A stretch of 55,917 nucleotides of DNA from a virus: the IMG/VR virus record IMGVR_UViG_3300031379_000003, positions 1 to 55,917 of that record. One strand, 5' to 3'. The notes under the pieces are model-generated. The model did no database searches. It was given only the letters and a program-made list of their open reading frames with translations, and had not been told where the DNA came from. The stretch's first letter is position 1. Each line of letters begins with the position of its first letter. Of this stretch, positions 1 through 55,917 are shown one piece after another. A program made the position numbers and the translations under genes.

Positions 1-105
1 GAGTTGGTGGATAAAGTTATTGTCAAGTCAGACATATTGCGTTTTTCTTTTGACATGGATAAAATAATAGGATATAGTGAGATTAATATAAAAAGAGAGG
101 CTTAA
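1..105 (+). CDS. Partial CDS, C-terminal end of an unknown protein
   Basis: The frame is open from the first base and stops at TAA 103-105, giving 34 residues that end in INIKREA. No domain is recognisable in so short a tail. The stop is immediately followed by the ATG of the next gene, and a GAGAGG just before the stop can serve that gene, so the two are probably translationally coupled. The N-terminus lies outside the window. Confidence 0.6.
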   Translation, partial: ELVDKVIVKSDILRFSFDMDKIIGYSEINIKREA

Positions 106-294
106 ATGAAAGAATTTCTGAAAGAATATCTGTGGATATATTGGATCAGCTGTTGTTTAACAGTCATTACTCCAGGTAATATAATTAGTTGGTTTTTTTG
201 GTTTAAAATTTTATTAATAATAATTCCTTTAATTCTTCTTGTTGAATGGTATGTCTTGGGAAAAAATCCACCATGCAAATCTTACTCAAACTAA
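106..294 (+). CDS. Small membrane protein, two hydrophobic segments
   Basis: 62 residues. Two hydrophobic stretches (about residues 8-28 and 30-50, the second with LLIIIPLILLVEW) suggest a bitopic or hairpin inner-membrane protein. The ATG directly follows the previous stop, with GAGAGG upstream as Shine-Dalgarno. The 3' end overlaps the next gene by 22 bp. Family and role are unknown. Confidence 0.6.
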   Translation: MKEFLKEYLWIYWISCCLTVITPGNIISWFFWFKILLIIIPLILLVEWYVLGKNPPCKSYSN

Positions 295-458
295 CACTCC
301 CGGATAAACTGGTAAAGAAACTCGATGAAACTTCAGAAAAATTATGGCCTGAATATTGTTGGTGGGATATAATAAATAGAATACTGCAAGATATGAGTAA
401 GATTGTTGGAGGAAAGATAGAGTTTGTGAAGATAATAAAAAAGAGATGGTGGAAGTAA
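273..458 (+). CDS. Small conserved protein, paralog of the 47193-47399 gene
   Basis: 61 residues if started at ATG 273; an in-frame ATG at 246 would add residues with no match in the paralog. It aligns with the minus-strand product of 47193-47399: both carry a LKLTxPDK segment, a NLDE/KLDE(A/T)SEKL helix, a CWWDI core and a basic WRF/KIIKKRW tail. The family is unknown to me. The shared CWWDI core and basic tail suggest a small nucleic-acid- or protein-binding module. Conservation of the pair supports both genes as real. Confidence 0.7.
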   Translation: MQILLKLTLPDKLVKKLDETSEKLWPEYCWWDIINRILQDMSKIVGGKIEFVKIIKKRWWK

Positions 459-466
459 TACTGTTA

Positions 467-523
467 TATAATAGCTAGGTCAGTAAAGTCGACTCGTGAA
501 TTCACAATTATTGGTGACAATAA
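467..523 (+). promoter_or_regulatory. Intergenic control region: -10-like box plus two palindromes
   Basis: A TATAAT sits at 467-472, but I see no good -35 box. Downstream are two adjacent inverted repeats: a perfect 10-bp palindrome GTGAATTCAC (496-505) and TTATTG-GTGA-CAATAA (508-523). They lie just upstream of the AGGAGG of the gene at 541. The arrangement suits a repressor operator pair; the assignment is inferred from symmetry alone. Confidence 0.4.
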
Positions 524-540
524 ATTCATAGGAGGTCTCC

Positions 541-768
541 ATGATAACAATCACAGTAGAAAAAGTGAAAAAAGATAACAAAAAAAAGATAATCATCTGG
601 CAGGATACCTTTTTGCAGAAAATAGCAGAGATAATGGCTGAAGAGGAGTCGTTATTGTTTGCTCAAGACCTTATCCAGGCAGCAGAGAATTTATTACCTG
701 TGGAGTGTCAACCTGAACAAGAGAGGTTAAAAGAAATAAGAAAACGAATAGATAAAATATGTATGTAG
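541..768 (+). CDS. Hypothetical small acidic/basic protein
   Basis: 75 residues, started at ATG 541 behind a strong AGGAGG. It is highly charged: a lysine-rich segment at residues 9-17, then an amphipathic helical stretch with two alternating glutamate-rich helices, ending in RKRIDKICM. No known domain recognised. It is separated from the upstream genes by the palindrome pair at 496-523 and probably starts a new transcription unit. Confidence 0.65.
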   Translation: MITITVEKVKKDNKKKIIIWQDTFLQKIAEIMAEEESLLFAQDLIQAAENLLPVECQPEQERLKEIRKRIDKICM

Positions 769-860
769 TTTTTATAATAAAAAGAAAAGAGATAAAAAAA
801 GAAAATATATTTTCCAAAGCTCAAGATTCAGTTTTGCAAAAAGCACTTAAAAAAAAATAA
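759..860 (+). CDS. Possible 33-residue basic peptide
   Basis: ATG 759 overlaps the end of the preceding gene by 10 bp and reads 33 codons, very rich in lysine, to TAA 858-860. There is no Shine-Dalgarno, and the tract is so A-rich that a chance ORF is quite possible. Translational coupling to the upstream gene is the only support. The stretch from 861 to 970 holds nothing I can identify beyond poly-A and poly-T runs. Confidence 0.3.
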   Translation: MYVVFIIKRKEIKKENIFSKAQDSVLQKALKKK

Positions 861-970
861 AAAAATTTCACTTTTTTATTGCACCATGGTATCAGATGTG
901 ATAGGATAGAAATTAGAAAAAATTATGGGATAAAGAAACTAAAAATAAAGATAAAGTCGTAACACTCATA

Positions 971-1120
971 ATGGATGAAATGAAGTATACAACGAATAGA
1001 CCGACCGGCTGCTGTGATGCATTTGGAAAGCAATGCGAGTGTGGTGGATTTATGCACTATCAGTCTAGATATGGTGGATATTATTATGAGTGTGAGAATT
1101 GTCATACTAAAGAATATTGA
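971..1120 (+). CDS. Small cysteine-rich zinc-ribbon-like protein
   Basis: 49 residues from ATG 971. The cysteine pattern CC-x5-CxC followed by CxxC (TGCCDAFGKQCECGG, then CENCH) is typical of a small zinc ribbon. The same frame is open back to 917 but offers no other start, and no Shine-Dalgarno precedes ATG 971, so the true start is uncertain. It is followed closely by a second zinc-ribbon gene. Confidence 0.5.
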   Translation: MDEMKYTTNRPTGCCDAFGKQCECGGFMHYQSRYGGYYYECENCHTKEY

Positions 1121-1131
1121 GGAATAAAATT

Positions 1132-1317
1132 ATGAAAGACAGACGAAATAAGTGTAAGTGTGGAAAGTTTATTGCATGGAATATTGATGATAAGAAAGTG
1201 AAGTGTAAACATTGCGGAACAGAATACACTATTGAGGATGATAGCATTCTTGTTTATTGGCTAGAAGAAATTATTACAACACCTCAGCTTCAGCCTTATC
1301 GGACGGAGCCTCGATAA
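1132..1317 (+). CDS. Zinc-ribbon protein
   Basis: 61 residues, started at ATG 1132 because GAGGA lies 9 bp upstream; an in-frame TTG at 1117 is less likely. N-terminal CKCGKF and downstream CKHCG form a four-cysteine ribbon of the kind found in many small phage proteins. A proline-containing tail follows. Role unknown; probably structural zinc binding. Confidence 0.6.
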   Translation: MKDRRNKCKCGKFIAWNIDDKKVKCKHCGTEYTIEDDSILVYWLEEIITTPQLQPYRTEPR

Positions 1318-1320
1318 TAT

Positions 1321-1464
1321 ATGTCTAATAACAAACATCCCCTCACGGTAAGAATTACTCATGAAATGTGGCTTAAGCTTAGAAGACTACAGGAAGAAAG
1401 AAAAATCAAATCGATTCAAGACGCGATAACAAAAGGACTTAAGATGGTTATTGAGAAGAGATAA
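1321..1464 (+). CDS. Small ribbon-helix-helix-like protein
   Basis: 47 residues, ATG 1321 to TAA 1464, with GGAG about 12 bp upstream. The sequence has a short beta-like start (LTVRITHEMWLKLRRLQEER) followed by a second helix (SIQDAITKGLKMVI). This is the strand-helix-turn-helix layout of MetJ/Arc-type ribbon-helix-helix DNA-binding proteins. Such proteins act as dimeric repressors. The call rests on pattern only. Confidence 0.55.
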   Translation: MSNNKHPLTVRITHEMWLKLRRLQEERKIKSIQDAITKGLKMVIEKR

Positions 1465-1466
1465 AA

Positions 1467-1817
1467 ATGAGAGAACATCTGATTACACTCACTAAAAAGG
1501 ATTTTATCGTTCAGACCTTTAAGTCCAGCGGACATGGTGGACAAAAAATTAATAAGACAGATTCAGCAGTTCGTATAATTCACCGAGCTTCTGGCGCTAT
1601 TGGCGAAAGTCACACAGATAGGAGTCAGTACCGTAATAAAGGTCTTGCTTTACGTCGGCTTGCTGCTTCAGGAAAATTCAAGTTGTGGCTTAATTGGCTT
1701 GCTTATGAAATTGATTCAGGCAAGACTATGGAACAAAGAATCGATAAAGCGATGAAACCTGAGAATTTGAAAATTGAGGTGAAAGATGAAAATGATAGGT
1801 GGGTCGATGAAAAATAA
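1467..1817 (+). CDS. RF-1 domain peptidyl-tRNA hydrolase, ArfB-like
   Basis: 116 residues. A GGQ motif at residues 24-26 sits in the context SSGHGGQKINKTDSAV, the catalytic signature of class I release factors and of the ribosome-rescue hydrolase ArfB. Downstream DRSQYRNKGLALRRL matches the second conserved block of the RF-1 domain. There is no stop-codon-recognition domain, so it should hydrolyse peptidyl-tRNA on stalled ribosomes rather than terminate at stop codons. The C-terminus is charged, as in ArfB, but less basic. Its ATG is 2 bp after the preceding stop. Some other phages also carry stand-alone RF-1 domains. Confidence 0.85.
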   Translation: MREHLITLTKKDFIVQTFKSSGHGGQKINKTDSAVRIIHRASGAIGESHTDRSQYRNKGLALRRLAASGKFKLWLNWLAYEIDSGKTMEQRIDKAMKPENLKIEVKDENDRWVDEK

Positions 1818-1878
1818 ATATGAGTAAGTTTTTTATATCTTAGTTTATATATAGATATTTTTCTGGTTAATAATGTAC

Positions 1879-1885
1879 GTTGGGT
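1879..1885 (+). other. Candidate left boundary of the array (attI-like core)
   Basis: GTTGGGT fits the GTTRRRY core consensus and lies 21 bp upstream of the first cassette ORF. If it is the crossover point, the first cassette starts with TTGGGT, and its complement (ACCCAAC) agrees with R'' of site 1 (ATCTAAC) at 5 of 7 positions. No attC-type hairpin precedes it, as expected for an attI or a secondary insertion site. Other GTT triplets lie nearby, so this is tentative. Confidence 0.4.
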
Positions 1886-1899
1886 TTTAGGAGGTAATT

Positions 1900-2067
1900 A
1901 TGGCGACTAATTGGTTTAATGATACCGGCATTCCAAAATTATATCGTTGTACTGAATGTTGGGAGCTTTTTGAGGCAGATGAATTCGATTTTAATGAAGA
2001 GAAATGCCTTGAATGTGTAGAAAAAGAAGAAAAATCTAACCAAGCCACTGAAGCCGACAGTGAATAG
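1900..2067 (+). CDS. Cassette 1: small zinc-finger protein
   Basis: 55 residues from ATG 1900, behind AGGAGG at 1889-1894. CTEC and CLEC, about 20 residues apart, form a four-cysteine zinc-binding unit. The reading frame runs into attC site 1, whose R''-L'' arm encodes the last residues (SNQATEADSE). This tail reflects recombination-site sequence rather than protein selection, and recurs in cassettes 4 and 5. Function unknown. Confidence 0.7.
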   Translation: MATNWFNDTGIPKLYRCTECWELFEADEFDFNEEKCLECVEKEEKSNQATEADSE

Positions 2068-2092
2068 CTGCGGCTTATCGGCGGCGTTAGGC
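2034..2092 (+). repeat. attC site 1 (59 bp)
   Basis: R'' ATCTAAC (2034-2040) and R' GTTAGGC (2086-2092). Inner arms AAGCCGACAG and CTGCGGCTT pair, leaving one A extrahelical, which is the hallmark of attC strand-selective folding. Crossover would be between G2086 and T2087. Confidence 0.85.
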
Positions 2093-2107
2093 ACCAAGGA
2101 GGATAAA

Positions 2108-2353
2108 GTGAAGCAAGTTGAACGATACGAAGATATGAGTCCAACAGGGCGGTTGGTTATATGTCAGCAAGATGATGGAGATATGATTGTATCCATCATT
2201 CCCGACCGAAAAGAATCAAAGCATTTCATACAAAATGCTGAATTCTGTACTTTGTCGGGTGGCGGGCAATCATTAAATACTCGAAAGTCATTACAAAATT
2301 TGATGGAAGCTATTGAAAAAGACAATCAGGAGAGGCCACAAAATCGTGGCTAA
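2108..2353 (+). CDS. Cassette 2: hypothetical protein
   Basis: 81 residues from GTG 2108, chosen because AAGGAGG ends 5 bp upstream; an ATG at 2060 would lie inside attC site 1. The stop TAA is formed by the TAAC of R'' of site 2, so the gene fills its cassette exactly. It has mixed alpha/beta character with a GGGQSLN turn and an acidic C-terminal helix. Family not recognised. Confidence 0.75.
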   Translation: MKQVERYEDMSPTGRLVICQQDDGDMIVSIIPDRKESKHFIQNAEFCTLSGGGQSLNTRKSLQNLMEAIEKDNQERPQNRG

Positions 2354-2411
2354 CAAATCCCTAAACCAGACGGGCTAGTAAAACGCCCGCTGGTTAGGTC
2401 AGGCGTTAAAT
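2348..2411 (+). repeat. attC site 2 (64 bp)
   Basis: R'' GGCTAAC, R' GTTAAAT (matches GTTRRRY exactly). Arms CTAAACCAG-A-CGGGC and GCCCG-CTGGTTAG pair, with an extrahelical A and one bulge. The cassette's own start TTAGGC predicts R'' GCCTAAC, a 6/7 match. Confidence 0.85.
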
Positions 2412-2434
2412 TTCTAATGAATTGGAGGTAGGTT

Positions 2435-2644
2435 ATGAGCGTTAATTATATTGACCGTAGTAATGATGAAGAAATTATCGACATAGTATGTTCTGTAATG
2501 GATAACGGAACAGGGAAAGCTGAGACTGCGTATGAGCATATATTAATAAAACTTATGCAGCTTCGTAGAACTCCTATAAATTCTTTCGAGTATGACCAAA
2601 AGAAAGTTGATTTACATTATAAGCAATGGAAAGATGGAATATAA
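2435..2644 (+). CDS. Cassette 3: hypothetical protein
   Basis: 69 residues, ATG 2435, with TTGGAGG upstream. The stop TAA is within R'' of site 3. Predominantly helical and polar; no motif recognised. The compact fit between the R' of site 2 and the R'' of site 3, with its own Shine-Dalgarno and no promoter-sized gap, is typical of integron cassette genes. Confidence 0.7.
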   Translation: MSVNYIDRSNDEEIIDIVCSVMDNGTGKAETAYEHILIKLMQLRRTPINSFEYDQKKVDLHYKQWKDGI

Positions 2645-2708
2645 CAAATACCTGAACTCCGACCAGATATAGCTTTGCTAATCTGGCTGGTGAGCTCAGG
2701 CGTTATAC
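2639..2708 (+). repeat. attC site 3 (70 bp)
   Basis: R'' ATATAAC and R' GTTATAC. The inner hairpin uses CCAGAT/ATCTGG and CTGAAC..GAGCTCAG arms. The cassette start TTAAAT predicts R'' ATTTAAC, a 6/7 match. Its outer arm closely resembles sites 4, 6, 8 and 10. Confidence 0.85.
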
Positions 2709-2717
2709 GGAGGGAAA

Positions 2718-2939
2718 ATGAGCGAATTAGAAGAATTACAAGATAAGATGCGTAAAATTAAAACTTGGATTAATGCGTATCCATTAAGCGTTTTCCCTGA
2801 GCCTGATTTTAAGAAAGCGCATAAAGTTTTGAAACAGCACGGTATGACCCTTGATGCAATTTCAGCAAGTAATATGAGGCATGTTCTGAATGGTATCAAA
2901 GAAATAATTGAATCACATAACCAGGCCCCTGAACTCTGA
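2718..2939 (+). CDS. Cassette 4: hypothetical helical protein
   Basis: 73 residues, ATG 2718, behind CGGAGGG. Largely helical with a central proline-containing loop (YPLSVFPEPDF). It reads into attC site 4, which encodes the tail HNQAPEL. No family recognised. Confidence 0.7.
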   Translation: MSELEELQDKMRKIKTWINAYPLSVFPEPDFKKAHKVLKQHGMTLDAISASNMRHVLNGIKEIIESHNQAPEL

Positions 2940-2986
2940 CCCTCAATAGCTACGCTATTTTGGGTGGGTTAGCTCAGGCGTTATCT
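2915..2986 (+). repeat. attC site 4 (72 bp)
   Basis: R'' ACATAAC, R' GTTATCT. Arms CTGAACTC..GACCC and GGGT..GAG/CTCAG pair, with CAATAGC-loop-GCTATTTTG as the tip. The complement predicted from the cassette start (GTATAAC) matches R'' at 5 of 7 positions, the weakest in the array. Confidence 0.8.
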
Positions 2987-3004
2987 GTAAAGGAGATTAA
3001 AATA

Positions 3005-3205
3005 ATGCAAAGCGATCTATTGGAGGCATGCAAATATTTAATGTCATTTGTTCCAGATTGGGTAAAGATTGTACCCAAAGGACTTGACCCAACATTCTAT
3101 GGTACGTTGTCATATAAAGGCGATTTAGATGTCAAGCGACGTGTAGACGAGATAAAAGTATTGATAGAGAAAACAGATAACCAGGCCTCTGAAGCCGACA
3201 GCTAA
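3005..3205 (+). CDS. Cassette 5: hypothetical protein
   Basis: 66 residues from ATG 3005, behind AAAGGAG; upstream in-frame codons fall inside site 4. It has a helix-strand layout with a KGxLDVKRRVDEIKVLIEK segment. It reads into attC site 5, which encodes the tail DNQASEADS, almost the same as the tail of cassette 1 although the proteins are unrelated. No family recognised. Confidence 0.7.
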   Translation: MQSDLLEACKYLMSFVPDWVKIVPKGLDPTFYGTLSYKGDLDVKRRVDEIKVLIEKTDNQASEADS

Positions 3206-3233
3206 CCGCTGCGGCTGATCGCAGGCGTTATAA
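3175..3233 (+). repeat. attC site 5 (59 bp)
   Basis: R'' AGATAAC is the exact complement of G plus this cassette's start (GTTATCT). R' is GTTATAA. Arms GCCGACAGC and GCTGCGGC pair with one extrahelical A. Same structural type as sites 1 and 7. Confidence 0.9.
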
Positions 3234-3249
3234 TTTAGGGAGGGTCAAA

Positions 3250-3474
3250 ATGAATACAGGTGAAAGATACGGATGGGCTGCATTGAGTCAATGGGACATT
3301 ACTCCGGCCAATGCATACATTGAACATAAACTTATTGAAACAGCCTTGAGCAAAGAAAGCTGTAGGTTTATATTGGTAAATAGAATTGACCAAGGAGGGG
3401 GGTATCTCCGGTGTGAGTATATTGAGAAAAAAGATGTAACACCAGAAATATTACAAGATGCTGGACAATTATAA
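3250..3474 (+). CDS. Cassette 6: hypothetical protein
   Basis: 74 residues, ATG 3250, behind GGGAGGG. The stop TAA is formed by R'' of site 6. The product contains a probable beta-hairpin (RFILVNRID then GYLRCEYIEKK). No domain recognised. Confidence 0.7.
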   Translation: MNTGERYGWAALSQWDITPANAYIEHKLIETALSKESCRFILVNRIDQGGGYLRCEYIEKKDVTPEILQDAGQL

Positions 3475-3531
3475 CGAATCACTCAACTCAGACCGTGCTA
3501 ATCACACGGCTGGTTAGCTCAAGCGTTATAT
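3469..3531 (+). repeat. attC site 6 (63 bp)
   Basis: R'' TTATAAC is the exact complement of GTTATAA at this cassette's start. R' is GTTATAT. The hairpin tip is CCGTG-CTAAT-CACGG, with outer arms like sites 3, 4, 8 and 10. Confidence 0.9.
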
Positions 3532-3552
3532 TCTTTGAAAGGAGGAAGAGTC

Positions 3553-4098
3553 ATGAGGAAAATACCAACAATCTTTAAAAGGAACCCTGAGAATATGCGT
3601 GAAATCCTTCATGAACATCATCTTGATTGTGAATGGGTTTTTAATGGTGAAGGCGTGGCGACTCGAAAATATGACGGCACATGCGTAAAAATAGAAAACG
3701 GGAATTATTTCAAACGCAGAGAAGTAAAAAAGGGTAGGGTTGCACCAAATAATTTTATTGAAGAAGAATTTGATGAAAATACAGGGAAGCGTGTTGGTTG
3801 GGTTCCAGTAGATCGAAGCCTTAAAGAAGACCGGTGGCACATGGAAACTTTCTCAGAAAAGCTATCTGATGGCACATATGAGCTTGTCGGGCCAAAAATT
3901 CAAGGGAATCCAGAGGGATATAATGTTCATGCCCTTGTGAAACATGAGAAAGCTCAAGTATTTAAAACCGTGCAGAGAACATTTGAAGGTATATCCGATT
4001 TCATGAAAGATAAGGACATTGAAGGAATCGTATTTCACCACCCTGATGGAAGAATGGGAAAAATCAAAAAGAAGGATTATGGACAAAAACGAATATAA
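3553..4098 (+). CDS. Cassette 7: RNA ligase, DUF5565-like
   Basis: 181 residues. The start at ATG 3553 is chosen for AAAGGAGG upstream; an in-frame ATG at 3535 precedes it. Motif I of covalent nucleotidyltransferases is KYDG (K39, in TRKYDGTCVKI). GTYELVG (about 108-113) resembles motif III/IIIa, EGIVF (157-161) motif IV and KIKKKD (170-175) motif V. This order fits small RNA ligases that activate a 5'-phosphate through lysyl-AMP, as in phage repair of tRNAs nicked by host anticodon nucleases. It is the only cassette with a confidently assigned enzyme and is twice as long as the others. The stop lies in R'' of site 7. Confidence 0.8.
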   Translation: MRKIPTIFKRNPENMREILHEHHLDCEWVFNGEGVATRKYDGTCVKIENGNYFKRREVKKGRVAPNNFIEEEFDENTGKRVGWVPVDRSLKEDRWHMETFSEKLSDGTYELVGPKIQGNPEGYNVHALVKHEKAQVFKTVQRTFEGISDFMKDKDIEGIVFHHPDGRMGKIKKKDYGQKRI

Positions 4099-4150
4099 CA
4101 AGGCTACTCCAGCCGACGCAATAAAGCGCGGCTTACCGGCGGCGTTATAA
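4093..4150 (+). repeat. attC site 7 (58 bp)
   Basis: R'' ATATAAC is the exact complement of GTTATAT at this cassette's start. R' is GTTATAA. Arms AGCCGACGC and GCGCGGCT pair with one extrahelical A. This is the shortest site. Confidence 0.9.
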
Positions 4151-4173
4151 AGATTTTTTAGGAGGTTTAAATA

Positions 4174-4386
4174 ATGTTTAAAGATAGAGTAGATTGGCCA
4201 ACATTTATTTTAGGAATAGCTTGGTGTGCTTTTTTCTATGGTTTACTGGTTGCTAAAGTCGGTACAATGACAGAAGATCCTTATTTAATTACTTGGTGGG
4301 ATGCAATATGGATGCCTTTTGTTGGTGCAGTTATGCCTTTTTTAATAGGTGTTTCATCAATGATAAAACTAAAAAAATCTTTATAA
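4174..4386 (+). CDS. Cassette 8: small membrane protein
   Basis: 70 residues, ATG 4174, behind AGGAGG. Two hydrophobic segments (about residues 9-29 and 47-64) flank a short acidic loop, predicting a helical hairpin in the inner membrane with a lysine-rich C-terminus. The stop is in R'' of site 8. Function unknown; small membrane proteins in cassettes can act in exclusion or toxicity, but nothing here shows that. Confidence 0.7.
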   Translation: MFKDRVDWPTFILGIAWCAFFYGLLVAKVGTMTEDPYLITWWDAIWMPFVGAVMPFLIGVSSMIKLKKSL

Positions 4387-4441
4387 CAATTCACTCAACT
4401 CCGACCCAGCATAGCTGGGCGGGTTAGGTCAGGCGTTAGCA
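4381..4441 (+). repeat. attC site 8 (61 bp)
   Basis: R'' TTATAAC is the exact complement of GTTATAA at the cassette start. R' is GTTAGCA. The hairpin is CCCAGC-ATA-GCTGGG, with outer arms CTCAACTCCGACC and GGGTTAGGTCAGGC. Confidence 0.9.
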
Positions 4442-4463
4442 ATCCTTAAAAGGAGGATAGTAG

Positions 4464-4748
4464 ATGAGGAAAAAAGAGGAAGTTGAAGTTAAATATTGTG
4501 ATATTTGCGGTGCAAGAGAAGACGATTTGCATACCATCCTTACGTGCTGGTCCTGCGGAAAGGAAGCATGCTCGCAGCATTATCATCTTGTGTCGACCGA
4601 AAATAAGAGGCGACATACTTATCTGTGCGAGGATTGTGATAGAAAAATGGAGAGCAAACTTGATGTTTTGTTTGAGCAATTTAGCGAGCACCATAAAAAT
4701 GTCGCTAACGATAGCATTCACTCGACCAGTAAAAACGCTGGCGAGTGA
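4464..4748 (+). CDS. Cassette 9: zinc-finger protein
   Basis: 94 residues, ATG 4464, behind AAAGGAGG. CDICG, CWSCGKEACSQHYH and CEDC provide enough Cys/His ligands for two zinc ions in a RING/B-box-like layout. The frame traverses nearly all of attC site 9, so its last 15 or so residues are attC-encoded. Role unknown; possibly protein or nucleic-acid binding. Confidence 0.7.
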   Translation: MRKKEEVEVKYCDICGAREDDLHTILTCWSCGKEACSQHYHLVSTENKRRHTYLCEDCDRKMESKLDVLFEQFSEHHKNVANDSIHSTSKNAGE

Positions 4749-4763
4749 TGCTTGGCATTATGC
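4703..4763 (+). repeat. attC site 9 with altered crossover base (61 bp)
   Basis: R'' CGCTAAC (6/7 match to the predicted TGCTAAC). The R' position reads ATTATGC instead of GTTATGC: the conserved G at the crossover is A4757. That this really is a cassette junction is shown by the next cassette, whose R'' GCATAAC is the exact complement of G plus TTATGC. Arms CACTCGACCAG and CTGGCGAGTG pair. Confidence 0.8.
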
Positions 4764-4789
4764 AGATTTAAGAAAGAAGGTTCCAGACC

Positions 4790-5011
4790 ATGTTTGATAA
4801 AGAAGCATATGAACAATATGTGAGACAGCGAATCAGTCTTGAACGGAAAATAGAGGAAATAGGTGATTTTCGTGGTAGCAAAGAAGTACAAATTCAGATG
4901 CAATTTGTTGAAGAAAGACTGTTAGCAAAAATCAAACAGTTCTATTACCATGCTACTCAGGAAATGGACGCGCTTAGAATGGTTCTTATTGAAAGTTGCA
5001 AAGATGCATAA
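4790..5011 (+). CDS. Cassette 10: hypothetical coiled-coil protein
   Basis: 73 residues, ATG 4790, preceded by GAAGG. Almost entirely helical with heptad-like leucines and isoleucines (ISLERKIEEI, VEERLLAKIKQF), so probably a coiled coil. The stop TAA lies in R'' of site 10. Function unknown. Confidence 0.65.
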   Translation: MFDKEAYEQYVRQRISLERKIEEIGDFRGSKEVQIQMQFVEERLLAKIKQFYYHATQEMDALRMVLIESCKDA

Positions 5012-5066
5012 CCAGTCTCTGAACTCCGATCTGCTAATCGCAGGCGGGTTATCTCAGGCGTTAGAT
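5006..5066 (+). repeat. attC site 10 (61 bp)
   Basis: R'' GCATAAC is the exact complement of G plus the cassette start TTATGC. R' is GTTAGAT. The tip is TCTGC-TAAT-CGCAGG, with outer arms CTGAACTCCGA and GGGTTATCTCAGGC. Confidence 0.9.
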
Positions 5067-5253
5067 GGACAATATGATAAGTGCAGAAATTATAGAAAAT
5101 GCTTGTAGACAAATCATGGTGGCAATGAAAGAAGGCCAGTTTACCAAAAGGGATTTAGAATTTTTGCTTAATTTTTTTCAGCAGATAGTGAAAAGCACTG
5201 AAAAACTTCTTAATCATCCATCTAACAAACAAATGAACTTTGACCCAAAATAA
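5065..5253 (+). CDS. Cassette 11: hypothetical helical protein
   Basis: 62 residues if started at ATG 5065, which overlaps the R' core of site 10; ATG 5074 is the alternative. Neither has a clear Shine-Dalgarno, unlike most other cassettes, so expression may depend on coupling or on sequence upstream. Helical and amphipathic (DLEFLLNFFQQIVKSTEKLL). It reads into attC site 11. Family unknown. Confidence 0.6.
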   Translation: MDNMISAEIIENACRQIMVAMKEGQFTKRDLEFLLNFFQQIVKSTEKLLNHPSNKQMNFDPK

Positions 5254-5289
5254 ACTGCTATTTTGGGCAGGTTATTAGCGGCGTTAGGA
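5220..5289 (+). repeat. attC site 11, right end of the array (70 bp)
   Basis: R'' ATCTAAC is the exact complement of GTTAGAT at the cassette start. R' GTTAGGA also supplies the AGGAG Shine-Dalgarno of the following gene. The hairpin is CCCAAAATA-loop-TATTTTGGG. No further attC follows within the next gene length. Confidence 0.9.
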
Positions 5290-5297
5290 GATAAGTA

Positions 5298-5666
5298 ATG
5301 GAAGATAGACCAGAAACATTGCCAAGTAAAACAACTAAAATCAAGACAGGCTATGGCAATCTTTATGTAAACGTAACTTTTAAAGAGGATAAACCATTTG
5401 AAGTATTTGCATTTATGGGAAAAAGTGGTGGGAGTTTAATGGCAAAATCTGAAACAATAGGCAGACTTTGCTCGTTAGCTCTCAGGAATAGTATCCCTCT
5501 TGAAGATATTATTAAACAATTAAAAGATATTATGGATGATAAGCCTCTTTATGTAGGAAAAGGCTTAGTAAAGTCTATCCCTGATGCTATTGCACAAGTG
5601 CTTGAAAAATATATTAAGGAAGTAGGAAGCAGTAAAAAAAAAGAAAAGAGTAACCTAAAGAACTAG
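5298..5666 (+). CDS. TSCPD-domain protein
   Basis: 122 residues. NLYVNVTFKEDKPFEVFAF, then MGKSGG..ETIGRLCSLALRN and a C-terminal SIPDAIAQVLEKYI, match the TSCPD domain found at the C-terminus of vitamin-B12-dependent ribonucleotide reductases and as stand-alone proteins. Here the usual T-S-C-P-D reads KSIPD, so the cysteine is missing. The role may be regulatory or structural in nucleotide metabolism. Its Shine-Dalgarno lies in the R' core of attC site 11. It has no attC of its own, so it is either the resident gene flanking the array or a cassette that lost its site. Confidence 0.75.
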   Translation: MEDRPETLPSKTTKIKTGYGNLYVNVTFKEDKPFEVFAFMGKSGGSLMAKSETIGRLCSLALRNSIPLEDIIKQLKDIMDDKPLYVGKGLVKSIPDAIAQVLEKYIKEVGSSKKKEKSNLKN

Positions 5667-5688
5667 AAAACACTGAAAGTTAATTCTT

Positions 5689-7233
5689 ATGACCCATCAC
5701 AAAACCCACAAAAGAGCTAAAGTCGTAGGTGCCCCCGGAACAGGCAAGACCACCTACCTTCTTAAACTCATCGAGCAGGCCGCTAAAAGATATGATCCTG
5801 AACGAATAGGTGCCGTATCTCTAACCAATGCAGCAATCGAAGAAATGAGAGACCGGGTAAAAAAACAGACGGGCCTGCCCAGAGAAGCTGCTAAAAATAT
5901 TCGTACCATACACTCCACATGTTTTAATCTTCTTGAGCTAAAAAAAGAAAAGGTAGCAGACAAAAAGATCAAGGAATTCAATGAAGCTTACCCTGAATGG
6001 AGAATGCCTCTCAATGTAGAAATAACTGAGAGGGATGAATTTAAGGAAGATACCGACAAACATACCCCAGAACAGAATAAACGCCGGTTTGCTGAAATTC
6101 AAATGCTGAGACATCAGATGGTACCTTTCAAAGAATGGTCGGATCTACGTCTTAAAAGTATGTACACGGATTGGCAGAACTGGATGAGAGAAAATGATTA
6201 TACAGACTTTACTGGAATGCTCGAAAAAACTTTAGAATCAAAGCTTGGGCCAGATATAGATATCCTTATGGTAGATGAAGCACAGGATATGTCCAGATTA
6301 TCTGTAAATTTATTAGAAATGTGGGGAAAAGATACAGTTTCAACGGTCTATGTAGGTGATTCTGATCAGGCAATTCTGAGATTCGCGGGGGCAGTACCCG
6401 AAGCCTTTGTAAACTTAAATCATACATGGATGAAGATTCTAGGTAAATCCTACAGGGTGCCTAAAAAAGTTCATGAGTATGCCATGGAGGTAATCAGTCA
6501 AATAAAAAATAGGGAAGATGTAACATATGAACCAACTAGGATAGAGGGCTCAGTAATAAGATGCACAGAACCAGATTTGAGTTTAGATGGAACTCATATG
6601 ATTTTGGGGAGATGTAATTATCATCTTAACCGCTGGCGACATTATCTGTTGAGAAATAGAGTTATGTGGCACAATCCCTATAGACCTAGAGATATGGTCT
6701 ATAATCCTTTAAATACTAAGGTATGGAGAGCAGCCAGGAACTATGTAAAATTAGGAAGAGGAGAGGTAATAAACTCCAATGATTTTATACATATGACTCG
6801 GAACGTGATTGCAGATGGAAATATTATAAGAGGAATGAAGACTCAGGTTGAAGATATGAAGCTCGATAAAGAGATAGATATGTTCGGAGTAATATCATCT
6901 GGAATATTTACGAAAGAATTTTTAACTTTTGAAAAAACCCTGGAGGAAGTTTTTAAGTTAGTTGGTCAGAGTGGAGAAATGCTAAAGAACTGTGAAGATG
7001 TGATGGAAGAGCCAAAGGTAATTTTAGGTACTTTTCACTCGGTTAAGGGAGGAGAAGCGGATCACGTCTGGTTGGATATGGGAACCTCACCGGAATGTCT
7101 ACGAAGCTGTATTAACAATGTAGAACAATTTTACGATGAAGTCAGGGTAGCTTATGTAGGAATTACTAGAGCCAAGGAAAGTGTAGGATTGCTTAATAGT
7201 TATGGAATAAAAGGACAGGTATGGGGGATGTAG
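5689..7233 (+). CDS. Superfamily 1 DNA helicase, UvrD/PcrA-like
   Basis: 514 residues. Walker A GAPGTGKT at residues 14-21; motif II VDEAQD at 195-200; motif III YVGDSDQAILRFAGA; motif IV-like KSYRVPKKV; motif V GTFHSVKGGEAD; motif VI YVGITRAKE. These cover the whole SF1A set. At 514 residues it is shorter than cellular UvrD (about 720), as phage versions often are. It should be an ATP-dependent 3'-5' helicase for phage replication or recombination. Translation starts at ATG 5689 with only a weak Shine-Dalgarno. Confidence 0.92.
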   Translation: MTHHKTHKRAKVVGAPGTGKTTYLLKLIEQAAKRYDPERIGAVSLTNAAIEEMRDRVKKQTGLPREAAKNIRTIHSTCFNLLELKKEKVADKKIKEFNEAYPEWRMPLNVEITERDEFKEDTDKHTPEQNKRRFAEIQMLRHQMVPFKEWSDLRLKSMYTDWQNWMRENDYTDFTGMLEKTLESKLGPDIDILMVDEAQDMSRLSVNLLEMWGKDTVSTVYVGDSDQAILRFAGAVPEAFVNLNHTWMKILGKSYRVPKKVHEYAMEVISQIKNREDVTYEPTRIEGSVIRCTEPDLSLDGTHMILGRCNYHLNRWRHYLLRNRVMWHNPYRPRDMVYNPLNTKVWRAARNYVKLGRGEVINSNDFIHMTRNVIADGNIIRGMKTQVEDMKLDKEIDMFGVISSGIFTKEFLTFEKTLEEVFKLVGQSGEMLKNCEDVMEEPKVILGTFHSVKGGEADHVWLDMGTSPECLRSCINNVEQFYDEVRVAYVGITRAKESVGLLNSYGIKGQVWGM

Positions 7234-7269
7234 AGGAAATATTTGATAAGATAGAGGAGAAAAATAGCT

Positions 7270-7521
7270 ATGAATAAATGTTTTGCATGTAAAAAAACAA
7301 TTTGGCCTTGGCAGAGAACAGGATTCAATTCCACCTGGCATAAAAAATGCACTGAGGTCTGGGATAAGGGATACGAGAAGGCTTATGAATTTTGTACCAG
7401 AGAAAACTACCTACATGGATTGCCAACACCTACTCAGTTATATAATCGACGAGGTTCGATAGGCGAAATGCTACCCGAAAATGAATGGAGAGGTGATCAG
7501 AGAATATCAAAAGGATACTAG
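7270..7521 (+). CDS. Hypothetical protein with a zinc-binding start
   Basis: 83 residues, ATG 7270, with GAGGAG upstream. CFACKKTIW followed by WHKKC gives a CxxC...HxxxC pattern that could bind zinc. The rest is aromatic and charged with no known domain. It follows the helicase by 36 bp in the same orientation. Confidence 0.65.
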   Translation: MNKCFACKKTIWPWQRTGFNSTWHKKCTEVWDKGYEKAYEFCTRENYLHGLPTPTQLYNRRGSIGEMLPENEWRGDQRISKGY

Positions 7522-7529
7522 AAAACTCT

Positions 7530-7718
7530 ATGAAAGATTTTAACTGGAAACTACTCTATGGGTTCATAAGCCAGAAATTGATCTGGATCCGAATTAAAAA
7601 AAATTATGAACTAGCCTTTGGACAAACACCATTATTTTTTTCTGAGCGTTATGGTTATAAGAAACACATACCATTATTGTTTGGATGGCGAATGATTTTG
7701 TTAAAGAAAGGATTTTGA
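7530..7718 (+). CDS. Hypothetical basic aromatic protein
   Basis: 62 residues, ATG 7530, 8 bp after the preceding stop; the Shine-Dalgarno is weak. Rich in aromatic and basic residues (WIRIKKNYELAF, LLFGWRMILLKKGF). Ends 1 bp before the next ATG. No family recognised. Confidence 0.5.
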   Translation: MKDFNWKLLYGFISQKLIWIRIKKNYELAFGQTPLFFSERYGYKKHIPLLFGWRMILLKKGF

Positions 7719-7719
7719 G

Positions 7720-7917
7720 ATGAAACCTAAAGACATGACATTAGGAGAAGTTCTGATTGAATTTGTTGAGGCCTACGTGAAGTATAACTCACTTGTTTAT
7801 GGTCAAGTAGGACTTAGTGATTACCCTACAGCAGAATACGATAAAATGCATGAGCTTCGCAAAGAGTTGTTATCACAATTAAATTTTGTTGAGACAATAT
7901 TTAAAAAGGAAAATTAA
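7720..7917 (+). CDS. Hypothetical helical protein
   Basis: 65 residues, ATG 7720, with AAAGGA upstream inside the previous gene. Predicted as two helices around a YDKMHELRKELLSQL segment. No family recognised. Part of a closely spaced run of small genes downstream of the helicase. Confidence 0.6.
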   Translation: MKPKDMTLGEVLIEFVEAYVKYNSLVYGQVGLSDYPTAEYDKMHELRKELLSQLNFVETIFKKEN

Positions 7918-7920
7918 ATT

Positions 7921-8154
7921 ATGCCTATGAATTTTTCAGATATGAAGAGCCTAAAAATGGCTGCAAGAGTTCACAAATTCAGAAAGCTTGATTCAGAAGA
8001 AACAGAAGAAGATTACCGTGAAGCCTTAGCGAATTATGTTGAATCAGCAGACCCTATTGAAGCTGAGGAAATACGTAATAAGGTAGGATGGGATAAGTTT
8101 ACGGATGAACAAAATGAAGATATGCTAAGACGAAATAGATTTGTAGTAGGATAA
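7921..8154 (+). CDS. Hypothetical acidic protein
   Basis: 77 residues, ATG 7921, 3 bp after the previous stop. Acidic helical protein (EETEEDYREALANYVESADPIEAEEIRNKVGWDKF, split here only by function-neutral loops). No recognised domain. Confidence 0.6.
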   Translation: MPMNFSDMKSLKMAARVHKFRKLDSEETEEDYREALANYVESADPIEAEEIRNKVGWDKFTDEQNEDMLRRNRFVVG

Positions 8155-8171
8155 AGAAGGGGAGAATTAGT

Positions 8172-8639
8172 ATGGAAGAGAAAACTAAAGACCCAGAAAC
8201 TTTAAAAGCAGAAGTTAAAAAATTATGTGATGAACACTGGAATTATGTAAAAGGAGTATTGATAGCAGGTGAAGAACCAGCTGAACCTTTTAGCACAGAA
8301 GAAAAGAAACTAGCCGTTATTGAATTTCATTACAAAACAGCTTTTGAGCATGGGTTCAAGCACGGAAAGGAATCGGTATTAAAAGCAGTAGAAACAGCAC
8401 AGAAAATCATAAATCAGACAGTTTCTAAAATGAGATTTTCTAATCTGAAAAACTCTGTAGAAAAACAGGATATCACGAATGCCCGAAAAGTAATACACGA
8501 TGCCCTTGAAACTGATAAAGATCTTGAGCGTATCTACATTAATGACATGACAATGTTTTTGAATAATAGATACAAAATTACTGATCCTAAAGAACGAAAT
8601 ATGACAGCTAAAGATCTATTGAGAATAATATTTTATTAA
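8172..8639 (+). CDS. Hypothetical helical protein
   Basis: 155 residues, ATG 8172, behind GGGGAG. The central segment FEHGFKHGKESVLKAVETA resembles helical stretches in phage proteins that follow replication genes. The C-terminal half is also helical. No catalytic motif seen; function unknown. Confidence 0.65.
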   Translation: MEEKTKDPETLKAEVKKLCDEHWNYVKGVLIAGEEPAEPFSTEEKKLAVIEFHYKTAFEHGFKHGKESVLKAVETAQKIINQTVSKMRFSNLKNSVEKQDITNARKVIHDALETDKDLERIYINDMTMFLNNRYKITDPKERNMTAKDLLRIIFY

Positions 8640-8641
8640 AC

Positions 8642-8995
8642 ATGCTCGTTTTCAATAAACACGGAATCCGAATTCTTGATTCACACACTCTGAATAAAAC
8701 CAGGAGTATAGCAGGCAAAATTCGCCTCTCCAGGGAGTATGTAGAATGGGCGGTAAAAATACTGGAAAGAGATCGAGGTAAATGTCAGAGCTGCGGGAGA
8801 AGAAAGTTAATTCAGGTTCATCATAAAAAATCATTGAGTAAAATAATTGATGAAAAAAAAATATTAACTTTGAAAGATGCCAGGAAGTGTAGAGAATTAT
8901 GGGATGTTAGTAACAGTGAGGTTTTGTGTGAGAAGTGTCATGCGGGGAAGCATATTATAAAGGAAGAAGAATTATGGAGAGAAAATATAATATAA
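8642..8995 (+). CDS. HNH endonuclease
   Basis: 117 residues. CQSCG, then VHHKK, then N and CEKCHAGKH form the HNH/zinc arrangement: two CxxC zinc pairs flank the beta-beta-alpha-metal motif, with the first catalytic histidine at IQVHH. A basic N-terminal region may bind DNA. Compact HNH proteins in phages act in packaging or as free-standing homing nucleases. This one is not adjacent to the terminase or an intron, so its role is unclear. Confidence 0.85.
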   Translation: MLVFNKHGIRILDSHTLNKTRSIAGKIRLSREYVEWAVKILERDRGKCQSCGRRKLIQVHHKKSLSKIIDEKKILTLKDARKCRELWDVSNSEVLCEKCHAGKHIIKEEELWRENII

Positions 8996-9273
8996 TTTCA
9001 GAACAAAGAATCCTTTTTGTTATTGTCTTTATCCTAATCGGAATCCTTTTCTATTTCAGCTATCAAAATAAGTCCAGCTGGAATTTGCAAGTTGATATCA
9101 ATAATGCTCTACTGAAAAAGAGTCCTGATATCCCGATCTGGCGTTCACAATTAAAGATCAACGAAGTTGTAATAGAAAGATTTCACTGGCTTGAAAAGAA
9201 TGGATATGAACTTACTCCTCTTCTTTCACAAAAAATTAAAGATTATATGCTTCCGCAAAAGGAGGAAAAATGA
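8974..9273 (+). CDS. Membrane-anchored small protein
   Basis: 99 residues from ATG 8974, chosen for AAGGAAG 9 bp upstream. It overlaps the HNH gene by 22 bp. One transmembrane helix (about residues 14-33: ILFVIVFILIGILFYFS) follows a short N-terminus; the remaining 65 residues are soluble. No family recognised. Confidence 0.65.
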   Translation: MERKYNIISEQRILFVIVFILIGILFYFSYQNKSSWNLQVDINNALLKKSPDIPIWRSQLKINEVVIERFHWLEKNGYELTPLLSQKIKDYMLPQKEEK

Positions 9274-9458
9274 ATGTCAAAATATTTTTTACAGCTGATG
9301 TAGATAGAACAAAGACTTTTGAAGAGATGGTTAATGAATGGTTTTCAGATCATCCTGATATTAAAGTAAAGTTTACTACACAAAGTGAATGTGAAGAAAA
9401 CATTACCCTCTCGATCTTTTATATTGAGGATGTTATGAAAGGTGGAGCTGAGGAATAA
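9270..9458 (+). CDS. Hypothetical small protein
   Basis: 62 residues, ATGA overlap with the upstream gene, and AAAGGAGG just before it. Alpha/beta character with acidic patches. Its last codons (GCTGAGGAATAA) belong to the first copy of a short repeat that continues to 9505. No domain recognised. Confidence 0.6.
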   Translation: MNVKIFFTADVDRTKTFEEMVNEWFSDHPDIKVKFTTQSECEENITLSIFYIEDVMKGGAEE

Positions 9459-9516
9459 CAAAAAAAAAGTAAGATCGAGGAATAACAAAAAAACAAGTCG
9501 AAGAATAATGAAAGTC
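9450..9516 (+). repeat. Three short tandem repeats carrying a Shine-Dalgarno
   Basis: Units at 9450-9476, 9477-9499 and 9500-9516 begin GAGGAATAAC, GAGGAATAAC and GAAGAATAAT and are A-rich. The last unit leads directly into the ATG at 9508. The repeat duplicates a ribosome-binding site plus stop codon, probably by slippage. Confidence 0.6.
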
Positions 9517-9723
9517 AAAGTACTTGGTCTAACCAAAAGTAATTGGATTGAAGCTCTGACAACTGAATATATTGAGATTCTTTGTAAATCAAAAAGAAAA
9601 GATGTTAGAGCTTTTATTGGAAAAACTTTGAATCTTTGGATTGATGCAGACGAATTTAGGGTTATTAAAAGAAAAATACGAAAAACGCTTCGCGCAAAAA
9701 AATACGATGATAATCGAGACTAA
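9508..9723 (+). CDS. Hypothetical basic protein
   Basis: 71 residues from ATG 9508. A longer frame from ATG 9442 would translate the A-rich repeat and is less likely. Basic C-terminus (RVIKRKIRKTLRAKK). Could be a small nucleic-acid-binding protein; nothing specific recognised. Overlaps the next gene by 17 bp. Confidence 0.55.
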   Translation: MKVKVLGLTKSNWIEALTTEYIEILCKSKRKDVRAFIGKTLNLWIDADEFRVIKRKIRKTLRAKKYDDNRD

Positions 9724-10024
9724 GCAACGGCTAAGCTTTTTTATAGATTCTAGTTCTGGGATAAGAGTATCTTATAATAAATCTAAAGAGGAACTTTCTT
9801 TTTCCGGCTGGTATGATATTATTTCCACCATCAAAGGAGAAAGCATAAGTTTTATAGACTTCTGCAAGTTTCTCGGAATTGAGAAAAAGACTTTAAGAAA
9901 AATACTAGAAGTAATTCCAGAAAAAAACAACTTAGAATGGGAAATTCCGCAAGAGATAAAAGATCGAGCTAAACAAAAAGTAGATTACGGGGAGAAACTC
10001 AAGGAAAGTTTGAAGGAGAAATAA
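9707..10024 (+). CDS. Hypothetical protein
   Basis: 105 residues from ATG 9707; an in-frame ATG at 9641 lies deep inside the previous gene. The middle (SFIDFCKFLGIEKKTLRKILEVI) looks like a helix-turn-helix segment, so DNA binding is possible. The stop TAA at 10022-10024 is followed in the same frame by another open frame. Confidence 0.6.
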   Translation: MIIETKQRLSFFIDSSSGIRVSYNKSKEELSFSGWYDIISTIKGESISFIDFCKFLGIEKKTLRKILEVIPEKNNLEWEIPQEIKDRAKQKVDYGEKLKESLKEK

Positions 10025-10240
10025 ATAAATAACGTAAATATAAAAGAAGGTGATTGGGTTACATTTCCAGCAATACTTGGTACAGCATCAAATCTTTCTC
10101 GATCAGGATATGTGGAGTTTTTAAAACCACCATATGCTCGAGTGGTAGTTACATATGGGCGAAAAAAATTCCGAATGCACTTTAAAATTACAGAGCTTGA
10201 ATACTCAAAAAAATTAAATGATATAATGCCGACCATTTAA
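10025..10240 (+). CDS. ORF with Shine-Dalgarno but no standard start (AUA or readthrough)
   Basis: The frame is open from 10025 to TAA 10240 (71 codons) but has no ATG, GTG or TTG before codon 30. A strong AAGGAG (10013-10018) lies 6 bp before ATA 10025, the ideal spacing, so an AUA start is plausible. Because it is in the same frame as 9707-10024, readthrough of TAA is the alternative. The product has a KEGDWVTFPAILG start like a small SH3-like barrel and ends NDIMPTI. A decayed start is also possible. Confidence 0.45.
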   Translation: MNNVNIKEGDWVTFPAILGTASNLSRSGYVEFLKPPYARVVVTYGRKKFRMHFKITELEYSKKLNDIMPTI

Positions 10241-10254
10241 ATAACTGTCAGAAT

Positions 10255-10300
10255 TTGACTTGAGTGAAAAAAAGTTATATGAATGCTAGCTATAACTTTT
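10255..10300 (+). promoter_or_regulatory. Promoter with an overlapping inverted repeat
   Basis: TTGACT (10255-10260), 17 bp, then TATGAA (10278-10283) resembles a sigma70 promoter. A perfect 10-bp inverted repeat, AAAAGTTATA (10270-10279) and TATAACTTTT (10291-10300), overlaps the -10 region and fits an operator. It would drive the 10302 gene, the membrane protein, the tRNA and the structured RNA. Confidence 0.5.
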
Positions 10301-10301
10301 C

Positions 10302-10631
10302 TTGGGTCAATACTACTTGTATCATGAATTTTATAAATGGACTTGGACAGCAGTACTAAAAAGAGCAATAAAGGATTTGTCTTCACCAAGCAGCAGAATT
10401 CGGAAGAGTGCTCTGCGATGGTTCTTAAGCGATGAAATTGATATTAACACATTTCGTGGAGTTTGTTTTACTTTAGATTACAATGCTGATGATTTTAGAG
10501 AAAAGTTATTTAAGAAGTATGGGATTGATAAGACTGCATTTAGATCTTTGGAAAAGAAGAGTACCTTGAAAGCCTGGGTCGGAAAAACTAAGTTGGAAAA
10601 GAAGCGGTTGAAGAAGAGGAAGAAGAAATGA
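10302..10631 (+). CDS. Hypothetical basic protein, probable TTG start
   Basis: 109 residues. The only start near the open end of the frame is TTG 10302; no Shine-Dalgarno is seen, so initiation may be leaderless from the promoter just upstream. The product has aromatic helices (YHEFYKWTWTAVLKRAI) and a strongly basic tail, suggesting nucleic-acid binding. A different frame opens at ATG 10279 but stops after 26 codons. Family unknown. Overlaps the next gene by 4 bp (ATGA). Confidence 0.55.
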   Translation: MGQYYLYHEFYKWTWTAVLKRAIKDLSSPSSRIRKSALRWFLSDEIDINTFRGVCFTLDYNADDFREKLFKKYGIDKTAFRSLEKKSTLKAWVGKTKLEKKRLKKRKKK

Positions 10632-10795
10632 GTAATCAGATTTTTTTCATAATTATTCTGTGTGCAGTTTATATAGGTGTACTAACTATTATCATTGGGC
10701 GTCAGTTACAAACGATAATAGATCTACTAGACGATTTGGTTGATAGAACACCATTAGACCATACAAATTTCAAAACTCAGAAAAGAAAACGATAA
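10628..10795 (+). CDS. Small single-span membrane protein
   Basis: 55 residues, ATGA overlap with the upstream gene. Residues 5-24 (IFFIIILCAVYIGVLTIII) form one transmembrane helix near the N-terminus, followed by a cytoplasm-sized polar tail ending KTQKRKR. The tRNA gene begins 3 bp after the stop. Function unknown. Confidence 0.65.
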   Translation: MSNQIFFIIILCAVYIGVLTIIIGRQLQTIIDLLDDLVDRTPLDHTNFKTQKRKR

Positions 10796-10798
10796 TAT

Positions 10799-10872
10799 CT
10801 GGGTGTAGCTCAGTCTGGTTGAGCGCCTGCTTTGGGAGCAGAAAGTCGCTGGTTCAAATCCAGCCACCCGGA
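10799..10872 (+). tRNA. tRNA-Pro (anticodon UGG)
   Basis: A full cloverleaf can be drawn. The acceptor CTGGGTG/CACCCGG has one G-U pair; the D-arm is GCTC/GAGC, the anticodon loop TTTGGGA gives anticodon TGG, and the T-arm GCTGG-TTCAAAT-CCAGC is standard. One C-A mismatch closes the anticodon stem. CCA is not encoded. The discriminator is A72. It reads CCA (and by wobble other CCN) codons and probably supplements the host pool. Confidence 0.92.
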
Positions 10873-10884
10873 CTTAAAATATTC

Positions 10885-11016
10885 TGGAGAGCGCTTAATT
10901 TTTGCTTGGTCGATTCAAACCTTGAATACGTTCTGACACGACATTACAAGGTTTAGGTGTCAGGGACCAGATGAGATGGTGAAGAGCCTATCATTAAAAA
11001 AACTAGGTGCTCTCCA
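10885..11016 (+). ncRNA. Structured RNA candidate with an H-type pseudoknot
   Basis: A 13-bp closing helix (10885-10897 with 11004-11016, three G-U pairs) encloses several elements. These are a 6-bp helix (10906-10911/10965-10970), two interleaved perfect helices AAACCTTG/CAAGGTTT (10917-10924/10947-10954) and CTGACAC/GTGTCAG (10933-10939/10957-10963), and a hairpin 10975-10979/10988-10992. The order A-B-A'-B' is a pseudoknot. It lies 12 bp after the tRNA and ends 24 bp before the ATG of 11040. It could be a leader element of that gene or a processed RNA. It does not match a class I recognise. Confidence 0.7.
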
Positions 11017-11039
11017 TTAAGAAAAAAGGATACAACGAT

Positions 11040-11264
11040 ATGAAAATTTATGCAATAGCGACGCTCAAAAATGAAAATTCTGGACATGGAGATTATCGTA
11101 GTGAACTTAGCATATGTCAATATCTTCACTCCGTAGTGGAAGGAATTGGAATGGAGACTTTTCATCCGGCCTTTAAGGATAAAGGACTAGCACAAAAGTA
11201 TTTGGATGAATTAAAATGGAATCATGATAAAAAGATTGTTGAACTTGAGCTTATTGAAATATAA
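11040..11264 (+). CDS. Hypothetical small protein
   Basis: 74 residues from ATG 11040 with AAAGGA about 9 bp upstream. Compact alpha/beta layout: MKIYAIATLKN strand, a central helix and KKIVELELIEI strand. No family recognised. It is the first gene after the structured RNA and might be under its control. Confidence 0.65.
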   Translation: MKIYAIATLKNENSGHGDYRSELSICQYLHSVVEGIGMETFHPAFKDKGLAQKYLDELKWNHDKKIVELELIEI

Positions 11265-11701
11265 TAAAACAATGCTCAAAAATATACTAATAAATTAAAT
11301 TCTTTATAATAATTTTCCACTTCACCCTCTCCCTAGAGGTTAGGCACAATCATTTTTATCTCGTTGGTAGCAATGCGGGCTGATTCAGGTTTGTGCTGTA
11401 AAAATGTTTGGCTTGGGTTAGACTCCTTTCGACAAGACTGGATGTCACGTCTGCCAGTTCAATTGCTATATACACTCATCTACCTTGCTCATCTACCTCG
11501 CTCATTTATTTCGTTCATCTACCTCAATCACCCATTTTGCTCACTCCGTCTCGTTCATCCATCTTAATTATTACCTCAATCAAAACTATCCATTTTTATC
11601 TTAACTACTTCTCTTAACTACCCCCCTATAACTTATTTCTTGCCTTTTTCTTTCAACTCAGTTATTTAAAAAAAAGTCACTATAGTAAAAAAACTAAAAA
11701 C
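11265..11701 (+). other. Non-coding stretch upstream of the terminase
   Basis: No convincing gene in 437 bp. The left half holds a weak stem GGCACAA/TTGTGCT (around 11343 and 11392) and a short nested pair AGAC..GTCT / CTGG..CCAG (11433-11461). The right half is a pyrimidine-rich repeat tract. Its position just before the terminase small subunit makes it a candidate packaging or late-promoter region; I see no clear cos or pac consensus. Confidence 0.55.
11473..11660 (+). repeat. Degenerate pyrimidine-rich tandem repeats
   Basis: Roughly 13-15-bp units related to CTCATCTACCTCG recur from 11473 and decay rightwards (CTCATCTACCTTG, CTCATCTACCTCG, CTCATTTATTTCG, TTCATCTACCTCAAT, and later TTCATCCATCTTAAT). 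The plus strand has almost no G. Such a polypyrimidine/polypurine tract is unlike the surrounding A-rich coding DNA. Confidence 0.6.
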
Positions 11702-12103
11702 ATGACAAAAAAATATTCTGAATCTTTGATTCAACAAGCAAAAGTTTTGTTTGAACGCGGAATAACTGCTCCGAAAATTGCGAAACAGCTCAGTATCCAG
11801 CGTATAAATACGATTTATGAATGGGTAAAGAAGTTTGGTTGGAAAAAAATTTCGGATTATAAAGATTTCAAAGAACAAGAAATGGTCTGGAAGGACATAG
11901 CTAAAAATGCTCTTGAATACTTAAAAGGAAAAGGTTTTACATCTATGAAAGATGCAATGAATGTTTTTGAACGTGCTACAACCCATCTTGAAAGTCTAGA
12001 AAAAGAAAAAACTGATCCGGAGAGTGAGCTGCTCAAAATTATGGGAGATGGAGAAGACAAAGATGAACTCGAAGAAGATGAGTCTGAAAAAAAACGAATC
12101 TGA
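11702..12103 (+). CDS. Terminase small subunit
   Basis: 133 residues. The N-terminal helix-turn-helix (QAKVLFERGITAPKIAKQLSI..NTIYEWVKKFGW, residues 10-50) is the DNA-binding domain typical of small terminases. It is followed by a helical oligomerisation region and a very acidic tail. It precedes the large subunit by 17 bp. It should recognise the packaging site and recruit the large subunit. Confidence 0.8.
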   Translation: MTKKYSESLIQQAKVLFERGITAPKIAKQLSIQRINTIYEWVKKFGWKKISDYKDFKEQEMVWKDIAKNALEYLKGKGFTSMKDAMNVFERATTHLESLEKEKTDPESELLKIMGDGEDKDELEEDESEKKRI

Positions 12104-12120
12104 AAAAATTATAGCTAACA

Positions 12121-13569
12121 ATGAGAATCAATAACCTTGTAAACAAAATTTTAAATTTTGGCGAAAAAATTAATGGTTTTAAGTACAGACCATATCAACG
12201 AAAACGGGCTGGCCAGATAGTTAAAGCTGTTGTGTTACATGAGCCCGGACAATGGTCAACGCTTTGGTCGAGAAAAAGTGGGAAGAGCGAGATGCTTAAA
12301 GCCACAATGCTTTCGCTAATGACACTTTTGCCTGAGCTTGCTAAGACCTATCTGGCAAAAGAATTTCCACGCCTAAAACTTTTTAGAGACGGGATAAATA
12401 TAGCCTTTGCTGGTCCGAAAGAAAGTATAGCTAAAATTCCATTTATTCGACTGCGAAGACAAGCTAGACAAAAAAAATTTACCGATATTCTTAACTCGTT
12501 AGATTTACAGGTAATCGCCTCAAACTCAGTTCAATTTGAACTGTCAAATGGTTCGACATCTACTGCTTTTAGCGGTTCTGAAACAGCAGCTAACGAAGGA
12601 CCAGGCGCTGAAATACTTTTGGTGGACGAAGCAAGTCTGCTGAGTCCTTTCTCTCTCTACAAGATACTAAGTCCAATGATTGCACACGTTGATGGGCTTC
12701 TGAGCCTTACCGGAACACCCGGACGGAAGAAATGTCCCTTCCTTACTGCTATTGATTACAATAAACGTAAATTCCCTCATCTCCATCAAGAAATTCCTTA
12801 TACTGGGGTCATCCCCTACTCGAAAGATTATGCTTCGTATATAGACGCAGAGATTGATCGCCTGCCTGGTGGAGTAAAGAATCCATTCTTCAGGATGAAT
12901 TATTTGCTTGAATGGTTAATTGCAGAAGGACATTTCATTGACTTTGCTCAGTTTCTAAAACTAGGATCAGGTAAGCGAAATTCTGATGGTGGACGACTTG
13001 TAGCTGGAGTCGATTGGGGTAAAGTTACTTCTGCAACTACGATAACTGTACTTGAAGGTAAACAAGAACTTGCGGCTGTTGTAGATTTATTTGAGATTAA
13101 AGGCGATTGGGATTATCAGTTTCAATATATAATTCCATTTTTAAATGAATATCCTAATATTCAAACAATTTTCTCTGAGTCAACTGGTTCTGGAGATCCT
13201 TTAACAACAAGATTAGCAGCAGAATTTGGAGATGATGTGGTTCACCATAAATTTATGTCTGCACCTTACAAAGATAAGATTTTTACAAATCTTCATACAG
13301 AGATAACAGCAGTGCCTTCCAGATTTCAGTACTTTGATGACGAGAGTCCGGAAGCCAGAAATTTTATTAGACAATTTCTTGATGCAGAACAGGAAGTAAA
13401 AGGAAAATTGCTGACAGTTCATAAACCAGGAGAAGAAGGCGCTGAAGATGACTTTTTATTTTCAACCGCTCTCGCTAATGATGCTTTACAGTCAACAGCT
13501 GAAAGTAGTATTGAATATCAAACAACTGGAAAAAAACGTGAAATTTTTGCTGGATTAGAAGAATATTAA
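12121..13569 (+). CDS. terL: Terminase large subunit
   Basis: 482 residues. The ATPase domain has Walker A RKSGKS (51-56), Walker B LLVDE (166-170) and coupling motif TGTP (197-200). The C-terminal RNase H-like nuclease has GVDWG with D298, the second acidic site around SESTGSGD (352-359) and the third at DDFLFSTALAND near 447-458. This is the ATP-driven motor that cuts concatemers and fills the prohead. Domain layout and the following DUF935-like portal are reminiscent of Mu-like head modules. Confidence 0.93.
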   Translation: MRINNLVNKILNFGEKINGFKYRPYQRKRAGQIVKAVVLHEPGQWSTLWSRKSGKSEMLKATMLSLMTLLPELAKTYLAKEFPRLKLFRDGINIAFAGPKESIAKIPFIRLRRQARQKKFTDILNSLDLQVIASNSVQFELSNGSTSTAFSGSETAANEGPGAEILLVDEASLLSPFSLYKILSPMIAHVDGLLSLTGTPGRKKCPFLTAIDYNKRKFPHLHQEIPYTGVIPYSKDYASYIDAEIDRLPGGVKNPFFRMNYLLEWLIAEGHFIDFAQFLKLGSGKRNSDGGRLVAGVDWGKVTSATTITVLEGKQELAAVVDLFEIKGDWDYQFQYIIPFLNEYPNIQTIFSESTGSGDPLTTRLAAEFGDDVVHHKFMSAPYKDKIFTNLHTEITAVPSRFQYFDDESPEARNFIRQFLDAEQEVKGKLLTVHKPGEEGAEDDFLFSTALANDALQSTAESSIEYQTTGKKREIFAGLEEY

Positions 13570-13582
13570 TGGAGGTACTATC

Positions 13583-15220
13583 ATGACACTCCGCTCAACG
13601 TTTGTGAATTTTTTACCAAAGGGGCTATTATCAAAAGGATTATTATCACGATTCAAAGAATCTGACAAAACAAAATCTGATAAAACAGCAGATATCAAGA
13701 AACCTCCCACAGATACAATTGATACTACCAGCATAAAAAGCATGGCTGGAATTCTGGGAGCTGCTGATGCAAATCCAGATGAAATCCTGAAAAAACAAGG
13801 GGTTAAAATTTATGATGAGATGGAGGCTAAGGATACCCATGTTTATTCTGTATATCAAACTCGTAAACTTGCTATAGCAATGACACCATGGGAAATTTAT
13901 CCTGGTGATGATAGTGATCGGGCAAGAGAAATTGCTGATTTTGTTTTTACCGCGATTGATGATTGTAAAGGTACTTTTGCAGAGGACATTAAACAACTTC
14001 TCGATGCAATTGGTAAGGGATTTTCTATCCTGGAAATTGTATGGAAGTTAGTTGAAAAAGGAAGATGGAAAGGCAAGTATATGCTTGATGAGCTACTTTT
14101 TCACAAACAAAAATATTGGTTTTTCAAAGATAAACGTTGGCATAAATCTGATGAGAGCGTAGTTCTTTTTGGAGATTCGGTAATGCGGGGTAAACCTGTT
14201 CCCTGGGAAAAAATTATTCATTTTGCTTATGATGCTGAAGATAATTTATATGGAAAAGCTGCTTTTAAACCATGTTATTACTTTTACTGGTTTAAGAAAG
14301 AAGGATGGAAATCCTGGATTGTTTTCCTTAATAAATATGGTACACCAACTGCAGTTGGAAAATATCCAAAGAGTACAAAGCCCTCGGAGCAAACAAAACT
14401 CCTTGATATAGTAGAAACAATTCAGGAAGAGACTGGAATAATAATTCCAGATGGAATGAATATTTCTTTTCTGGAAGCTTCTCATGCAGGAACTGTTTCT
14501 TATCGAGATCTTGCCGATGCATGCAATGCTGAAATATCAAAAGCTATACTTGGTGCAACTCAGACCGTGGAAGAAGGCAGGCGCGGTTCTTATGCATTAT
14601 CTAGGGCGCACTCTGAAGTCAGACGTGAGAGGGTAGAGGCAGATGTAGTTGAAATTTCGGATGTAATACAGCAACAACTGGTAAGGAGACTCGTTGACTT
14701 CAATTTTGTTACCGATATCTATCCTCAGTTTATAATGAAAACATTTACTGGAAAAGATACAGAGATTGCTAGAAAGAAAGTACCGATAGCTAAGATTCCT
14801 GAAAAGCCAACGGAACCAATTCCTGAAGAAGTTCCTGAAGAAGTTCCTGAAGAAGTTCCTGAAGAGCTAATAGGTGCACCAATAATTCCGGAAGAAAAGA
14901 TAGTTCCGGAAAAAAAGATAGTTCCGGAAAAACCAAAAAAGGAAATAGTTCCAGAAGAAACCGAAGTTACTGCAGAGCTTAAGAAAACTTTTGAACGTGT
15001 AAAGAGTTCTGTGTTGAAAAATTATGAGAGAAAACAATCTCCAGAGCCCATAAATGTAGGCCCCATCAAAAAAATACTAAAAGATAAATTTGATGATAAA
15101 AAAGCATTCAGACTGGCAAAAAAAGTCAAGACCTATATAGAAGTAAGGATTAAGCCTGAAAATATCGAGGAGGTCTTTGGTGAGGCATTAAAACAATTAG
15201 TGGAGGAGTTAAAAAAATAA
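13583..15220 (+). CDS. Portal protein, Mu gp29/DUF935-like
   Basis: 545 residues from ATG 13583 behind GGAGG. Residues about 50-400 carry the DUF935 features: DTHVYSVYQTRKLAI, a FSILEIVW helix, GKPVPWEKIIHF, YGKAAFKPCYYFYWFKK and a late ATQTVEEGRRGSYALSRAHSEV segment. It would form the dodecameric DNA gate at the capsid vertex. The C-terminus is an unusual extension of about 145 residues with proline-glutamate repeats (14821-14930) followed by a basic helical tail. Its stop overlaps the next ATG. Confidence 0.88.
   Translation: MTLRSTFVNFLPKGLLSKGLLSRFKESDKTKSDKTADIKKPPTDTIDTTSIKSMAGILGAADANPDEILKKQGVKIYDEMEAKDTHVYSVYQTRKLAIAMTPWEIYPGDDSDRAREIADFVFTAIDDCKGTFAEDIKQLLDAIGKGFSILEIVWKLVEKGRWKGKYMLDELLFHKQKYWFFKDKRWHKSDESVVLFGDSVMRGKPVPWEKIIHFAYDAEDNLYGKAAFKPCYYFYWFKKEGWKSWIVFLNKYGTPTAVGKYPKSTKPSEQTKLLDIVETIQEETGIIIPDGMNISFLEASHAGTVSYRDLADACNAEISKAILGATQTVEEGRRGSYALSRAHSEVRRERVEADVVEISDVIQQQLVRRLVDFNFVTDIYPQFIMKTFTGKDTEIARKKVPIAKIPEKPTEPIPEEVPEEVPEEVPEELIGAPIIPEEKIVPEKKIVPEKPKKEIVPEETEVTAELKKTFERVKSSVLKNYERKQSPEPINVGPIKKILKDKFDDKKAFRLAKKVKTYIEVRIKPENIEEVFGEALKQLVEELKK
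14821..14930 (+). repeat. Pro-Glu-encoding tandem repeats in the portal gene
   Basis: Four near-identical 12-bp units TCCTGAAGAAGT (14821-14868) are followed by about two and a half 18-bp units around AAGATAGTTCCGGAA (14884-14930). They encode a PEEV/PEKK linker, probably an extended spacer between portal body and the C-terminal tail. Confidence 0.75.
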
Positions 15221-18200
15221 TGAATCTTGATGAATTATCAGACACTAAAAAGTCAGTCACCCAACTAAGAGCAGAGGTTGAGAAACTCCGTGAAGATTAT
15301 ACTAAATGGAAAGCTGATCATCTTAATTCCCAGGATGAAAAAATTATAAATAAATTTCTGTTAATTAAAGCAGAGCTCAAAAAACGAAAAAAGTCTTTGC
15401 CATTTAAAGAAACTGATCTCGATCTTGAAGCAAAAATGCTGAGTGAGATAGCGAAAATTAAGACATTACCAATTATTCCAACTGAGCATACATTTCGAGA
15501 GAGTTCTTTGCAAAGACCGCATAAATGCAAATACTGCAGCAAGTCTGCTACACTAGCAATTGTTTGGGCAGAAGGACGAGCTTTTATTCCAGTGTGTGAT
15601 AATCATAAAGAAAAAGCTATTTACCAAATTGAAAAAATTAACCACGATAAAGTTAAAGAAATTTTGCCTTTACCGGAGAAAGATGCAGAGTACGCCCCGG
15701 TTGGTCCCAGTGGAGAAAAATTAGGAACGGTAATACAACTTAAAGATATTGAACCTTACTTCAAAGATTTTGAGGTATGTGATCCAGTATCATGGATAGT
15801 CGGAGGAATAATTACTCATCCGGAAGGAACAAAGAATGATGCGGATATTCTCTTGACTATTCCATCTGAAGAGGAACTTAAACGAATTATTGAATTTAGA
15901 ATTCATCGAATGTTTCCCAAAAATTTACAAAATAGATTACAATTACTTACAGAAGAAAAAGGAGGGATGAGCCCGTTTACAAGCTATCTTCCACTTTATC
16001 GTCTAATCATGGAAAGAATTCCTGATGCAGAGATTGTGAAGATGGAAGAGTTAGATGTCGGAGAGTTGGATGTGAAAGCTGAGATAAAACTAAGAACAAA
16101 GAATACTAATAAGCAACAAGCTGAAGCAAACAAAGCAGCAAAAAATGATAAAGTTACTTTTAATGAGTTTATTTTAGCCATGAAGCCAAAACGCGGATTT
16201 TTGCCAGGTCAAGCTCAATCGCTTGAATCCTTTCTTTCACTCTGGACTGATGACCAATTTCCTGTATATTGTTTTCATAGAGATACAATAGTCTGGGGCA
16301 AAAAATTCAAAAAAATTCAAGAGATACAAATTGGTGATAAAGTTTATTCCAAGTCTGGAAAATTGCAAGAAGTGTTAGGGATATTTTCAACTATAGATGA
16401 TCGCTCTCTACGAAAAATTAAATTATTAAATCAACAAGATCCACTTATCTGCTCTGCTGATCACAAATTTTTGGCAATCAAATCTCAAAAATGTTCATGG
16501 TCTAATCGTAAACATCTTGTCTGTAGAAAAAATTGTGGTGAGCAGAAGTACGGATGTCAGCATCGATATAAAAATTATAAAGCTAAGTGGATAGAAGCTA
16601 ATTCTCTTGAAACTGGTGATTTTCTTGCTATACCAAAAATCAGGAATCAAATAAAAAAATTCTCTTTTAATTTCGCAAAAATATCTGGATTGAAAAGTTT
16701 AACTCGAGGCAAGGGTTATATTCAAAAAAATGAAGTTATTGATTTTTTTAATTTTAGAATTCACGGAGAATCTGATCTCTATAGGCTGTTTGGTTTATAT
16801 TTAGCTGAAGGAGATGCAGGGGGAGGAAAAGGTATTGGGTTTTCATTTGGTCTACATGAAACTGATTTAATTGAAGAAACAAGTTATTTATGTGAGAAAT
16901 ATTTTCGTTCTCCAAAGATTTATTATTTAGATCATGCTTGTAGAATACAGCTTAATTCAACAGTTCTCTCAAGGGCGTTTGCCAAATTGTTTAATACTGG
17001 TGCTCGAAATAAAAAAATTCCAGATTTCGTATTTCATCTCTCTAAAGAACAACTTTTAGCATTTCTATATGGATATTGGCGAGGTGATGGTGCATTACAT
17101 GCCTCGGGTTTTCGTTTTTCAACTCATTCAGAAACTATTGCTAATCAACTTTTGGTACTACTAAATCAATTAAACCTTCTAGCTGTAAAATATCGAACTT
17201 CACCTAAAAGTTTTGAACTGAATGGCTATAAAAGTAGCTCTCTGGGTGGATGGGAAGTTGTAGTAACTGGAAAACAAATTGAACGAATTAAATGGCCAGA
17301 AATCAAAGATCCTCCATTAAGATCTTATCAGAAATGGTGGGATGATGAAGAGTATTTTTGGATTCCGATATTAGACATCGAATTTCTTTCAAGAAATAAG
17401 GAAGAACTTTTTAACATCCAAACTGAAGATGAAAGTTATATTCCTGGAGTTATAGCGCATAATTCTTCCAGGAAGGCCGATGGTATAAACACAGAATGGC
17501 ACATCTCGAAAGATGGTAAAGTAATAGTTTATACAGAGGATGGTGTTGACGAAACTAGTTCTTTCCCTCAGACTATTGAAGAAGCCAAAAAGTTATCTCC
17601 TGGGCATGATATGATTCTCTTAGCTGAAGCAGAATGGTGGGAAGATGGTCAGCACTATCCTCGCGAAGTTGCAGCTGGTAATATCCATAAAATAAATCCT
17701 AATGAAGATGGTATTATTCTTAATGTCTATGACATGATTTTTTACGATAAAGATATTCATAAAAACCCGTTTGAAGAACGCCGGGAGCTGCTGCAAAAAT
17801 TAAACTTTCCGCAAAAAACTGAACTTCCAGATCCGAAACATAATTGGAATTTGATTCCACATACAAAAAATGAAAATCGAGAGGAATTGAAAAAAGAGAC
17901 GGAAAGATTGAGGAAGTTAGACGGTTCTGAAGGAAATGTAGCAAAACAGGCCTCCTCTTCCTATGACCTGAAAAATAGGAGAAAGAATCTTTGGATAAAA
18001 TATCATGTAAGTACTATTTTTACCGCAACTGTGTTGAATTCACTTGAAACTAAAACAAAAGAGGTGTATAACCTTGAATATGGTATCCTGGCTGGCAATA
18101 GAGTTATTGAAGAAAAGGATACTCGAGAAATTAATGGAAAAAAAGCTGTACATGTAGGGAAATCGTTTAGTACAAAAGAAAATCCAGCCGAAGGATCTGG

Positions 18201-18435
18201 AATTCTTATTGAGGCTGAGACAATCAATGTCACGTATGACGCCAGAAGTAAAACTTTTGATTTAAGTGCATGGGCGCCAAGGATGCTCGGGATAACAAAC
18301 AAGAAACCTCAGACTATAGATGAGATAGAACGGCAGGCCATAAAAGATCATGTATTTCAAGCAAAGATTATAGATAAAAAAGGTAAGATACACTATTTGC
18401 CAGGAAAGAGCGGTGAGGAGGTAGTAAGTAAGTGA
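15220..18435 (+). CDS. ATP-dependent polynucleotide ligase interrupted by a LAGLIDADG intein
   Basis: 1071 residues, about 673 after splicing. The N-terminal region has a zinc knuckle (HKCKYC..CDNH, 101-129) and a VGG-x10-DAD motif (194-209) like a nucleotidyltransferase. The intein is C351-N748: block A CFHRDTIVWG, block B CSADHKFL, LAGLIDADG blocks LFGLYLAEGDA and FLYGYWRGDGA, block G VIAHN, then S749. The ligase resumes with SSRKADG, K752 being the lysyl-AMP lysine of motif I; LLAEAEWW and VYDMIFYD look like motifs III/IV. Its location among packaging genes suggests a virion-associated or polyvalent protein. The end encodes the Shine-Dalgarno of the next gene. Confidence 0.85.
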   Translation: MNLDELSDTKKSVTQLRAEVEKLREDYTKWKADHLNSQDEKIINKFLLIKAELKKRKKSLPFKETDLDLEAKMLSEIAKIKTLPIIPTEHTFRESSLQRPHKCKYCSKSATLAIVWAEGRAFIPVCDNHKEKAIYQIEKINHDKVKEILPLPEKDAEYAPVGPSGEKLGTVIQLKDIEPYFKDFEVCDPVSWIVGGIITHPEGTKNDADILLTIPSEEELKRIIEFRIHRMFPKNLQNRLQLLTEEKGGMSPFTSYLPLYRLIMERIPDAEIVKMEELDVGELDVKAEIKLRTKNTNKQQAEANKAAKNDKVTFNEFILAMKPKRGFLPGQAQSLESFLSLWTDDQFPVYCFHRDTIVWGKKFKKIQEIQIGDKVYSKSGKLQEVLGIFSTIDDRSLRKIKLLNQQDPLICSADHKFLAIKSQKCSWSNRKHLVCRKNCGEQKYGCQHRYKNYKAKWIEANSLETGDFLAIPKIRNQIKKFSFNFAKISGLKSLTRGKGYIQKNEVIDFFNFRIHGESDLYRLFGLYLAEGDAGGGKGIGFSFGLHETDLIEETSYLCEKYFRSPKIYYLDHACRIQLNSTVLSRAFAKLFNTGARNKKIPDFVFHLSKEQLLAFLYGYWRGDGALHASGFRFSTHSETIANQLLVLLNQLNLLAVKYRTSPKSFELNGYKSSSLGGWEVVVTGKQIERIKWPEIKDPPLRSYQKWWDDEEYFWIPILDIEFLSRNKEELFNIQTEDESYIPGVIAHNSSRKADGINTEWHISKDGKVIVYTEDGVDETSSFPQTIEEAKKLSPGHDMILLAEAEWWEDGQHYPREVAAGNIHKINPNEDGIILNVYDMIFYDKDIHKNPFEERRELLQKLNFPQKTELPDPKHNWNLIPHTKNENREELKKETERLRKLDGSEGNVAKQASSSYDLKNRRKNLWIKYHVSTIFTATVLNSLETKTKEVYNLEYGILAGNRVIEEKDTREINGKKAVHVGKSFSTKENPAEGSGILIEAETINVTYDARSKTFDLSAWAPRMLGITNKKPQTIDEIERQAIKDHVFQAKIIDKKGKIHYLPGKSGEEVVSK
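16270..17463 (+). mobile_element. Intein with LAGLIDADG homing endonuclease
   Basis: 398 codons in frame within the ligase gene. Splicing residues are all present: Cys1, block B histidine (CSADHKF), penultimate His-Asn (AHN) and +1 Ser. Both LAGLIDADG helices keep their acidic residues (AEGD and RGDG), so the homing endonuclease may be active. Insertion next to the ligase active site is typical of inteins, which favour invariant motifs. Confidence 0.9.
18364..18435 (+). repeat. Duplicated gene-end segment, copy 1
   Basis: The last codons of the ligase gene (KIIDKKGKIHYLPGKSGEEVVSK in two parts: KIIDKKGKIH and YLPGKSGEEVVSK) recur at 19248-19316 in an unrelated gene. The DNA core TTGCCAGGARARAG then GGTGAGGAGGTAGT is nearly identical and includes a strong Shine-Dalgarno. 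Confidence 0.75.
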
Positions 18436-18656
18436 AATGTAAGGATTGTAGATTCTATAAGTCAAATGATTTATCAGACCCTGATGGTAAAAACCCTGAT
18501 ACTAAATGGGACTGTATAAATCCCAAAATACGTGGTGAATCTGGATTAATTCATCTTGTCTACTGCGAAGGATTTTTTATTGATCCAGATTTTGGATGTA
18601 TTTATGCTGAAGCTCGATCAACTTCTAAATCAACACCATCGGTTATGCCATGGTAG
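18432..18656 (+). CDS. Small cysteine-containing protein, GTG start
   Basis: 74 residues from GTG 18432, overlapping the ligase stop by 4 bp (GTGA), with GAGGAGG upstream. Starts CKDCRFY and has later cysteines (WDCINP, VYCEGFF, FGCIY): a CxxC plus two spaced cysteines, a layout common in small zinc-binding phage proteins. Function unknown. Confidence 0.7.
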   Translation: MKCKDCRFYKSNDLSDPDGKNPDTKWDCINPKIRGESGLIHLVYCEGFFIDPDFGCIYAEARSTSKSTPSVMPW

Positions 18657-19012
18657 AACAAATCAAACCATTTAGCGAGGATATCAGCACAGGCTCTAAC
18701 TATTCTGATATGCAGAAGGATTTACCAGCAGTTAAATCTACTCATTTTAATTTTTCAGTCCCTAAATCCTCCTACCAAATCCTGAGAGAAAACAAAATTC
18801 CACTAACTGAAGAAGAACGAAAAATTGTGATGTACAGAAAAGCTGTCTGGCATCATGGTCCTCATGGTGAAGAAACTCCTGCAGTATGGAAATCAAAAAA
18901 TTCTAAAGGAGAAATAATTTTTGTAACAAATACACATAGAGCTTGGAATAAGGCTTCAACTTTGTTAGGGTGTATCAATCGTTATCACAAGTTTATAAAG
19001 GGTACAGCGTAA
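18650..19012 (+). CDS. Hypothetical protein
   Basis: 120 residues, overlapping the previous gene by 7 bp. The C-terminal half (AVWHHGPHGEETPAVWKS, then IFVTNTHRAWNKASTLLGCINRYHKFI) looks like a folded beta-rich domain with conserved histidines. I do not recognise the family. Position in the head-gene operon suggests a structural or morphogenesis role, without direct evidence. Confidence 0.65.
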   Translation: MVEQIKPFSEDISTGSNYSDMQKDLPAVKSTHFNFSVPKSSYQILRENKIPLTEEERKIVMYRKAVWHHGPHGEETPAVWKSKNSKGEIIFVTNTHRAWNKASTLLGCINRYHKFIKGTA

Positions 19013-19025
19013 TTTAAGGAAGATC

Positions 19026-19316
19026 ATGGAAGAGCACACATTTAACTCTGAAAAAATGGAAAGGCCGCATCCCTGGCCTGATCCACCAGAAATAAAATTC
19101 CCAGAATTATTTATTCCATGTTCTATGAGTAATGATGTAAAACATAGGATGATGATATTTATGGATAAGGCAAAAGGGAAAGACTACTCTGTAAAATCTT
19201 ATTTTATAAAGTGTGATAAATGTGGAACATTTAAGCTAATGAGAACTAAGATCATTGAAAAGGATAGAGAATATTACTTGCCAGGAGAAAGTGGTGAGGA
19301 GGTAGTGAGTAAGTAG
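19026..19316 (+). CDS. Zinc-ribbon paralog with a degraded first cysteine pair
   Basis: 96 residues. Aligned with the 19570 product: RPHPWPDPPEI, a HRMMIFMDKAKGK strand and CDKCGTFKLMRTKII. The first knuckle reads PCSMSND where the paralog has ACPICND, so one cysteine of that pair is lost. The end is the segment shared with the ligase gene (LPGESGEEVVSK). Probably a recent duplicate whose tail was replaced by recombination. Confidence 0.65.
   Translation: MEEHTFNSEKMERPHPWPDPPEIKFPELFIPCSMSNDVKHRMMIFMDKAKGKDYSVKSYFIKCDKCGTFKLMRTKIIEKDREYYLPGESGEEVVSK
19248..19316 (+). repeat. Duplicated gene-end segment, copy 2
   Basis: Matches 18364-18435 over the final 23 or so codons, most strongly across TTGCCAGGAGAAAGTGGTG and the following GAGGAGGTAGT. 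Confidence 0.75.
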
Positions 19317-19337
19317 TTTTTTAGAGGAGGAGAAGAT

Positions 19338-19544
19338 ATGAAATATCTTATTCGAGAGTGGAAAAAATACTATCAAAAAAAAGTCAGGGTTATAAGTAAA
19401 ATAATTACAATAATCATTCGTATCTTATTTTTTCCGATTACTTTTCCAGTTGTTTGCTTTATTGTTAGGTTAACAGAAAAAATATGGGATATAAAAAATA
19501 TTTTTGTAATCTATTTGAAAATAAATCAGGGAAAAGAATTATGA
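19338..19544 (+). CDS. Small membrane protein
   Basis: 68 residues, ATG 19338, behind AGAGGAGGAG. One long hydrophobic segment (IITIIIRILFFPITFPVVCFIV, residues 21-42 in two parts) is flanked by strongly basic sequence on the N-terminal side, so the N-terminus is probably cytoplasmic. Function unknown. Confidence 0.65.
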   Translation: MKYLIREWKKYYQKKVRVISKIITIIIRILFFPITFPVVCFIVRLTEKIWDIKNIFVIYLKINQGKEL

Positions 19545-19569
19545 AAGAGAATCCTGAAAGGAGAAAAAG

Positions 19570-19872
19570 ATGAAGAGACCAAAAGAATGGCCTGATCCAC
19601 CAGTAGTTGAGGAAGAAATCATGGAAGAGAAATTACCAGAATTAACTATTGCTTGTCCTATATGTAATGATAGAGAACATAGGATGACAATATTGGTGGA
19701 TAAAACCAAGGAAAAAATATTTATACGATGTAATAAATGTCATGCTATGTTCAGACTAACTCAATGTAGAATAATAAATGTCAAGGATTACGTATCAGGA
19801 ATTTCTCTTGTTTCATATTCAGATCAGGGAATGAAAATTTATACAATACCAGAAGAAAGCTTGAACATCTAA
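19570..19872 (+). CDS. Zinc-ribbon protein
   Basis: 100 residues, ATG 19570, behind AAAGGAG. Two CxxC knuckles, CPIC and CNKC, separated by a DREHRMTILVDKTK hairpin, make a complete zinc ribbon. Paralog of the 19026 product, which has lost one cysteine. Probably nucleic-acid or protein binding. Confidence 0.7.
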   Translation: MKRPKEWPDPPVVEEEIMEEKLPELTIACPICNDREHRMTILVDKTKEKIFIRCNKCHAMFRLTQCRIINVKDYVSGISLVSYSDQGMKIYTIPEESLNI

Positions 19873-19882
19873 ATTTAACACT

Positions 19883-20083
19883 ATGATCTGTCCTTTTTGC
19901 TCAGATAAAAGAGAACTCAAGCCTGACAAAAAAAGTCAGCTCCAGGAACACCTTGTGGTGACTCTAGATAAAAACAATCATTTTCATGTACACGGACCAA
20001 CTAAGAATCAATCATTAATGGCGGAGTTTATTAAAGTTATAGCAAAGGAATCAAATATTGAGATTGAAGAAGAGGCAAGTTAA
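19883..20083 (+). CDS. Small protein with N-terminal CxxC
   Basis: 66 residues, ATG 19883. Starts MICPFCSDKREL, then a histidine-containing strand (HLVVTLDKNNHFHVHGP), which may complete a zinc site, then a helix. Its last 15 codons contain one copy of the 31-bp direct repeat. The stop overlaps the next start (TAATG). Confidence 0.65.
   Translation: MICPFCSDKRELKPDKKSQLQEHLVVTLDKNNHFHVHGPTKNQSLMAEFIKVIAKESNIEIEEEAS
20038..20068 (+). repeat. 31-bp direct repeat, copy 1
   Basis: Begins TATAGCAAAGGAATCAAATA and continues TTGAGATTGAA. It recurs at 20260-20290 with one mismatch, in a different reading frame. The two copies flank the gene at 20083-20259. Confidence 0.85.
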
Positions 20084-20259
20084 TGGAAGCTAATTCAGAG
20101 GAAGGTATTTTATATTACAAATCTTATTATGAAAGATATGGATACAAAATAATACTCTGCGAAAAATGTCATAGAATCAAAGAGATTTCATGCCCAGATC
20201 TAGGTGTATCTGGGCCATCGCTTTCTAGTGGGATGTTTTGTAAATGCAAAAATAAATAG
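20083..20259 (+). CDS. Small zinc-ribbon-like protein between direct repeats
   Basis: 58 residues, TAATG overlap with the upstream gene. LCEKCHRIKEISC and CKCK supply four or five cysteines for a zinc site. It is the only coding unit between the 31-bp repeats, so it may have arrived with the duplication. Function unknown. Confidence 0.6.
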   Translation: MEANSEEGILYYKSYYERYGYKIILCEKCHRIKEISCPDLGVSGPSLSSGMFCKCKNK

Positions 20260-20290
20260 TATAGCAAAGGAATCAAATATTGAAATTGAA
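20260..20290 (+). repeat. 31-bp direct repeat, copy 2
   Basis: One mismatch to 20038-20068. It supplies AAAGGA (20266-20271) as Shine-Dalgarno and the TTG start of the following glycosyltransferase. Confidence 0.85.
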
Positions 20291-22889
20291 AATGAAGAGG
20301 ACAGCGGGAACGAAGCATCCTGAGTCCTTGGAAAAAGTACAAGTCGGAAATAAACCTACCGAAATAAAATTTATCAAGGTTAAATCCATCGGGAAAAAAG
20401 AACTTCCTGACATTCTAACCCCTGATGTTCCAACCCCTGATGTTCCAACCCCTAACATTCCAATTCCTGTAGATCCACTAGGTCTTCTAAAAAATATCAA
20501 AATAAAATCTATCCCACCACGAAAAATTGTCTTCGGTCATGGCCGTGCCATAGGCGATGCTCTCATGTTTTCTGCGGGGGTCCGCGACTTTAAATTATTA
20601 TTTCCTGATATCCAAATCAACATAGAAAATAATTTCCCTGCTGTCTGGGAAAATAATCCATATATTGACACATCTTTAAAAAAAGACGATCCAGGAGTAG
20701 AATTCTACAAGGTTGGCTATCCCATTATCAATAATTCAAATAACTCCTATACCCATTTTACAATGGGTTTTCTTCTCAACATGATTGCAGATGTAGATGC
20801 TCATGAATCATTACCTATGTCCATCGGAGAATTTACCGCTACATTTTCCGGAGGAGAAGTAGGAGATTATGATTTAGGGGTCTCTGATAAGAATTCTGAG
20901 GAATCAGAAAAAGTAAAAAATTGGTTGGCTAAATACAGCAAGCGTAAACCATCCGGAGGCCTTGATTGGCTACCTCGGAAACTTCAGGATGTCTTTGGTA
21001 AGAATGATAAATTCTGTAGTGTATTTGCTCGTCAGCGCGGAGATATTCACCTCACCGAAAAAGAAAAATCTTATAATATGATAACTGATATTTATGGGGA
21101 GAACATAAAATACTGGATTGTAGCTCCCGGTGGTAAGTCAGACTGTACTTGTAAAATTTGGGATTACCGAAGATTTCAGGAAGTTATAGATTATTTCGAG
21201 GGAATGATAAAATTTGTGGTAATTGGACGAAGTGATCACATAATAGAAAAACTCAAAAACGTAATAGATTTAACTGATAAGTTTAATAATGATGTTAGAG
21301 GAATGTTTCCTCTTGTTTATCATGCAGAGGGGTGTGTATCAGGTGTAACTTTTCTTATGCATTTAGCTGCGGCAGTTCCACCAAGATGGAGATTAGAACG
21401 AAAACCATGTGTAGCCATTTATGGTGGACGGGAGCCAACTTCTTTTACGGCTTATTGTAACCATCAGGTTTTGCATACGAATGGGGCTTGGAGCTGTTGT
21501 GATAATGGGGGTTGTTGGGAATCTCGCGTAACGCCACTCCAGACGAATCCATCTAGGAACAAAAGATTTTGTAAACTTCCGGTAACAGTAGAAGGACGAA
21601 CCATTCCTGCTTGTATGGATTCTATAACGGCCAAGGATGTTATTCGAGCCATCGAGAAATATTATGATGGTGATATCTACACCTATATGAATCCAGTAAC
21701 ATCGAAAAAGACTAAAGTTGAATTGGTGAAAAGTAAGGTGGTAGAGAGAAGTGTGGAGAAAGAAATTAATGTGCTCGCCTCGCTTAGTAGTAAGGGAGGC
21801 GGAGAACAAAGTGCGTGTATGATTGTTAAGCTTTTAAGAAAAGCTGGCTGGAAAGTTAATTTTTATCCTTGGGGACCTGTGCATGAAAATTATAAAAGTA
21901 TCAAGAAAAGTAAATATACTTTTAGACAATATATTGAAAGTAAAAATATTGGAGATAAAATTGTGGCTAAAGGCGGAATGCTAAAAAATATGGTAAATAA
22001 TGTACCGCTTCTTTTCTATGCTAATGATCAGATTGGAAGGTTTTTGGAACAAGGAGAGGAAATTGTTGGAAAGAGTTCGATGCTGATTGTAGGGATTAAC
22101 TATATTAATGCTGGATTACCAAAATGTAGGTGGTTGCATAAGAGTGGGAAGTTGAGAGCGGTGATTTTTCAGAATGAAGAAAAGAAAAATGAGTATATAA
22201 AAGACCAGCTCGGCGAACAAGTAGGGACGGAACTGATAGTTCTCTTTGGAGCTGTGGATATAAATCGCTATCTAGAATTAACTGTTCAAAAACGAGAAAA
22301 AGGAGATCCATTTGTTATTTTGAAACATTGCATGCCAGATTATAGGAAATATACAACAGAGGAAAGTGTGAATCAGGGTAAAAAAATACATTTGTGGCAA
22401 AAGAAGTTCGACAAAGAAACCGATAAAAAACTCTATAAACGATTATTAAAAGACCTAAAAAACAATGTGCGTTTTGAGTTTATGGAAGCTCATAAAGAAC
22501 TAGTGAATGCTTTTCCGAATAATCCCCAAATGGTTTTCCATAAATGGGATTCGATGAGCGTAGAACATTTTTTAGAACGTGGACATGTATATTTTTACAG
22601 AACTTCAAATGCTTGGCGTGATAATCTTCCAAGGGGGCTGATAGAAGGAATGGCAACGGGTTTATGTCCCATAGTGGAAAATCGTGATGGGCCTGCTGAT
22701 CGGGTGCAACATGGCAAGACGGGTTTTTATTTCTGCCATTATGACGAAATTCTTCTTCATCTGAAGACTCTTGAACGTAAGACTGATCTATGTTATAGCA
22801 TGGGTGCTGCTGCAAAGGAACATATGCGGAAAAACTATGATCCAACAAGGTGGGTAGAGGAAATTGAGAGGTTGTGTTTAAATGCCTAA
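20280..22889 (+). CDS. Two-domain glycosyltransferase: GT9-like plus GT4-like
   Basis: 869 residues from TTG 20280 (ideal spacing to AAAGGA); ATG 20292 is the alternative. After a proline-rich linker with PDVPTPDVPTPNIP repeats, residues about 85-430 resemble heptosyltransferase-type GT9: GHGRAIGDALMFSAG, VAPGGKSDCTCKIWD and CVSGVTFLMHLAAA. Residues about 500-869 resemble GT4: SSKGGGEQSACMIVKLL near the start and PRGLIEGMATGLCPIVENR then HGKTGFY near the end, the nucleotide-sugar-binding E-x7-E region. Two retaining/inverting activities on one chain would add successive sugars. It opens the glycan island. Confidence 0.8.
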   Translation: MKLKMKRTAGTKHPESLEKVQVGNKPTEIKFIKVKSIGKKELPDILTPDVPTPDVPTPNIPIPVDPLGLLKNIKIKSIPPRKIVFGHGRAIGDALMFSAGVRDFKLLFPDIQINIENNFPAVWENNPYIDTSLKKDDPGVEFYKVGYPIINNSNNSYTHFTMGFLLNMIADVDAHESLPMSIGEFTATFSGGEVGDYDLGVSDKNSEESEKVKNWLAKYSKRKPSGGLDWLPRKLQDVFGKNDKFCSVFARQRGDIHLTEKEKSYNMITDIYGENIKYWIVAPGGKSDCTCKIWDYRRFQEVIDYFEGMIKFVVIGRSDHIIEKLKNVIDLTDKFNNDVRGMFPLVYHAEGCVSGVTFLMHLAAAVPPRWRLERKPCVAIYGGREPTSFTAYCNHQVLHTNGAWSCCDNGGCWESRVTPLQTNPSRNKRFCKLPVTVEGRTIPACMDSITAKDVIRAIEKYYDGDIYTYMNPVTSKKTKVELVKSKVVERSVEKEINVLASLSSKGGGEQSACMIVKLLRKAGWKVNFYPWGPVHENYKSIKKSKYTFRQYIESKNIGDKIVAKGGMLKNMVNNVPLLFYANDQIGRFLEQGEEIVGKSSMLIVGINYINAGLPKCRWLHKSGKLRAVIFQNEEKKNEYIKDQLGEQVGTELIVLFGAVDINRYLELTVQKREKGDPFVILKHCMPDYRKYTTEESVNQGKKIHLWQKKFDKETDKKLYKRLLKDLKNNVRFEFMEAHKELVNAFPNNPQMVFHKWDSMSVEHFLERGHVYFYRTSNAWRDNLPRGLIEGMATGLCPIVENRDGPADRVQHGKTGFYFCHYDEILLHLKTLERKTDLCYSMGAAAKEHMRKNYDPTRWVEEIERLCLNA

Positions 22890-22924
22890 AAAAATTACAT
22901 TAGAATTTATTGATTTTCATTCAT

Positions 22925-23314
22925 ATGAGTGAAATCCACAAGAAAGTTTGGGGTTATGAAAAATGGATTGTTAACACTTCTTTGTATTGTGGTAAAATTC
23001 TCTATCTAAATAAAGGTCGGAGATGTAGTCTACATTATCACAAAATTAAAGATGAAACATTCTATATTTTGGAAGGTAAGATTATTATGGAATTAAGTAG
23101 TAATATATACTTAGATAATCTTATTAAAGTAATTCAAGAAGGCGATGTAGTTAGAATACGTCCATTTCTTTTACATCGTTTCACAGGACTAACACATGCT
23201 AAAATCCTAGAAATTTCTACTCAACATTTTGAGGAAGATTCTTACAGATTACTAGGAGAATTTAGCGGAAAGGCTGATCCTGATTTAATGAAAAGATATG
23301 AATCATACATTTAA
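22925..23314 (+). CDS. Cupin, mannose-6-phosphate-isomerase-like
   Basis: 129 residues from ATG 22925; a TTG at 22910 is in frame. KVWGYEKWIVNT, then KGRRCSLHYHKIKDETFYILEGK (two pieces around the HxH metal motif) and EGDVVRIRPFLLHRFTG show a full cupin barrel with its three histidines and a glutamate. Related cupins accompany nucleotide-sugar pathways. Likely a sugar-phosphate isomerase or sugar-binding protein of the glycan island. Confidence 0.75.
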   Translation: MSEIHKKVWGYEKWIVNTSLYCGKILYLNKGRRCSLHYHKIKDETFYILEGKIIMELSSNIYLDNLIKVIQEGDVVRIRPFLLHRFTGLTHAKILEISTQHFEEDSYRLLGEFSGKADPDLMKRYESYI

Positions 23315-23335
23315 AATCATTAAGGAGGCAGCATA

Positions 23336-23566
23336 ATGCCTTGGGATGTTTTTTGTATGAAATGTGGTAGTCCGTTAGCTGGTGGAATGGCTGATGGTAA
23401 TGAGATGGATCAAGAGATAAAAGCTTTTGATAATCGTATGAAAGGAAAACTCATGAAATGTGCTGATTGTGGAGCGATAGAAGACATTGATTCTGGCACT
23501 GGTAAATTGTTGAGTGAAGATGAAGCAAAAAGAAGTGGTAAAGAAATTGTAGAATTACAAGGATAG
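23336..23566 (+). CDS. Zinc-ribbon protein
   Basis: 76 residues, ATG 23336, behind AAGGAGG. CMKCGSPL and CADCGAIE form a four-cysteine ribbon separated by about 33 residues. An acidic tail (SEDEAKRSGKEIVELQG) follows. Function unknown. Confidence 0.65.
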   Translation: MPWDVFCMKCGSPLAGGMADGNEMDQEIKAFDNRMKGKLMKCADCGAIEDIDSGTGKLLSEDEAKRSGKEIVELQG

Positions 23567-23576
23567 AGGAGAAAAT

Positions 23577-24434
23577 ATGAAAAAACCCAGAATTGGAATA
23601 ATCGGTTTTGGTTTTGTTGGTTCAGCAATCAGTCATGGCTTTGCTCTGCATGCTGATATTAAAATTTTTGATAAATATTCAGATTTTTATGATCCATTTT
23701 ATGTAACTGTGAATGAGTCAGATTTTTTATTTCTTTGTCTTCCCACTCCAATGAATTTAGATGGAAGTCAAGATTTATCCAGTATAGATAGTACCATTGA
23801 AGAAATTAATAGAGTAGCTTTCAGTCAGAAAAATATAGTAATTAAAAGTACTGTAGTACCAGGAACTACCCGTTCTTATGCTGAAAAATATAAAAATCAT
23901 ATACTTATTTTTAATCCTGAGTTCCTAACTGAACGTTCTGCAAAGCTTGATTTCATTAATACTTCAAGAATCATTATTGGAGGAAATGATAATTATGTTT
24001 TGGGAAAACTTGAAGAAGTATACAGAACTAGATTTTCGCATACACCGATATTCAGAACAACATGGGAAGGAGCTGAGGTTGTAAAATACATGGCAAATAT
24101 TTTCTTTTCTGTTAAGATTTCGTTTCTTAATGAAATGTATGATATTACAAAAAGTATTGGTGTGCCTTACGATGAACTGAGAAATATGTGGTTAGCAGAT
24201 TTTAGAATTGGTAATAGCCATACTGATGTTCCTGGATTTGATTCCTATCGTGGTTGGGGCGGTAAATGTTTTCCTAAAGATATTAATGCTTTCATAAGAT
24301 GGGCAGAAGAACACAATCTTGAAGTAGATATGGCTCGAGCTGCTGAAAAAGTTAATCAGCGAGTTAGAGAAGTCAGAGATTGGGAAGAGATTAAGGGAGC
24401 AACATCAAAAAATGACTATGCGGAGTTATCATGA
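23577..24434 (+). CDS. UDP-glucose/GDP-mannose dehydrogenase family, short form
   Basis: 285 residues. NAD-binding GFGFVG (10-15), LPTP, STVVPGTT (91-98), NPEFLTE (113-119) and the active-site GGKCFPKD with C231 and K234. It keeps the catalytic cysteine but ends soon after, lacking most of the C-terminal UDP-binding domain of full-length enzymes (about 390-450 residues). It may oxidise a nucleotide sugar to a uronic acid or be a shortened, partly functional enzyme. Overlaps the next start (ATGA). Confidence 0.82.
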   Translation: MKKPRIGIIGFGFVGSAISHGFALHADIKIFDKYSDFYDPFYVTVNESDFLFLCLPTPMNLDGSQDLSSIDSTIEEINRVAFSQKNIVIKSTVVPGTTRSYAEKYKNHILIFNPEFLTERSAKLDFINTSRIIIGGNDNYVLGKLEEVYRTRFSHTPIFRTTWEGAEVVKYMANIFFSVKISFLNEMYDITKSIGVPYDELRNMWLADFRIGNSHTDVPGFDSYRGWGGKCFPKDINAFIRWAEEHNLEVDMARAAEKVNQRVREVRDWEEIKGATSKNDYAELS

Positions 24435-24538
24435 TCTTAGTAACGGGCTCTGAGGATTTTATTGGAAGTACAGCTATGAATTGTGGACTAACTATGGTAA
24501 TGAAGATGGATCCAAATAGAGCTTATAATGAGATGTAG
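24431..24538 (+). pseudogene. Remnant of a nucleotide-sugar epimerase N-terminus
   Basis: 35 codons starting MILVTGSEDFIGS, which is clearly the Rossmann start of an NAD-dependent epimerase/dehydratase (usually ILVTGGAGFIGS). The glycine pattern is degraded and the frame ends after unrelated sequence. No further epimerase sequence follows. It was probably a full gene lost by deletion. Confidence 0.6.
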
Positions 24539-24605
24539 TGAAATATTTGACCCTGAAAGAAATAAAAACCTTTCTTTTGTAACATTTTTGTGGTGAGGAT
24601 GTAAA

Positions 24606-25151
24606 ATGGAAAAAAAAGAATATAAGAATCAAGCAGAAGTTTTGATAGATCTTTTGAAAGAGTTTAATAAAAAAGATTTGATAATCGCAGAGATAGGAAT
24701 TTGGAAATCAAGTACTACGAAACGAGTTTTAAGCACATGTAAAGATATTATTTCTCAATATTGGGCAATCGATTTTTGGGAATTTACTAGCCATTGGAAT
24801 TATAGATCTCGTACACACGAATTCTGGGATGCGTGTTATCTTAAAGCATGTAGACTGATGCGCTGGTTTCCACAATTACATATTTTACGAATGTCTTCTC
24901 TTGAAGCAGCTAGATTATTTCCTGAAAAATATTTCGATTTGGTTTTTATAGATGCTGATCATAAATACGAATCTGTTTTGAATGATATTACAGCTTGGCT
25001 TCCGCTAGTTGGGTATGAAGGATTACTGACAGGACATGATTATGGCGGTAAGAAAATTGGTGTTAAGCAAGCGGTAGATGAAATTTTCGGCTCGGATAAT
25101 ATAGAACTATTAGACGCAAGTGTATGGGTAAAAAAAATAGGGAGGCTTTAA
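24606..25151 (+). CDS. SAM methyltransferase, Methyltransf_24-like, copy A
   Basis: 181 residues. IAEIGIWKSSTTKRVL is the SAM-binding loop, YWAIDFW the acidic ribose-binding strand, and DLVFIDADHKYESVLNDI plus GHDYGG..GVKQAVDEIFG are the family signature. Such enzymes act on sugars or small molecules in surface-glycan clusters. Four related sequences lie within the next 4 kb. Confidence 0.8.
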   Translation: MEKKEYKNQAEVLIDLLKEFNKKDLIIAEIGIWKSSTTKRVLSTCKDIISQYWAIDFWEFTSHWNYRSRTHEFWDACYLKACRLMRWFPQLHILRMSSLEAARLFPEKYFDLVFIDADHKYESVLNDITAWLPLVGYEGLLTGHDYGGKKIGVKQAVDEIFGSDNIELLDASVWVKKIGRL

Positions 25152-25154
25152 TAG

Positions 25155-25796
25155 ATGGGATGGACTGAAGAAAGATGGAAAAAAGATATTCCTGCTGTGC
25201 AGGAATTATATAAAGAAAACCCGTTAAATATTTATAGTAAACATTACTGTTGTAAAAGAATAAAAATGAGGGATTGGGAAATGAGATCAGGTAAAATTTT
25301 ATCTGATATGCTTAATCTGGAATCTATAATTGATTTTGGTTGCGGGTTAGGGTCGTATATTGAAGGTGCTCTTGAAGCGAAAACTAAAAAAGTGTTAGGC
25401 ATAGATATAGGAGCCGATATTGCAAGAGAGTGTATTCCGAAGCGTGTACGTGGATTTGTTAAGAAAGGACATATTGGTAGAAAACTTGATTATGGAAAAT
25501 GGGATTGCGCTCTTTCTATAGAAGCTGCAGAGCATCTGTTGCCAGAAGAAGAAGACATCTTTGTTGCAAATATGATTAATGCTTCTTCTAGGCTAATAGT
25601 ACTTACCGCAGCGTATAGTTTTAGTTATATGCACCTTAATGCTGGAAAAACTAGAGAATATTGGGCTAAGAAATTCATAGATTTAGGATGCAAGGAACTT
25701 ATAGAGGAAGAAAAAGAGCTTAGAGTAGCATTGATAGGGCATGCTAAAAACCATATTATTAAGAAATTAACAATATTATCTACCGAGGAAATTTAG
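25155..25796 (+). CDS. Class I SAM methyltransferase
   Basis: 213 residues, ATG 25155, behind GGAGG. DFGCGLGSY is motif I; VLGIDIG follows as motif II; DCALSIEAAEHLLPEEE is motif IV and post-motif. Not of the Methyltransf_24 type. Substrate unknown; context suggests glycan or small-molecule methylation. Its stop overlaps the next GTG. Confidence 0.78.
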   Translation: MGWTEERWKKDIPAVQELYKENPLNIYSKHYCCKRIKMRDWEMRSGKILSDMLNLESIIDFGCGLGSYIEGALEAKTKKVLGIDIGADIARECIPKRVRGFVKKGHIGRKLDYGKWDCALSIEAAEHLLPEEEDIFVANMINASSRLIVLTAAYSFSYMHLNAGKTREYWAKKFIDLGCKELIEEEKELRVALIGHAKNHIIKKLTILSTEEI

Positions 25797-26479
25797 TGGG
25801 ACTACATTTCAAAGATATAAAATATTTTGAAGAAATTACTGATTGGTTAAAACATAAAGAATACATTGGAAGTTTTGATGGTTTAAGATTGTGCGAGTTT
25901 GGTGATTTATGGATTAGGTTAGATCTACATAATTATATGCCTCATCGTTTGGCTAGTCAGTATTTTGAGAGTAAAGGTTTTGAAGTCAGTGTTATAGATT
26001 TAGGCATAGGAAATGAAGACATTGTAAAATCAGAAAAGCGCACTAAAAAGACTATATTACGATACGATTTAGCTAAACCTATTACATCTAAGATAGGTAA
26101 ATTTGATTTTATAATCGATTTTGGTACAGCTGAACATGTAGAAAATCAATATGAATTAAACAAGAATATACATAATTTATGTAAAGTTGGTGGTATTATA
26201 ATACGATCTAATCCTTCAGATAGATATAGTGGCGGGAATCCTGCTAAACATCATGGACTATTTCATTATACTCATGCTTTCTATACAAAACTTTCTAGAC
26301 TTTGTAAATACAAAATAGTCGATGTGAGGGAAATGACACAGAAATATTGGCCTAGTAATATACCAGGGAGAAAGAATTTTACATATGTGACTATATTAAA
26401 AGTCAAAGACAATGATTTTCCATCGTTAAATGAATTTAATGAAATAGCTGTTGAGTTAGGACAGTATGGAGGATGTTGA
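25796..26479 (+). CDS. Class I SAM methyltransferase, GTG start
   Basis: 227 residues from GTG 25796, sharing a base with the upstream TAG. RLCEFGDLW stands at motif I (degenerate glycine pattern), VSVIDLG at motif II, FDFIIDFGTAEHVENQYE at motif IV. A late HYTHAFYTKLSRL segment is typical of SAM methyltransferases in sugar clusters. Overlaps the next gene by 7 bp. Confidence 0.7.
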   Translation: MGLHFKDIKYFEEITDWLKHKEYIGSFDGLRLCEFGDLWIRLDLHNYMPHRLASQYFESKGFEVSVIDLGIGNEDIVKSEKRTKKTILRYDLAKPITSKIGKFDFIIDFGTAEHVENQYELNKNIHNLCKVGGIIIRSNPSDRYSGGNPAKHHGLFHYTHAFYTKLSRLCKYKIVDVREMTQKYWPSNIPGRKNFTYVTILKVKDNDFPSLNEFNEIAVELGQYGGC

Positions 26480-27042
26480 AGAAGATGATGCGAACTAAAG
26501 AAGAAATATTAAAGATTATAGAAAATACTAGGTGGCGTTGGGATATAATACCAGCCCTCTTGAAAAGTTTTAATAGAAAAGATTTAAAAATAGCTGAAAT
26601 AGGTATTTGGGATTCTACGAATATGAAACGAGTTTTAGAAGATTGTGGTGATATTATATCGCAATATTGGGCAATAGATTTTTGGCAACCTAGTAATCAT
26701 TCATCATATGTAGATGTACCAATGGAGAAATGGGATGAGTTATATGCTTACGCATGTAAATTTATGCGTTGGTATCCTCAGCTTTGTGTTGTAAGAATGT
26801 CTTCTCTTGAAGCAGCTAGATTATTTCCTGAAAAATATTTTGATATAGTATTTATAGACGCTGATCATAAATACGAATCTGTAATGGCTAATATTAAAAC
26901 TTGGTCGCCGTTGATTAAAGAAGGCGGATTAATAATGGGACATGATCGTAATAAACATCATCCTGGTGTTGTAAAAGCAATAACAGAATGTTTTGATGGA
27001 ATAATAAAAGCACGTGATAGTGTATGGATTAAAGAATTATAA
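26473..27042 (+). CDS. SAM methyltransferase, Methyltransf_24-like, copy B
   Basis: 189 residues if started at ATG 26473, which abuts GGAGG; ATG 26485 or 26488 has better spacing. Very close to copy A: KIAEIGIWDSTNMKRVL, YWAIDFW, MRWYPQL, RMSSLEAARLFPEKYFDIVFIDADHKYES. The block RMSSLEAARLFPEKYFD is identical in the two copies, showing recent duplication. Confidence 0.8.
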   Translation: MLKKMMRTKEEILKIIENTRWRWDIIPALLKSFNRKDLKIAEIGIWDSTNMKRVLEDCGDIISQYWAIDFWQPSNHSSYVDVPMEKWDELYAYACKFMRWYPQLCVVRMSSLEAARLFPEKYFDIVFIDADHKYESVMANIKTWSPLIKEGGLIMGHDRNKHHPGVVKAITECFDGIIKARDSVWIKEL

Positions 27043-27057
27043 AGAGATTGAAAAATT

Positions 27058-27990
27058 ATGAAAATATTGCTTGTAGCATGGAATCGTATGGGGCGGAAAA
27101 AAAAAGGAAATTGGCAACATGAATTGTTTCGAAGAGAATTAGCTAGACAACAAGATGTTATATTTTTTGGTGTTGGATACGAGGGATATAATTCTAGATT
27201 AACAGTACCGGATGTTCTAACTATGTATCCAGACACAGATGTTGTGTTAACGCATTATGAATTTAGAGATAAGTCTTTATCGCCTGGGCTTGAGGATGTG
27301 GAAAATGTTTTAAAGGTGCATATTTTTGGCGGTGATTATAATGAAAAATCTTTTGAAATTTATGACAGTCATTTAAATAAAGTTGGTTATGATATTATAA
27401 TTCCTAGATATAAAGCACAAATGAGAAGTTTGGAAAGTCGTGGTATAGGTAGTAAGTATTATATTTTGCCGTGGTCTGTTGATATTAATAAACATCATAA
27501 ACTTTATATTGAGAAAAACATTGATGTTATGGCGTCGTTTCAAATAAGTTATAAGGCTGCGAATCGTAAAAAGTTAAAAAAAATAATTCATGAAATGGAT
27601 GTAAACAGTTTTTTTGAAAAAGTTTGGTTTGAAGAATATGTTAGAAAAATTAATGAATCGAAAATTTTTGTGACATATAACGCTGAGGATAATGAATTAA
27701 GCGGTAAGTATACTGAAGTAATGGCTTGTGGAACCTTTCTATTAACAACTAGACCGGATGACCTTGAAAGACTTGGTTACAAAGATGGGGAGCATTTAGT
27801 TCTTTATAAAAATGATTTTAGTGATTTGGAAGACAAAATAAAATATTTTCTTAAAAATGAAAATGAAAGAGAAGGAATTGCAAAAAACGGGATGGAATTT
27901 GTTAGAAAATATCACAGCACTGAACAAAGAGTCAAAGAATTTACAGAAATAGTGGAAGGAGAATTAAGTGCAAAGAATATTTTGATTTAG
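27058..27990 (+). CDS. Glycosyltransferase, CgeB/GT4-like
   Basis: 310 residues. KILLVAWNRMG start; VFIGGDYNEKSFE-like middle; C-terminal FVTYNAEDNELSGKYTEVMACG then FLLTTRPDD, the donor-binding region of GT4-type enzymes; YHSTEQRVKEFTEIVEG closes it. Its last six codons (AKNILI) come from sequence that encodes a methyltransferase in another frame, so the natural C-terminus was replaced when the truncated copy D joined. Confidence 0.75.
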   Translation: MKILLVAWNRMGRKKKGNWQHELFRRELARQQDVIFFGVGYEGYNSRLTVPDVLTMYPDTDVVLTHYEFRDKSLSPGLEDVENVLKVHIFGGDYNEKSFEIYDSHLNKVGYDIIIPRYKAQMRSLESRGIGSKYYILPWSVDINKHHKLYIEKNIDVMASFQISYKAANRKKLKKIIHEMDVNSFFEKVWFEEYVRKINESKIFVTYNAEDNELSGKYTEVMACGTFLLTTRPDDLERLGYKDGEHLVLYKNDFSDLEDKIKYFLKNENEREGIAKNGMEFVRKYHSTEQRVKEFTEIVEGELSAKNILI

Positions 27991-28193
27991 TATTTATAGA
28001 TTCGGATCATTTTTATGATGCTGTTAAAGAAGATATTTATTCATGGAAAACTTTGGTTAAAAAAGATGGTTTGTTAACAGGACATGACTATGGTAATAAA
28101 AGATTTCCTGGGATTAAAAAAACTGTTGATGAAATTTTTGGTGCGGATAATATAGAGTTATTAAAAAGTACTGTATGGATGAAAAGAATGTAA
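27969..28193 (+). pseudogene. 5'-truncated Methyltransf_24 gene, copy D
   Basis: 74 codons without a start, reading CKEYFDLVFIDSDHFYDAVKEDI, then GLLTGHDYGNKRFPGIKKTVDEIFG and ending VWMKRM. This is the C-terminal half of the family of copies A-C; the SAM-binding N-terminal half is missing. It overlaps the preceding glycosyltransferase end in another frame. Confidence 0.85.
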
Positions 28194-28205
28194 GGAGATG
28201 GAATA

Positions 28206-28769
28206 ATGGGGCGAGCTAATATACTGATAGATCTTATTAAGGAACAACAAGCGGAACGTGTAGCTGAAATTGGTGTAGGACGTGGAAGAACTACAAGGGA
28301 AATACTAAGATCAAATTGTTCTAATATAATTAAAGAATATTGGGCGGTAGATCCTTGGAGTACTAAGCATGCAAGAGATTCGGAGTGCAATAGGATCGGA
28401 GGCAGAGACCAGAATTTTTTTGATAAAGAAGCTTGGAATGTTTATAGATATGTGTGTTTTTTTCCACAACTTAAAATAATTAGAATGACTTCTGTTGAGG
28501 CATCGAAACTTTTTTATCATTATAAAAAATATGTTAATGAAAAATATTTTGATCTTGTTTTTATAGACGCAGAGCATGACTATGAAAGTGTTAAACGAGA
28601 TATATTAACATGGGAACCTTTAGTGAAAAAGGGTGGAATTATGTGTGGACATGATTATGCTTCTCGTGAAAAAGAAGTGATAAAAGCAGTTGATGAAATT
28701 TATGGCAGAGATAATATTGAGGTCATACACCCTGGATCAGTTTGGGTTAAAAGATTGAATGGGGTTTAG
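28206..28769 (+). CDS. SAM methyltransferase, Methyltransf_24-like, copy C
   Basis: 187 residues, ATG 28206, behind AAGGAGATGG. VAEIGVGRGRTTREIL is motif I, YWAVDPW motif II, and DLVFIDAEHDYESVKRDI then MCGHDYAS..EVIKAVDEIYG the family signature. More diverged than copies A and B, and probably the oldest duplicate. Confidence 0.8.
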   Translation: MGRANILIDLIKEQQAERVAEIGVGRGRTTREILRSNCSNIIKEYWAVDPWSTKHARDSECNRIGGRDQNFFDKEAWNVYRYVCFFPQLKIIRMTSVEASKLFYHYKKYVNEKYFDLVFIDAEHDYESVKRDILTWEPLVKKGGIMCGHDYASREKEVIKAVDEIYGRDNIEVIHPGSVWVKRLNGV

Positions 28770-28803
28770 ATTAAGTTATAATTGGATAGGAGAAATATGA
28801 AAT

Positions 28804-28941
28804 ATATTAGTGAGATGCATACTTTGCGGTCATGATTATGGAAATAAGAAGTATCCAGATATCGAAAGAGCTGTAAATGATGTTTTTGGACAGACTAACA
28901 TAGAGTTATTAGAAGAAACGGTCTGGATGAAAAGGGTATAA
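28804..28941 (+). pseudogene. C-terminal fragment of a Methyltransf_24 gene, copy E
   Basis: 45 codons ending in CGHDYGNKKYPDIERAVNDVFG then VWMKRV, matching the last third of copies A-D. GTG 28810 could start a short peptide but the catalytic half is absent. It is preceded by a Shine-Dalgarno and ATG in another frame that reads only 15 codons. Confidence 0.8.
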
Positions 28942-28948
28942 ATATTTT

Positions 28949-29680
28949 ATGGAATTAGAGTTTTGGCACAGTGGTTCATTAGGAGACATTATTTATTCAC
29001 TTCCTGCTATTATAACTCTAGGAGGCGGAGGATTGTATTTGAAATCCGATCATTCTGAGATATTAAGAGATCTTTTAACTCGACAACCGTATATTTCTGA
29101 TGTATTTCCTTCTATTCGTACTAGGTGGCAATATGGTAGAGCTGAAAATGTCGTTCTTCCTGATGGCAAAAAAGTAAGTAATTTAGATAGATATCGTCAT
29201 CTGGAAAAGATGGGACATTTAGCAGGAAGAGTTAGACATCTAGCACAGTACCATTTGGATATTTTTGGTCTTGAGTTTGACTTATCTCAATCATGGATTT
29301 CGGAAGTAGTATCTAATTCAATAACATCTATAATTGTTAATAGGACTTTACGACATCATGATAAAGAAGAGATAGATTGGAAATTGTTAGAACCTTATCA
29401 GGAAGTTGTAGCTTTTATTGGTAATAAATGGGAGTATAAAGAATTTTCTAAGATGCTTTCTGTACAATGGTATCAATGCCGTGATGCTTTTGAGATCGCA
29501 CAAGCTATAAAGGGATCAAAACTTTTTATTGGAAATCAATCGCTTTGTTTTGCTCTCGCTGAGGCGATGAAACATCCAAGGGTTTTAGAAGTTTGTTATA
29601 AGAGAAATAATTGCCAACCACAGAGTTCGAATGGGTATACTTATTTGAATAAAATCCTTATAGAGGAGCATCTAAAATGA
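28949..29680 (+). CDS. Glycosyltransferase, GT9-like
   Basis: 243 residues. HSGSLGDIIYSLPAI is the N-terminal GT9-type start and SKLFIGNQSLCFALAEAMKHPRVLE the donor-binding C-terminal segment. About 80 residues shorter than cellular heptosyltransferases. Likely transfers a heptose-like sugar in the glycan island. Stop overlaps next start (ATGA). Confidence 0.7.
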   Translation: MELEFWHSGSLGDIIYSLPAIITLGGGGLYLKSDHSEILRDLLTRQPYISDVFPSIRTRWQYGRAENVVLPDGKKVSNLDRYRHLEKMGHLAGRVRHLAQYHLDIFGLEFDLSQSWISEVVSNSITSIIVNRTLRHHDKEEIDWKLLEPYQEVVAFIGNKWEYKEFSKMLSVQWYQCRDAFEIAQAIKGSKLFIGNQSLCFALAEAMKHPRVLEVCYKRNNCQPQSSNGYTYLNKILIEEHLK

Positions 29681-30336
29681 TAAGTAATTATAAAAACCAA
29701 GGAAATGAATTTAAACATATAGTTGCAAAGGATCTGTATGGGGTCAAAGAATATCAAAGTAATTATTTTGATATTATATTTGATATAGGAGCAAATATAG
29801 GATTTTTTTCTGTCTATATGAGAATGAAGCATCCATATACTAGAATTGTAGCTGTTGAACCTAGTATAGAAGTGTGTAATTATCTTAGACAAAATATTAA
29901 TATGTTAAATATTGAACTTGAAGAAAAGGCTTTAGGAAATGGCGAAAGATTTTTTCTTTTAAGCAGAGGGCATATTCTTGATTCCATGTTCGTGCCAAAG
30001 CGTGAAGGAGATTCTTATAGTGTTGAATCTATTTCTTTAATATCTTTATTTGAAAAATATAATTGTAAATTAAGTGATAGGTATCTTATTAAACTTGATT
30101 GTGAGGGCGGAGAAAAGTATATTATCGGGGATAAAAAGTCAGAGGAAATAGTGATAAATGCCCAGCATATTGGTATGGAAATTCATTTCAAGTCCCAAAA
30201 AACCCCATTTGATGATTGGTTAAGTTTTAGCGATTATGATAATTGGATAAAAAAAATTTTTAATAATCATATTATATCTTTCCATACTTATAATATGGAT
30301 GGGGGATATGGACATTATTGTATAAGAAAGAAATGA
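29677..30336 (+). CDS. FkbM-family methyltransferase
   Basis: 219 residues. DIGANIGFFSVYM is the FkbM motif I, VAVEPS motif II, and YLIKLDCEGGEKYII the FkbM signature around the conserved D-x-EG. FkbM enzymes are O-methyltransferases, often acting on sugars of surface polysaccharides. Translationally coupled to the GT9-like gene. Confidence 0.85.
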   Translation: MISNYKNQGNEFKHIVAKDLYGVKEYQSNYFDIIFDIGANIGFFSVYMRMKHPYTRIVAVEPSIEVCNYLRQNINMLNIELEEKALGNGERFFLLSRGHILDSMFVPKREGDSYSVESISLISLFEKYNCKLSDRYLIKLDCEGGEKYIIGDKKSEEIVINAQHIGMEIHFKSQKTPFDDWLSFSDYDNWIKKIFNNHIISFHTYNMDGGYGHYCIRKK

Positions 30337-30424
30337 TGAGATATGAAAAGAGGTATAAGTTTTTGTTGGGCGGTGAAAAAAATTAGCGGTTGGAATAGGA
30401 TATTTATAATGGGTAAAAAGCAAT

Positions 30425-30997
30425 ATGAAAAAGAACTCAATTTGTGCTGAAACCGGAATTTGGAATTTAGAGACCGCAAAAAAACGACATAGATATGATC
30501 CAGAATTAGCAAAATACATAGCTACAATGTACAAATCTGTTAAATCAGTTGCAGATCTTGGGTGCGGCAAAGGAGACTACTGCAAATATCTGAAGGAAAA
30601 AGGTATTCCAATAGTCCATGGCTATGAAGGCACACCAAATATTCAAGAAATTGCTGTCTATAATGATATTATGACTCTTGATCTTACCAAAAGGAGATGG
30701 GTAGAAATTTATTACGATCTCGTAATCTCCCTCGAAGTCGGTGAACACATCCCAAAAAAATACGAACAAGTCTTTATTAACAATGTCTCTGAATTTGCTA
30801 AAAGTAATTTGATATTGAGCTGGGGAATCCCAGGACAGGGAGGAACAGGACATTTTAACGAACAGCCAAATGAGTATGTAATAGCTGAATTTATTAAAAG
30901 AGGATTCAGGCTTGAGAGAAAAAAGACAAAGTTTTTAAGGAAGGCTGCTGAGAGAAAGTGGTTTAAAGGCTCACTGTTAGTGATGAGAAAGAATTAA
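30425..30997 (+). CDS. Class I SAM methyltransferase
   Basis: 190 residues from ATG 30425; Shine-Dalgarno not evident. VADLGCGKGDY is motif I, VHGYEGT motif II, and DLVISLEVGEHIPKKYE motif IV. A C-terminal RLERKKTKFLRKAAERKW helix is basic. Compared with the neighbours it uses a richer codon mix, hinting at separate origin. Substrate unknown. Confidence 0.8.
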   Translation: MKKNSICAETGIWNLETAKKRHRYDPELAKYIATMYKSVKSVADLGCGKGDYCKYLKEKGIPIVHGYEGTPNIQEIAVYNDIMTLDLTKRRWVEIYYDLVISLEVGEHIPKKYEQVFINNVSEFAKSNLILSWGIPGQGGTGHFNEQPNEYVIAEFIKRGFRLERKKTKFLRKAAERKWFKGSLLVMRKN

Positions 30998-31016
30998 CTA
31001 AAAGTAAGGAGGAACC

Positions 31017-31898
31017 ATGTCGAGAAAATATCCTGAATGCGAAATCGATTTTAAGGTTTTAGCCAGACCACTTGAATTTGCCTGGGGTGGCGCCAGATTA
31101 CCAAAGATGAAATTTTGGGATGGGAAGTATTCTAATCCGGTTACAAAGAACTATAAAATTTCTATCTGTACAACTTGTATGGATAGACTTAAAGATCTTA
31201 AAGTGACTCTTCCTCAGAATATCAAAGATAATCTCGAGTATCCCAATGTGGAGTTTGTGGTAATAGACTACGGAAGTAAAATAGATGATATTGGTGGCTG
31301 GATTAAATCAGAGATGATGGAATACATTGAGAAAGGCATTCTTGTTTTTATCAGGACAGACGAACCCAAATACTTTGAAATGGGTCACTCACGGAATATT
31401 GCTTTTCAGGCTGCCTCTGGAGATATTGTGAATAATGTAGATGCCGATGGATTTACCAATAGAGGTTTCGTTATTTATATCAATAAGCTTGCTAATCAAT
31501 TATCTGAGAAAGTTATATTTGCAAAGAGTAGACAGTTATTACGAGGAAGACAGGGGTATTACAAAAAAGAGTTTATTGATCTGCTTGGTGGATACAACGA
31601 AGATTTACGTCACTATGGCTCAGATGACGTGGATTTGATGAACCGAGCTTGGGAGTTAGGCTTTACTATGATGTCATTTCAAAAAGGTGGAAATTTCAGT
31701 AGAGGAACTTCAGATCATAAAAAACATCAAGAAGGAAATTATCCAGAAGCCTGGTGGCAGTCAGAAGGAAGAAACAGATTTATTTCTTATTCAAATTTAC
31801 TTTTGGGAAGGTTTAAAGCAAATGAAGAGAAAGTCTGGGGGAAGGCTAAATTAGTTAAGAACTTTACAGAGGAGATAGAAACGGGAATTCAGGGATAG
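31017..31898 (+). CDS. Glycosyltransferase, GT-A fold (GT2/GT27-like)
   Basis: 293 residues, ATG 31017, behind AAGGAGG. YKISICTTCMDRLKDL start, VEFVVIDYGS, then GDIVNNVDADGF with the DxD metal-binding motif, and LGGYNEDLRHYGSDDVDLMNRA typical of galactosyltransferase-type C-termini. It should use a nucleotide sugar with a divalent metal. Confidence 0.85.
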   Translation: MSRKYPECEIDFKVLARPLEFAWGGARLPKMKFWDGKYSNPVTKNYKISICTTCMDRLKDLKVTLPQNIKDNLEYPNVEFVVIDYGSKIDDIGGWIKSEMMEYIEKGILVFIRTDEPKYFEMGHSRNIAFQAASGDIVNNVDADGFTNRGFVIYINKLANQLSEKVIFAKSRQLLRGRQGYYKKEFIDLLGGYNEDLRHYGSDDVDLMNRAWELGFTMMSFQKGGNFSRGTSDHKKHQEGNYPEAWWQSEGRNRFISYSNLLLGRFKANEEKVWGKAKLVKNFTEEIETGIQG

Positions 31899-31939
31899 AG
31901 ATAATACCATTCTACTGTACAAGTTGGTTTGTTAGCTAA

Positions 31940-32068
31940 AACTTTCCAGTAGTAGGTTTTGTTGGAATTTTAAATGAGCTTTTCGGTGTTGATGAAAATG
32001 GTCTTGGAGTAATTGGTGCAGATTTTGAAGGTGAAAAAGTTATACGCTTTAAACTAGTGAAGAGGTAA
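31940..32068 (+). pseudogene. Start-less ORF remnant
   Basis: 42 codons between two stops, reading NFPVVGFVGILNELFGVDEN and GVIGADFEGEKVIRFKLVKR. No ATG, GTG or TTG in frame. It looks like the end of a degraded gene between the glycosyltransferase and the deoxyribosyltransferase-like gene; origin not recognised. Confidence 0.45.
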
Positions 32069-32072
32069 AATT

Positions 32073-32480
32073 ATGAAAAAGGTCTACCTCGGAGGAACAT
32101 GCAATGAATCAATATGGCGCAAACATATGATAATATTTCTGCATGATGAAGGACTAGAATGGTTCGATCCAGTCGTTGATGATTGGAATGAAGAAGCTCA
32201 AAAAAATGAACTAAGAGAACGTGAAACTTGTGATTTTGTTCTTTATACTATTACACCAAAAATGACTGGTGTCTATAGCTTAGCTGAAACTGTAGACGAT
32301 AGCAATAAACGACCTGAAAAAACTGTCTTTGTTATGCTTCGTTATGATGGTAAAGAAAAATTTAATGACGGTCAGTGGAAATCCTTTGGCGCTGTAGCAA
32401 GGATGGTTAGAAATAATGGCGGACAGGTCTTTGTTGATCTAAAATTAGCAGCAATATGGATGGGAAGAAAGAATTCATGA
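32073..32480 (+). CDS. Nucleoside 2-deoxyribosyltransferase-like protein
   Basis: 135 residues. KKVYLGGTCNESIWRKHM is the N-terminal Rossmann-like strand and loop of this family; FDPVVDDWNEEAQKNE and the central ERETCDFVLYTITPKMTGVYS match the base-binding segments; VFVMLRYDGKE closes. Related proteins recycle or modify deoxynucleosides. Whether this one is catalytic or only binds nucleotides is not clear. Confidence 0.75.
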   Translation: MKKVYLGGTCNESIWRKHMIIFLHDEGLEWFDPVVDDWNEEAQKNELRERETCDFVLYTITPKMTGVYSLAETVDDSNKRPEKTVFVMLRYDGKEKFNDGQWKSFGAVARMVRNNGGQVFVDLKLAAIWMGRKNS

Positions 32481-33292
32481 AACGTCTAATAGCCGCTAAT
32501 TTACAGCCAAATAGCAAATCGAGATATAATCCAGAAAGACTTAAGCTTATGCTTAGGGCTCAAATTCATAATCTATTAGAAGTTGGCTGGAAAAAACAAG
32601 ATATTATTCTTTTAGCCAATTTTGATTTTGAGTTTATGGGTATAAAAGCTGAAAAGATAAAGTTTAATGATTTTTGTCTTTCTGGCTCGAAAATGTGGGC
32701 GGTAAAATTTCTTTTTGATAACAACAGAGTTGATGAGGTTATCTATTCAGCTGACATTGATACGTGGCAAAATTTATGGTTTAATTGCCCAGTTTTTGAT
32801 GGTGATGTTGGGGCTTGTTCCTACTCCAATCCGAAATGGAATGGAGGCAGTATTTTCTGGAAGCCATCCTCGAAAGACATTGTTGATGAGATCGTAAGGC
32901 AACTAGAAAAAGACAAGGCAGCTAAAGAAGAACCCCTTCTTAATAAAGTTTTTAACTCAGAAAAATATGCTAAGAGAATCTCGCTACTTAATTCTACCTA
33001 CAATACAGGATGTTCGGGATTTATACCTAGATTTACAAGAAGCCTAAAACCAATCCGAGTTGTACACTTCCACCCTCAAAATTCAATTGCCTGGGAAATT
33101 CACGGCCTCGACAGAGAAGGTATTGGAGAAATAGCTGTAACTATCAGACTAGAAAGGTTACTCAGAAAATACTATCCGCAAATGGCAACGGAATTGAAGG
33201 ATAAGACTATTCCCGCAAAAAAGCAGGCTGAGGAAAAAGAGAAGGCAAAACGAAGAGCTGAAAAAGAGCAGAGAAGACAAAAAAAGCAGTAA
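32477..33292 (+). CDS. GT-A-like glycosyltransferase with coiled basic tail
   Basis: 271 residues from ATG 32477 (ATGA overlap with the upstream stop); ATG 32456 is in frame. VIYSADIDTWQN holds a D-x-D in GT8-like context; GACSYSNPKWNGGSIFWKP and STYNTGCSGFIPRF are later loops. The last 30 residues are Lys/Glu/Arg-rich and probably helical. Sugar donor unknown. Confidence 0.65.
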   Translation: MKRLIAANLQPNSKSRYNPERLKLMLRAQIHNLLEVGWKKQDIILLANFDFEFMGIKAEKIKFNDFCLSGSKMWAVKFLFDNNRVDEVIYSADIDTWQNLWFNCPVFDGDVGACSYSNPKWNGGSIFWKPSSKDIVDEIVRQLEKDKAAKEEPLLNKVFNSEKYAKRISLLNSTYNTGCSGFIPRFTRSLKPIRVVHFHPQNSIAWEIHGLDREGIGEIAVTIRLERLLRKYYPQMATELKDKTIPAKKQAEEKEKAKRRAEKEQRRQKKQ

Positions 33293-33412
33293 ATAAGCTA
33301 TAAACTCAGTCTTTATTATACTTGTTCTAAAAAAAAGATTGATCTTTTCTGAAAAATTCTGAATAATCTACCTCAATTAGATTCCAACCTAAAAAAAATC
33401 TAGGGCATTATC

Positions 33413-36400
33413 ATGAAAAATCTCGCAAAACGTTTGTTAGATCTTATAACCTCACTTAAACAAGACCTTGAAGTTCTCAGCGAAGAGCCAACAGATCAAG
33501 AGCCAATAGGTCAAGAGCCAACAGAAACCATCAGCTCAGACTTCCCCTGGGAAGAATATATTTCTAAGTTTGATGATGTTATTGAAGGCAACATAGACGA
33601 GTTCGTCAAAAAAGAAAAAAAGAAAATTCTTCCGAAAGCCAAACTCAGAGAACTCGAGTCATTGCATGACTCTCTGAGAAAAGCCAAGAAGAAACTTGAG
33701 GACTATTTCAAGACCCCGCCAGTGGCGCGCAAAGATCTGGACTCAGAAATTTCAGCCATCCAGGGCGCTATGGCTGATGTTCTTAAAGATACTGGGATGA
33801 AGAAAGTTGAAACCACTCGTTATATCTTTTCTCTCAGGCGAACTCCTGCTTACTACAAAGTGGTTTCCGAGAAAACAGCGGTTAATTCTCTCAAAAAGAA
33901 AAAACTTGGAAGATTTATCAAGGTTGAAGAAACCTTGGATATGGCTAAGCTGAAAAATTTTCTTAAGAGTCGAGGTCTGACAATTCCGGGGCTCAAGAAA
34001 ATGACAGCCGATGTCTCGATTTATATTTATGAGAAACATGAAGAGGGAGAAGTTGAATTAATACATGTAGTGGGACCGGAAGGGTTTGAAGAGGATTATG
34101 AGAATATTGAAGAAGAAATGAGTAGTAGTAGTGGTACTATTGAAGAAGATGAAGAATCAAGTAGCTCAGAATCGAGTAGTGAAGAGTTTGAAGATCTATT
34201 AAAATTCACCAACGATTTTGCCGAGACTTCAGCCTTCCGTGGTCAGTATGATTTTTTATCAAATTTCCATCCAGCACCAACTTCATTCGAGGGAAAAGTG
34301 TATCCAACTTCTGAACATGCTTATCAAGCTGCAAAAACATTGGATTCAGAAATCAGAGAAACCATTAGAAAGTTAAGGACTCCAGGAGATGCTAAAAGAT
34401 ATGCAAGGAAAATTCCGCTTCGATCTGACTGGGAAAAAATTAAGACTGATGTAATGAAAAGAATTGTCAGGACTAAATTTGAAAGTAATCCAAAATTAAT
34501 GGAAAAATTAATTGCCACTAAAGGAATTGATATTGTTGAAAATAATACATGGGGAGATACTTTTTGGGGAAAGAGCGGAGGGAAAGGACAAAATCAACTG
34601 GGTAAAATTCTGGCAGAAGTTCGAGAGGCAGGACTTAAAAAAATATCATCCATAAAAACTATGGCTATAGTCGGTTCCCGTGAAACTACTTCAAATATGT
34701 TACAAGCTACACGCTACCAAACCAAAAAAGCTCTTGATGCTGGCTGGGGGATTGTAACTGGCGGAGCGAAAGGAGTAGATGAAGAATCAATCAGAGAAGT
34801 CTTACGACAGAATGCCTGTAAAAAATTAACTGTTTATTTACCAAAAACTATCGAAAGTCAGCCAGCTGCTGTTAGGCCCCTTCTTAAAAAAGTAAGAGAT
34901 CTTGGAGCAAATGTGGTGGAAAATTCAGGTGTAAAACGAGCTGCGAAAGAAACAGGTAAAGCTGTCTCAGAAATTTCTTATGGCCAGGCTGCTTTTACCA
35001 GAAATAAGGATATAGTTGGTAAGGCAGATGCTATGACAGCAATTCAAAAGGGTGGCTCAAAAGGAACACAACATTCCATTAATGCTGCACTTAAAAAAGA
35101 AATTCCAGTTAAACAAATTGATGAAAAATTAAATGCAAGATTGCTTAAACAAATAATGAATAAGCTAAAAATAAAACACCTGGGTAATCTCACAAAGTTT
35201 TTAAAAGGAACTCTAAAAGTTGTGCCTGGAATATTACCAATTTTTGAAGCAATTGATCTAGGATTACTCTGGAAAGACATGGATAATCTTGAAAAAGATA
35301 TCGAGGCCGGAACTGCTAATGAACAACAGAAAAAAATCTGGGAATGGCTGCAACAAAAAAAAGAAGCGAGTGAAGGAGAAGAATGGGGAGAGATAGATCT
35401 GGAGGAAGAGTTTGAGGAAAAATTTGAGAATGAAGAAGAATTCAGCGAAAAAATAAATGCACCAACATTTGCTTATCAGACAGTCTATAATAAGAAACCA
35501 GCAGAATTTTTGTCTGGCAGAACGGATGCTCCGAAAAAAATGTGGAGAGGGAGAGCTGTCGATGAAGGCCTCAAAGAAAAATGGTTAGAGGAACTCAATA
35601 ATTTACCAGTTGAGATAAGATCAACAGATGAAGGCAAAAGCGAATCCAGACCTGCGTTTGTCGTGCTCAGAATGCCAGAAAAATATGACGATCTTCACGA
35701 ACAGATGGTATCGAACTTAAAAAAACAATCTGATCTATTTGTTGGATTCGATATTGGTCAGGGAAATAGACCAAGAATCTGCGTGGCTGGGAAAATAAGA
35801 AACGATCAGGGTGAAAAATGGAGTACATGGTGGAACTCACTCGCAGAAAAAATTCTCACTGCCTATAACGAGACAATAAAGGAAGAAAGTGCAGAAAACT
35901 TTCCCGATGATTTTTATAGAAACGATAATTTTTATGAAACTCCTTATGATCCATCTAGAGTAGACAATAAAGTTCTTGGGGATGATTTTAGAATAGTGTG
36001 CGCGCATTTTTCTACATGGAAGAAGACTGAGGGTAAAGGCATTAAATTTACCAAAGAACAAATACTTGAGAATGCAACAAAAATCATAAAAGAAATTAAA
36101 GAACGAGTTAAAAGTGATAAGATGAACTACACATTCTCACCAGAAAAAATGAAGGAAACTTCAAAAGAATTATATGGTCTGGTGAGAGAAAAACTTCCCG
36201 AAACTCTGCAAAAAATTGGCGAAGCTAAGAAAGATCAGGAGATAGCCGGGCTATATCTAGTTTCTCCACACTCTGAATACATCTGGGATGGCAGTAAAAC
36301 AGCCATAATAAAATCCAAAAAATTTACTGAACACATCAATGAACCTCTCTACTTAATTTCTGATAAAGACTGCTGGGGAATTATTAAACTTTCCGAACCA

Positions 36401-36604
36401 AAAGAAATTAATCAGAAAGAATTTGAGGAAAGATATGAGGAGCATCTTGTGGAGAACTATGAAAGAATTGAGTGGTGGGATGAACAGCATCCTTTATATT
36501 TGTATGAAGTTGAAGTAATAGAGAAATTTGATCCAGTGAGAGAAGTAGAAGTTCCACAGGGGATTCAAGCGTGGATCCTACCAAAAAATGTGATTTTTAA
36601 ATAG
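33413..36604 (+). CDS. Large polyvalent-type protein with NADAR, SLOG and ASCH-like domains
   Basis: 1063 residues. The N-terminus is coiled and ends in a Ser/Glu-rich linker (about 230-265). Residues 273-405 are NADAR/YbiA: FRGQYDFLSNFHPAP, YPTSEHAYQAAK, GDAKRYARKIPLR and TWGDTFWGKSG. Residues 417-575 are a DprA/LOG-like SLOG fold: MAIVGSRETTS, GWGIVTGGAKGVDEESI and KGTQHSINAAL. A helical segment and acidic linker follow. Residues 946-1060 (PHSEYIWDGSKTAIIKSKKF..CWGIIKLSEP) resemble ASCH/PUA. NADAR handles ADP-ribosylated substrates and SLOG binds NAD-derived or nucleotide ligands, so a role against host NAD-based defence is an inference. Confidence 0.8.
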   Translation: MKNLAKRLLDLITSLKQDLEVLSEEPTDQEPIGQEPTETISSDFPWEEYISKFDDVIEGNIDEFVKKEKKKILPKAKLRELESLHDSLRKAKKKLEDYFKTPPVARKDLDSEISAIQGAMADVLKDTGMKKVETTRYIFSLRRTPAYYKVVSEKTAVNSLKKKKLGRFIKVEETLDMAKLKNFLKSRGLTIPGLKKMTADVSIYIYEKHEEGEVELIHVVGPEGFEEDYENIEEEMSSSSGTIEEDEESSSSESSSEEFEDLLKFTNDFAETSAFRGQYDFLSNFHPAPTSFEGKVYPTSEHAYQAAKTLDSEIRETIRKLRTPGDAKRYARKIPLRSDWEKIKTDVMKRIVRTKFESNPKLMEKLIATKGIDIVENNTWGDTFWGKSGGKGQNQLGKILAEVREAGLKKISSIKTMAIVGSRETTSNMLQATRYQTKKALDAGWGIVTGGAKGVDEESIREVLRQNACKKLTVYLPKTIESQPAAVRPLLKKVRDLGANVVENSGVKRAAKETGKAVSEISYGQAAFTRNKDIVGKADAMTAIQKGGSKGTQHSINAALKKEIPVKQIDEKLNARLLKQIMNKLKIKHLGNLTKFLKGTLKVVPGILPIFEAIDLGLLWKDMDNLEKDIEAGTANEQQKKIWEWLQQKKEASEGEEWGEIDLEEEFEEKFENEEEFSEKINAPTFAYQTVYNKKPAEFLSGRTDAPKKMWRGRAVDEGLKEKWLEELNNLPVEIRSTDEGKSESRPAFVVLRMPEKYDDLHEQMVSNLKKQSDLFVGFDIGQGNRPRICVAGKIRNDQGEKWSTWWNSLAEKILTAYNETIKEESAENFPDDFYRNDNFYETPYDPSRVDNKVLGDDFRIVCAHFSTWKKTEGKGIKFTKEQILENATKIIKEIKERVKSDKMNYTFSPEKMKETSKELYGLVREKLPETLQKIGEAKKDQEIAGLYLVSPHSEYIWDGSKTAIIKSKKFTEHINEPLYLISDKDCWGIIKLSEPKEINQKEFEERYEEHLVENYERIEWWDEQHPLYLYEVEVIEKFDPVREVEVPQGIQAWILPKNVIFK

Positions 36605-36614
36605 GAAAGATATA

Positions 36615-36794
36615 ATGTCGATAATACCAATAGACTGTTTCAAAAAATGTATCCAGGAATTTATTAAAAAAAGAAAGCCCATTCCAGATAGGTTTATAGT
36701 TATCGAAAATTCTACCGATTTTGAAGAAATTAAAAACTATCTTTGTACTTCTGCTGGAAAAAACAAAATTTTAAGAATAATTCAAGAAAAATAA
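36615..36794 (+). CDS. Hypothetical small protein
   Basis: 59 residues, ATG 36615, behind AGGAAAGA. Mixed alpha/beta, IPIDCFKKCIQEFIKKRKPI start. No domain recognised. Lies between the polyvalent gene and the beta-barrel gene. Confidence 0.6.
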   Translation: MSIIPIDCFKKCIQEFIKKRKPIPDRFIVIENSTDFEEIKNYLCTSAGKNKILRIIQEK

Positions 36795-36818
36795 ACCTTT
36801 AAATAAGGAAAAATATTT

Positions 36819-37049
36819 ATGAAAAGTGTAAAGAGCCAACTCAAAAATTTAAAACATAATAATGTCAAATTTATCGAGGGTGATGATAAAGTTAGAACCA
36901 GTAAATGTTTAGCTGAGATTAATACGATTCTTGAACAATATGATTGTGTCATGATTCCTGAATTTCTCTTTTCTGGAACTAATCTCTCAAATCGTATAAA
37001 GATCATGCCAAAACCAAGAAATATTGTTCCGCCAGGACAAAGCAATTGA
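36819..37049 (+). CDS. Hypothetical small protein
   Basis: 76 residues, ATG 36819, with AAGGA upstream. N-terminal basic helix, central QYDCVMIPEFLFSG strand-loop. Stop overlaps the TTG start of the beta-barrel gene (TTGA). Function unknown. Confidence 0.6.
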   Translation: MKSVKSQLKNLKHNNVKFIEGDDKVRTSKCLAEINTILEQYDCVMIPEFLFSGTNLSNRIKIMPKPRNIVPPGQSN

Positions 37050-37690
37050 AAAGATTTCTAATATTTTTAATTTTATTTTTTCCACTCCAGACCCTCGCTG
37101 GAGATCTTGATATAGGCTTGTCTGCTAAATCTGGAATTACAGATTCACAATCATTCTACCTCGGACTCGATACTAAAATCAAGGAAATTAGTTTGGTGAG
37201 TAAACTAAACTATGGTGAGCGGAATGACTTAGAAATCGAGAATAAAGCTTTCTTACGTTTAGGATACGATCCGAAGCTCAATGATAAATGGTCTCTCTGG
37301 TTTTTTGACCAGGCTGGATATAATAAACTCAGAAAAATAGATTTTGAAAACTTCTTTGGAGGTGGTCCAAAATATAGTTTCTGTAAAAACTTTTCTGTCT
37401 CAATTGGTTATTTACAACATCATCAAAAAATTGAGAGTGATACTTTGGATATAAACCGACTCTCACTTAGACTCAAAGGTAAAGTAAAATCATTCAAAGC
37501 AGTGATTTTCTACCAACCAAATCTTGAAGATTTGGATGACTACATCTTTACCGGAGAGGCTTCAATTAAGCAAAAAATTGCTGCACGCTTATCACTGAAA
37601 TTATCACTTACTGATCAATACAGATCGAGACCAGAGACTGACGAAAAAAATGAACTATCAGTAATTTTATCGCTTGGGATTAAAATATAG
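37046..37690 (+). CDS. Outer-membrane beta-barrel protein, DUF481-like
   Basis: 214 residues from TTG 37046. A classic signal peptide (KRFLIFLILFFPLQTLAG) leads into amphipathic strands alternating hydrophobic and polar residues: SFYLGLDTKIKEISLVSKLNYGER, FLRLGYDPKL, WFFDQAGYNKL and ending NELSVILSLGIKI with the usual terminal aromatic-free strand. This resembles the DUF481 family of small outer-membrane barrels. It implies a host with an outer membrane. Between polyvalent and lysis genes it might change the host surface, block superinfection or aid lysis. Confidence 0.75.
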   Translation: MKRFLIFLILFFPLQTLAGDLDIGLSAKSGITDSQSFYLGLDTKIKEISLVSKLNYGERNDLEIENKAFLRLGYDPKLNDKWSLWFFDQAGYNKLRKIDFENFFGGGPKYSFCKNFSVSIGYLQHHQKIESDTLDINRLSLRLKGKVKSFKAVIFYQPNLEDLDDYIFTGEASIKQKIAARLSLKLSLTDQYRSRPETDEKNELSVILSLGIKI

Positions 37691-37707
37691 CCAGATTAGA
37701 TTAAATC

Positions 37708-38277
37708 ATGAACAGCTTCACAAAAATTTTAACTAATACTTTAAAACACGAGGGTTTATACTCAAACGACCCAGATGATTTTGGGGGTGAGACCTATAAG
37801 GGAATTTCTAGAAACAAACATCCCAGCTGGCCTGGATGGAAAGTAATTGATTCTTATACCCCACCGTTTTCTGCCAAGTTCGAGGAAAGATTATTTCATG
37901 TTGTCAAAAAATTTTATCGTCTCAAGTTTTGGGATGAAATTATGGGTAATAAAATTTCTTCATTCGATGTAGCACAAGAACTTTTTGACACAGCAGTTAA
38001 TATGGGAAATCATCAGGCAATTATAATTTTACAGCAATCATTGAACTTATTAAATCGTAATGAATTCTTGTTTTTAGATCTCGTAGAAGATGGTGTGATT
38101 GGCCCAAAAACTCTGAGTGCATTAGAGGCTTATCTCAAAAAAGATAGTTCAGAAAATTTACTGATCTGGATGAATGTTTTTCAAGGAATGCGTTTTATTA
38201 AAATTATGAAAAAAAGTTCTTTGCAAGAAAAGTATGCGCGAGGTTGGGCTAAGAGAATAGAACTATCCAAGAGGTAA
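37708..38277 (+). CDS. Endolysin, GH108 N-acetylmuramidase
   Basis: 189 residues. KHEGLYSNDPDDFGGETYKG with E15 is the GH108 catalytic motif, and the C-terminal half (VGMGNHQAI-like AVNMGNHQAIIILQQSLN, EDGVIGPKTLSAL) is the peptidoglycan-binding PG_binding_3 region. It should cleave the glycan backbone of the cell wall at lysis. No signal peptide, so it needs a holin; the adjacent membrane gene fits. Confidence 0.9.
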   Translation: MNSFTKILTNTLKHEGLYSNDPDDFGGETYKGISRNKHPSWPGWKVIDSYTPPFSAKFEERLFHVVKKFYRLKFWDEIMGNKISSFDVAQELFDTAVNMGNHQAIIILQQSLNLLNRNEFLFLDLVEDGVIGPKTLSALEAYLKKDSSENLLIWMNVFQGMRFIKIMKKSSLQEKYARGWAKRIELSKR

Positions 38278-38283
38278 ACCATT

Positions 38284-38520
38284 ATGGACAATGATGAACT
38301 TGGAAGACAAGTTGCTGGAGTTGTACAAAAAGTCAAATCTATGGAGAATGAATTTTCGGGTTTTCAAAAACGGATTGATACTAAAATTATACAAATTTGT
38401 AATAGACAGGATGAAATTAGTCAATTAGTTTATTCCAGGCCTCCCTGGGTGGTTACAGTAGTTATCAGTATATTATTTGCAGCCTGCGCAACATTAACAA
38501 CGTTATTGATTAGAGGGTAG
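38284..38520 (+). CDS. XhlA-like membrane protein, probable holin component
   Basis: 78 residues. A polar, coiled N-terminus (residues 1-50) and one C-terminal transmembrane helix (about 54-75: WVVTVVISILFAACATLTTLLI) match the haemolysin XhlA layout. Placed 6 bp after the endolysin, it probably helps export or time lysis. Confidence 0.7.
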   Translation: MDNDELGRQVAGVVQKVKSMENEFSGFQKRIDTKIIQICNRQDEISQLVYSRPPWVVTVVISILFAACATLTTLLIRG

Positions 38521-38534
38521 TGGGAAAGGAGGTG

Positions 38535-38570
38535 ATGATTTATCGGTTCCGTATCTTCATATCCAAATGA
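38535..38570 (+). CDS. Eleven-codon leader ORF behind a near-perfect Shine-Dalgarno
   Basis: GGAAAGGAGGTGATG matches the 16S 3' end almost completely and leads into MIYRFRIFISK. Its TGA overlaps the ATG of the following giant gene (ATGA). The large gene has no Shine-Dalgarno of its own at working distance, so translation is probably coupled through this leader. Confidence 0.55.
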   Translation: MIYRFRIFISK

Positions 38571-41500
38571 AAATAAAAAGTGGAGATGGGTGCTCCAATG
38601 GCATTCTAGGGGCCGGTCTTAACTCAGTTCACGGAGATCTTCGACTTCAGATTGACTCTCAAAGACTAGAAGGCTGGACCCTGAATTGGATTTTATCGAT
38701 AGAATCTGATCCTAAAAATTACTCAGATGCAGAAAAACTTATAGAGAAAAAGTTAAATTCTGCGATTAAACTTCTACTTGATCCTACGAAAAAAACAGTT
38801 TCTGAGAAAAAAAGTCTTGAGCCAATGGAATGGCTTACCATTGATAAGGCTACCTTTCCTGAAGGAACAATTGGAGCAACAAAAAATTTAAAAGGCTACA
38901 TGGGAATTGTTGATAAAGGATTTGTAGAATTTGGCACGCGCAAACCTCATTTCTTTGAATATTTTCTTACCGGCAAAAAACTTAGTGGCAGACTAACGTT
39001 CCGCCTACTTCCTAACGTATGGCGACAGCAATCAATTGGAGAGGGTGCTGAAAGTAAAACTGGAAAAGGCTACACAGTCTGGATGTCCTTCTTCGCCGAT
39101 CCCGGTCCTTATGTCCTTGATCCCCGCGCTCTGAAAAAACACTGGTATCCGCCTGCTGAAATTTCTGCCCTCCCCAAAAAAATCAGAAGTCAAATCCCTT
39201 CTGAATATCAATACTGGAAGATTAAGGAACAATCGAAAGCTCATAAAATTAGAGATGAATTGATAGATGCTATTAAAAAGAAAGAAGTAGCATTAGAGTA
39301 TGCAGAACAATTTGCTGCACGAGGACACCTAAGCTATATAAGAAAAGAAAAACCTGAGATGAAAACTACGATAGGAGGAGTAGTTACCCCATGGGAAGTA
39401 AAAATAGATAAGGTTAAAGTTCCTTCGAAATCGGTACTTTCTAAAATTAAATCTACTTTATTCTATGATCCTCCAAAAAGCCTGAGATTTTGGTGGAATC
39501 CCGGGAAGGGTACTTATGGTGGGAAAGATAAGAAAGAAAAAATTATTTGGAATCATTGTCCCGATTGTTTGTATCTCGCCTCAAAATCACCGTTCAACAT
39601 AGATACTCTTCCAACTTATCCCGGAGAAGGAAAAATTTTATGCAAGGGAGCTGACCATCCATCACTTGAAGTAGAATTTCCCGGGGAAAAAAAAGGCGAA
39701 GGAAGACATTATGTATTTCTGCCTGTGAAAGATAAAAATTTATATAAATCACAATGGGTGATCGATGCTGCTACTAATCTTTTAATTAAAGATAAAAAAA
39801 ATGTGAAGATAAAATCTATGTGGGGAGTAGTTCATTCTTTATTATTAGAATACAAGGAGTTATTAAAAAGCCTAGTTGTAGATACTGGTAATATGAATGT
39901 GGTAGATAAAGCTTTCATGATCTGGGCTGGACAGCCATTAGTCAAAGATTTTATAGTTGCTTATGAACAAGCAGTCCGGGAAGTTTTAAAATCAGCAGAT
40001 TTATCGCTGCTTGAAATGATTGCATTAAACCCTAAAAAAAGAGCTCCCCTAATGGCTAAAGCAGATGCTATTGCTGTAAGACTCCTAAATGAAGGTCAGG
40101 TACTTGAAGTCGAAGAACAATTAAGTGGAATGAAAAATTTAATCTTAGAAGTTGTTACTCTAAATTTTGTTAAGCCAATAACGAAACTTTTTTTTAATCT
40201 GCTTGCTTCACAAATCAAAGCTTTAAAAATTTTTACAAAACTACCAAAAAGAATAGGGGATGTGGGCGTAGTGCCAGAGAGCAAAATTGGCTTATTTCCA
40301 AGCGGAAAAATGCAAACTCCATATGAGCCAGGAATTTTCAGAAGAATAATCAATTCATGTTTTTATTCAGCCAGAGTTCTCCGAAGTAAAACCTTGGCAG
40401 ATAGAATTACAGCTGCATTGGCAAATATAGATACATTCAAAGGACAAATGAATTATGATACTCTTAAAGCTGGAAAATTTATTTTGGATGAAGTAGATTA
40501 TTTCAAGTCTTTCTGGAAAGATTGTGTTCTTATCTATGCACCTGGGGTATCTATTCGCAACATGGCTGACAATACTTTAAAAGCAATGAATGAATCACTT
40601 AATTCATTTTTCAGAGGAGAGTTTTTCTGGCCACTAATGAGGAAGCGAGGAACACCGATTATCCCGATTCCAAAAGAAGTCAGCGGTAGTTTTTTTGTAA
40701 AAACTGAAGCAGAACTTAGTGAGGTGCTTGGAAAGACAAACTGGTATCAAACTCATAGAAATGTATTGTACGAAGCCCTTTTAGGAGGCCCGGAGACAAA
40801 AGCACGAGAATGGTATTTTTCAGGTTATGTGGATGCTTATGCTAAAAAGTTATTTAAACAGGGAAAAATCCTGGATGACTTTGCAGAAATAATGAGAGAA
40901 AAAGGAATCAAAGAAGTGAACCGTGTATTCTTTGATTATAAAAATAAGATGGCGGTTGAGGTTTCACTTGAGAGAATTTTTCCCTTCTTTACCTTTAACA
41001 TTCGCAATAACGCCTACTGGCTAAAAGATTTTATGTACCATCCATGGAAATTAGGCGCTATTCGAGGTGTATGGAACTGGTGGAGCAAGCGGACAGGAAG
41101 CAATGTTAATTTTTCAATAAAGACCATGGTTCCAGTGTATTTGATTCCTGGAACTTATTTCAACCCACTTTCCTGGCTTTCTGCTTATAAATATATAAAA
41201 GTCTTTACAAAGTATCATGGAGAGCCAAAATGGAGGGAAGCTCAAGATGCGAATATAAAAGGACAAATTAAAATGATGGAAAAAATTCCTGTTGAGAATA
41301 GAACAAGAATTTTTTCAAGAGCAAAAATCAAGAATATGCAGGATTATTTAGATCGACAAAAGGTTACATGGGCAAAAGTTACAGTCGATTTTTTAGATGA
41401 CTGGCTGGGTTTGCTTCCTATATGGAAAAAATATGTCCTCGCACCGCTACAATTAGCAGAAAAAGAAGAATGGAGAACAGTGATTCCACAAGGTCAATTG

Positions 41501-41848
41501 GTTGATGCTGTATCTTCCTGGATGTTTAAAGAATTTGTAGGAACAGTTACCTCGCCGGGTCCACAAAAGATTCATTACATCTATGGTATTATGGAAAGCA
41601 GAGGACTTCCAACTAAAGAAATGATTGATGAAGAAATTAAAAAAATGCCTCAATCTGAGAAAGAAGGAAAATCATTGGATGAGCTTGCGAAGAAAGTAAA
41701 AAGAGCAAAGGCTGAACAAATGTATCGAGCCTGGGAAGCACAGAAAGCAGGGATTGGATTTCTGTCAGGAATGTGGCTACAGAGGAGCTGGCAAGATATT
41801 TATAATATGCATATAGCTATTTTGGATGAACTTAGCAGTAAAGAATAA
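38567..41848 (+). CDS. Large polyvalent-type protein with LigD-like 3'-phosphoesterase domain
   Basis: 1093 residues. The N-terminus has HGDLRL (H22-D24-R26), equivalent to the HxDxRL metal site of LigD phosphoesterase, then FPEGTIGATKN and VDKGFVEFG (about 97-125) and GKKLSGRLTFRLLPN. Such domains trim 3'-phosphates and ribonucleotides. The middle has a HCPDCLY..CKGADH zinc-like patch. The C-terminal half includes FPFFTFNIRNNAYWLKDF (about 805-822), like the PF-F segments of large polyvalent-protein-associated domains. Such proteins are injected with phage DNA. Role: probably end processing of the incoming genome. Confidence 0.75.
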   Translation: MKIKSGDGCSNGILGAGLNSVHGDLRLQIDSQRLEGWTLNWILSIESDPKNYSDAEKLIEKKLNSAIKLLLDPTKKTVSEKKSLEPMEWLTIDKATFPEGTIGATKNLKGYMGIVDKGFVEFGTRKPHFFEYFLTGKKLSGRLTFRLLPNVWRQQSIGEGAESKTGKGYTVWMSFFADPGPYVLDPRALKKHWYPPAEISALPKKIRSQIPSEYQYWKIKEQSKAHKIRDELIDAIKKKEVALEYAEQFAARGHLSYIRKEKPEMKTTIGGVVTPWEVKIDKVKVPSKSVLSKIKSTLFYDPPKSLRFWWNPGKGTYGGKDKKEKIIWNHCPDCLYLASKSPFNIDTLPTYPGEGKILCKGADHPSLEVEFPGEKKGEGRHYVFLPVKDKNLYKSQWVIDAATNLLIKDKKNVKIKSMWGVVHSLLLEYKELLKSLVVDTGNMNVVDKAFMIWAGQPLVKDFIVAYEQAVREVLKSADLSLLEMIALNPKKRAPLMAKADAIAVRLLNEGQVLEVEEQLSGMKNLILEVVTLNFVKPITKLFFNLLASQIKALKIFTKLPKRIGDVGVVPESKIGLFPSGKMQTPYEPGIFRRIINSCFYSARVLRSKTLADRITAALANIDTFKGQMNYDTLKAGKFILDEVDYFKSFWKDCVLIYAPGVSIRNMADNTLKAMNESLNSFFRGEFFWPLMRKRGTPIIPIPKEVSGSFFVKTEAELSEVLGKTNWYQTHRNVLYEALLGGPETKAREWYFSGYVDAYAKKLFKQGKILDDFAEIMREKGIKEVNRVFFDYKNKMAVEVSLERIFPFFTFNIRNNAYWLKDFMYHPWKLGAIRGVWNWWSKRTGSNVNFSIKTMVPVYLIPGTYFNPLSWLSAYKYIKVFTKYHGEPKWREAQDANIKGQIKMMEKIPVENRTRIFSRAKIKNMQDYLDRQKVTWAKVTVDFLDDWLGLLPIWKKYVLAPLQLAEKEEWRTVIPQGQLVDAVSSWMFKEFVGTVTSPGPQKIHYIYGIMESRGLPTKEMIDEEIKKMPQSEKEGKSLDELAKKVKRAKAEQMYRAWEAQKAGIGFLSGMWLQRSWQDIYNMHIAILDELSSKE

Positions 41849-41860
41849 AGGAGAGTAATC

Positions 41861-42337
41861 ATGGAGCTTCCTGAAAAATCTGTAAATTTTAGCTTAGTCG
41901 TACAAACTTTTCGTGGTCAACACGTAATTCGTGAAGGCGCTTCACGCATTCTCTGGAGAGTGTTTTTTGATTTATCAGTAGATAGAAATCATCCCATCAC
42001 CTCCTTTGCCCTGACTTCCAATCCCATCGAGAATAAAGAAATCTCAGCATCATGGACGCCATGCCCAGATGAGAGAGCGCTTGAGAGGGGAAAGGAAAAA
42101 GAGGATAAGAGCTACCTGGAACCTGATCCTAAAGGATGGTGGAATATATCAAAAGCTACTCCTTCGCACCTGAGACAACTTACATCAGGCAAGGCCACTT
42201 TCTACATCATGAATGATTTCTGGAAATTTTTATTGAATAGTAAACATCTGAAAGGACTTTTTACTCTTTCACGTCAAGATCATTCCGATTTATGGGTATG
42301 GAAGAAGAGTGCGGGACCAGGGGAGAAGAAAGAGTGA
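41861..42337 (+). CDS. Degenerate phosphoesterase-like protein
   Basis: 158 residues, ATG 41861, behind AAGGAGAG. FSLVVQTFRGQHVIREGAS..WRVFFDL parallels the start of LigD-type phosphoesterase domains, and LKGLFTLSRQD..DLWVWKKS the end. The HxDxRL residues are not preserved, so a catalytically dead relative of the neighbouring domain is likely. This homology is a reading by eye. Last gene of the rightward late region; converges with the minus operon. Confidence 0.55.
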   Translation: MELPEKSVNFSLVVQTFRGQHVIREGASRILWRVFFDLSVDRNHPITSFALTSNPIENKEISASWTPCPDERALERGKEKEDKSYLEPDPKGWWNISKATPSHLRQLTSGKATFYIMNDFWKFLLNSKHLKGLFTLSRQDHSDLWVWKKSAGPGEKKE

Positions 42338-42344
42338 TTAGTTA

Positions 42345-42587
42345 TTATTCTCGGAAGTTAGTCGGAAATATTTTCTTTGCTGTTTTGGAACGTATAAAAT
42401 AACAATGTAATGCTCGAAACTTAGCTCCTTCATAATTCTTCCAGATTCGGTTTGGATTTCTTTTCCAGATAGGAATACCAAACATAGATGGAAAATAACT
42501 CCACCACTTATTATTCACTCCAAAATAGTATGTGCTAAAAAGGATATGAATTATTTGCTTCCAATTTTGTTTAAAGTAATTCCACAT
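42345..42587 (-). CDS. Possible aromatic-rich small protein
   Basis: 80 residues from ATG 42587. Tryptophan- and phenylalanine-rich (MWNYFKQNWKQIIHILF, KWWSYFPSMFGIPIW). No Shine-Dalgarno and no known domain. It fills the gap at the end of the minus operon, which is the main reason to keep it. Confidence 0.35.
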   Translation of the reverse strand: MWNYFKQNWKQIIHILFSTYYFGVNNKWWSYFPSMFGIPIWKRNPNRIWKNYEGAKFRALHCYFIRSKTAKKIFPTNFRE

Positions 42588-42626
42588 AACGCTTTTTACC
42601 AAGCGTAAGTTTTACGAAGAGTGAAC

Positions 42627-43067
42627 CTACTTGATCTTATCAATTTTATGCTCGGATAGAATTTCTTTAGCGTCCATAATCTCTTCAATGACAAACTTTT
42701 CAAATTTTTTGTCAGATTTATAATTAAAGCTCGGAAATTTTGCATATTGCTGAAATCTAATCCGCGTTTTCTGAATTTCTTTTTTAAAGTCGATAGGAAA
42801 TTTTTTAAGAAGCCACCCAGGAAATTTTTCTTTTTTGAGATGTTGCCACCAGGTTCTTGGAAAGCAGAATTCATGGGTTACAACTTTTGACTTGGTTTGT
42901 AAACACTCAGCCCAAATTTTTGTTTGGAGTTCAAGTATTCCTTGTTGTAAAATACTATCAAATCTGAATTTAGGATCCACTTCCTGAATAGTAGGAAAAG
43001 TTTTTTCAATCTTAAATTTCAAGGCCTCTAGTTCTACTGACTGAAATCGTTTTTCTTCATTAAGCAT
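42627..43067 (-). CDS. Hypothetical protein
   Basis: 146 residues, ATG 43067, behind GGAGG. Helical N-terminus (VELEALKFKIEKTFPTIQEV), a tryptophan-containing middle (TWWQHLKKEKFPGWLLKKFP) and a long C-terminal helix. No family recognised. Last well-supported gene of the minus operon. Confidence 0.65.
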   Translation of the reverse strand: MLNEEKRFQSVELEALKFKIEKTFPTIQEVDPKFRFDSILQQGILELQTKIWAECLQTKSKVVTHEFCFPRTWWQHLKKEKFPGWLLKKFPIDFKKEIQKTRIRFQQYAKFPSFNYKSDKKFEKFVIEEIMDAKEILSEHKIDKIK

Positions 43068-43121
43068 TATTTGAATTTCCTCCTATTCTTATGATATCTT
43101 TAGTTCATTTTTTTCTTTTAA

Positions 43122-43319
43122 TTATTGAGTTTCAGCACACCTCACGCTTACTGAGTTAATTGTTAGAAAAGAACCATCCCAATCGGCGTTCCCATCTGTA
43201 TGAGAATTATCTGCCCACATCCCAAAAGATTTTTCTATTAAATCCCACTTTTTTTCTTTAGACATTTTTGCAAGTTTCCGCTTGGCTTTCTTGATTTTTT
43301 CATCGGTAATTTTATACAT
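43122..43319 (-). CDS. Hypothetical basic protein
   Basis: 65 residues, ATG 43319, with AGGAAC upstream. Basic first helix (DEKIKKAKRKLAKMSKEKKW), then a Trp/Asp-containing loop (GNADWDGSFLTINSVSVRC). Function unknown. Confidence 0.6.
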   Translation of the reverse strand: MYKITDEKIKKAKRKLAKMSKEKKWDLIEKSFGMWADNSHTDGNADWDGSFLTINSVSVRCAETQ

Positions 43320-43365
43320 AATTGTTCCTATACCTGAATTAACTCGTGAGTGGTTTATACTCGTG

Positions 43366-43617
43366 TTAAACCAAGATCTCTCTCAGTTTTGCCATCAAAC
43401 AAGCAGTATTACAATAATATCCATCGATATGCTTACAATGGCTATCTGAATATCCATCTTTATGATGAGCTTTGATTATCTTCTCTGACAGCAGAATTGT
43501 TCCTTTTTCTATTTGAATTTGACCAGCTTCATAATATTCGTGCAGTGGCGGACTTACTATTTCTATAGAAGCTCCGCAAAATTCACACTTAGTTATACTT
43601 TTAATTGGTTCAGACAT
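43366..43617 (-). CDS. Zinc-finger protein
   Basis: 83 residues, ATG 43617, behind GGGAGGA. CEFCGASIEI at the start and HCKHIDGYYCNTACL near the end give CxxC and HC..C..C ligands typical of a treble-clef or MYM-like zinc finger. Function unknown. Confidence 0.7.
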   Translation of the reverse strand: MSEPIKSITKCEFCGASIEIVSPPLHEYYEAGQIQIEKGTILLSEKIIKAHHKDGYSDSHCKHIDGYYCNTACLMAKLREILV

Positions 43618-43631
43618 ATTGTGTCCTCCCT

Positions 43632-43823
43632 TTATTCTGAGTATTTCGTTTCTAATTTATCAACAAATTCAAATATTTCTGTTTCTGATTCCTCACAATC
43701 ATTAAATAATCCGATTATTTTGATGATAGCATCTAAATGCTCAGGTAGAAAATTTTCTTCAACCAAATAGTTTACTATCCACTCAAGCCTTTTTTGTTTT
43801 TCAGGATCTTGAAAAACTAGCAT
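43632..43823 (-). CDS. Hypothetical acidic helical protein
   Basis: 63 residues from ATG 43823 with AAGAAG upstream. The frame is open to 43910, but those codons overlap the C-terminus of the next gene. Acidic and helical (LEWIVNYLVEENFLPEHLDAI, then CEESETEIFEFVDKLE). Family unknown. Confidence 0.55.
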   Translation of the reverse strand: MLVFQDPEKQKRLEWIVNYLVEENFLPEHLDAIIKIIGLFNDCEESETEIFEFVDKLETKYSE

Positions 43824-44205
43824 TTTTCTTCTTTCTTTTCTGACCTTCATAATATTCGTATCCTCTTTTCCGCAATGATCGCAGTACCTGTGCATGGTTA
43901 TCTGAAACATTGACTAACTTAGCTGTTTCTCCAAGAGGTAACTTAAAAGCTTCGTTATCATCTAAGGCCTTAAACTTATCAAGCTTAGTTGGTTTTCGAT
44001 GTCCTTTTGGTTCCCGAGGAATTTTTAGTTCAGCCATTTTCTCCTGAAATACTGATGTAGAAACTCCGAGAATTTTTGCGGCTTCCTCGATTCGATGAAT
44101 ATCATACAAACTCTTTACAAACTCTTCTATGGTGTTAAAGTGAAAATCATACATTTCATTATAACCATCAAGTAGCTCATCCCAGTCTATTTTTGGTCGA
44201 GACAT
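43801..44205 (-). CDS. Double helix-turn-helix DNA-binding protein
   Basis: 134 residues, ATG 44205, behind GGAAGG. Two HTH-like units: IEEAAKILGVSTSVFQEKMAEL (about 38-59) and LPLGETAKLVNVSDNHAQVLRSL (about 89-111), with a basic linker (EPKGHRKPTK) and basic tail. Probably a sequence-specific regulator or architectural DNA-binding protein of the early operon. Confidence 0.65.
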   Translation of the reverse strand: MSRPKIDWDELLDGYNEMYDFHFNTIEEFVKSLYDIHRIEEAAKILGVSTSVFQEKMAELKIPREPKGHRKPTKLDKFKALDDNEAFKLPLGETAKLVNVSDNHAQVLRSLRKRGYEYYEGQKRKKKNASFSRS

Positions 44206-44257
44206 TAGTTTTTCCTTCCTTTATTAATTTTGCTTATATACTTTTCGACTCTTTTGT

Positions 44258-44459
44258 CTATCCATGTAGGCTTTGAACGAAATTTATCCAAGAGTATTCT
44301 ATAAATTTCATAGCTCTGAGAATATAATTCAAAGGAATTGGACACCAGATATCTTTTCTGTGCATATAATCTATATAAACAAGACTAAAATACCACGGGG
44401 GGATAATTTCGCCTTCTGATCGAAGCCTATATATTTTTTTGTTTAAAAAAGAAGGTCAT
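44258..44459 (-). pseudogene. Small gene with a frameshift at a T6 run
   Basis: ATG 44459 overlaps the upstream stop (ATGA) but the frame reads only 10 codons. Shifting +1 at the run of six T (44446-44451) opens about 60 more codons: IPPWYFSLVYIDYMHRKDIW and RAMKFIEYSWINFVQSLHG. The run is a likely site of a real indel, sequencing error, or transcript slippage. Confidence 0.55.
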
Positions 44460-44674
44460 CTCTCCCCCCCCATCTCTTTCACTAATTCATCCGTTTCTTT
44501 CCGTGTTCTCAACTCCCACTGTTTTTTCTTGAGATCCCAGATCACAGAGCCTGCTTCTATGGTTTTATCCGGTGCGCCTGGTTTTAGCAAAATGATTTTG
44601 ATATATGGTAAACCCTTCTTAGGTTTAATAACTTTACCAAATTTTATGTTGTGGTAACCTTTAATGAAGAACAT
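44456..44674 (-). CDS. Hypothetical basic beta-rich protein
   Basis: 72 residues, ATG 44674. KFGKVIKPKKGLPYIKIILLKPG and SVIWDLKKKQWELRTR suggest antiparallel strands, possibly a small beta-barrel. Overlaps the upstream gene by 31 bp. Function unknown. Confidence 0.6.
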   Translation of the reverse strand: MFFIKGYHNIKFGKVIKPKKGLPYIKIILLKPGAPDKTIEAGSVIWDLKKKQWELRTRKETDELVKEMGGER

Positions 44675-44838
44675 TTTATCTCTTTTCCATATTTTTTCCT
44701 GATCTTAATTATAAACTTTTTTGCCAGGTCCTCTCCAAGCTCTGTGGATGACATCTCACTCAATTTCTGTCTTTCATATTCTTTAGGAAAATATGTCTTC
44801 CTAAATTGATCTATGGTTTTGATTGTTTTATTTGCCAT
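44644..44838 (-). CDS. Hypothetical basic protein
   Basis: 64 residues, ATG 44838. Basic helical protein (FRKTYFPKEYERQKLSEMS, FIIKIRKKYGKEIKC). Overlaps neighbours at both ends (11 bp and 31 bp), as is common in this operon. Function unknown. Confidence 0.55.
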   Translation of the reverse strand: MANKTIKTIDQFRKTYFPKEYERQKLSEMSSTELGEDLAKKFIIKIRKKYGKEIKCSSLKVTTT

Positions 44839-45019
44839 TCTGTTTTATCTTTTTTTTAGAGATAATTCTAAGAGTAGCATTAATTATAAAAATTAATGCC
44901 AGGTACAGAAAACATTCTATCCACCTACATCGCCATACTTCTATCATGACACAAATAGAAGAACTTATTGTAATCAAAAACCAACCAATAAATATAATTG
45001 TTTTAATGCGAGCTTCCAT
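44828..45019 (-). CDS. Small membrane protein, two hydrophobic helices
   Basis: 63 residues, ATG 45019, with GAGG upstream. Segments TIIFIGWFLITISSSICVMI and FLYLALIFIINATLRII are probable transmembrane helices joined by a short WRCRWIE loop. Basic C-terminus. Function unknown. Confidence 0.6.
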   Translation of the reverse strand: MEARIKTIIFIGWFLITISSSICVMIEVWRCRWIECFLYLALIFIINATLRIISKKKIKQNGK

Positions 45020-45028
45020 CTCTTTTCC

Positions 45029-45454
45029 TCATATCTCTGTCAACAATATTTGTTTCGGGATCCCTTCCAGCAATTCTTTCTCCGTAGCCTCACCAGCAGT
45101 TCTTCCATCTGGTAACATAAGATAACTAAAAAATGCTACCCTGGCTCCTAGCACCGTAGCTGAGATACACTTAGCTTTTATGTCGTGGTAAAGCAAAGTA
45201 GCTGCCTGAATCCTAGCTGCTCTTTCATTTTTCGTATCTGACGGAAGTACAGGCCAGACTGCCTTGAATTTTTCACCATGCATCTCAAAACCAATCATAT
45301 ACGCAGCATGGCTGTTAGCGTTGCTACCAAATCCTTCAGCAAGCACCTTACCGTCATATTGTTCGATAACTCTACTAGCTCGTTCAATCCATTTATCCGG
45401 AGAAGATTGACTTGTTTTCCAGTAACTGATCGATTCAGAGTTGGGGAGATTCAT
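45029..45454 (-). CDS. Hypothetical phage protein
   Basis: 141 residues, ATG 45454. YMIGFEMHGEKFKAVWPVLP, RAARIQAATLLYHDIKAKCIS and RVAFFSYLMLPDGRT are well-formed segments of an alpha/beta domain that looks conserved, but I cannot name the family. Preceded by the 13-bp repeats that separate it from the ASCH gene. Confidence 0.65.
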   Translation of the reverse strand: MNLPNSESISYWKTSQSSPDKWIERASRVIEQYDGKVLAEGFGSNANSHAAYMIGFEMHGEKFKAVWPVLPSDTKNERAARIQAATLLYHDIKAKCISATVLGARVAFFSYLMLPDGRTAGEATEKELLEGIPKQILLTEI

Positions 45455-45490
45455 GTATTTTTAGCCTGTATTTTTAGCCTGTATTTTTAG
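45454..45490. repeat. 13-bp tandem repeat
   Basis: Nearly three copies of TGTATTTTTAGCC fill the gap between two minus-strand genes, from the stop of the ASCH gene to the ATG of the next. In the transcript they give CAGGCUAAAAAUA repeats. Probably slippage; a protein-binding role is possible. Confidence 0.75.
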
Positions 45491-45861
45491 TACAAAACAT
45501 TATCAGGCACACTAAAAATTCTTAGGTGACCTTTGTATGGAATAGGTTTATAAAATTCTCTGGAATGCATAAATACAAATCCATAAGGTCCAAAGAACCA
45601 TTCAGAACTATGTTTCTGAACACAATCGATCATTAAAACTTGTCCAAGAAATACTCCAGTAAGATTTCTGCTGGTTTGAACCAAATTTTTTAATTCTGGA
45701 TGTGATTCAGTGATAAATTCAGCCCCATCCTTATCCCATTTTTTTGAAGCGTGAATTAAGAGAGGCCCCCGATAAGATGTAGACCAAGTTCTGTTTTCAA
45801 TAGGTTTTATTCCTGTAATTATTAGGCTCGCCCAAGGTTGTTTTATAGAAATACCATACAT
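45487..45861 (-). CDS. ASCH-domain protein
   Basis: 124 residues, ATG 45861, with AAGGA upstream. The start ISIKQPWASLIITGIKPIENR is the ASCH signature, followed by GPLLIHASKKWDK and GQVLMIDC. ASCH/PUA-like domains bind RNA or act as small hydrolases on modified nucleosides. A second ASCH-like domain occurs in the 33413 protein. Confidence 0.85.
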   Translation of the reverse strand: MYGISIKQPWASLIITGIKPIENRTWSTSYRGPLLIHASKKWDKDGAEFITESHPELKNLVQTSRNLTGVFLGQVLMIDCVQKHSSEWFFGPYGFVFMHSREFYKPIPYKGHLRIFSVPDNVLY

Positions 45862-45883
45862 TAAATTTTCCTTGCTTTGTTTA

Positions 45884-46132
45884 TTATTTCTTCTCCACTT
45901 TTTCTCTAAGTTTCACCTCATCCTCTTTTCCTATTTCTTCAAAAAGTTCCCAATGTTTTCCACATACATAAGGATGCCAACTGACGGTAAAAAAACAGGC
46001 TATAAGCCAGTAAGTCAGTGTCCATGTTGTTATATTGTTACAGTCCGTGATGCAACAGTGAACAGTGATTTCGGTTCTGCTAATGCCTTCAAGGACTAAG
46101 ATAATTATAAGTAGTGTGAGAAGGAGATTCAT
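45884..46132 (-). CDS. Small membrane or secreted cysteine-rich protein
   Basis: 82 residues, ATG 46132, behind AGGAAG. Hydrophobic N-terminus (MNLLLTLLIIILVLEG) is a signal anchor or lipoprotein-like leader; four cysteines and a second hydrophobic stretch (WTLTYWLIACFFTV) follow, then a charged tail. Function unknown. Confidence 0.6.
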   Translation of the reverse strand: MNLLLTLLIIILVLEGISRTEITVHCCITDCNNITTWTLTYWLIACFFTVSWHPYVCGKHWELFEEIGKEDEVKLREKVEKK

Positions 46133-46160
46133 AGTTTCTTCCTATAAGATAATTTACCAA

Positions 46161-46484
46161 TTAAAACTCACCTGGAAAAATTTCACGATTTAGTCTAGCA
46201 TATCTTCCAAATATCAATAGAGCCGCTTGATCATATTTTTTAGCTGCTTCTACTTCAGAATCAAAATAACCAAGAAATTTTCTAGAATAATTTTCTGTGA
46301 TTCGCGCCCTCCATTGTTTTTTGCAGATATCAAAATCAACTCCTTTGAATTTTGATTTTCCTTTTGTCTTACCACGTCCCATATTCCCTATTCGATATTT
46401 CAACTCATCATAATCTTGTAGAAAATCTGATAGATCTAAATTATCTTCTAAAATCTTTTTTATTGTTTGTTCTGATATTCTCAT
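46161..46484 (-). CDS. AP2-domain protein without a nuclease
   Basis: 107 residues. SKFKGVDFDICKKQWRARIT, FLGYFDSEVEAAKKYDQAAL and YARLNR form a full AP2/ERF DNA-binding domain (about 43-103). In phages it normally accompanies an HNH homing nuclease; here the nuclease is absent and a helical N-terminal region replaces it. May be a domesticated DNA-binding protein. Confidence 0.8.
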   Translation of the reverse strand: MRISEQTIKKILEDNLDLSDFLQDYDELKYRIGNMGRGKTKGKSKFKGVDFDICKKQWRARITENYSRKFLGYFDSEVEAAKKYDQAALLIFGRYARLNREIFPGEF

Positions 46485-46542
46485 ATTGTTGCTTAACGTT
46501 ACAAATCAGTTGCAGCAATTGGCTCTCTCAATCCATTTAAAT

Positions 46543-46734
46543 TTATTTCTTGTATGGCTTATCCCCTCTTTGTACTCTAATTAATTCTTCATTCACTAAT
46601 CTATCAAAAAGAGCTACGATAGATTCTCCAGTATATGCTCTGACAAAGTATAATAGTTTGAATGTTTTTTCCCAGATTTTTATAGTTTGAAATTTGTTGC
46701 CTGTAATTTTGTTGCTCATAGTTTTTTTATCCAT
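46543..46734 (-). CDS. Ribbon-helix-helix-like protein
   Basis: 63 residues from ATG 46734 (ATG 46719 possible). NKFQTIKIWEKTFKLLYFVRAYTG then SIVALFDRLVNEELIR is a strand-helix-helix order like plasmid-type RHH proteins. Possibly a small repressor. No clear Shine-Dalgarno. Confidence 0.5.
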   Translation of the reverse strand: MDKKTMSNKITGNKFQTIKIWEKTFKLLYFVRAYTGESIVALFDRLVNEELIRVQRGDKPYKK

Positions 46735-46778
46735 GAGGTAAGTTTACTACATCATACAAAAAATATCAAATTAAAAAA

Positions 46779-46952
46779 TTACTTTTCTTTGAGATTTTCA
46801 CAAGCTGGAACAATCATCTCCACTATATTTAATAATGTCTGCCTAACAGTATCAAATCGAAAAGTTGTTCCAGTACCAAGTGAAAGATTTTTGATTTTTG
46901 TGACAGCGTATCCGGTTTCACTATCTTTGATTTCGATTTTAAGTTCTAACAT
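46779..46952 (-). CDS. Hypothetical small protein
   Basis: 57 residues, ATG 46952, behind AAAAGGAGG, the strongest Shine-Dalgarno of its neighbourhood. Starts with an amphipathic strand (LELKIEIKDSETGYAV) and ends in a helix (VRQTLLNIVEMIVPACENL). Family unknown. Confidence 0.65.
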   Translation of the reverse strand: MLELKIEIKDSETGYAVTKIKNLSLGTGTTFRFDTVRQTLLNIVEMIVPACENLKEK

Positions 46953-46976
46953 TGATTTTCCTCCTTTTGAAAAAAA

Positions 46977-47188
46977 TTATCTTATATATTTCTCTATTTG
47001 ATTTATCAGATAAGCCATATGGTTTGCTGCTTCACAGTAGCTACTTGGAGAAGAATTCACTAGATCCGCAATTTCTTTGAGTTGATAGAATATTGTCAGG
47101 CACGATGTAACATCAAAAGCTTTAACTAATTCGGGTTCTTTTTCTATTGTGCTAGTGGATTATCACTGATTGTTGCTAATATCTTCAT
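46977..47188 (-). pseudogene. Possible frameshifted small gene
   Basis: ATG 47188, with GGTGG upstream, reads MKILATISDNPLAQ and stops. A second frame, shifted -1, is open from there to TAA 46977-46979 and reads EKEPELVKAFDVTSCLTIFY, then a helix EAANHMAYLINQIEKYI, with no start of its own. Joining the two gives about 69 residues. No homopolymer marks the shift site. Confidence 0.4.
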
Positions 47189-47192
47189 CTTC

Positions 47193-47399
47193 TTACCACC
47201 TAAAAAATCTCCATCTTCTCTTCTTTGAGATTATCTTCATAAATCTCCAGGTCCCTCCCAATCTCTCAACTACCTCATCAACATTTCTCTCTACTATGTC
47301 CCACCAGCATATATCTTGACCCCAGCCCAGTTTCTCCGAAGCTTCATCTAGATTCTTGATAGTTTTATCCGGTATGGTTAGTTTTAAGATTATTTCCAT
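47193..47399 (-). CDS. Small conserved protein, paralog of the 273-458 gene
   Basis: 68 residues, ATG 47399. LKLTIPDKTIKNLDEASEKLG, ICWWDI and a basic WRFMKIISKKRRWRFF tail match the plus-strand gene at 273. It differs by a GWGQD insertion before CWWDI. Family unknown. Confidence 0.7.
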   Translation of the reverse strand: MEIILKLTIPDKTIKNLDEASEKLGWGQDICWWDIVERNVDEVVERLGGTWRFMKIISKKRRWRFFRW

Positions 47400-47438
47400 A
47401 GCTGCACTAATTCTTAGGCATTGGATTCAACGCCATTA

Positions 47439-47690
47439 TTATATTTCTCTCAAAAACAATCGAATATTTGCTGATTGTTCTTCAAGCTGATTAAGTTCAG
47501 ATGCTAATCTGATTTTGATAAATTCAATGAGATGTTTTCTCGCCTCCTCTATGGTATCACTATCGCCACCTATGCCACTCCCGTTCCACCAGCAATGGAA
47601 TTTCTTTTTCCGTCCATCGTTAAGCATAAACTCTCCATACTGTACGGTTCCAGTGCCTGTTGGAGTAACGATTTTAAGCTCTTGTTTCAT
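47439..47690 (-). CDS. Hypothetical protein
   Basis: 83 residues from ATG 47690, chosen because AAAGGAG lies 6 bp upstream; ATG 47714 is in frame. TPTGTGTVQYGEFMLNDGRKK looks like a beta-hairpin and HCWWNGSGIGGDS a loop; the C-terminal half is a long helix. Function unknown. The 156 bp upstream (to 47846) hold only an inverted repeat GTAGGAT/ATCCTAC (47767-47798). Confidence 0.65.
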   Translation of the reverse strand: MKQELKIVTPTGTGTVQYGEFMLNDGRKKKFHCWWNGSGIGGDSDTIEEARKHLIEFIKIRLASELNQLEEQSANIRLFLREI

Positions 47691-47846
47691 CTTGTCTCCT
47701 TTCAAAAATCCCATTTCCTCTTTAAGCCCTTTTTTAGCGCTGTGGAGCGACTTTCAATTTTTGTGGGTAGGATGACATTAGCTAAAAAAAAATCCTACGA
47801 AACTATACTGAAAACAAATCAAACTTCTTCGAAACTTACACAAAAC

Positions 47847-48062
47847 TTATACATTTTTCTTAGAATTGTACCCACGTTTTTGAAGTCTCAGCCACTTTAT
47901 CACATCCTGCTCATAAAATAGCCTTCCTTGGCCAATTTTTATGTGCGGAAAATCCTTTTCTCTTATGAGCCTCTCAAGAGTTCCTTCAACGATTCCCAGT
48001 AATTCAAGCACTTTTTTTTCTTTTAGGAAATCTCGAGTGAGGTGATCTTTTTCCCGGTTCAT
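47847..48062 (-). CDS. Excisionase-like helix-turn-helix protein
   Basis: 71 residues from ATG 48062, behind GGAG. FLKEKKVLELLGIVEGTLERLI then FPHIKIGQGRLFYEQDVIKWLR is the MerR/excisionase winged-HTH pattern (helix_turn_helix_17 type). Such small proteins regulate transcription or recombination direction. No integrase is visible nearby. Confidence 0.75.
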   Translation of the reverse strand: MNREKDHLTRDFLKEKKVLELLGIVEGTLERLIREKDFPHIKIGQGRLFYEQDVIKWLRLQKRGYNSKKNV

Positions 48063-48300
48063 CAATTTTCTCCTTTTCACTAGATAATATTTTTTGAATG
48101 TAGTCTACTGCTTTTGCCTTTTCCTTCCTCCGGTTTAATTCTTGAAACTCCTGTAAACGTTCTTTGCTTAAACTAAAAATTTTCTGTACACAATTTGAAC
48201 AAATTATCTCAGTGACATCATTAGCGCATTTAGCTTCTTTGATTTGTTGAGATAAATAATCAAACTGAAATTCTGGGAGCTGGCAGAATATACACCGCAT
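48004..48300 (-). CDS. Zinc-finger protein
   Basis: 98 residues from ATG 48300, behind AAAGGA; ATG 48330 is in frame. RCIFCQLPEF and CSNCVQKIF supply a CxxC pair each, followed by a charged helix and a basic tail (GKRSPHSRFPKRKK). Overlaps the HTH gene by 59 bp. Function unknown. Confidence 0.6.
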   Translation of the reverse strand: MRCIFCQLPEFQFDYLSQQIKEAKCANDVTEIICSNCVQKIFSLSKERLQEFQELNRRKEKAKAVDYIQKILSSEKEKIDEPGKRSPHSRFPKRKKSA

Positions 48301-48358
48301 AAATTTGTCCTTTTCTCCTCTTTTTACCACTGTCCCCAGCAGCCAATTTTTTTTAGTT

Positions 48359-48426
48359 AGCCTGCCCTAAGAGGTTGTTCTGAATGAGTTTAATTTTCCT
48401 CTTGTGCTATATGCACAGGGCAGGCT
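48359..48426. other. Perfect three-way-junction fold
   Basis: AGCCTGCCCT (48359-48368) pairs with AGGGCAGGCT (48417-48426). Inside, AAGAGG/CCTCTT (48369-48374/48398-48403) and GTGC/GCAC (48404-48407/48413-48416) form two hairpins with no unpaired base at the junction. It lies between two minus-strand genes and lacks a U-tract, so is not a simple terminator. It may be a leader RNA or a DNA cruciform site. Confidence 0.6.
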
Positions 48427-48453
48427 TGAATTCACTGATAACTTCCCAGCTAT

Positions 48454-49176
48454 CTACATCTCTTCCGTATCCGAACTACCATATTCCTCCATCACAATTT
48501 CCTGTCCTCTCATCACAGGTTTAAATTCTTTCAGCATTTTACTCAAGAATTCAGCCTTTTCTGGATCTGTTATGATCCTCACCTTTTCTGGATTAATTTC
48601 TGAAAAGGCAATTCCGTCCTTGTTTTGAGTTTTCTTAAGCTTAAAATTTGTAACAACCAATTGGTACGGCATTCCTTTAGAAGTCAGCAAAGAAATGTAC
48701 ATATCGATTGCTTTCAAATTTGAGGGTGGAAGTGTAAGTCTAAGGGGCAACATTTCATCTTCGAGCATGATATGCACCCGTTTCATGTTCTTACAAGCCT
48801 TACCACGACCATCGCTTCCGAATTTATTCTTCTCACACTCTGCACACCTTTTGGCTTGTGGCATGTTACAGTTAAGATCAGGTTCAACTCCATTCATAGA
48901 AAAACAATCAGGTGGAGTTCCGCCTCCAGTCTCATCATAACTTTGTTCCCACCAGGCATTTATTCGACTAGTGTCCAGAATAATCCCTTCAAACTTTTTT
49001 ACCTGAGTCTCATCTGGAAAAGTGAATAATTGAGCTTGATGTACGATGGAAATTTGTGGAAGTCTCGGTGTGACCCCTTCCATGTTTTGCTTGAGGTCAA
49101 ATTTAGCTTTGAGCTCTGCCGGGAGATTTTCTTCACTTTGTTCTTTGGTTGCTAATTCTTTGTTTTTTGTATTCAT
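48454..49176 (-). CDS. Conserved zinc-containing phage protein, possible ssDNA-binding
   Basis: 240 residues. PRLPQISIVHQAQLF and KKFEGIILDTSRINAWW start a beta-rich domain; CAECEKNKFGSDGRGKACKN is a zinc-binding insertion; LPLRLTLPPSNLKAIDMYIS and YQLVVTNFKLKKTQN follow. Proteins of this layout sit in phage replication/recombination operons and are often considered OB-fold ssDNA-binding. I infer that role from layout and context only. Confidence 0.6.
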   Translation of the reverse strand: MNTKNKELATKEQSEENLPAELKAKFDLKQNMEGVTPRLPQISIVHQAQLFTFPDETQVKKFEGIILDTSRINAWWEQSYDETGGGTPPDCFSMNGVEPDLNCNMPQAKRCAECEKNKFGSDGRGKACKNMKRVHIMLEDEMLPLRLTLPPSNLKAIDMYISLLTSKGMPYQLVVTNFKLKKTQNKDGIAFSEINPEKVRIITDPEKAEFLSKMLKEFKPVMRGQEIVMEEYGSSDTEEM

Positions 49177-49260
49177 TGTTTTTTGTCCTTGTATGTTAAG
49201 GTTATTATTACTTTGAATCCCCTAGCTTAATATTCACCTCCTTTATTTTTATTCATTTAA

Positions 49261-49581
49261 CTATAGTTTTTCTTTATTTAATGCATCTGCTATTACGTTT
49301 GCAACTTTTCTCCACCATTCAATATCTTTATCAGCTTCTTCGTCACTAGAAACTTTCATACCTAAATCGCAACTAAATAAAATTATTTTATCTTTACTGT
49401 TCCAACCAGCTGACTCGAATCCTATTTTATTATCCTCTCTGATTACAGCTACTTCTACTTCGTTGTATTTATCAAACTCACCTAAATTTTCATTCTCGCT
49501 TTTATCTAAAGAAAAAAAATCAAGCATATCTTCACGAGATGAATATTCTACTTTTGGTATCCATTTTGTTGTTTTCATCAT
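49261..49581 (-). CDS. Hypothetical acidic protein
   Basis: 106 residues, ATG 49581 or 49578, with GAGG upstream. Acidic, with an EVEVAVIREDNKIGFESAGW beta-segment and a C-terminal helix (DIEWWRKVANVIADALNKEKL). Family unknown. Confidence 0.6.
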   Translation of the reverse strand: MMKTTKWIPKVEYSSREDMLDFFSLDKSENENLGEFDKYNEVEVAVIREDNKIGFESAGWNSKDKIILFSCDLGMKVSSDEEADKDIEWWRKVANVIADALNKEKL

Positions 49582-49628
49582 TACCTCATTCCCCGTTCTT
49601 TTTAATTATTATCTCACTCTTTTTTTTG

Positions 49629-49868
49629 TTATAAAAGCTCTACACGATCAGTCAGAAATCCCTGTATTTCTCCATTAGGTTCAGAGGAAGATCTTACATA
49701 AATTATGTCTTCTTGCGGTCCGTGGTTTCTTTTCCAAAGTGAAGGTCTCTCTATGCTATCTATAAAACCAAATCTCTGTGTACAGATTTGACATTTACAG
49801 TATTGCCATGGTTTTATCTTTACTTTCTTTCCCCAAAGTTCTTTTTCTATGATTTCGCTGAGCTCCAT
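49629..49868 (-). CDS. Hypothetical protein with CxCxxC
   Basis: 79 residues, ATG 49868, behind a G-rich GGGGGG/GGAA segment. QYCKCQICTQRFGF is a zinc-knuckle-like motif. Overlaps the upstream gene by 74 bp. Function unknown. Confidence 0.55.
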   Translation of the reverse strand: MELSEIIEKELWGKKVKIKPWQYCKCQICTQRFGFIDSIERPSLWKRNHGPQEDIIYVRSSSEPNGEIQGFLTDRVELL

Positions 49869-50079
49869 TTTTCATTCCCCCCTCTTCTATCAAATCTCTT
49901 TCCCACACAGTATTTGCTGTTGAACATCTCGGACACCATAAAGTTTTTTCTTCGTCCACACATAATAGCTCACTGACATGACCTTTATAACCACAGTTTG
50001 TGCATTTAAACCTCAGTTTAGATTCACTCCAAGTTTTGTTAATGCTTAATAAAGTTTTTGCGTGAGATGGTGCGGGCAT
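49795..50079 (-). CDS. Zinc-ribbon protein
   Basis: 94 residues, ATG 50079 sharing bases with the upstream stop (TAATG). FKCTNCGYKG and WCPRCSTAN make a complete zinc ribbon; the tail is strongly basic (RNHRKRTLGKESKDK). Suggests nucleic-acid binding. Confidence 0.7.
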   Translation of the reverse strand: MPAPSHAKTLLSINKTWSESKLRFKCTNCGYKGHVSELLCVDEEKTLWCPRCSTANTVWERDLIEEGGMKNGAQRNHRKRTLGKESKDKTMAIL

Positions 50080-50354
50080 TAAATTACCTCATGCCCTACA
50101 ACTGTCCACGAAAAACTTTTCCATCTTTCATAAGTTGGTTCCCAGGTTTTCCAGCCTTCACGCTCGAGAGTGATGATAAGACTTTCTCTTGCTTTCATGA
50201 AATCCCATGGAACACTAAAATTTTCTATAATTTTTCCAGAATCTTCCTCTGAATTCGGACACAGACAATCATATCTCAACATATCAATAGGGAAAGGTGT
50301 AAAAGTACCACTGAGAGGTGAAACATGCACTTTGTGTGTGTAGAGTTTTGGCAT
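50079..50354 (-). CDS. Hypothetical protein
   Basis: 91 residues, ATG 50354, behind AAGGAG. VHVSPLSGTFTPFPIDMLRY at the start and a tryptophan-rich end (EREGWKTWEPTYERWKSFSW). No family recognised. Confidence 0.6.
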   Translation of the reverse strand: MPKLYTHKVHVSPLSGTFTPFPIDMLRYDCLCPNSEEDSGKIIENFSVPWDFMKARESLIITLEREGWKTWEPTYERWKSFSWTVVGHEVI

Positions 50355-50365
50355 GATTAATCTCC

Positions 50366-50809
50366 TTACTTCTTCCTAAAACCTATTTTCTTCTTAATCG
50401 AAGTATTCACAAACTCCGGTAACTCCGCCATTTCATCTTTCTTAAAATCTTTAATAAATGCAGAGAATGTTCTCGAGTTTACGGTCTCGTAGATCAGATC
50501 TCCAAAACCCTGTTCTTTAAGCCATGCAAAACCCTCTTCTTTTTTTCCAGGCTCGAAGTTGGCATAGAGATCGATTCGTCTGGAAAAAGTTCCGTTCTCG
50601 GTTCTTATGAGTTCAAAGTTAGCATCTTCTAAACTGCTGTAGAGAGTCTCCTCAGCTGCCATACGCTTTTCCTGTAATTCATCGAGGTCTTTCTTGAGAG
50701 CGCGTTCTTTTATAACAAGGTCATAAAACTCTTTTACGTGCTGCTGAAGCTCCGGGGTAGATTTTTTTTCTTCGGTGAATAATTTGGTTAGATCTTTTTC
50801 TTCGGTCAT
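50366..50809 (-). CDS. Coiled-coil protein, phage conserved type
   Basis: 147 residues, ATG 50809, behind AAGGAGG. A long N-terminal coiled coil (residues 25-60) precedes a small domain with GTFSRRIDLYANFEPGKKEE, LKEQGFGDLIYETVNSRTF and a lysine-rich end. This architecture is familiar from phage early operons next to ssDNA-binding or recombination genes, but I cannot give a function. Confidence 0.65.
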   Translation of the reverse strand: MTEEKDLTKLFTEEKKSTPELQQHVKEFYDLVIKERALKKDLDELQEKRMAAEETLYSSLEDANFELIRTENGTFSRRIDLYANFEPGKKEEGFAWLKEQGFGDLIYETVNSRTFSAFIKDFKKDEMAELPEFVNTSIKKKIGFRKK

Positions 50810-50830
50810 AATTCCTCCTTGTTAAAGTTT

Positions 50831-50962
50831 TTAGATAATAAATAAAGGGTAGATAAAATATAAAACTGTTAAAACTGCTATAAGTATCCAGACTAATTCA
50901 GTTTGAAGTTCCAATTCATTCATTTCTTTCTGTATTTCTTTTATAGCTTCTTTTGAATTCAT
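50831..50962 (-). CDS. Small single-span membrane protein
   Basis: 43 residues, ATG 50962 overlapping the upstream stop (ATGA), with AAGGA at good spacing. A polar helix (residues 1-22) precedes one transmembrane helix (VWILIAVLTVLYFIYPLFII). Function unknown. Confidence 0.6.
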   Translation of the reverse strand: MNSKEAIKEIQKEMNELELQTELVWILIAVLTVLYFIYPLFII

Positions 50963-51156
50963 ATAAATCCTTCTTTTTCTGCTACCCATCTCGGCATAAT
51001 TATCGTTATTGGTTCTCCGAATTTGTAAAAGTCAGTTTCAATCTCAATCAAAGATCTCGCTATCCATGCTTCGGTTATGCTGTCAGTGAATAGGATAGCC
51101 AGATCCGTATCGGCTGTTATTTCGCCTGAGAGTTCGATGGTATCAATATCAGTCAT
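50959..51156 (-). CDS. Hypothetical small acidic protein
   Basis: 65 residues from ATG 51156, chosen for AAGGA upstream; an earlier ATG lacks one. IDTIELSGEITADTDLAILF and PITIIMPRWVAEKEGF suggest a small beta-rich domain. Function unknown. Confidence 0.6.
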   Translation of the reverse strand: MTDIDTIELSGEITADTDLAILFTDSITEAWIARSLIEIETDFYKFGEPITIIMPRWVAEKEGFI

Positions 51157-51170
51157 TGTTCTAATCCTTG

Positions 51171-51329
51171 TTAACCAAATAAAACAAATCCTAAGCATAA
51201 ACTAGCACCAGTAAAACAGATCCAAGCTATCAATCTACAAGAAAATTCATTCTTTTTAAAGTAAGGCCAGTGGTTGAAATAATGTGCAAGGAATAATAGA
51301 AAAAGACCTAAGTACTGAATTTTTGTCAT
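51171..51329 (-). CDS. Small membrane protein, two helices
   Basis: 52 residues from ATG 51329, behind GGGAG. Hydrophobic stretches YLGLFLLFLAHYF and LIAWICFTGASLCLGFVLF flank a polar loop. Function unknown. Confidence 0.6.
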   Translation of the reverse strand: MTKIQYLGLFLLFLAHYFNHWPYFKKNEFSCRLIAWICFTGASLCLGFVLFG

Positions 51330-51331
51330 TG

Positions 51332-51520
51332 TTATTTTTTCTCCCGTCGATGTTCCGTAATCTCGTTTATAAAATCTATTACTTTCCTTGTACAAGTACT
51401 ACAAACTTCAGAAAAAAGAATTTCGCCTGAATAAGCATCCCTTTCCTTAATGTATATAGTACTCCGATTATCTTCACCTCGAATTTCCTTATCACAGATA
51501 TCACAATATGTTTTCTTCAT
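51332..51520 (-). CDS. Zinc-binding small protein
   Basis: 62 residues; the ATG directly follows the helicase stop (TGAATG), behind GGGAGG. YCDICDKEI and CSTCTRKV give a four-cysteine zinc site of the rubredoxin-knuckle type. Function unknown. Confidence 0.7.
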   Translation of the reverse strand: MKKTYCDICDKEIRGEDNRSTIYIKERDAYSGEILFSEVCSTCTRKVIDFINEITEHRREKK

Positions 51521-53134
51521 TCATTTCCCTCCCTTCTTAATATATTCAAATACCGCCTCAACCACTTTACCTTTCTCTAATAATGCTTTCATAATTACTT
51601 CATCCACAGAACGATCAGCGATTAAAAAATAGTAAGAACATTTGTTTACTTGGCCATCTCGATATATTCGTCCTCCACACTGATCGAATAAGTCATAGCT
51701 ATGACTGAGGCTGAAAAATGTCATGTAAGAACAATTGTATAGGTTTTGTCCGCGACCAAGGGAACCTGGATGAGCTACTAAATACTGGAGTCTCCCTTCC
51801 TTGAATTCTTTAATCGTCTGATTTTTAGTCTCTTGCTTATTGATTGTTCCATCAACCCGACCCCAGGTTATTGATCTTTGTTTCAATATTTTTCGGAATA
51901 GTCTTTCAATTTGATCTGCTTCATAATGAAAATGTGTCCAGATAATCATCTGATTATTTCTTGCTTCTTCTAGTAATTTTTCAAGTTCATTTAGCTTTGA
52001 GTCTCCAACATGAATTGCGTTTTTTTCTTGATCTAAGTAGAAACCACTTGTACCTTCTCTTAACTTCATAAGTTTAACCGCAGCATTTGCGGCAATAATT
52101 TCTTGATCGCCGAACTCGATAACCAGATGCTTCTTCATATCTTCATAAGCTTTTCTCTCAGTGACATTCAAATATATCTTTCTAACATTTTCTGTCTTCT
52201 CAGGTAAATCAAGTACATCTTCTTTTCGTACCGCTTCAGATATACCAGCTAATTTTCCCAGAAAATCCTCTCGCTTATCTTTTTTCATTGACCACTTAAA
52301 ATTTCCATAACCATGGCTATAGAAATAACGAGCTCTGAAAGCGTAAAAGTTAGTTCCGAATAAAGTTGGATCTATTAACTGAGTCTGTGACCAATATTCC
52401 ATTTCAGAATTAGGTGCAGGGTTGCCAGAAAGAGGATATGCAAAATCCATATTTTCTCCAAAATCTAGTAATGCCTCGGTAATTTTGGAGCGAGGGTTTT
52501 TACAGTAGGTTGATTCGTCAATCAGCAGCATCCGAAAGTCTGCTTGTTCTAAATCTTTTTGAATAGTCCTAAAAGACTCAAAATTTATAAGTGCGGTTTT
52601 ACAATTTTTTAAGCCTTCTTCATAAGCCCGTCTTCCAGCTGGTGAATTTTTTTGTTTTAGTGCCCAGAGATTTATTGTATACTTAAAACGTTCAGGATCA
52701 AATTTTTCTATTAGCTCTAACCAAGTTGTTTCAATGATAGATAGTGGACAAACTACCATAGTCTTTACATCCTTCTGTTTCATTAGCTCTATGGCCAAAA
52801 CGGTCTTTCCACAGCCAATATCGTGCCATACACCGTATCTCGGATTTTCTAAAGCAGCTGATTCTCTTTGATGATTCCTGAGATATTCTGAAGGTAAATA
52901 ATTAGTGTTTATGGCTGGTTGTAAAGCATATCCTTCTAACTCATCTTGAAATTCAGGAAATAATTTAAGGAAGGAACTAACAAAAAGCTTGGTGATTTTA
53001 CTATGCCAGATTTTTTTAGCCGGGCTCCATCTCATCCCGATGGATTTCACTTGAGAAATTATATCTGGATCATAGTCAAATTGAAGAATGAGGTGTCTAT
53101 CCTTTTTTTTAGATTCCTTGATGCTTATTTCCAT
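51521..53134 (-). CDS. SNF2-family helicase-like ATPase
   Basis: 537 residues. Residues 1-80 are an N-terminal HARP-like region; WHDIGCGKTVLAIEL is Walker A (motif I), MLLIDEST motif II, PLSGNPAPN motif III, and GRGQNL plus QCGGRIYRDGQVN motifs V/VI. It belongs to the SNF2 branch used by phages for fork remodelling, dsDNA translocation and strand annealing. It starts the minus operon directly downstream of a consensus promoter. Confidence 0.92.
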   Translation of the reverse strand: MEISIKESKKKDRHLILQFDYDPDIISQVKSIGMRWSPAKKIWHSKITKLFVSSFLKLFPEFQDELEGYALQPAINTNYLPSEYLRNHQRESAALENPRYGVWHDIGCGKTVLAIELMKQKDVKTMVVCPLSIIETTWLELIEKFDPERFKYTINLWALKQKNSPAGRRAYEEGLKNCKTALINFESFRTIQKDLEQADFRMLLIDESTYCKNPRSKITEALLDFGENMDFAYPLSGNPAPNSEMEYWSQTQLIDPTLFGTNFYAFRARYFYSHGYGNFKWSMKKDKREDFLGKLAGISEAVRKEDVLDLPEKTENVRKIYLNVTERKAYEDMKKHLVIEFGDQEIIAANAAVKLMKLREGTSGFYLDQEKNAIHVGDSKLNELEKLLEEARNNQMIIWTHFHYEADQIERLFRKILKQRSITWGRVDGTINKQETKNQTIKEFKEGRLQYLVAHPGSLGRGQNLYNCSYMTFFSLSHSYDLFDQCGGRIYRDGQVNKCSYYFLIADRSVDEVIMKALLEKGKVVEAVFEYIKKGGK

Positions 53135-53168
53135 AGTGCCTTTTTCCTTGATGTTTCATTCCTTGATG
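53114..53168. repeat. Three copies of a 10-bp repeat at the helicase start
   Basis: TTCCTTGATG occurs at 53114, 53144 and 53159 (CATCAAGGAA in the transcript, each containing AAGGA). One copy is inside the helicase gene, two in its leader. They might be alternative ribosome-binding sites or protein-binding sites. Confidence 0.6.
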
Positions 53169-53218
53169 TTTTATTTTCTCTTTCTTTGCTTGACAGAGTT
53201 TTTTACTTAGTCGAATAC

Positions 53219-53247
53219 AGTATATTTTATTAGAAAATGAATGTCAA
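53219..53247 (-). promoter_or_regulatory. Sigma70-type promoter of the minus operon
   Basis: On the minus strand TTGACA (53247-53242), 17 bp, then TATACT (53224-53219). This is near-consensus and drives the SNF2 helicase gene. The -10 lies in a short symmetric sequence (ATACAGTAT on the plus strand), a possible repressor contact. Confidence 0.75.
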
Positions 53248-53270
53248 CAAAAAAATGTATAAAAAATGAC

Positions 53271-53299
53271 TTGACTTCATTTTTTTTTAGGTTTATTCT
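53271..53299 (+). promoter_or_regulatory. Promoter of the rightward regulator, possibly leaderless
   Basis: TTGACT (53271-53276), 17 bp, TATTCT (53294-53299). Transcription would begin about at the ATG of 53306, which has no Shine-Dalgarno, so a leaderless message is likely. It is weaker than the divergent promoter. Confidence 0.5.
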
Positions 53300-53305
53300 A
53301 TATTC

Positions 53306-53824
53306 ATGATTTATTTTATCAAACAACAACGAGGTACACCCGTCAGAATTGGGATTGCTACAAATATTGATGCACGAATTCAAAAGCTTCAAGCTGGTTC
53401 TTCAAAGAAACTGCTTTGTCTAAAGATTATCAACACAGAGAACGATCATACAGCAAAACAAAAAATCTATTTATTTTTCAACAATTCAAGGGTAAAAAAA
53501 ACAGGATGGTTTACCTCTACTCGGGATATAAAAATTTTTATTCGGAATCTTAAGAATAAAGGATTCTACCATATTTCTGATATTATTTACGAGCTCTCTG
53601 TTGCAAAAGAATCTGTTAATAAATTTAAAACTAAGATAGATGTTGATAAAATTAAACAAGAAATGATTCTTTTAAAATATAATCAAAGTAGGCTAGCGGA
53701 GAAAATAGGACTTACTCGTCAGAGCATATCTTTTTTATTTATAAAACAACAAACATCTCTTTTCACGGCTCAAAAAATAGCGACTGCACTGAAGTGTACA
53801 TCGCAGGAGATTATTCATGGCTAG
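53306..53824 (+). CDS. GIY-YIG-like (T5orf172) domain fused to a Cro/CI-type HTH
   Basis: 172 residues. The N-terminus (MIYFIKQQRGTPVRIGIATNID..RIQKLQAGS) matches T5orf172/Mug113 relatives of GIY-YIG nucleases; the FTSTRDIKIFI segment continues it. The C-terminus (LLKYNQSRLAEKIGLTRQSISFLF, TAQKIATALKCTSQEI) is a helix-turn-helix of the Cro/CI class. Divergent from the early operon, it fits a repressor; the N-terminal domain may bind or cut DNA. Overlaps the next gene by 8 bp. Confidence 0.75.
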   Translation: MIYFIKQQRGTPVRIGIATNIDARIQKLQAGSSKKLLCLKIINTENDHTAKQKIYLFFNNSRVKKTGWFTSTRDIKIFIRNLKNKGFYHISDIIYELSVAKESVNKFKTKIDVDKIKQEMILLKYNQSRLAEKIGLTRQSISFLFIKQQTSLFTAQKIATALKCTSQEIIHG

Positions 53825-54140
53825 AAGCACCAAACATACTGATCTTGTAAGAGACACTTTAAAGTTTCTTAACTCTCTTTCTTTCTGCAAGGCCTTTCCC
53901 GTTTATCCTGGTCCCTGGGGAAATCGTGGAGTAATAGATATTATTTTTTGTTATCGGAGTTTATTTGGGTCTATTGAAGTTAAAGTAGGATATGATAAAC
54001 CAAGTAAACTCCAGGCTATCTTTATGCGTGATGTCAAAATAGCTGAGGGAAAAGCTATAGTTGGTAGATCCTTGGATGATACAAAAAAATTGATAAAGGA
54101 TATGGACAGTGAATTAAAAAAAACATGGATAATGAATTAA
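53817..54140 (+). CDS. VRR-NUC-type nuclease
   Basis: 107 residues, ATG 53817. GVIDIIFCYRSLFGSIEVKVG holds the D...E-x-K of a PD-(D/E)xK nuclease; PSKLQAIFMRDVKIAEGKAIVG is the rest of the VRR-NUC core. Such small nucleases cut branched or flapped DNA in phage recombination. Its 3' end lies in a tandem repeat. Confidence 0.82.
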   Translation: MARSTKHTDLVRDTLKFLNSLSFCKAFPVYPGPWGNRGVIDIIFCYRSLFGSIEVKVGYDKPSKLQAIFMRDVKIAEGKAIVGRSLDDTKKLIKDMDSELKKTWIMN

Positions 54141-54166
54141 AAAACATGGATAATGAATTAAAAAAA
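54102..54166 (+). repeat. About 21-bp tandem repeat at the nuclease gene end
   Basis: Three units starting ATGGAYARTGAATTAAAAAA. The first is in the nuclease frame; the second and third form the start of a 24-codon ORF (54125-54199). Likely slippage that altered the end of the gene. Confidence 0.75.
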
Positions 54167-54199
54167 TGTAATAATTGGACTTTAATAAATAGATTATAA
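54125..54199 (+). CDS. Possible 24-residue peptide made of the repeat
   Basis: Reads MDNELKNMDNELKKCNNW then a short tail. It arises from the repeat and lacks a Shine-Dalgarno, so it is probably not a functional gene. Confidence 0.2.
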   Translation: MDNELKNMDNELKKCNNWTLINRL

Positions 54200-54252
54200 G
54201 TTAAATGAGTATAAAACGCCAAGAGCTGGGTGAGGTAAGAATCAAATACATT

Positions 54253-54343
54253 TTGCCGCTTTCTTTTAGATTCCCTATGTCGTGAGGCACGGGGCGGAGT
54301 GCCCAGCTTCGAGCGTAGTCTGAGAGAAGCGGCAATTTTTTTT
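54253..54343 (+). terminator. Branched hairpin with U8 tail: terminator or attenuator
   Basis: A 17-bp helix with one bulge and two G-U pairs (54253-54270 with 54319-54335) starts TTGCCGCTT and ends AAGCGGCAA, followed by T8. It encloses CTATG/CGTAG and GGCAC/GTGCC stems. The T-run is immediately followed by the GGAGG of the next gene, so the element can control entry into the primase operon. The GC-rich loop contrasts with its surroundings. The 54141-54252 stretch holds nothing else clear. Confidence 0.7.
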
Positions 54344-54353
54344 GGAGGATTAG

Positions 54354-54536
54354 ATGGAAATTGAACAAATTAGACCAGATCAAGATTTAATGGAATTATC
54401 AAAAGAAATTCTTAAGCAAAACAAAAGTATTTTAGAGATAAATCATTCGTTAATTTCAATAGCTATGCCACGGGCTCTATACAAATCTAATGATCCAGAG
54501 GAGTTGGCAAAAGCTAAAAAAGAATTTCTGAAATAG
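54354..54536 (+). CDS. Hypothetical small protein
   Basis: 60 residues, ATG 54354, behind GGAGG. Helical (DLMELSKEILKQNKSILEI) with a polar C-terminus (NDPEELAKAKKEFLK). Lies between the branched terminator and the primase gene, so its expression depends on readthrough. Function unknown. Confidence 0.6.
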   Translation: MEIEQIRPDQDLMELSKEILKQNKSILEINHSLISIAMPRALYKSNDPEELAKAKKEFLK

Positions 54537-54633
54537 TTTTTTCTACTCGAAAGAAATTTATAGTTCTAAATAATTCAATATATTCAATTATTTAAAACCT
54601 CATTTTTTTGTTCGGGAAAATCAAGGAGGATCT

Positions 54634-55917
54634 GTGAAAACTTTAGCTGAGTATGCTTTAGCATATGCTCGTTTGGGATGGTCTGTTTTTCCAATTCGGC
54701 CTGGAGAAAAAAGTCCTATGCTAAAAACATGGGAAAAATTTCAAAAAGAGAAAGCAACAGATGATCAAATAAAACATTGGTGGAAAAAATGGCCTGATGC
54801 TAATATTGGTCTTGTTACTGGTTTTGTTTCGGATCTTATTGTATTAGATTTAGATTCACAAATAGGTCGTGAGAATTATATTGCGGCCTTTGGCGACCTT
54901 CACGGTACTATTACTCAAACCACAGGCAAAAAAGGATCTCTTCATCTTTTATTTAAACATCCTCGAGACCAAAAATATCAGAATAGAGTTGGTTTATTCC
55001 CTGATGTGGATGTTCGTGCTGATGGAGGATATATTGTAGTAGCTCCTTCTATTCATCCTAATGGCACTCAGTATAAATGGGATATTGATCCTATTGAGAT
55101 GGACCTTGATGATCTTATGGATTTGCCAAGTGATGTTAAGGATAAGCTTGTAGCCGATCAGGGAATAACCGGAGTTTCAAAAAATCCTGAAGGTTGGGTA
55201 CAGGAAGCTCTTATGGGCGTAAAGGAAGGTAGTCGAAATGCTGTTTGTACCAAGCTTGCTGGTTATTATTTACGAATTTTTAATGGTGATATTACACAAA
55301 CTGAAATAATTCTTGAGAATTGGAATGAAAGAAATACTCCTCCTTTAGACTGGAAAGAAATTAAACGTACTATAAAATCAGTTGCTGATCGAGAAGGTCG
55401 AGAAGCAATGGGGAAAACTGTTGGTGAAAAGATTAGTAAAATTCAAATTTTGAAATATCCTCCACCCGATAGCGCAAGAAAATATAGAGTTTTTTTAGCT
55501 AATCATAGTGATGAATCAGTTGAGATGAATACAAACGAATTGGTTATTTTTTCCATGTTTAAAATTAAATTTTGTGAGCTAGCCGGTAGGATTCCAAAAC
55601 CAGTAAAACAGCTAACATGGGAAAACATGGTTAATAAAGCTTTGGCTGAAGCTGAAATTATTCAGCTTACCATGGATGAGACATTAACTGGATTAATTTT
55701 AAGATTAATTAATTCAGAAGTTTATTCAGAAGGTGTGATGAAGGATATCAAATGGATAGGTAGTAGAATTGTGGTGAATGGTGAAGTTATTTATCTTCGT
55801 ATGGAGACTCTTCTTAATATGGCTAATGCAGAGAAAGAAAGGATTACTCGTAAGGATGTAGGCCGAATATTAAGAACCCTTGGTTTTCGTAACGAACTTA
55901 GAACTGTCAAGCAAATG
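54634..55917 (+). CDS. Prim-pol/PriCT primase, cut by the window end
   Basis: At least 428 residues from GTG 54634, behind AAGGAGG. YALAYARLGWSVFPIRPGEK is the start of the bifunctional primase-polymerase domain; LIVLDLD (D72, D74) is its metal site and KKGSLHLLF holds its histidine. WVQEALMGVKEGSRNAVCTKLAGYYLR and EIKRTIKSVADREGRE form the PriCT domain. A C-terminal helicase or further domain may follow beyond the window. It should prime phage DNA replication. Confidence 0.88.
   Translation, partial: MKTLAEYALAYARLGWSVFPIRPGEKSPMLKTWEKFQKEKATDDQIKHWWKKWPDANIGLVTGFVSDLIVLDLDSQIGRENYIAAFGDLHGTITQTTGKKGSLHLLFKHPRDQKYQNRVGLFPDVDVRADGGYIVVAPSIHPNGTQYKWDIDPIEMDLDDLMDLPSDVKDKLVADQGITGVSKNPEGWVQEALMGVKEGSRNAVCTKLAGYYLRIFNGDITQTEIILENWNERNTPPLDWKEIKRTIKSVADREGREAMGKTVGEKISKIQILKYPPPDSARKYRVFLANHSDESVEMNTNELVIFSMFKIKFCELAGRIPKPVKQLTWENMVNKALAEAEIIQLTMDETLTGLILRLINSEVYSEGVMKDIKWIGSRIVVNGEVIYLRMETLLNMANAEKERITRKDVGRILRTLGFRNELRTVKQM

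Follow-up and report, generated by a model that had tools for sequence, protein, structure and literature searches.

Described integrons and phage-borne cassettes

By the textbook definition an integron combines one integrase with one attI site. Parts of such systems are found on phage genomes, as in Shewanella phage M16-3, the Vibrio anguillarum prophages and P1 with its class 1 integron, but these carry intI in cis, whereas none was detected in the phages described here. Sedentary chromosomal integrons resemble the present locus in attI sequence, attC sites, one-strand array and G|TT junctions; they differ from it in that we are dealing with phage contigs without a detected intI, and with arrays that are short and multiple.

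The closest described counterparts are the CALINs that Qi et al. 2023 (PMC9892861) found in virulent and temperate phages: 17 clusters of attC sites without an integrase among 10,705 phage genomes. Five of six tested phage attC sites recombined with attI1 via IntI1 in E. coli. These are likewise clusters of attC sites with small cassettes and no integrase; the available part of the paper mentions no Desulfobacterota host and notes no attI without intI, whereas here a cognate attI precedes each array, there are several arrays per phage, and three contigs are involved, two of them with a cassette gene in common. A first-pass annotation of the locus had called an array of this length, with mini-cassettes among phage genes, unusual. 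Cassette clusters are already known from phages (PMC9892861), but phage arrays headed by an orphan attI appear to be undescribed. The ΔattI-type gene cassettes of mobile integrons (PMC12901181) contain displaced attI-derived sites that are still recombined by IntI1; within those integrons the sites belong to unusual cassettes, which recombine through them, whereas here complete cores head separate arrays.

A cassette array among tailed-phage genes

The window, that is the whole stretch of viral DNA analysed (55,917 nucleotides), contains genes for the large terminase subunit (12121 to 13569, phrog_2, E 9.3e-9), the portal protein (13583 to 15220, phrog_113, E 5.8e-85) and an endolysin, which place the array in a tailed-phage context. 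The array is flanked upstream by an RF-1-like gene (1467 to 1817, phrog_3122) and downstream by a DNA helicase gene (5689 to 7233, phrog_1967), and these genes, except the endolysin gene for which no position is given here, lie on the + strand, as do all the cassettes and sites listed below. The proposal of an integron-type cassette array within a phage genome was borne out by an attC model, by the cassette logic and by the terminase, portal and endolysin genes.

The eleven attC-like sites proposed between 1879 and 5289 are located where the first-pass annotation had put them. It had also suggested a covariance-model search and a folding analysis. A covariance model (R3) based on 35 sites from other contigs, with none from the window, matched ten of the eleven sites (1 to 8, 10 and 11; E 2.7e-10 to 6e-5) and had no further match in the window; a second model (R1), built from the window's own canonical sites, also detected all ten, as well as the attC sites of Shewanella phage M16-3. 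As a positive control, the class 1 integron carried by a P1 phage was searched with R3 and its three attC sites were detected; the background in unrelated viral DNA (about 374 kb) was a single marginal match at E 0.72. Exact attC patterns occurred five and three times in the window and never in 100 shuffles. In the folding analysis nine of the eleven bottom strands folded better than dinucleotide shuffles (z −2.4 to −4.8), and the folds were weak at attC 7 (z −0.8) and attC 10 (z −1.9). The R'', L'', L', R' architecture with extrahelical bases is present, and bulged bases are visible in the folds. With at least two close attC sites and no intI nearby, the array fits the definition of a CALIN. 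Other IMG/VR contigs give R1 matches without the leader described below. An Rfam search of the window and of a second array in the same genome (array 2) returned no attC family, the sole RNA match being one tRNA-Pro, and the idea that two non-coding cassettes of array 2 are tRNAs was supported by neither ARAGORN nor Rfam.

The cassettes are small. Cassette 1 encodes a CxxC-type protein of unknown function (1900 to 2067, 55 aa) and carries attC 1 (2034 to 2092; R3 score 56.1 bits). Proteins of unknown function are encoded by cassette 2 (2108 to 2353, 81 aa; attC 2, 2348 to 2411, 45.4 bits) and cassette 3 (2435 to 2644, 69 aa; attC 3, 2639 to 2708, 49.7 bits). Cassette 4 (2718 to 2939, 73 aa; attC 4, 2915 to 2986, 38.8 bits) has a close relative in another phage contig, G004, and is followed by cassette 5 (3005 to 3205, 66 aa; attC 5, 3175 to 3233, 48.7 bits) and cassette 6 (3250 to 3474, 74 aa; attC 6, 3469 to 3531, 46.9 bits), both unknown. 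The product of cassette 7 is an RNA ligase (3553 to 4098, 181 aa; phrog_14301, E 4.7e-58; Pfam RLIG1, E 1.7e-10; attC 7, 4093 to 4150, 56.0 bits), that of cassette 8 is a membrane protein, judged by sequence (4174 to 4386, 70 aa; attC 8, 4381 to 4441, 53.1 bits), and that of cassette 9 is weakly zinc-finger-like (4464 to 4748, 94 aa). Cassette 10 (4790 to 5011, 73 aa; attC 10, 5006 to 5066, 55.8 bits) and cassette 11 (5065 to 5253, 62 aa; attC 11, the last site, 5220 to 5289, 34.1 bits) are again of unknown function, and the next gene (5298 to 5666) has no attC. The exception among the sites is attC 9 (4703 to 4763), which was detected by neither R1 nor R3 and has ATT in place of GTT; it folds with z −4.8 and has an intact relative at L056:1875-1932. 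We consider this site degenerate, and cassettes 9 and 10 are probably fused as a result.

Cassette ends pair as expected of circular forms

If cassettes enter as circles, the start of each should complement the R'' of its own attC. In the window 37 of 44 variable positions matched within the own cassette, where 23.5 were expected, a value reached in 2 of 200,000 permutations (p ~1e-5), and the same-site match was at chance level. For site 11 the junction taken in the same-site comparison was misplaced, which leaves the own-cassette result unaffected. When 37 cassettes of three phages were considered, complementarity to the own R'' averaged 7.97 of 9 with 15 perfect cases, the same-site mean was 5.23 with none perfect, and the own-cassette sum was equalled by none of 100,000 shuffles; in this larger set the R'' and junction positions were picked by eye. 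By both tests the cassettes are joined at G|TT as expected from circular forms. The pairing claimed in the first-pass annotation is thus confirmed by permutation, but its six perfect sites become five (5, 6, 7, 8 and 11) under a strict 7/7 count, because the actual base at attC 10 is A and that site is perfect only with the crossover G supplied by convention.

These results bear on the possibility that the repeats lie between small phage genes as transcription terminators, or as hairpins for RNA processing, rather than as recombination sites. Hairpins of attC can serve as weak terminators, and there are two terminator-like matches in the array region, although shuffles give as many. Pairing of R' and R'' across a gene, within its own cassette, would be meaningless for terminators, and R3 detects known class 1 attC sites too; we therefore disfavour this reading and hold it to be scarcely credible. 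Promoter-like matches for a cassette promoter Pc were also at shuffle level.

An attI-like leader heads the arrays of three phage contigs

The array begins at an attI-like core of 42 bp (1841 to 1882; R2 match listed as L001:1887-1926), which ends at the first cassette, whose GTT starts at 1879. This leader, the second array and the link to Desulfobacterales integrons were missed in the first pass and are the most informative parts of the locus. In a 108-kb contig version of this genome (G001, 100% identical to the window and possibly not an independent assembly), the same leader precedes array 2 at 47.1 kb, the two leaders being 92% identical over 39 bp. It also heads three arrays in G004, and in a third contig, G013, two tandem copies stand before one array. 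The bacterial core matches best at two places in G001, three in G004 and two in G013 (32 to 38 of 42 positions, compared with 28 of 42 for the best of ten shuffles). All of these sit immediately upstream of arrays, so that units of attI plus array are seen repeatedly. An alignment of the leader (A2) comprised 14 Desulfobacterales and 7 phage copies.

Among viral contigs a 30-base leader pattern matched G001, G004 and G013 as well as L055 and L057, and a second pattern matched the first three only; the matches in L055 and L057 were set aside as chance, since attC does not follow. The core had no match in plasmids and one weak match in phage records (E 0.06) that left its 3' part uncovered. A search with the helicase and terminase for close relatives of the window phage returned only its own longer contig, so there are no near relatives with other cassettes for comparison. 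The expectation that different cassettes would be found at the same place was nevertheless met in other phages, where different cassettes follow the same leader boundary.

The leader matches the attI of a Desulfobacterales integrase clade

In 84,980 bacterial and archaeal genomes the 30-base pattern had 14 matches, all 14 in Desulfobacterota. In four Desulfobacterales genomes (G017:C96, G018:C138, G069:C1 and G118:C250) a divergent intI starts 60 to 370 bp away from the element, indicating that the latter is the attI of that integrase; these intI genes form one clade, 81 to 100% identical to P0001, a Desulfobacula integrase. By sequence comparison we identify the phage leader as the cognate attI of this clade, recombination by that IntI being inferred. 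The Desulfobacterota in question are certain sulfate-reducing bacteria that use this attI for their own integrons.

Between phage and bacterial copies, identity is 78% across the 42-bp core and 31% in the 45 bp upstream, whereas the bacterial copies are 72% identical among themselves in that upstream segment; the phages therefore retain the core only. Desulfobacula genomes contain up to nine attI copies each, and the evidence for orphan bacterial copies rests partly on draft metagenome bins. Bacterial orphan sites mostly have at least 85 bp in common with the intI-attI region and phage sites 42 bp, in which they differ from the attG secondary sites, reportedly described by Loot et al. 2024 (cited in PMC11023631) as non-classical targets through which cassettes enter outside the main integron. 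For phages, orphan attI copies appear to be undescribed, as does the presence of as many as nine copies in one Desulfobacula genome.

No IntI homologue was detected in the phages

A tblastn search with IntI1 and a Desulfobacula IntI found no homologue below E 0.07 in G001 (108 kb, including the window), G004 (49 kb) or G013 (33 kb), which leaves a distant recombinase possible. A PF00589 family search was also negative; this is weak evidence, because it missed the phage-type tyrosine integrase (phrog_1) that PHROGs detected between two arrays of G004 (3665 to 4804). A complete integron, with intI next to attI, was thus not detected in these records, which may be incomplete.

The enzyme could in principle come from the phages, a satellite or a co-infecting element, its gene lying in an unsequenced region or coding for a highly diverged tyrosine recombinase. 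Contig completeness has not been established and intI could be missing from the records, intI is known in some temperate phages, and G004 does encode an integrase; but that protein belongs to an ordinary phage family with no match to IntI, no IntI homologue was found in the three contigs, and the IntI clade to which the core is cognate is bacterial. We regard such a source as very improbable.

A docking site without its enzyme suggests instead that the phage borrows the enzyme of its host to load genes. We think it likely that the window contains a genuine cassette array on an intI-less copy of a Desulfobacterales attI, loaded in trans by a host integrase. The phage would bring attI and cassettes and no integrase of its own; during infection the host integron integrase would bind the 42-bp core as double-stranded DNA, recognise circular cassettes by the folded bottom strand of their attC and insert them at G|TT, and the phage genome would sample and shuffle small genes from a pool common to other phages and hosts. 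Host range, action of the host IntI on the phage copy, current activity and a fitness benefit are all inferred. There are no data on recombination, host linkage or expression, and the assignment of a host rests on the kinship of attI and attC alone. With some reservation we also favour a wider scheme, in which one Desulfobacterales lineage has split integrons (one intI and many dispersed attI sites) and phages took the minimal core in several copies, at which the host integrase would load and reshuffle cassettes in trans, with one cassette pool common to phages and chromosomes.

The attI thus appears detachable: a bacterial genome can hold as many as nine copies and a phage two or three, with the integrase encoded at another place. 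Should the host integrase act on the copies in phages, these viruses would own a slot that can be programmed with small accessory genes, and there would be a cassette route between phage and chromosome. The system opens a direct test of how cassettes originate and travel, and the 42-bp core is a cheap sequence marker for further such phages and hosts.

Cassettes shared with other phages and with bacteria

The cassette 4 gene is 92% identical between the window phage and G004 (93% at the amino acid level), which by blastn otherwise have only leader and attC DNA in common. In G004 the gene bears a different attC, and the window's attC 4 is most similar (88% over 57 bp) to that of another G004 cassette. 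Relatives of this gene occur in 20 other viral contigs and none adjoins an attC, so these are uninformative on mobility beyond G004.

Such sharing could also follow from passive capture, in which host attI and cassettes were acquired by illegitimate or homologous recombination, then duplicated or exchanged among phages as inert cargo. Events of this kind were proposed for phage attC clusters by Qi et al. 2023 (PMC9892861); the near-identity of the two G001 leaders means that one could be a duplicate, and phage recombination could move a gene such as the one common to G4-b and the window. However, the phage copies lack the upstream part common to most bacterial copies, which makes recent capture as a block unlikely, the arrays hold mostly different cassettes, the 15 of 37 junctions still at 9/9 are as expected from recent recombination, and the cassette 4 gene and its attC are partnered differently in the two phages. 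We consider passive capture unlikely, and loading by a host integrase remains our preferred explanation.

By blastn the array had no match in phage records and one match in plasmids, of 167 bp, covering part of cassette 7. The RNA ligase of that cassette had no close relatives in other viral contigs, and relatives were found in one Desulfobacterales genome. Desulfobacterales contain attC DNA 82 to 88% similar to window sites, including, in three genomes, attC DNA 82 to 85% similar to attC 7.

The window array consists of recombined cassettes

When a cassette is inserted as a circle, its own R'' box, which lies at its far end, pairs with the first bases that follow the G|TT junction. The first-pass annotation had applied this circularisation logic to the array at 1879-5289, and it withstood counting: window cassettes matched their own R'' boxes at 37 of 44 variable positions versus 23.5 in permutations (2 of 200,000 were as good), and the match within one site was at chance level. 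Extended to 37 cassettes of three array-bearing phage contigs (G001, G004 and G013), with box positions set by eye, the test gave an own-cassette mean of 7.97 of 9 (15 perfect) and a within-site mean of 5.23 (none perfect); the observed sum was matched by none of 100,000 shuffles. The attC sites of the window are the borders of recombined cassettes.

An attC covariance model built from the ten canonical window sites (R1) recovered all ten, which is circular evidence because the model was made from them. A further model (R3) was trained on 35 sites from other contigs and no window sequence; its sequences are independent, but its structure is not fully so, since R1 was used to build the alignment. 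In the window R3 detected the ten canonical sites and nothing else (E values from 2.7e-10 to 6e-5), so that the attC-like sites described earlier are real and the proposed covariance-model check is positive; site 9 is degenerate, with ATT at the crossover. R3 also detected the three attC sites of the class 1 integron in a P1 phage, a positive control; unrelated viral DNA, about 374 kb in all, yielded one marginal match (E = 0.72). It is nearly certain that the window array is an integron cassette array.

Arrays and leaders in phage contigs

The window (55,917 bases in its IMG/VR record) is included whole, at 100% identity, in IMGVR_UViG_3300031368_000001 (G001; 108,285 bases), which has a further 52 kb beyond one window end and 44 bases beyond the opposite one. 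Around the array are tailed-phage genes for terminase, portal protein, endolysin and helicases. The window also has a putative intein (CFHRDT start, AHN/S end, Hint-like stretch between), judged by sequence appearance only, in a 1071-aa ORF (15220-18435), and a direct repeat of about 350 bp (24651-24998 and 26557-26904, 77% identical) inside two similar small genes. G004 (3300008516_000145; 48,923 bases) encodes portal, RusA and phage integrase, and G013 (3300031553_000021; 32,598 bases) encodes terminase, portal, capsid and tape measure.

Beyond the window end, G001:47.1-50.4 kb (L029:7138-10500) holds a second array with its own leader, a 42-bp attI-like core (window 1841-1882 in the first array); R1 found four additional sites at 47.4-50.2 kb, and one more was recognised by eye. 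The attC of the final cassette is truncated; 1.6 kb past the array there is a solitary cassette with no leader upstream and a circle match of 9/9. The two G001 leaders are identical at 36 of 39 bases and terminate at the first GTT. A leader stands ahead of each of the three G004 arrays, and in G013 a tandem pair precedes one array; at L056:507-585 two leader copies stand in tandem with a spacing of 36 bp, as would fit recombination of attI itself as a 36-bp unit. When 2.9 million viral contigs were scanned with two leader patterns, the first matched G001, G004, G013 and two contigs without attC downstream (L055 and L057), and the second matched G001, G004 and G013 only.

The gene of window cassette 4 (ORF 2718-2939, attC 2915-2986) shares 92% identity across 218 bp with the cassette that opens G4-b, a G004 array; apart from this gene, blastn matched the window contig to G004 at leaders and attC sites only. 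The G4-b copy carries a different attC, and the nearest relative of the window cassette 4 attC is that of another G4-b cassette. No attC adjoined this gene family in 20 other viral contigs. In cassettes without a clear ORF (L029:7780-7960, L029:10086-10236, L047:7066-7190 and L047:7230-7375) the ends form long perfect complements of up to 13 bp; these are possibly small RNA cassettes, and neither ARAGORN and Rfam on L029 nor Rfam on L047 found anything for them.

The leader is most probably an attI of Desulfobacterota integrons

The leader pattern matched 14 times in 84,980 genomes, always in Desulfobacterota and mostly in Desulfobacula and relatives, and stretches with 82-88% similarity to the window's attC sites are present in Desulfobacterales genomes. 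A model of the attI core (R2) found strong copies in about 20 of 292 genomes of the order, with a maximum of nine in one Desulfobacula bin. The phage leaders match the bacterial core at 32 to 38 of 42 bases (shuffles, at most 28), and strong matches equal the leader count of each contig (2, 3 and 2 in G001, G004 and G013).

In four genomes (G017, G018, G069 and G118) a copy adjoins a divergent intI, at 60-370 bp from its start, and the product of this intI is 81-100% identical to the Desulfobacula IntI P0001; in G298 the intI (93% to P0001) stops at the contig edge, and that of G014 is a fragment. Some intI is present in 129 of the 292 genomes, and among the matches listed no intI of at most 61% identity adjoined a strong leader copy. 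As the leader adjoins intI of the P0001 clade and was not seen by these others, it is, as judged from sequence, most likely the cognate attI of that one clade. Other bacterial copies sit in ordinary chromosomal surroundings. The first cassettes behind four copies (L061, L063, L067 and the intI-adjacent L065) each scored 9/9 in the circle test, where we estimate a chance expectation of about 0.2. Three to nine dispersed attI copies were seen in each of the Desulfobacterales genomes G017, G018, G016, G105 and G287, several followed by cassettes, and L098 and L100 have a similar first cassette gene behind an orphan attI copy.

Source of the integrase

No IntI homologue was found in G001, G004 or G013. 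The best-supported reading, which we hold to be probable, is that a host integrase would act in trans on the phage attI copies. An unseen phage or satellite integrase could do the same, and the whole-record PF00589 search understates recombinases, since it missed the G004 phage integrase; with no IntI homologue found in the three contigs, we regard this as quite improbable. That G004 gene (G004:3665-4804, L047) is a phage integrase by PHROGs (E = 7e-30). In Virus Rctr41k (KX853513.1), from a DAMO/AAA enrichment culture, positions 4680-5678 encode a protein 45% identical to IntI1; R1 found no attC within 8 kb of this gene.

According to a 2023 report (PMC9892861), integrase-less attC clusters occur in phages and IntI1 recombines phage attC sites. 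In a limited search of the open-access literature we found no description of orphan attI copies in phages, or of many attI copies within one bacterial genome.

In most bacterial attI copies conservation spans at least 85 bp, often more, and takes in the intergenic region beside intI. Identity between phage and bacterial copies is 78% in the 42-bp core and 31% over the 45 bp that precede it, a stretch in which the bacterial copies share 72% identity among themselves. Passive capture of the arrays remains conceivable but unlikely. IntI recognises the sequence of double-stranded attI (PMC11023631), and the retention of just the core in phages would fit selection for recognition.
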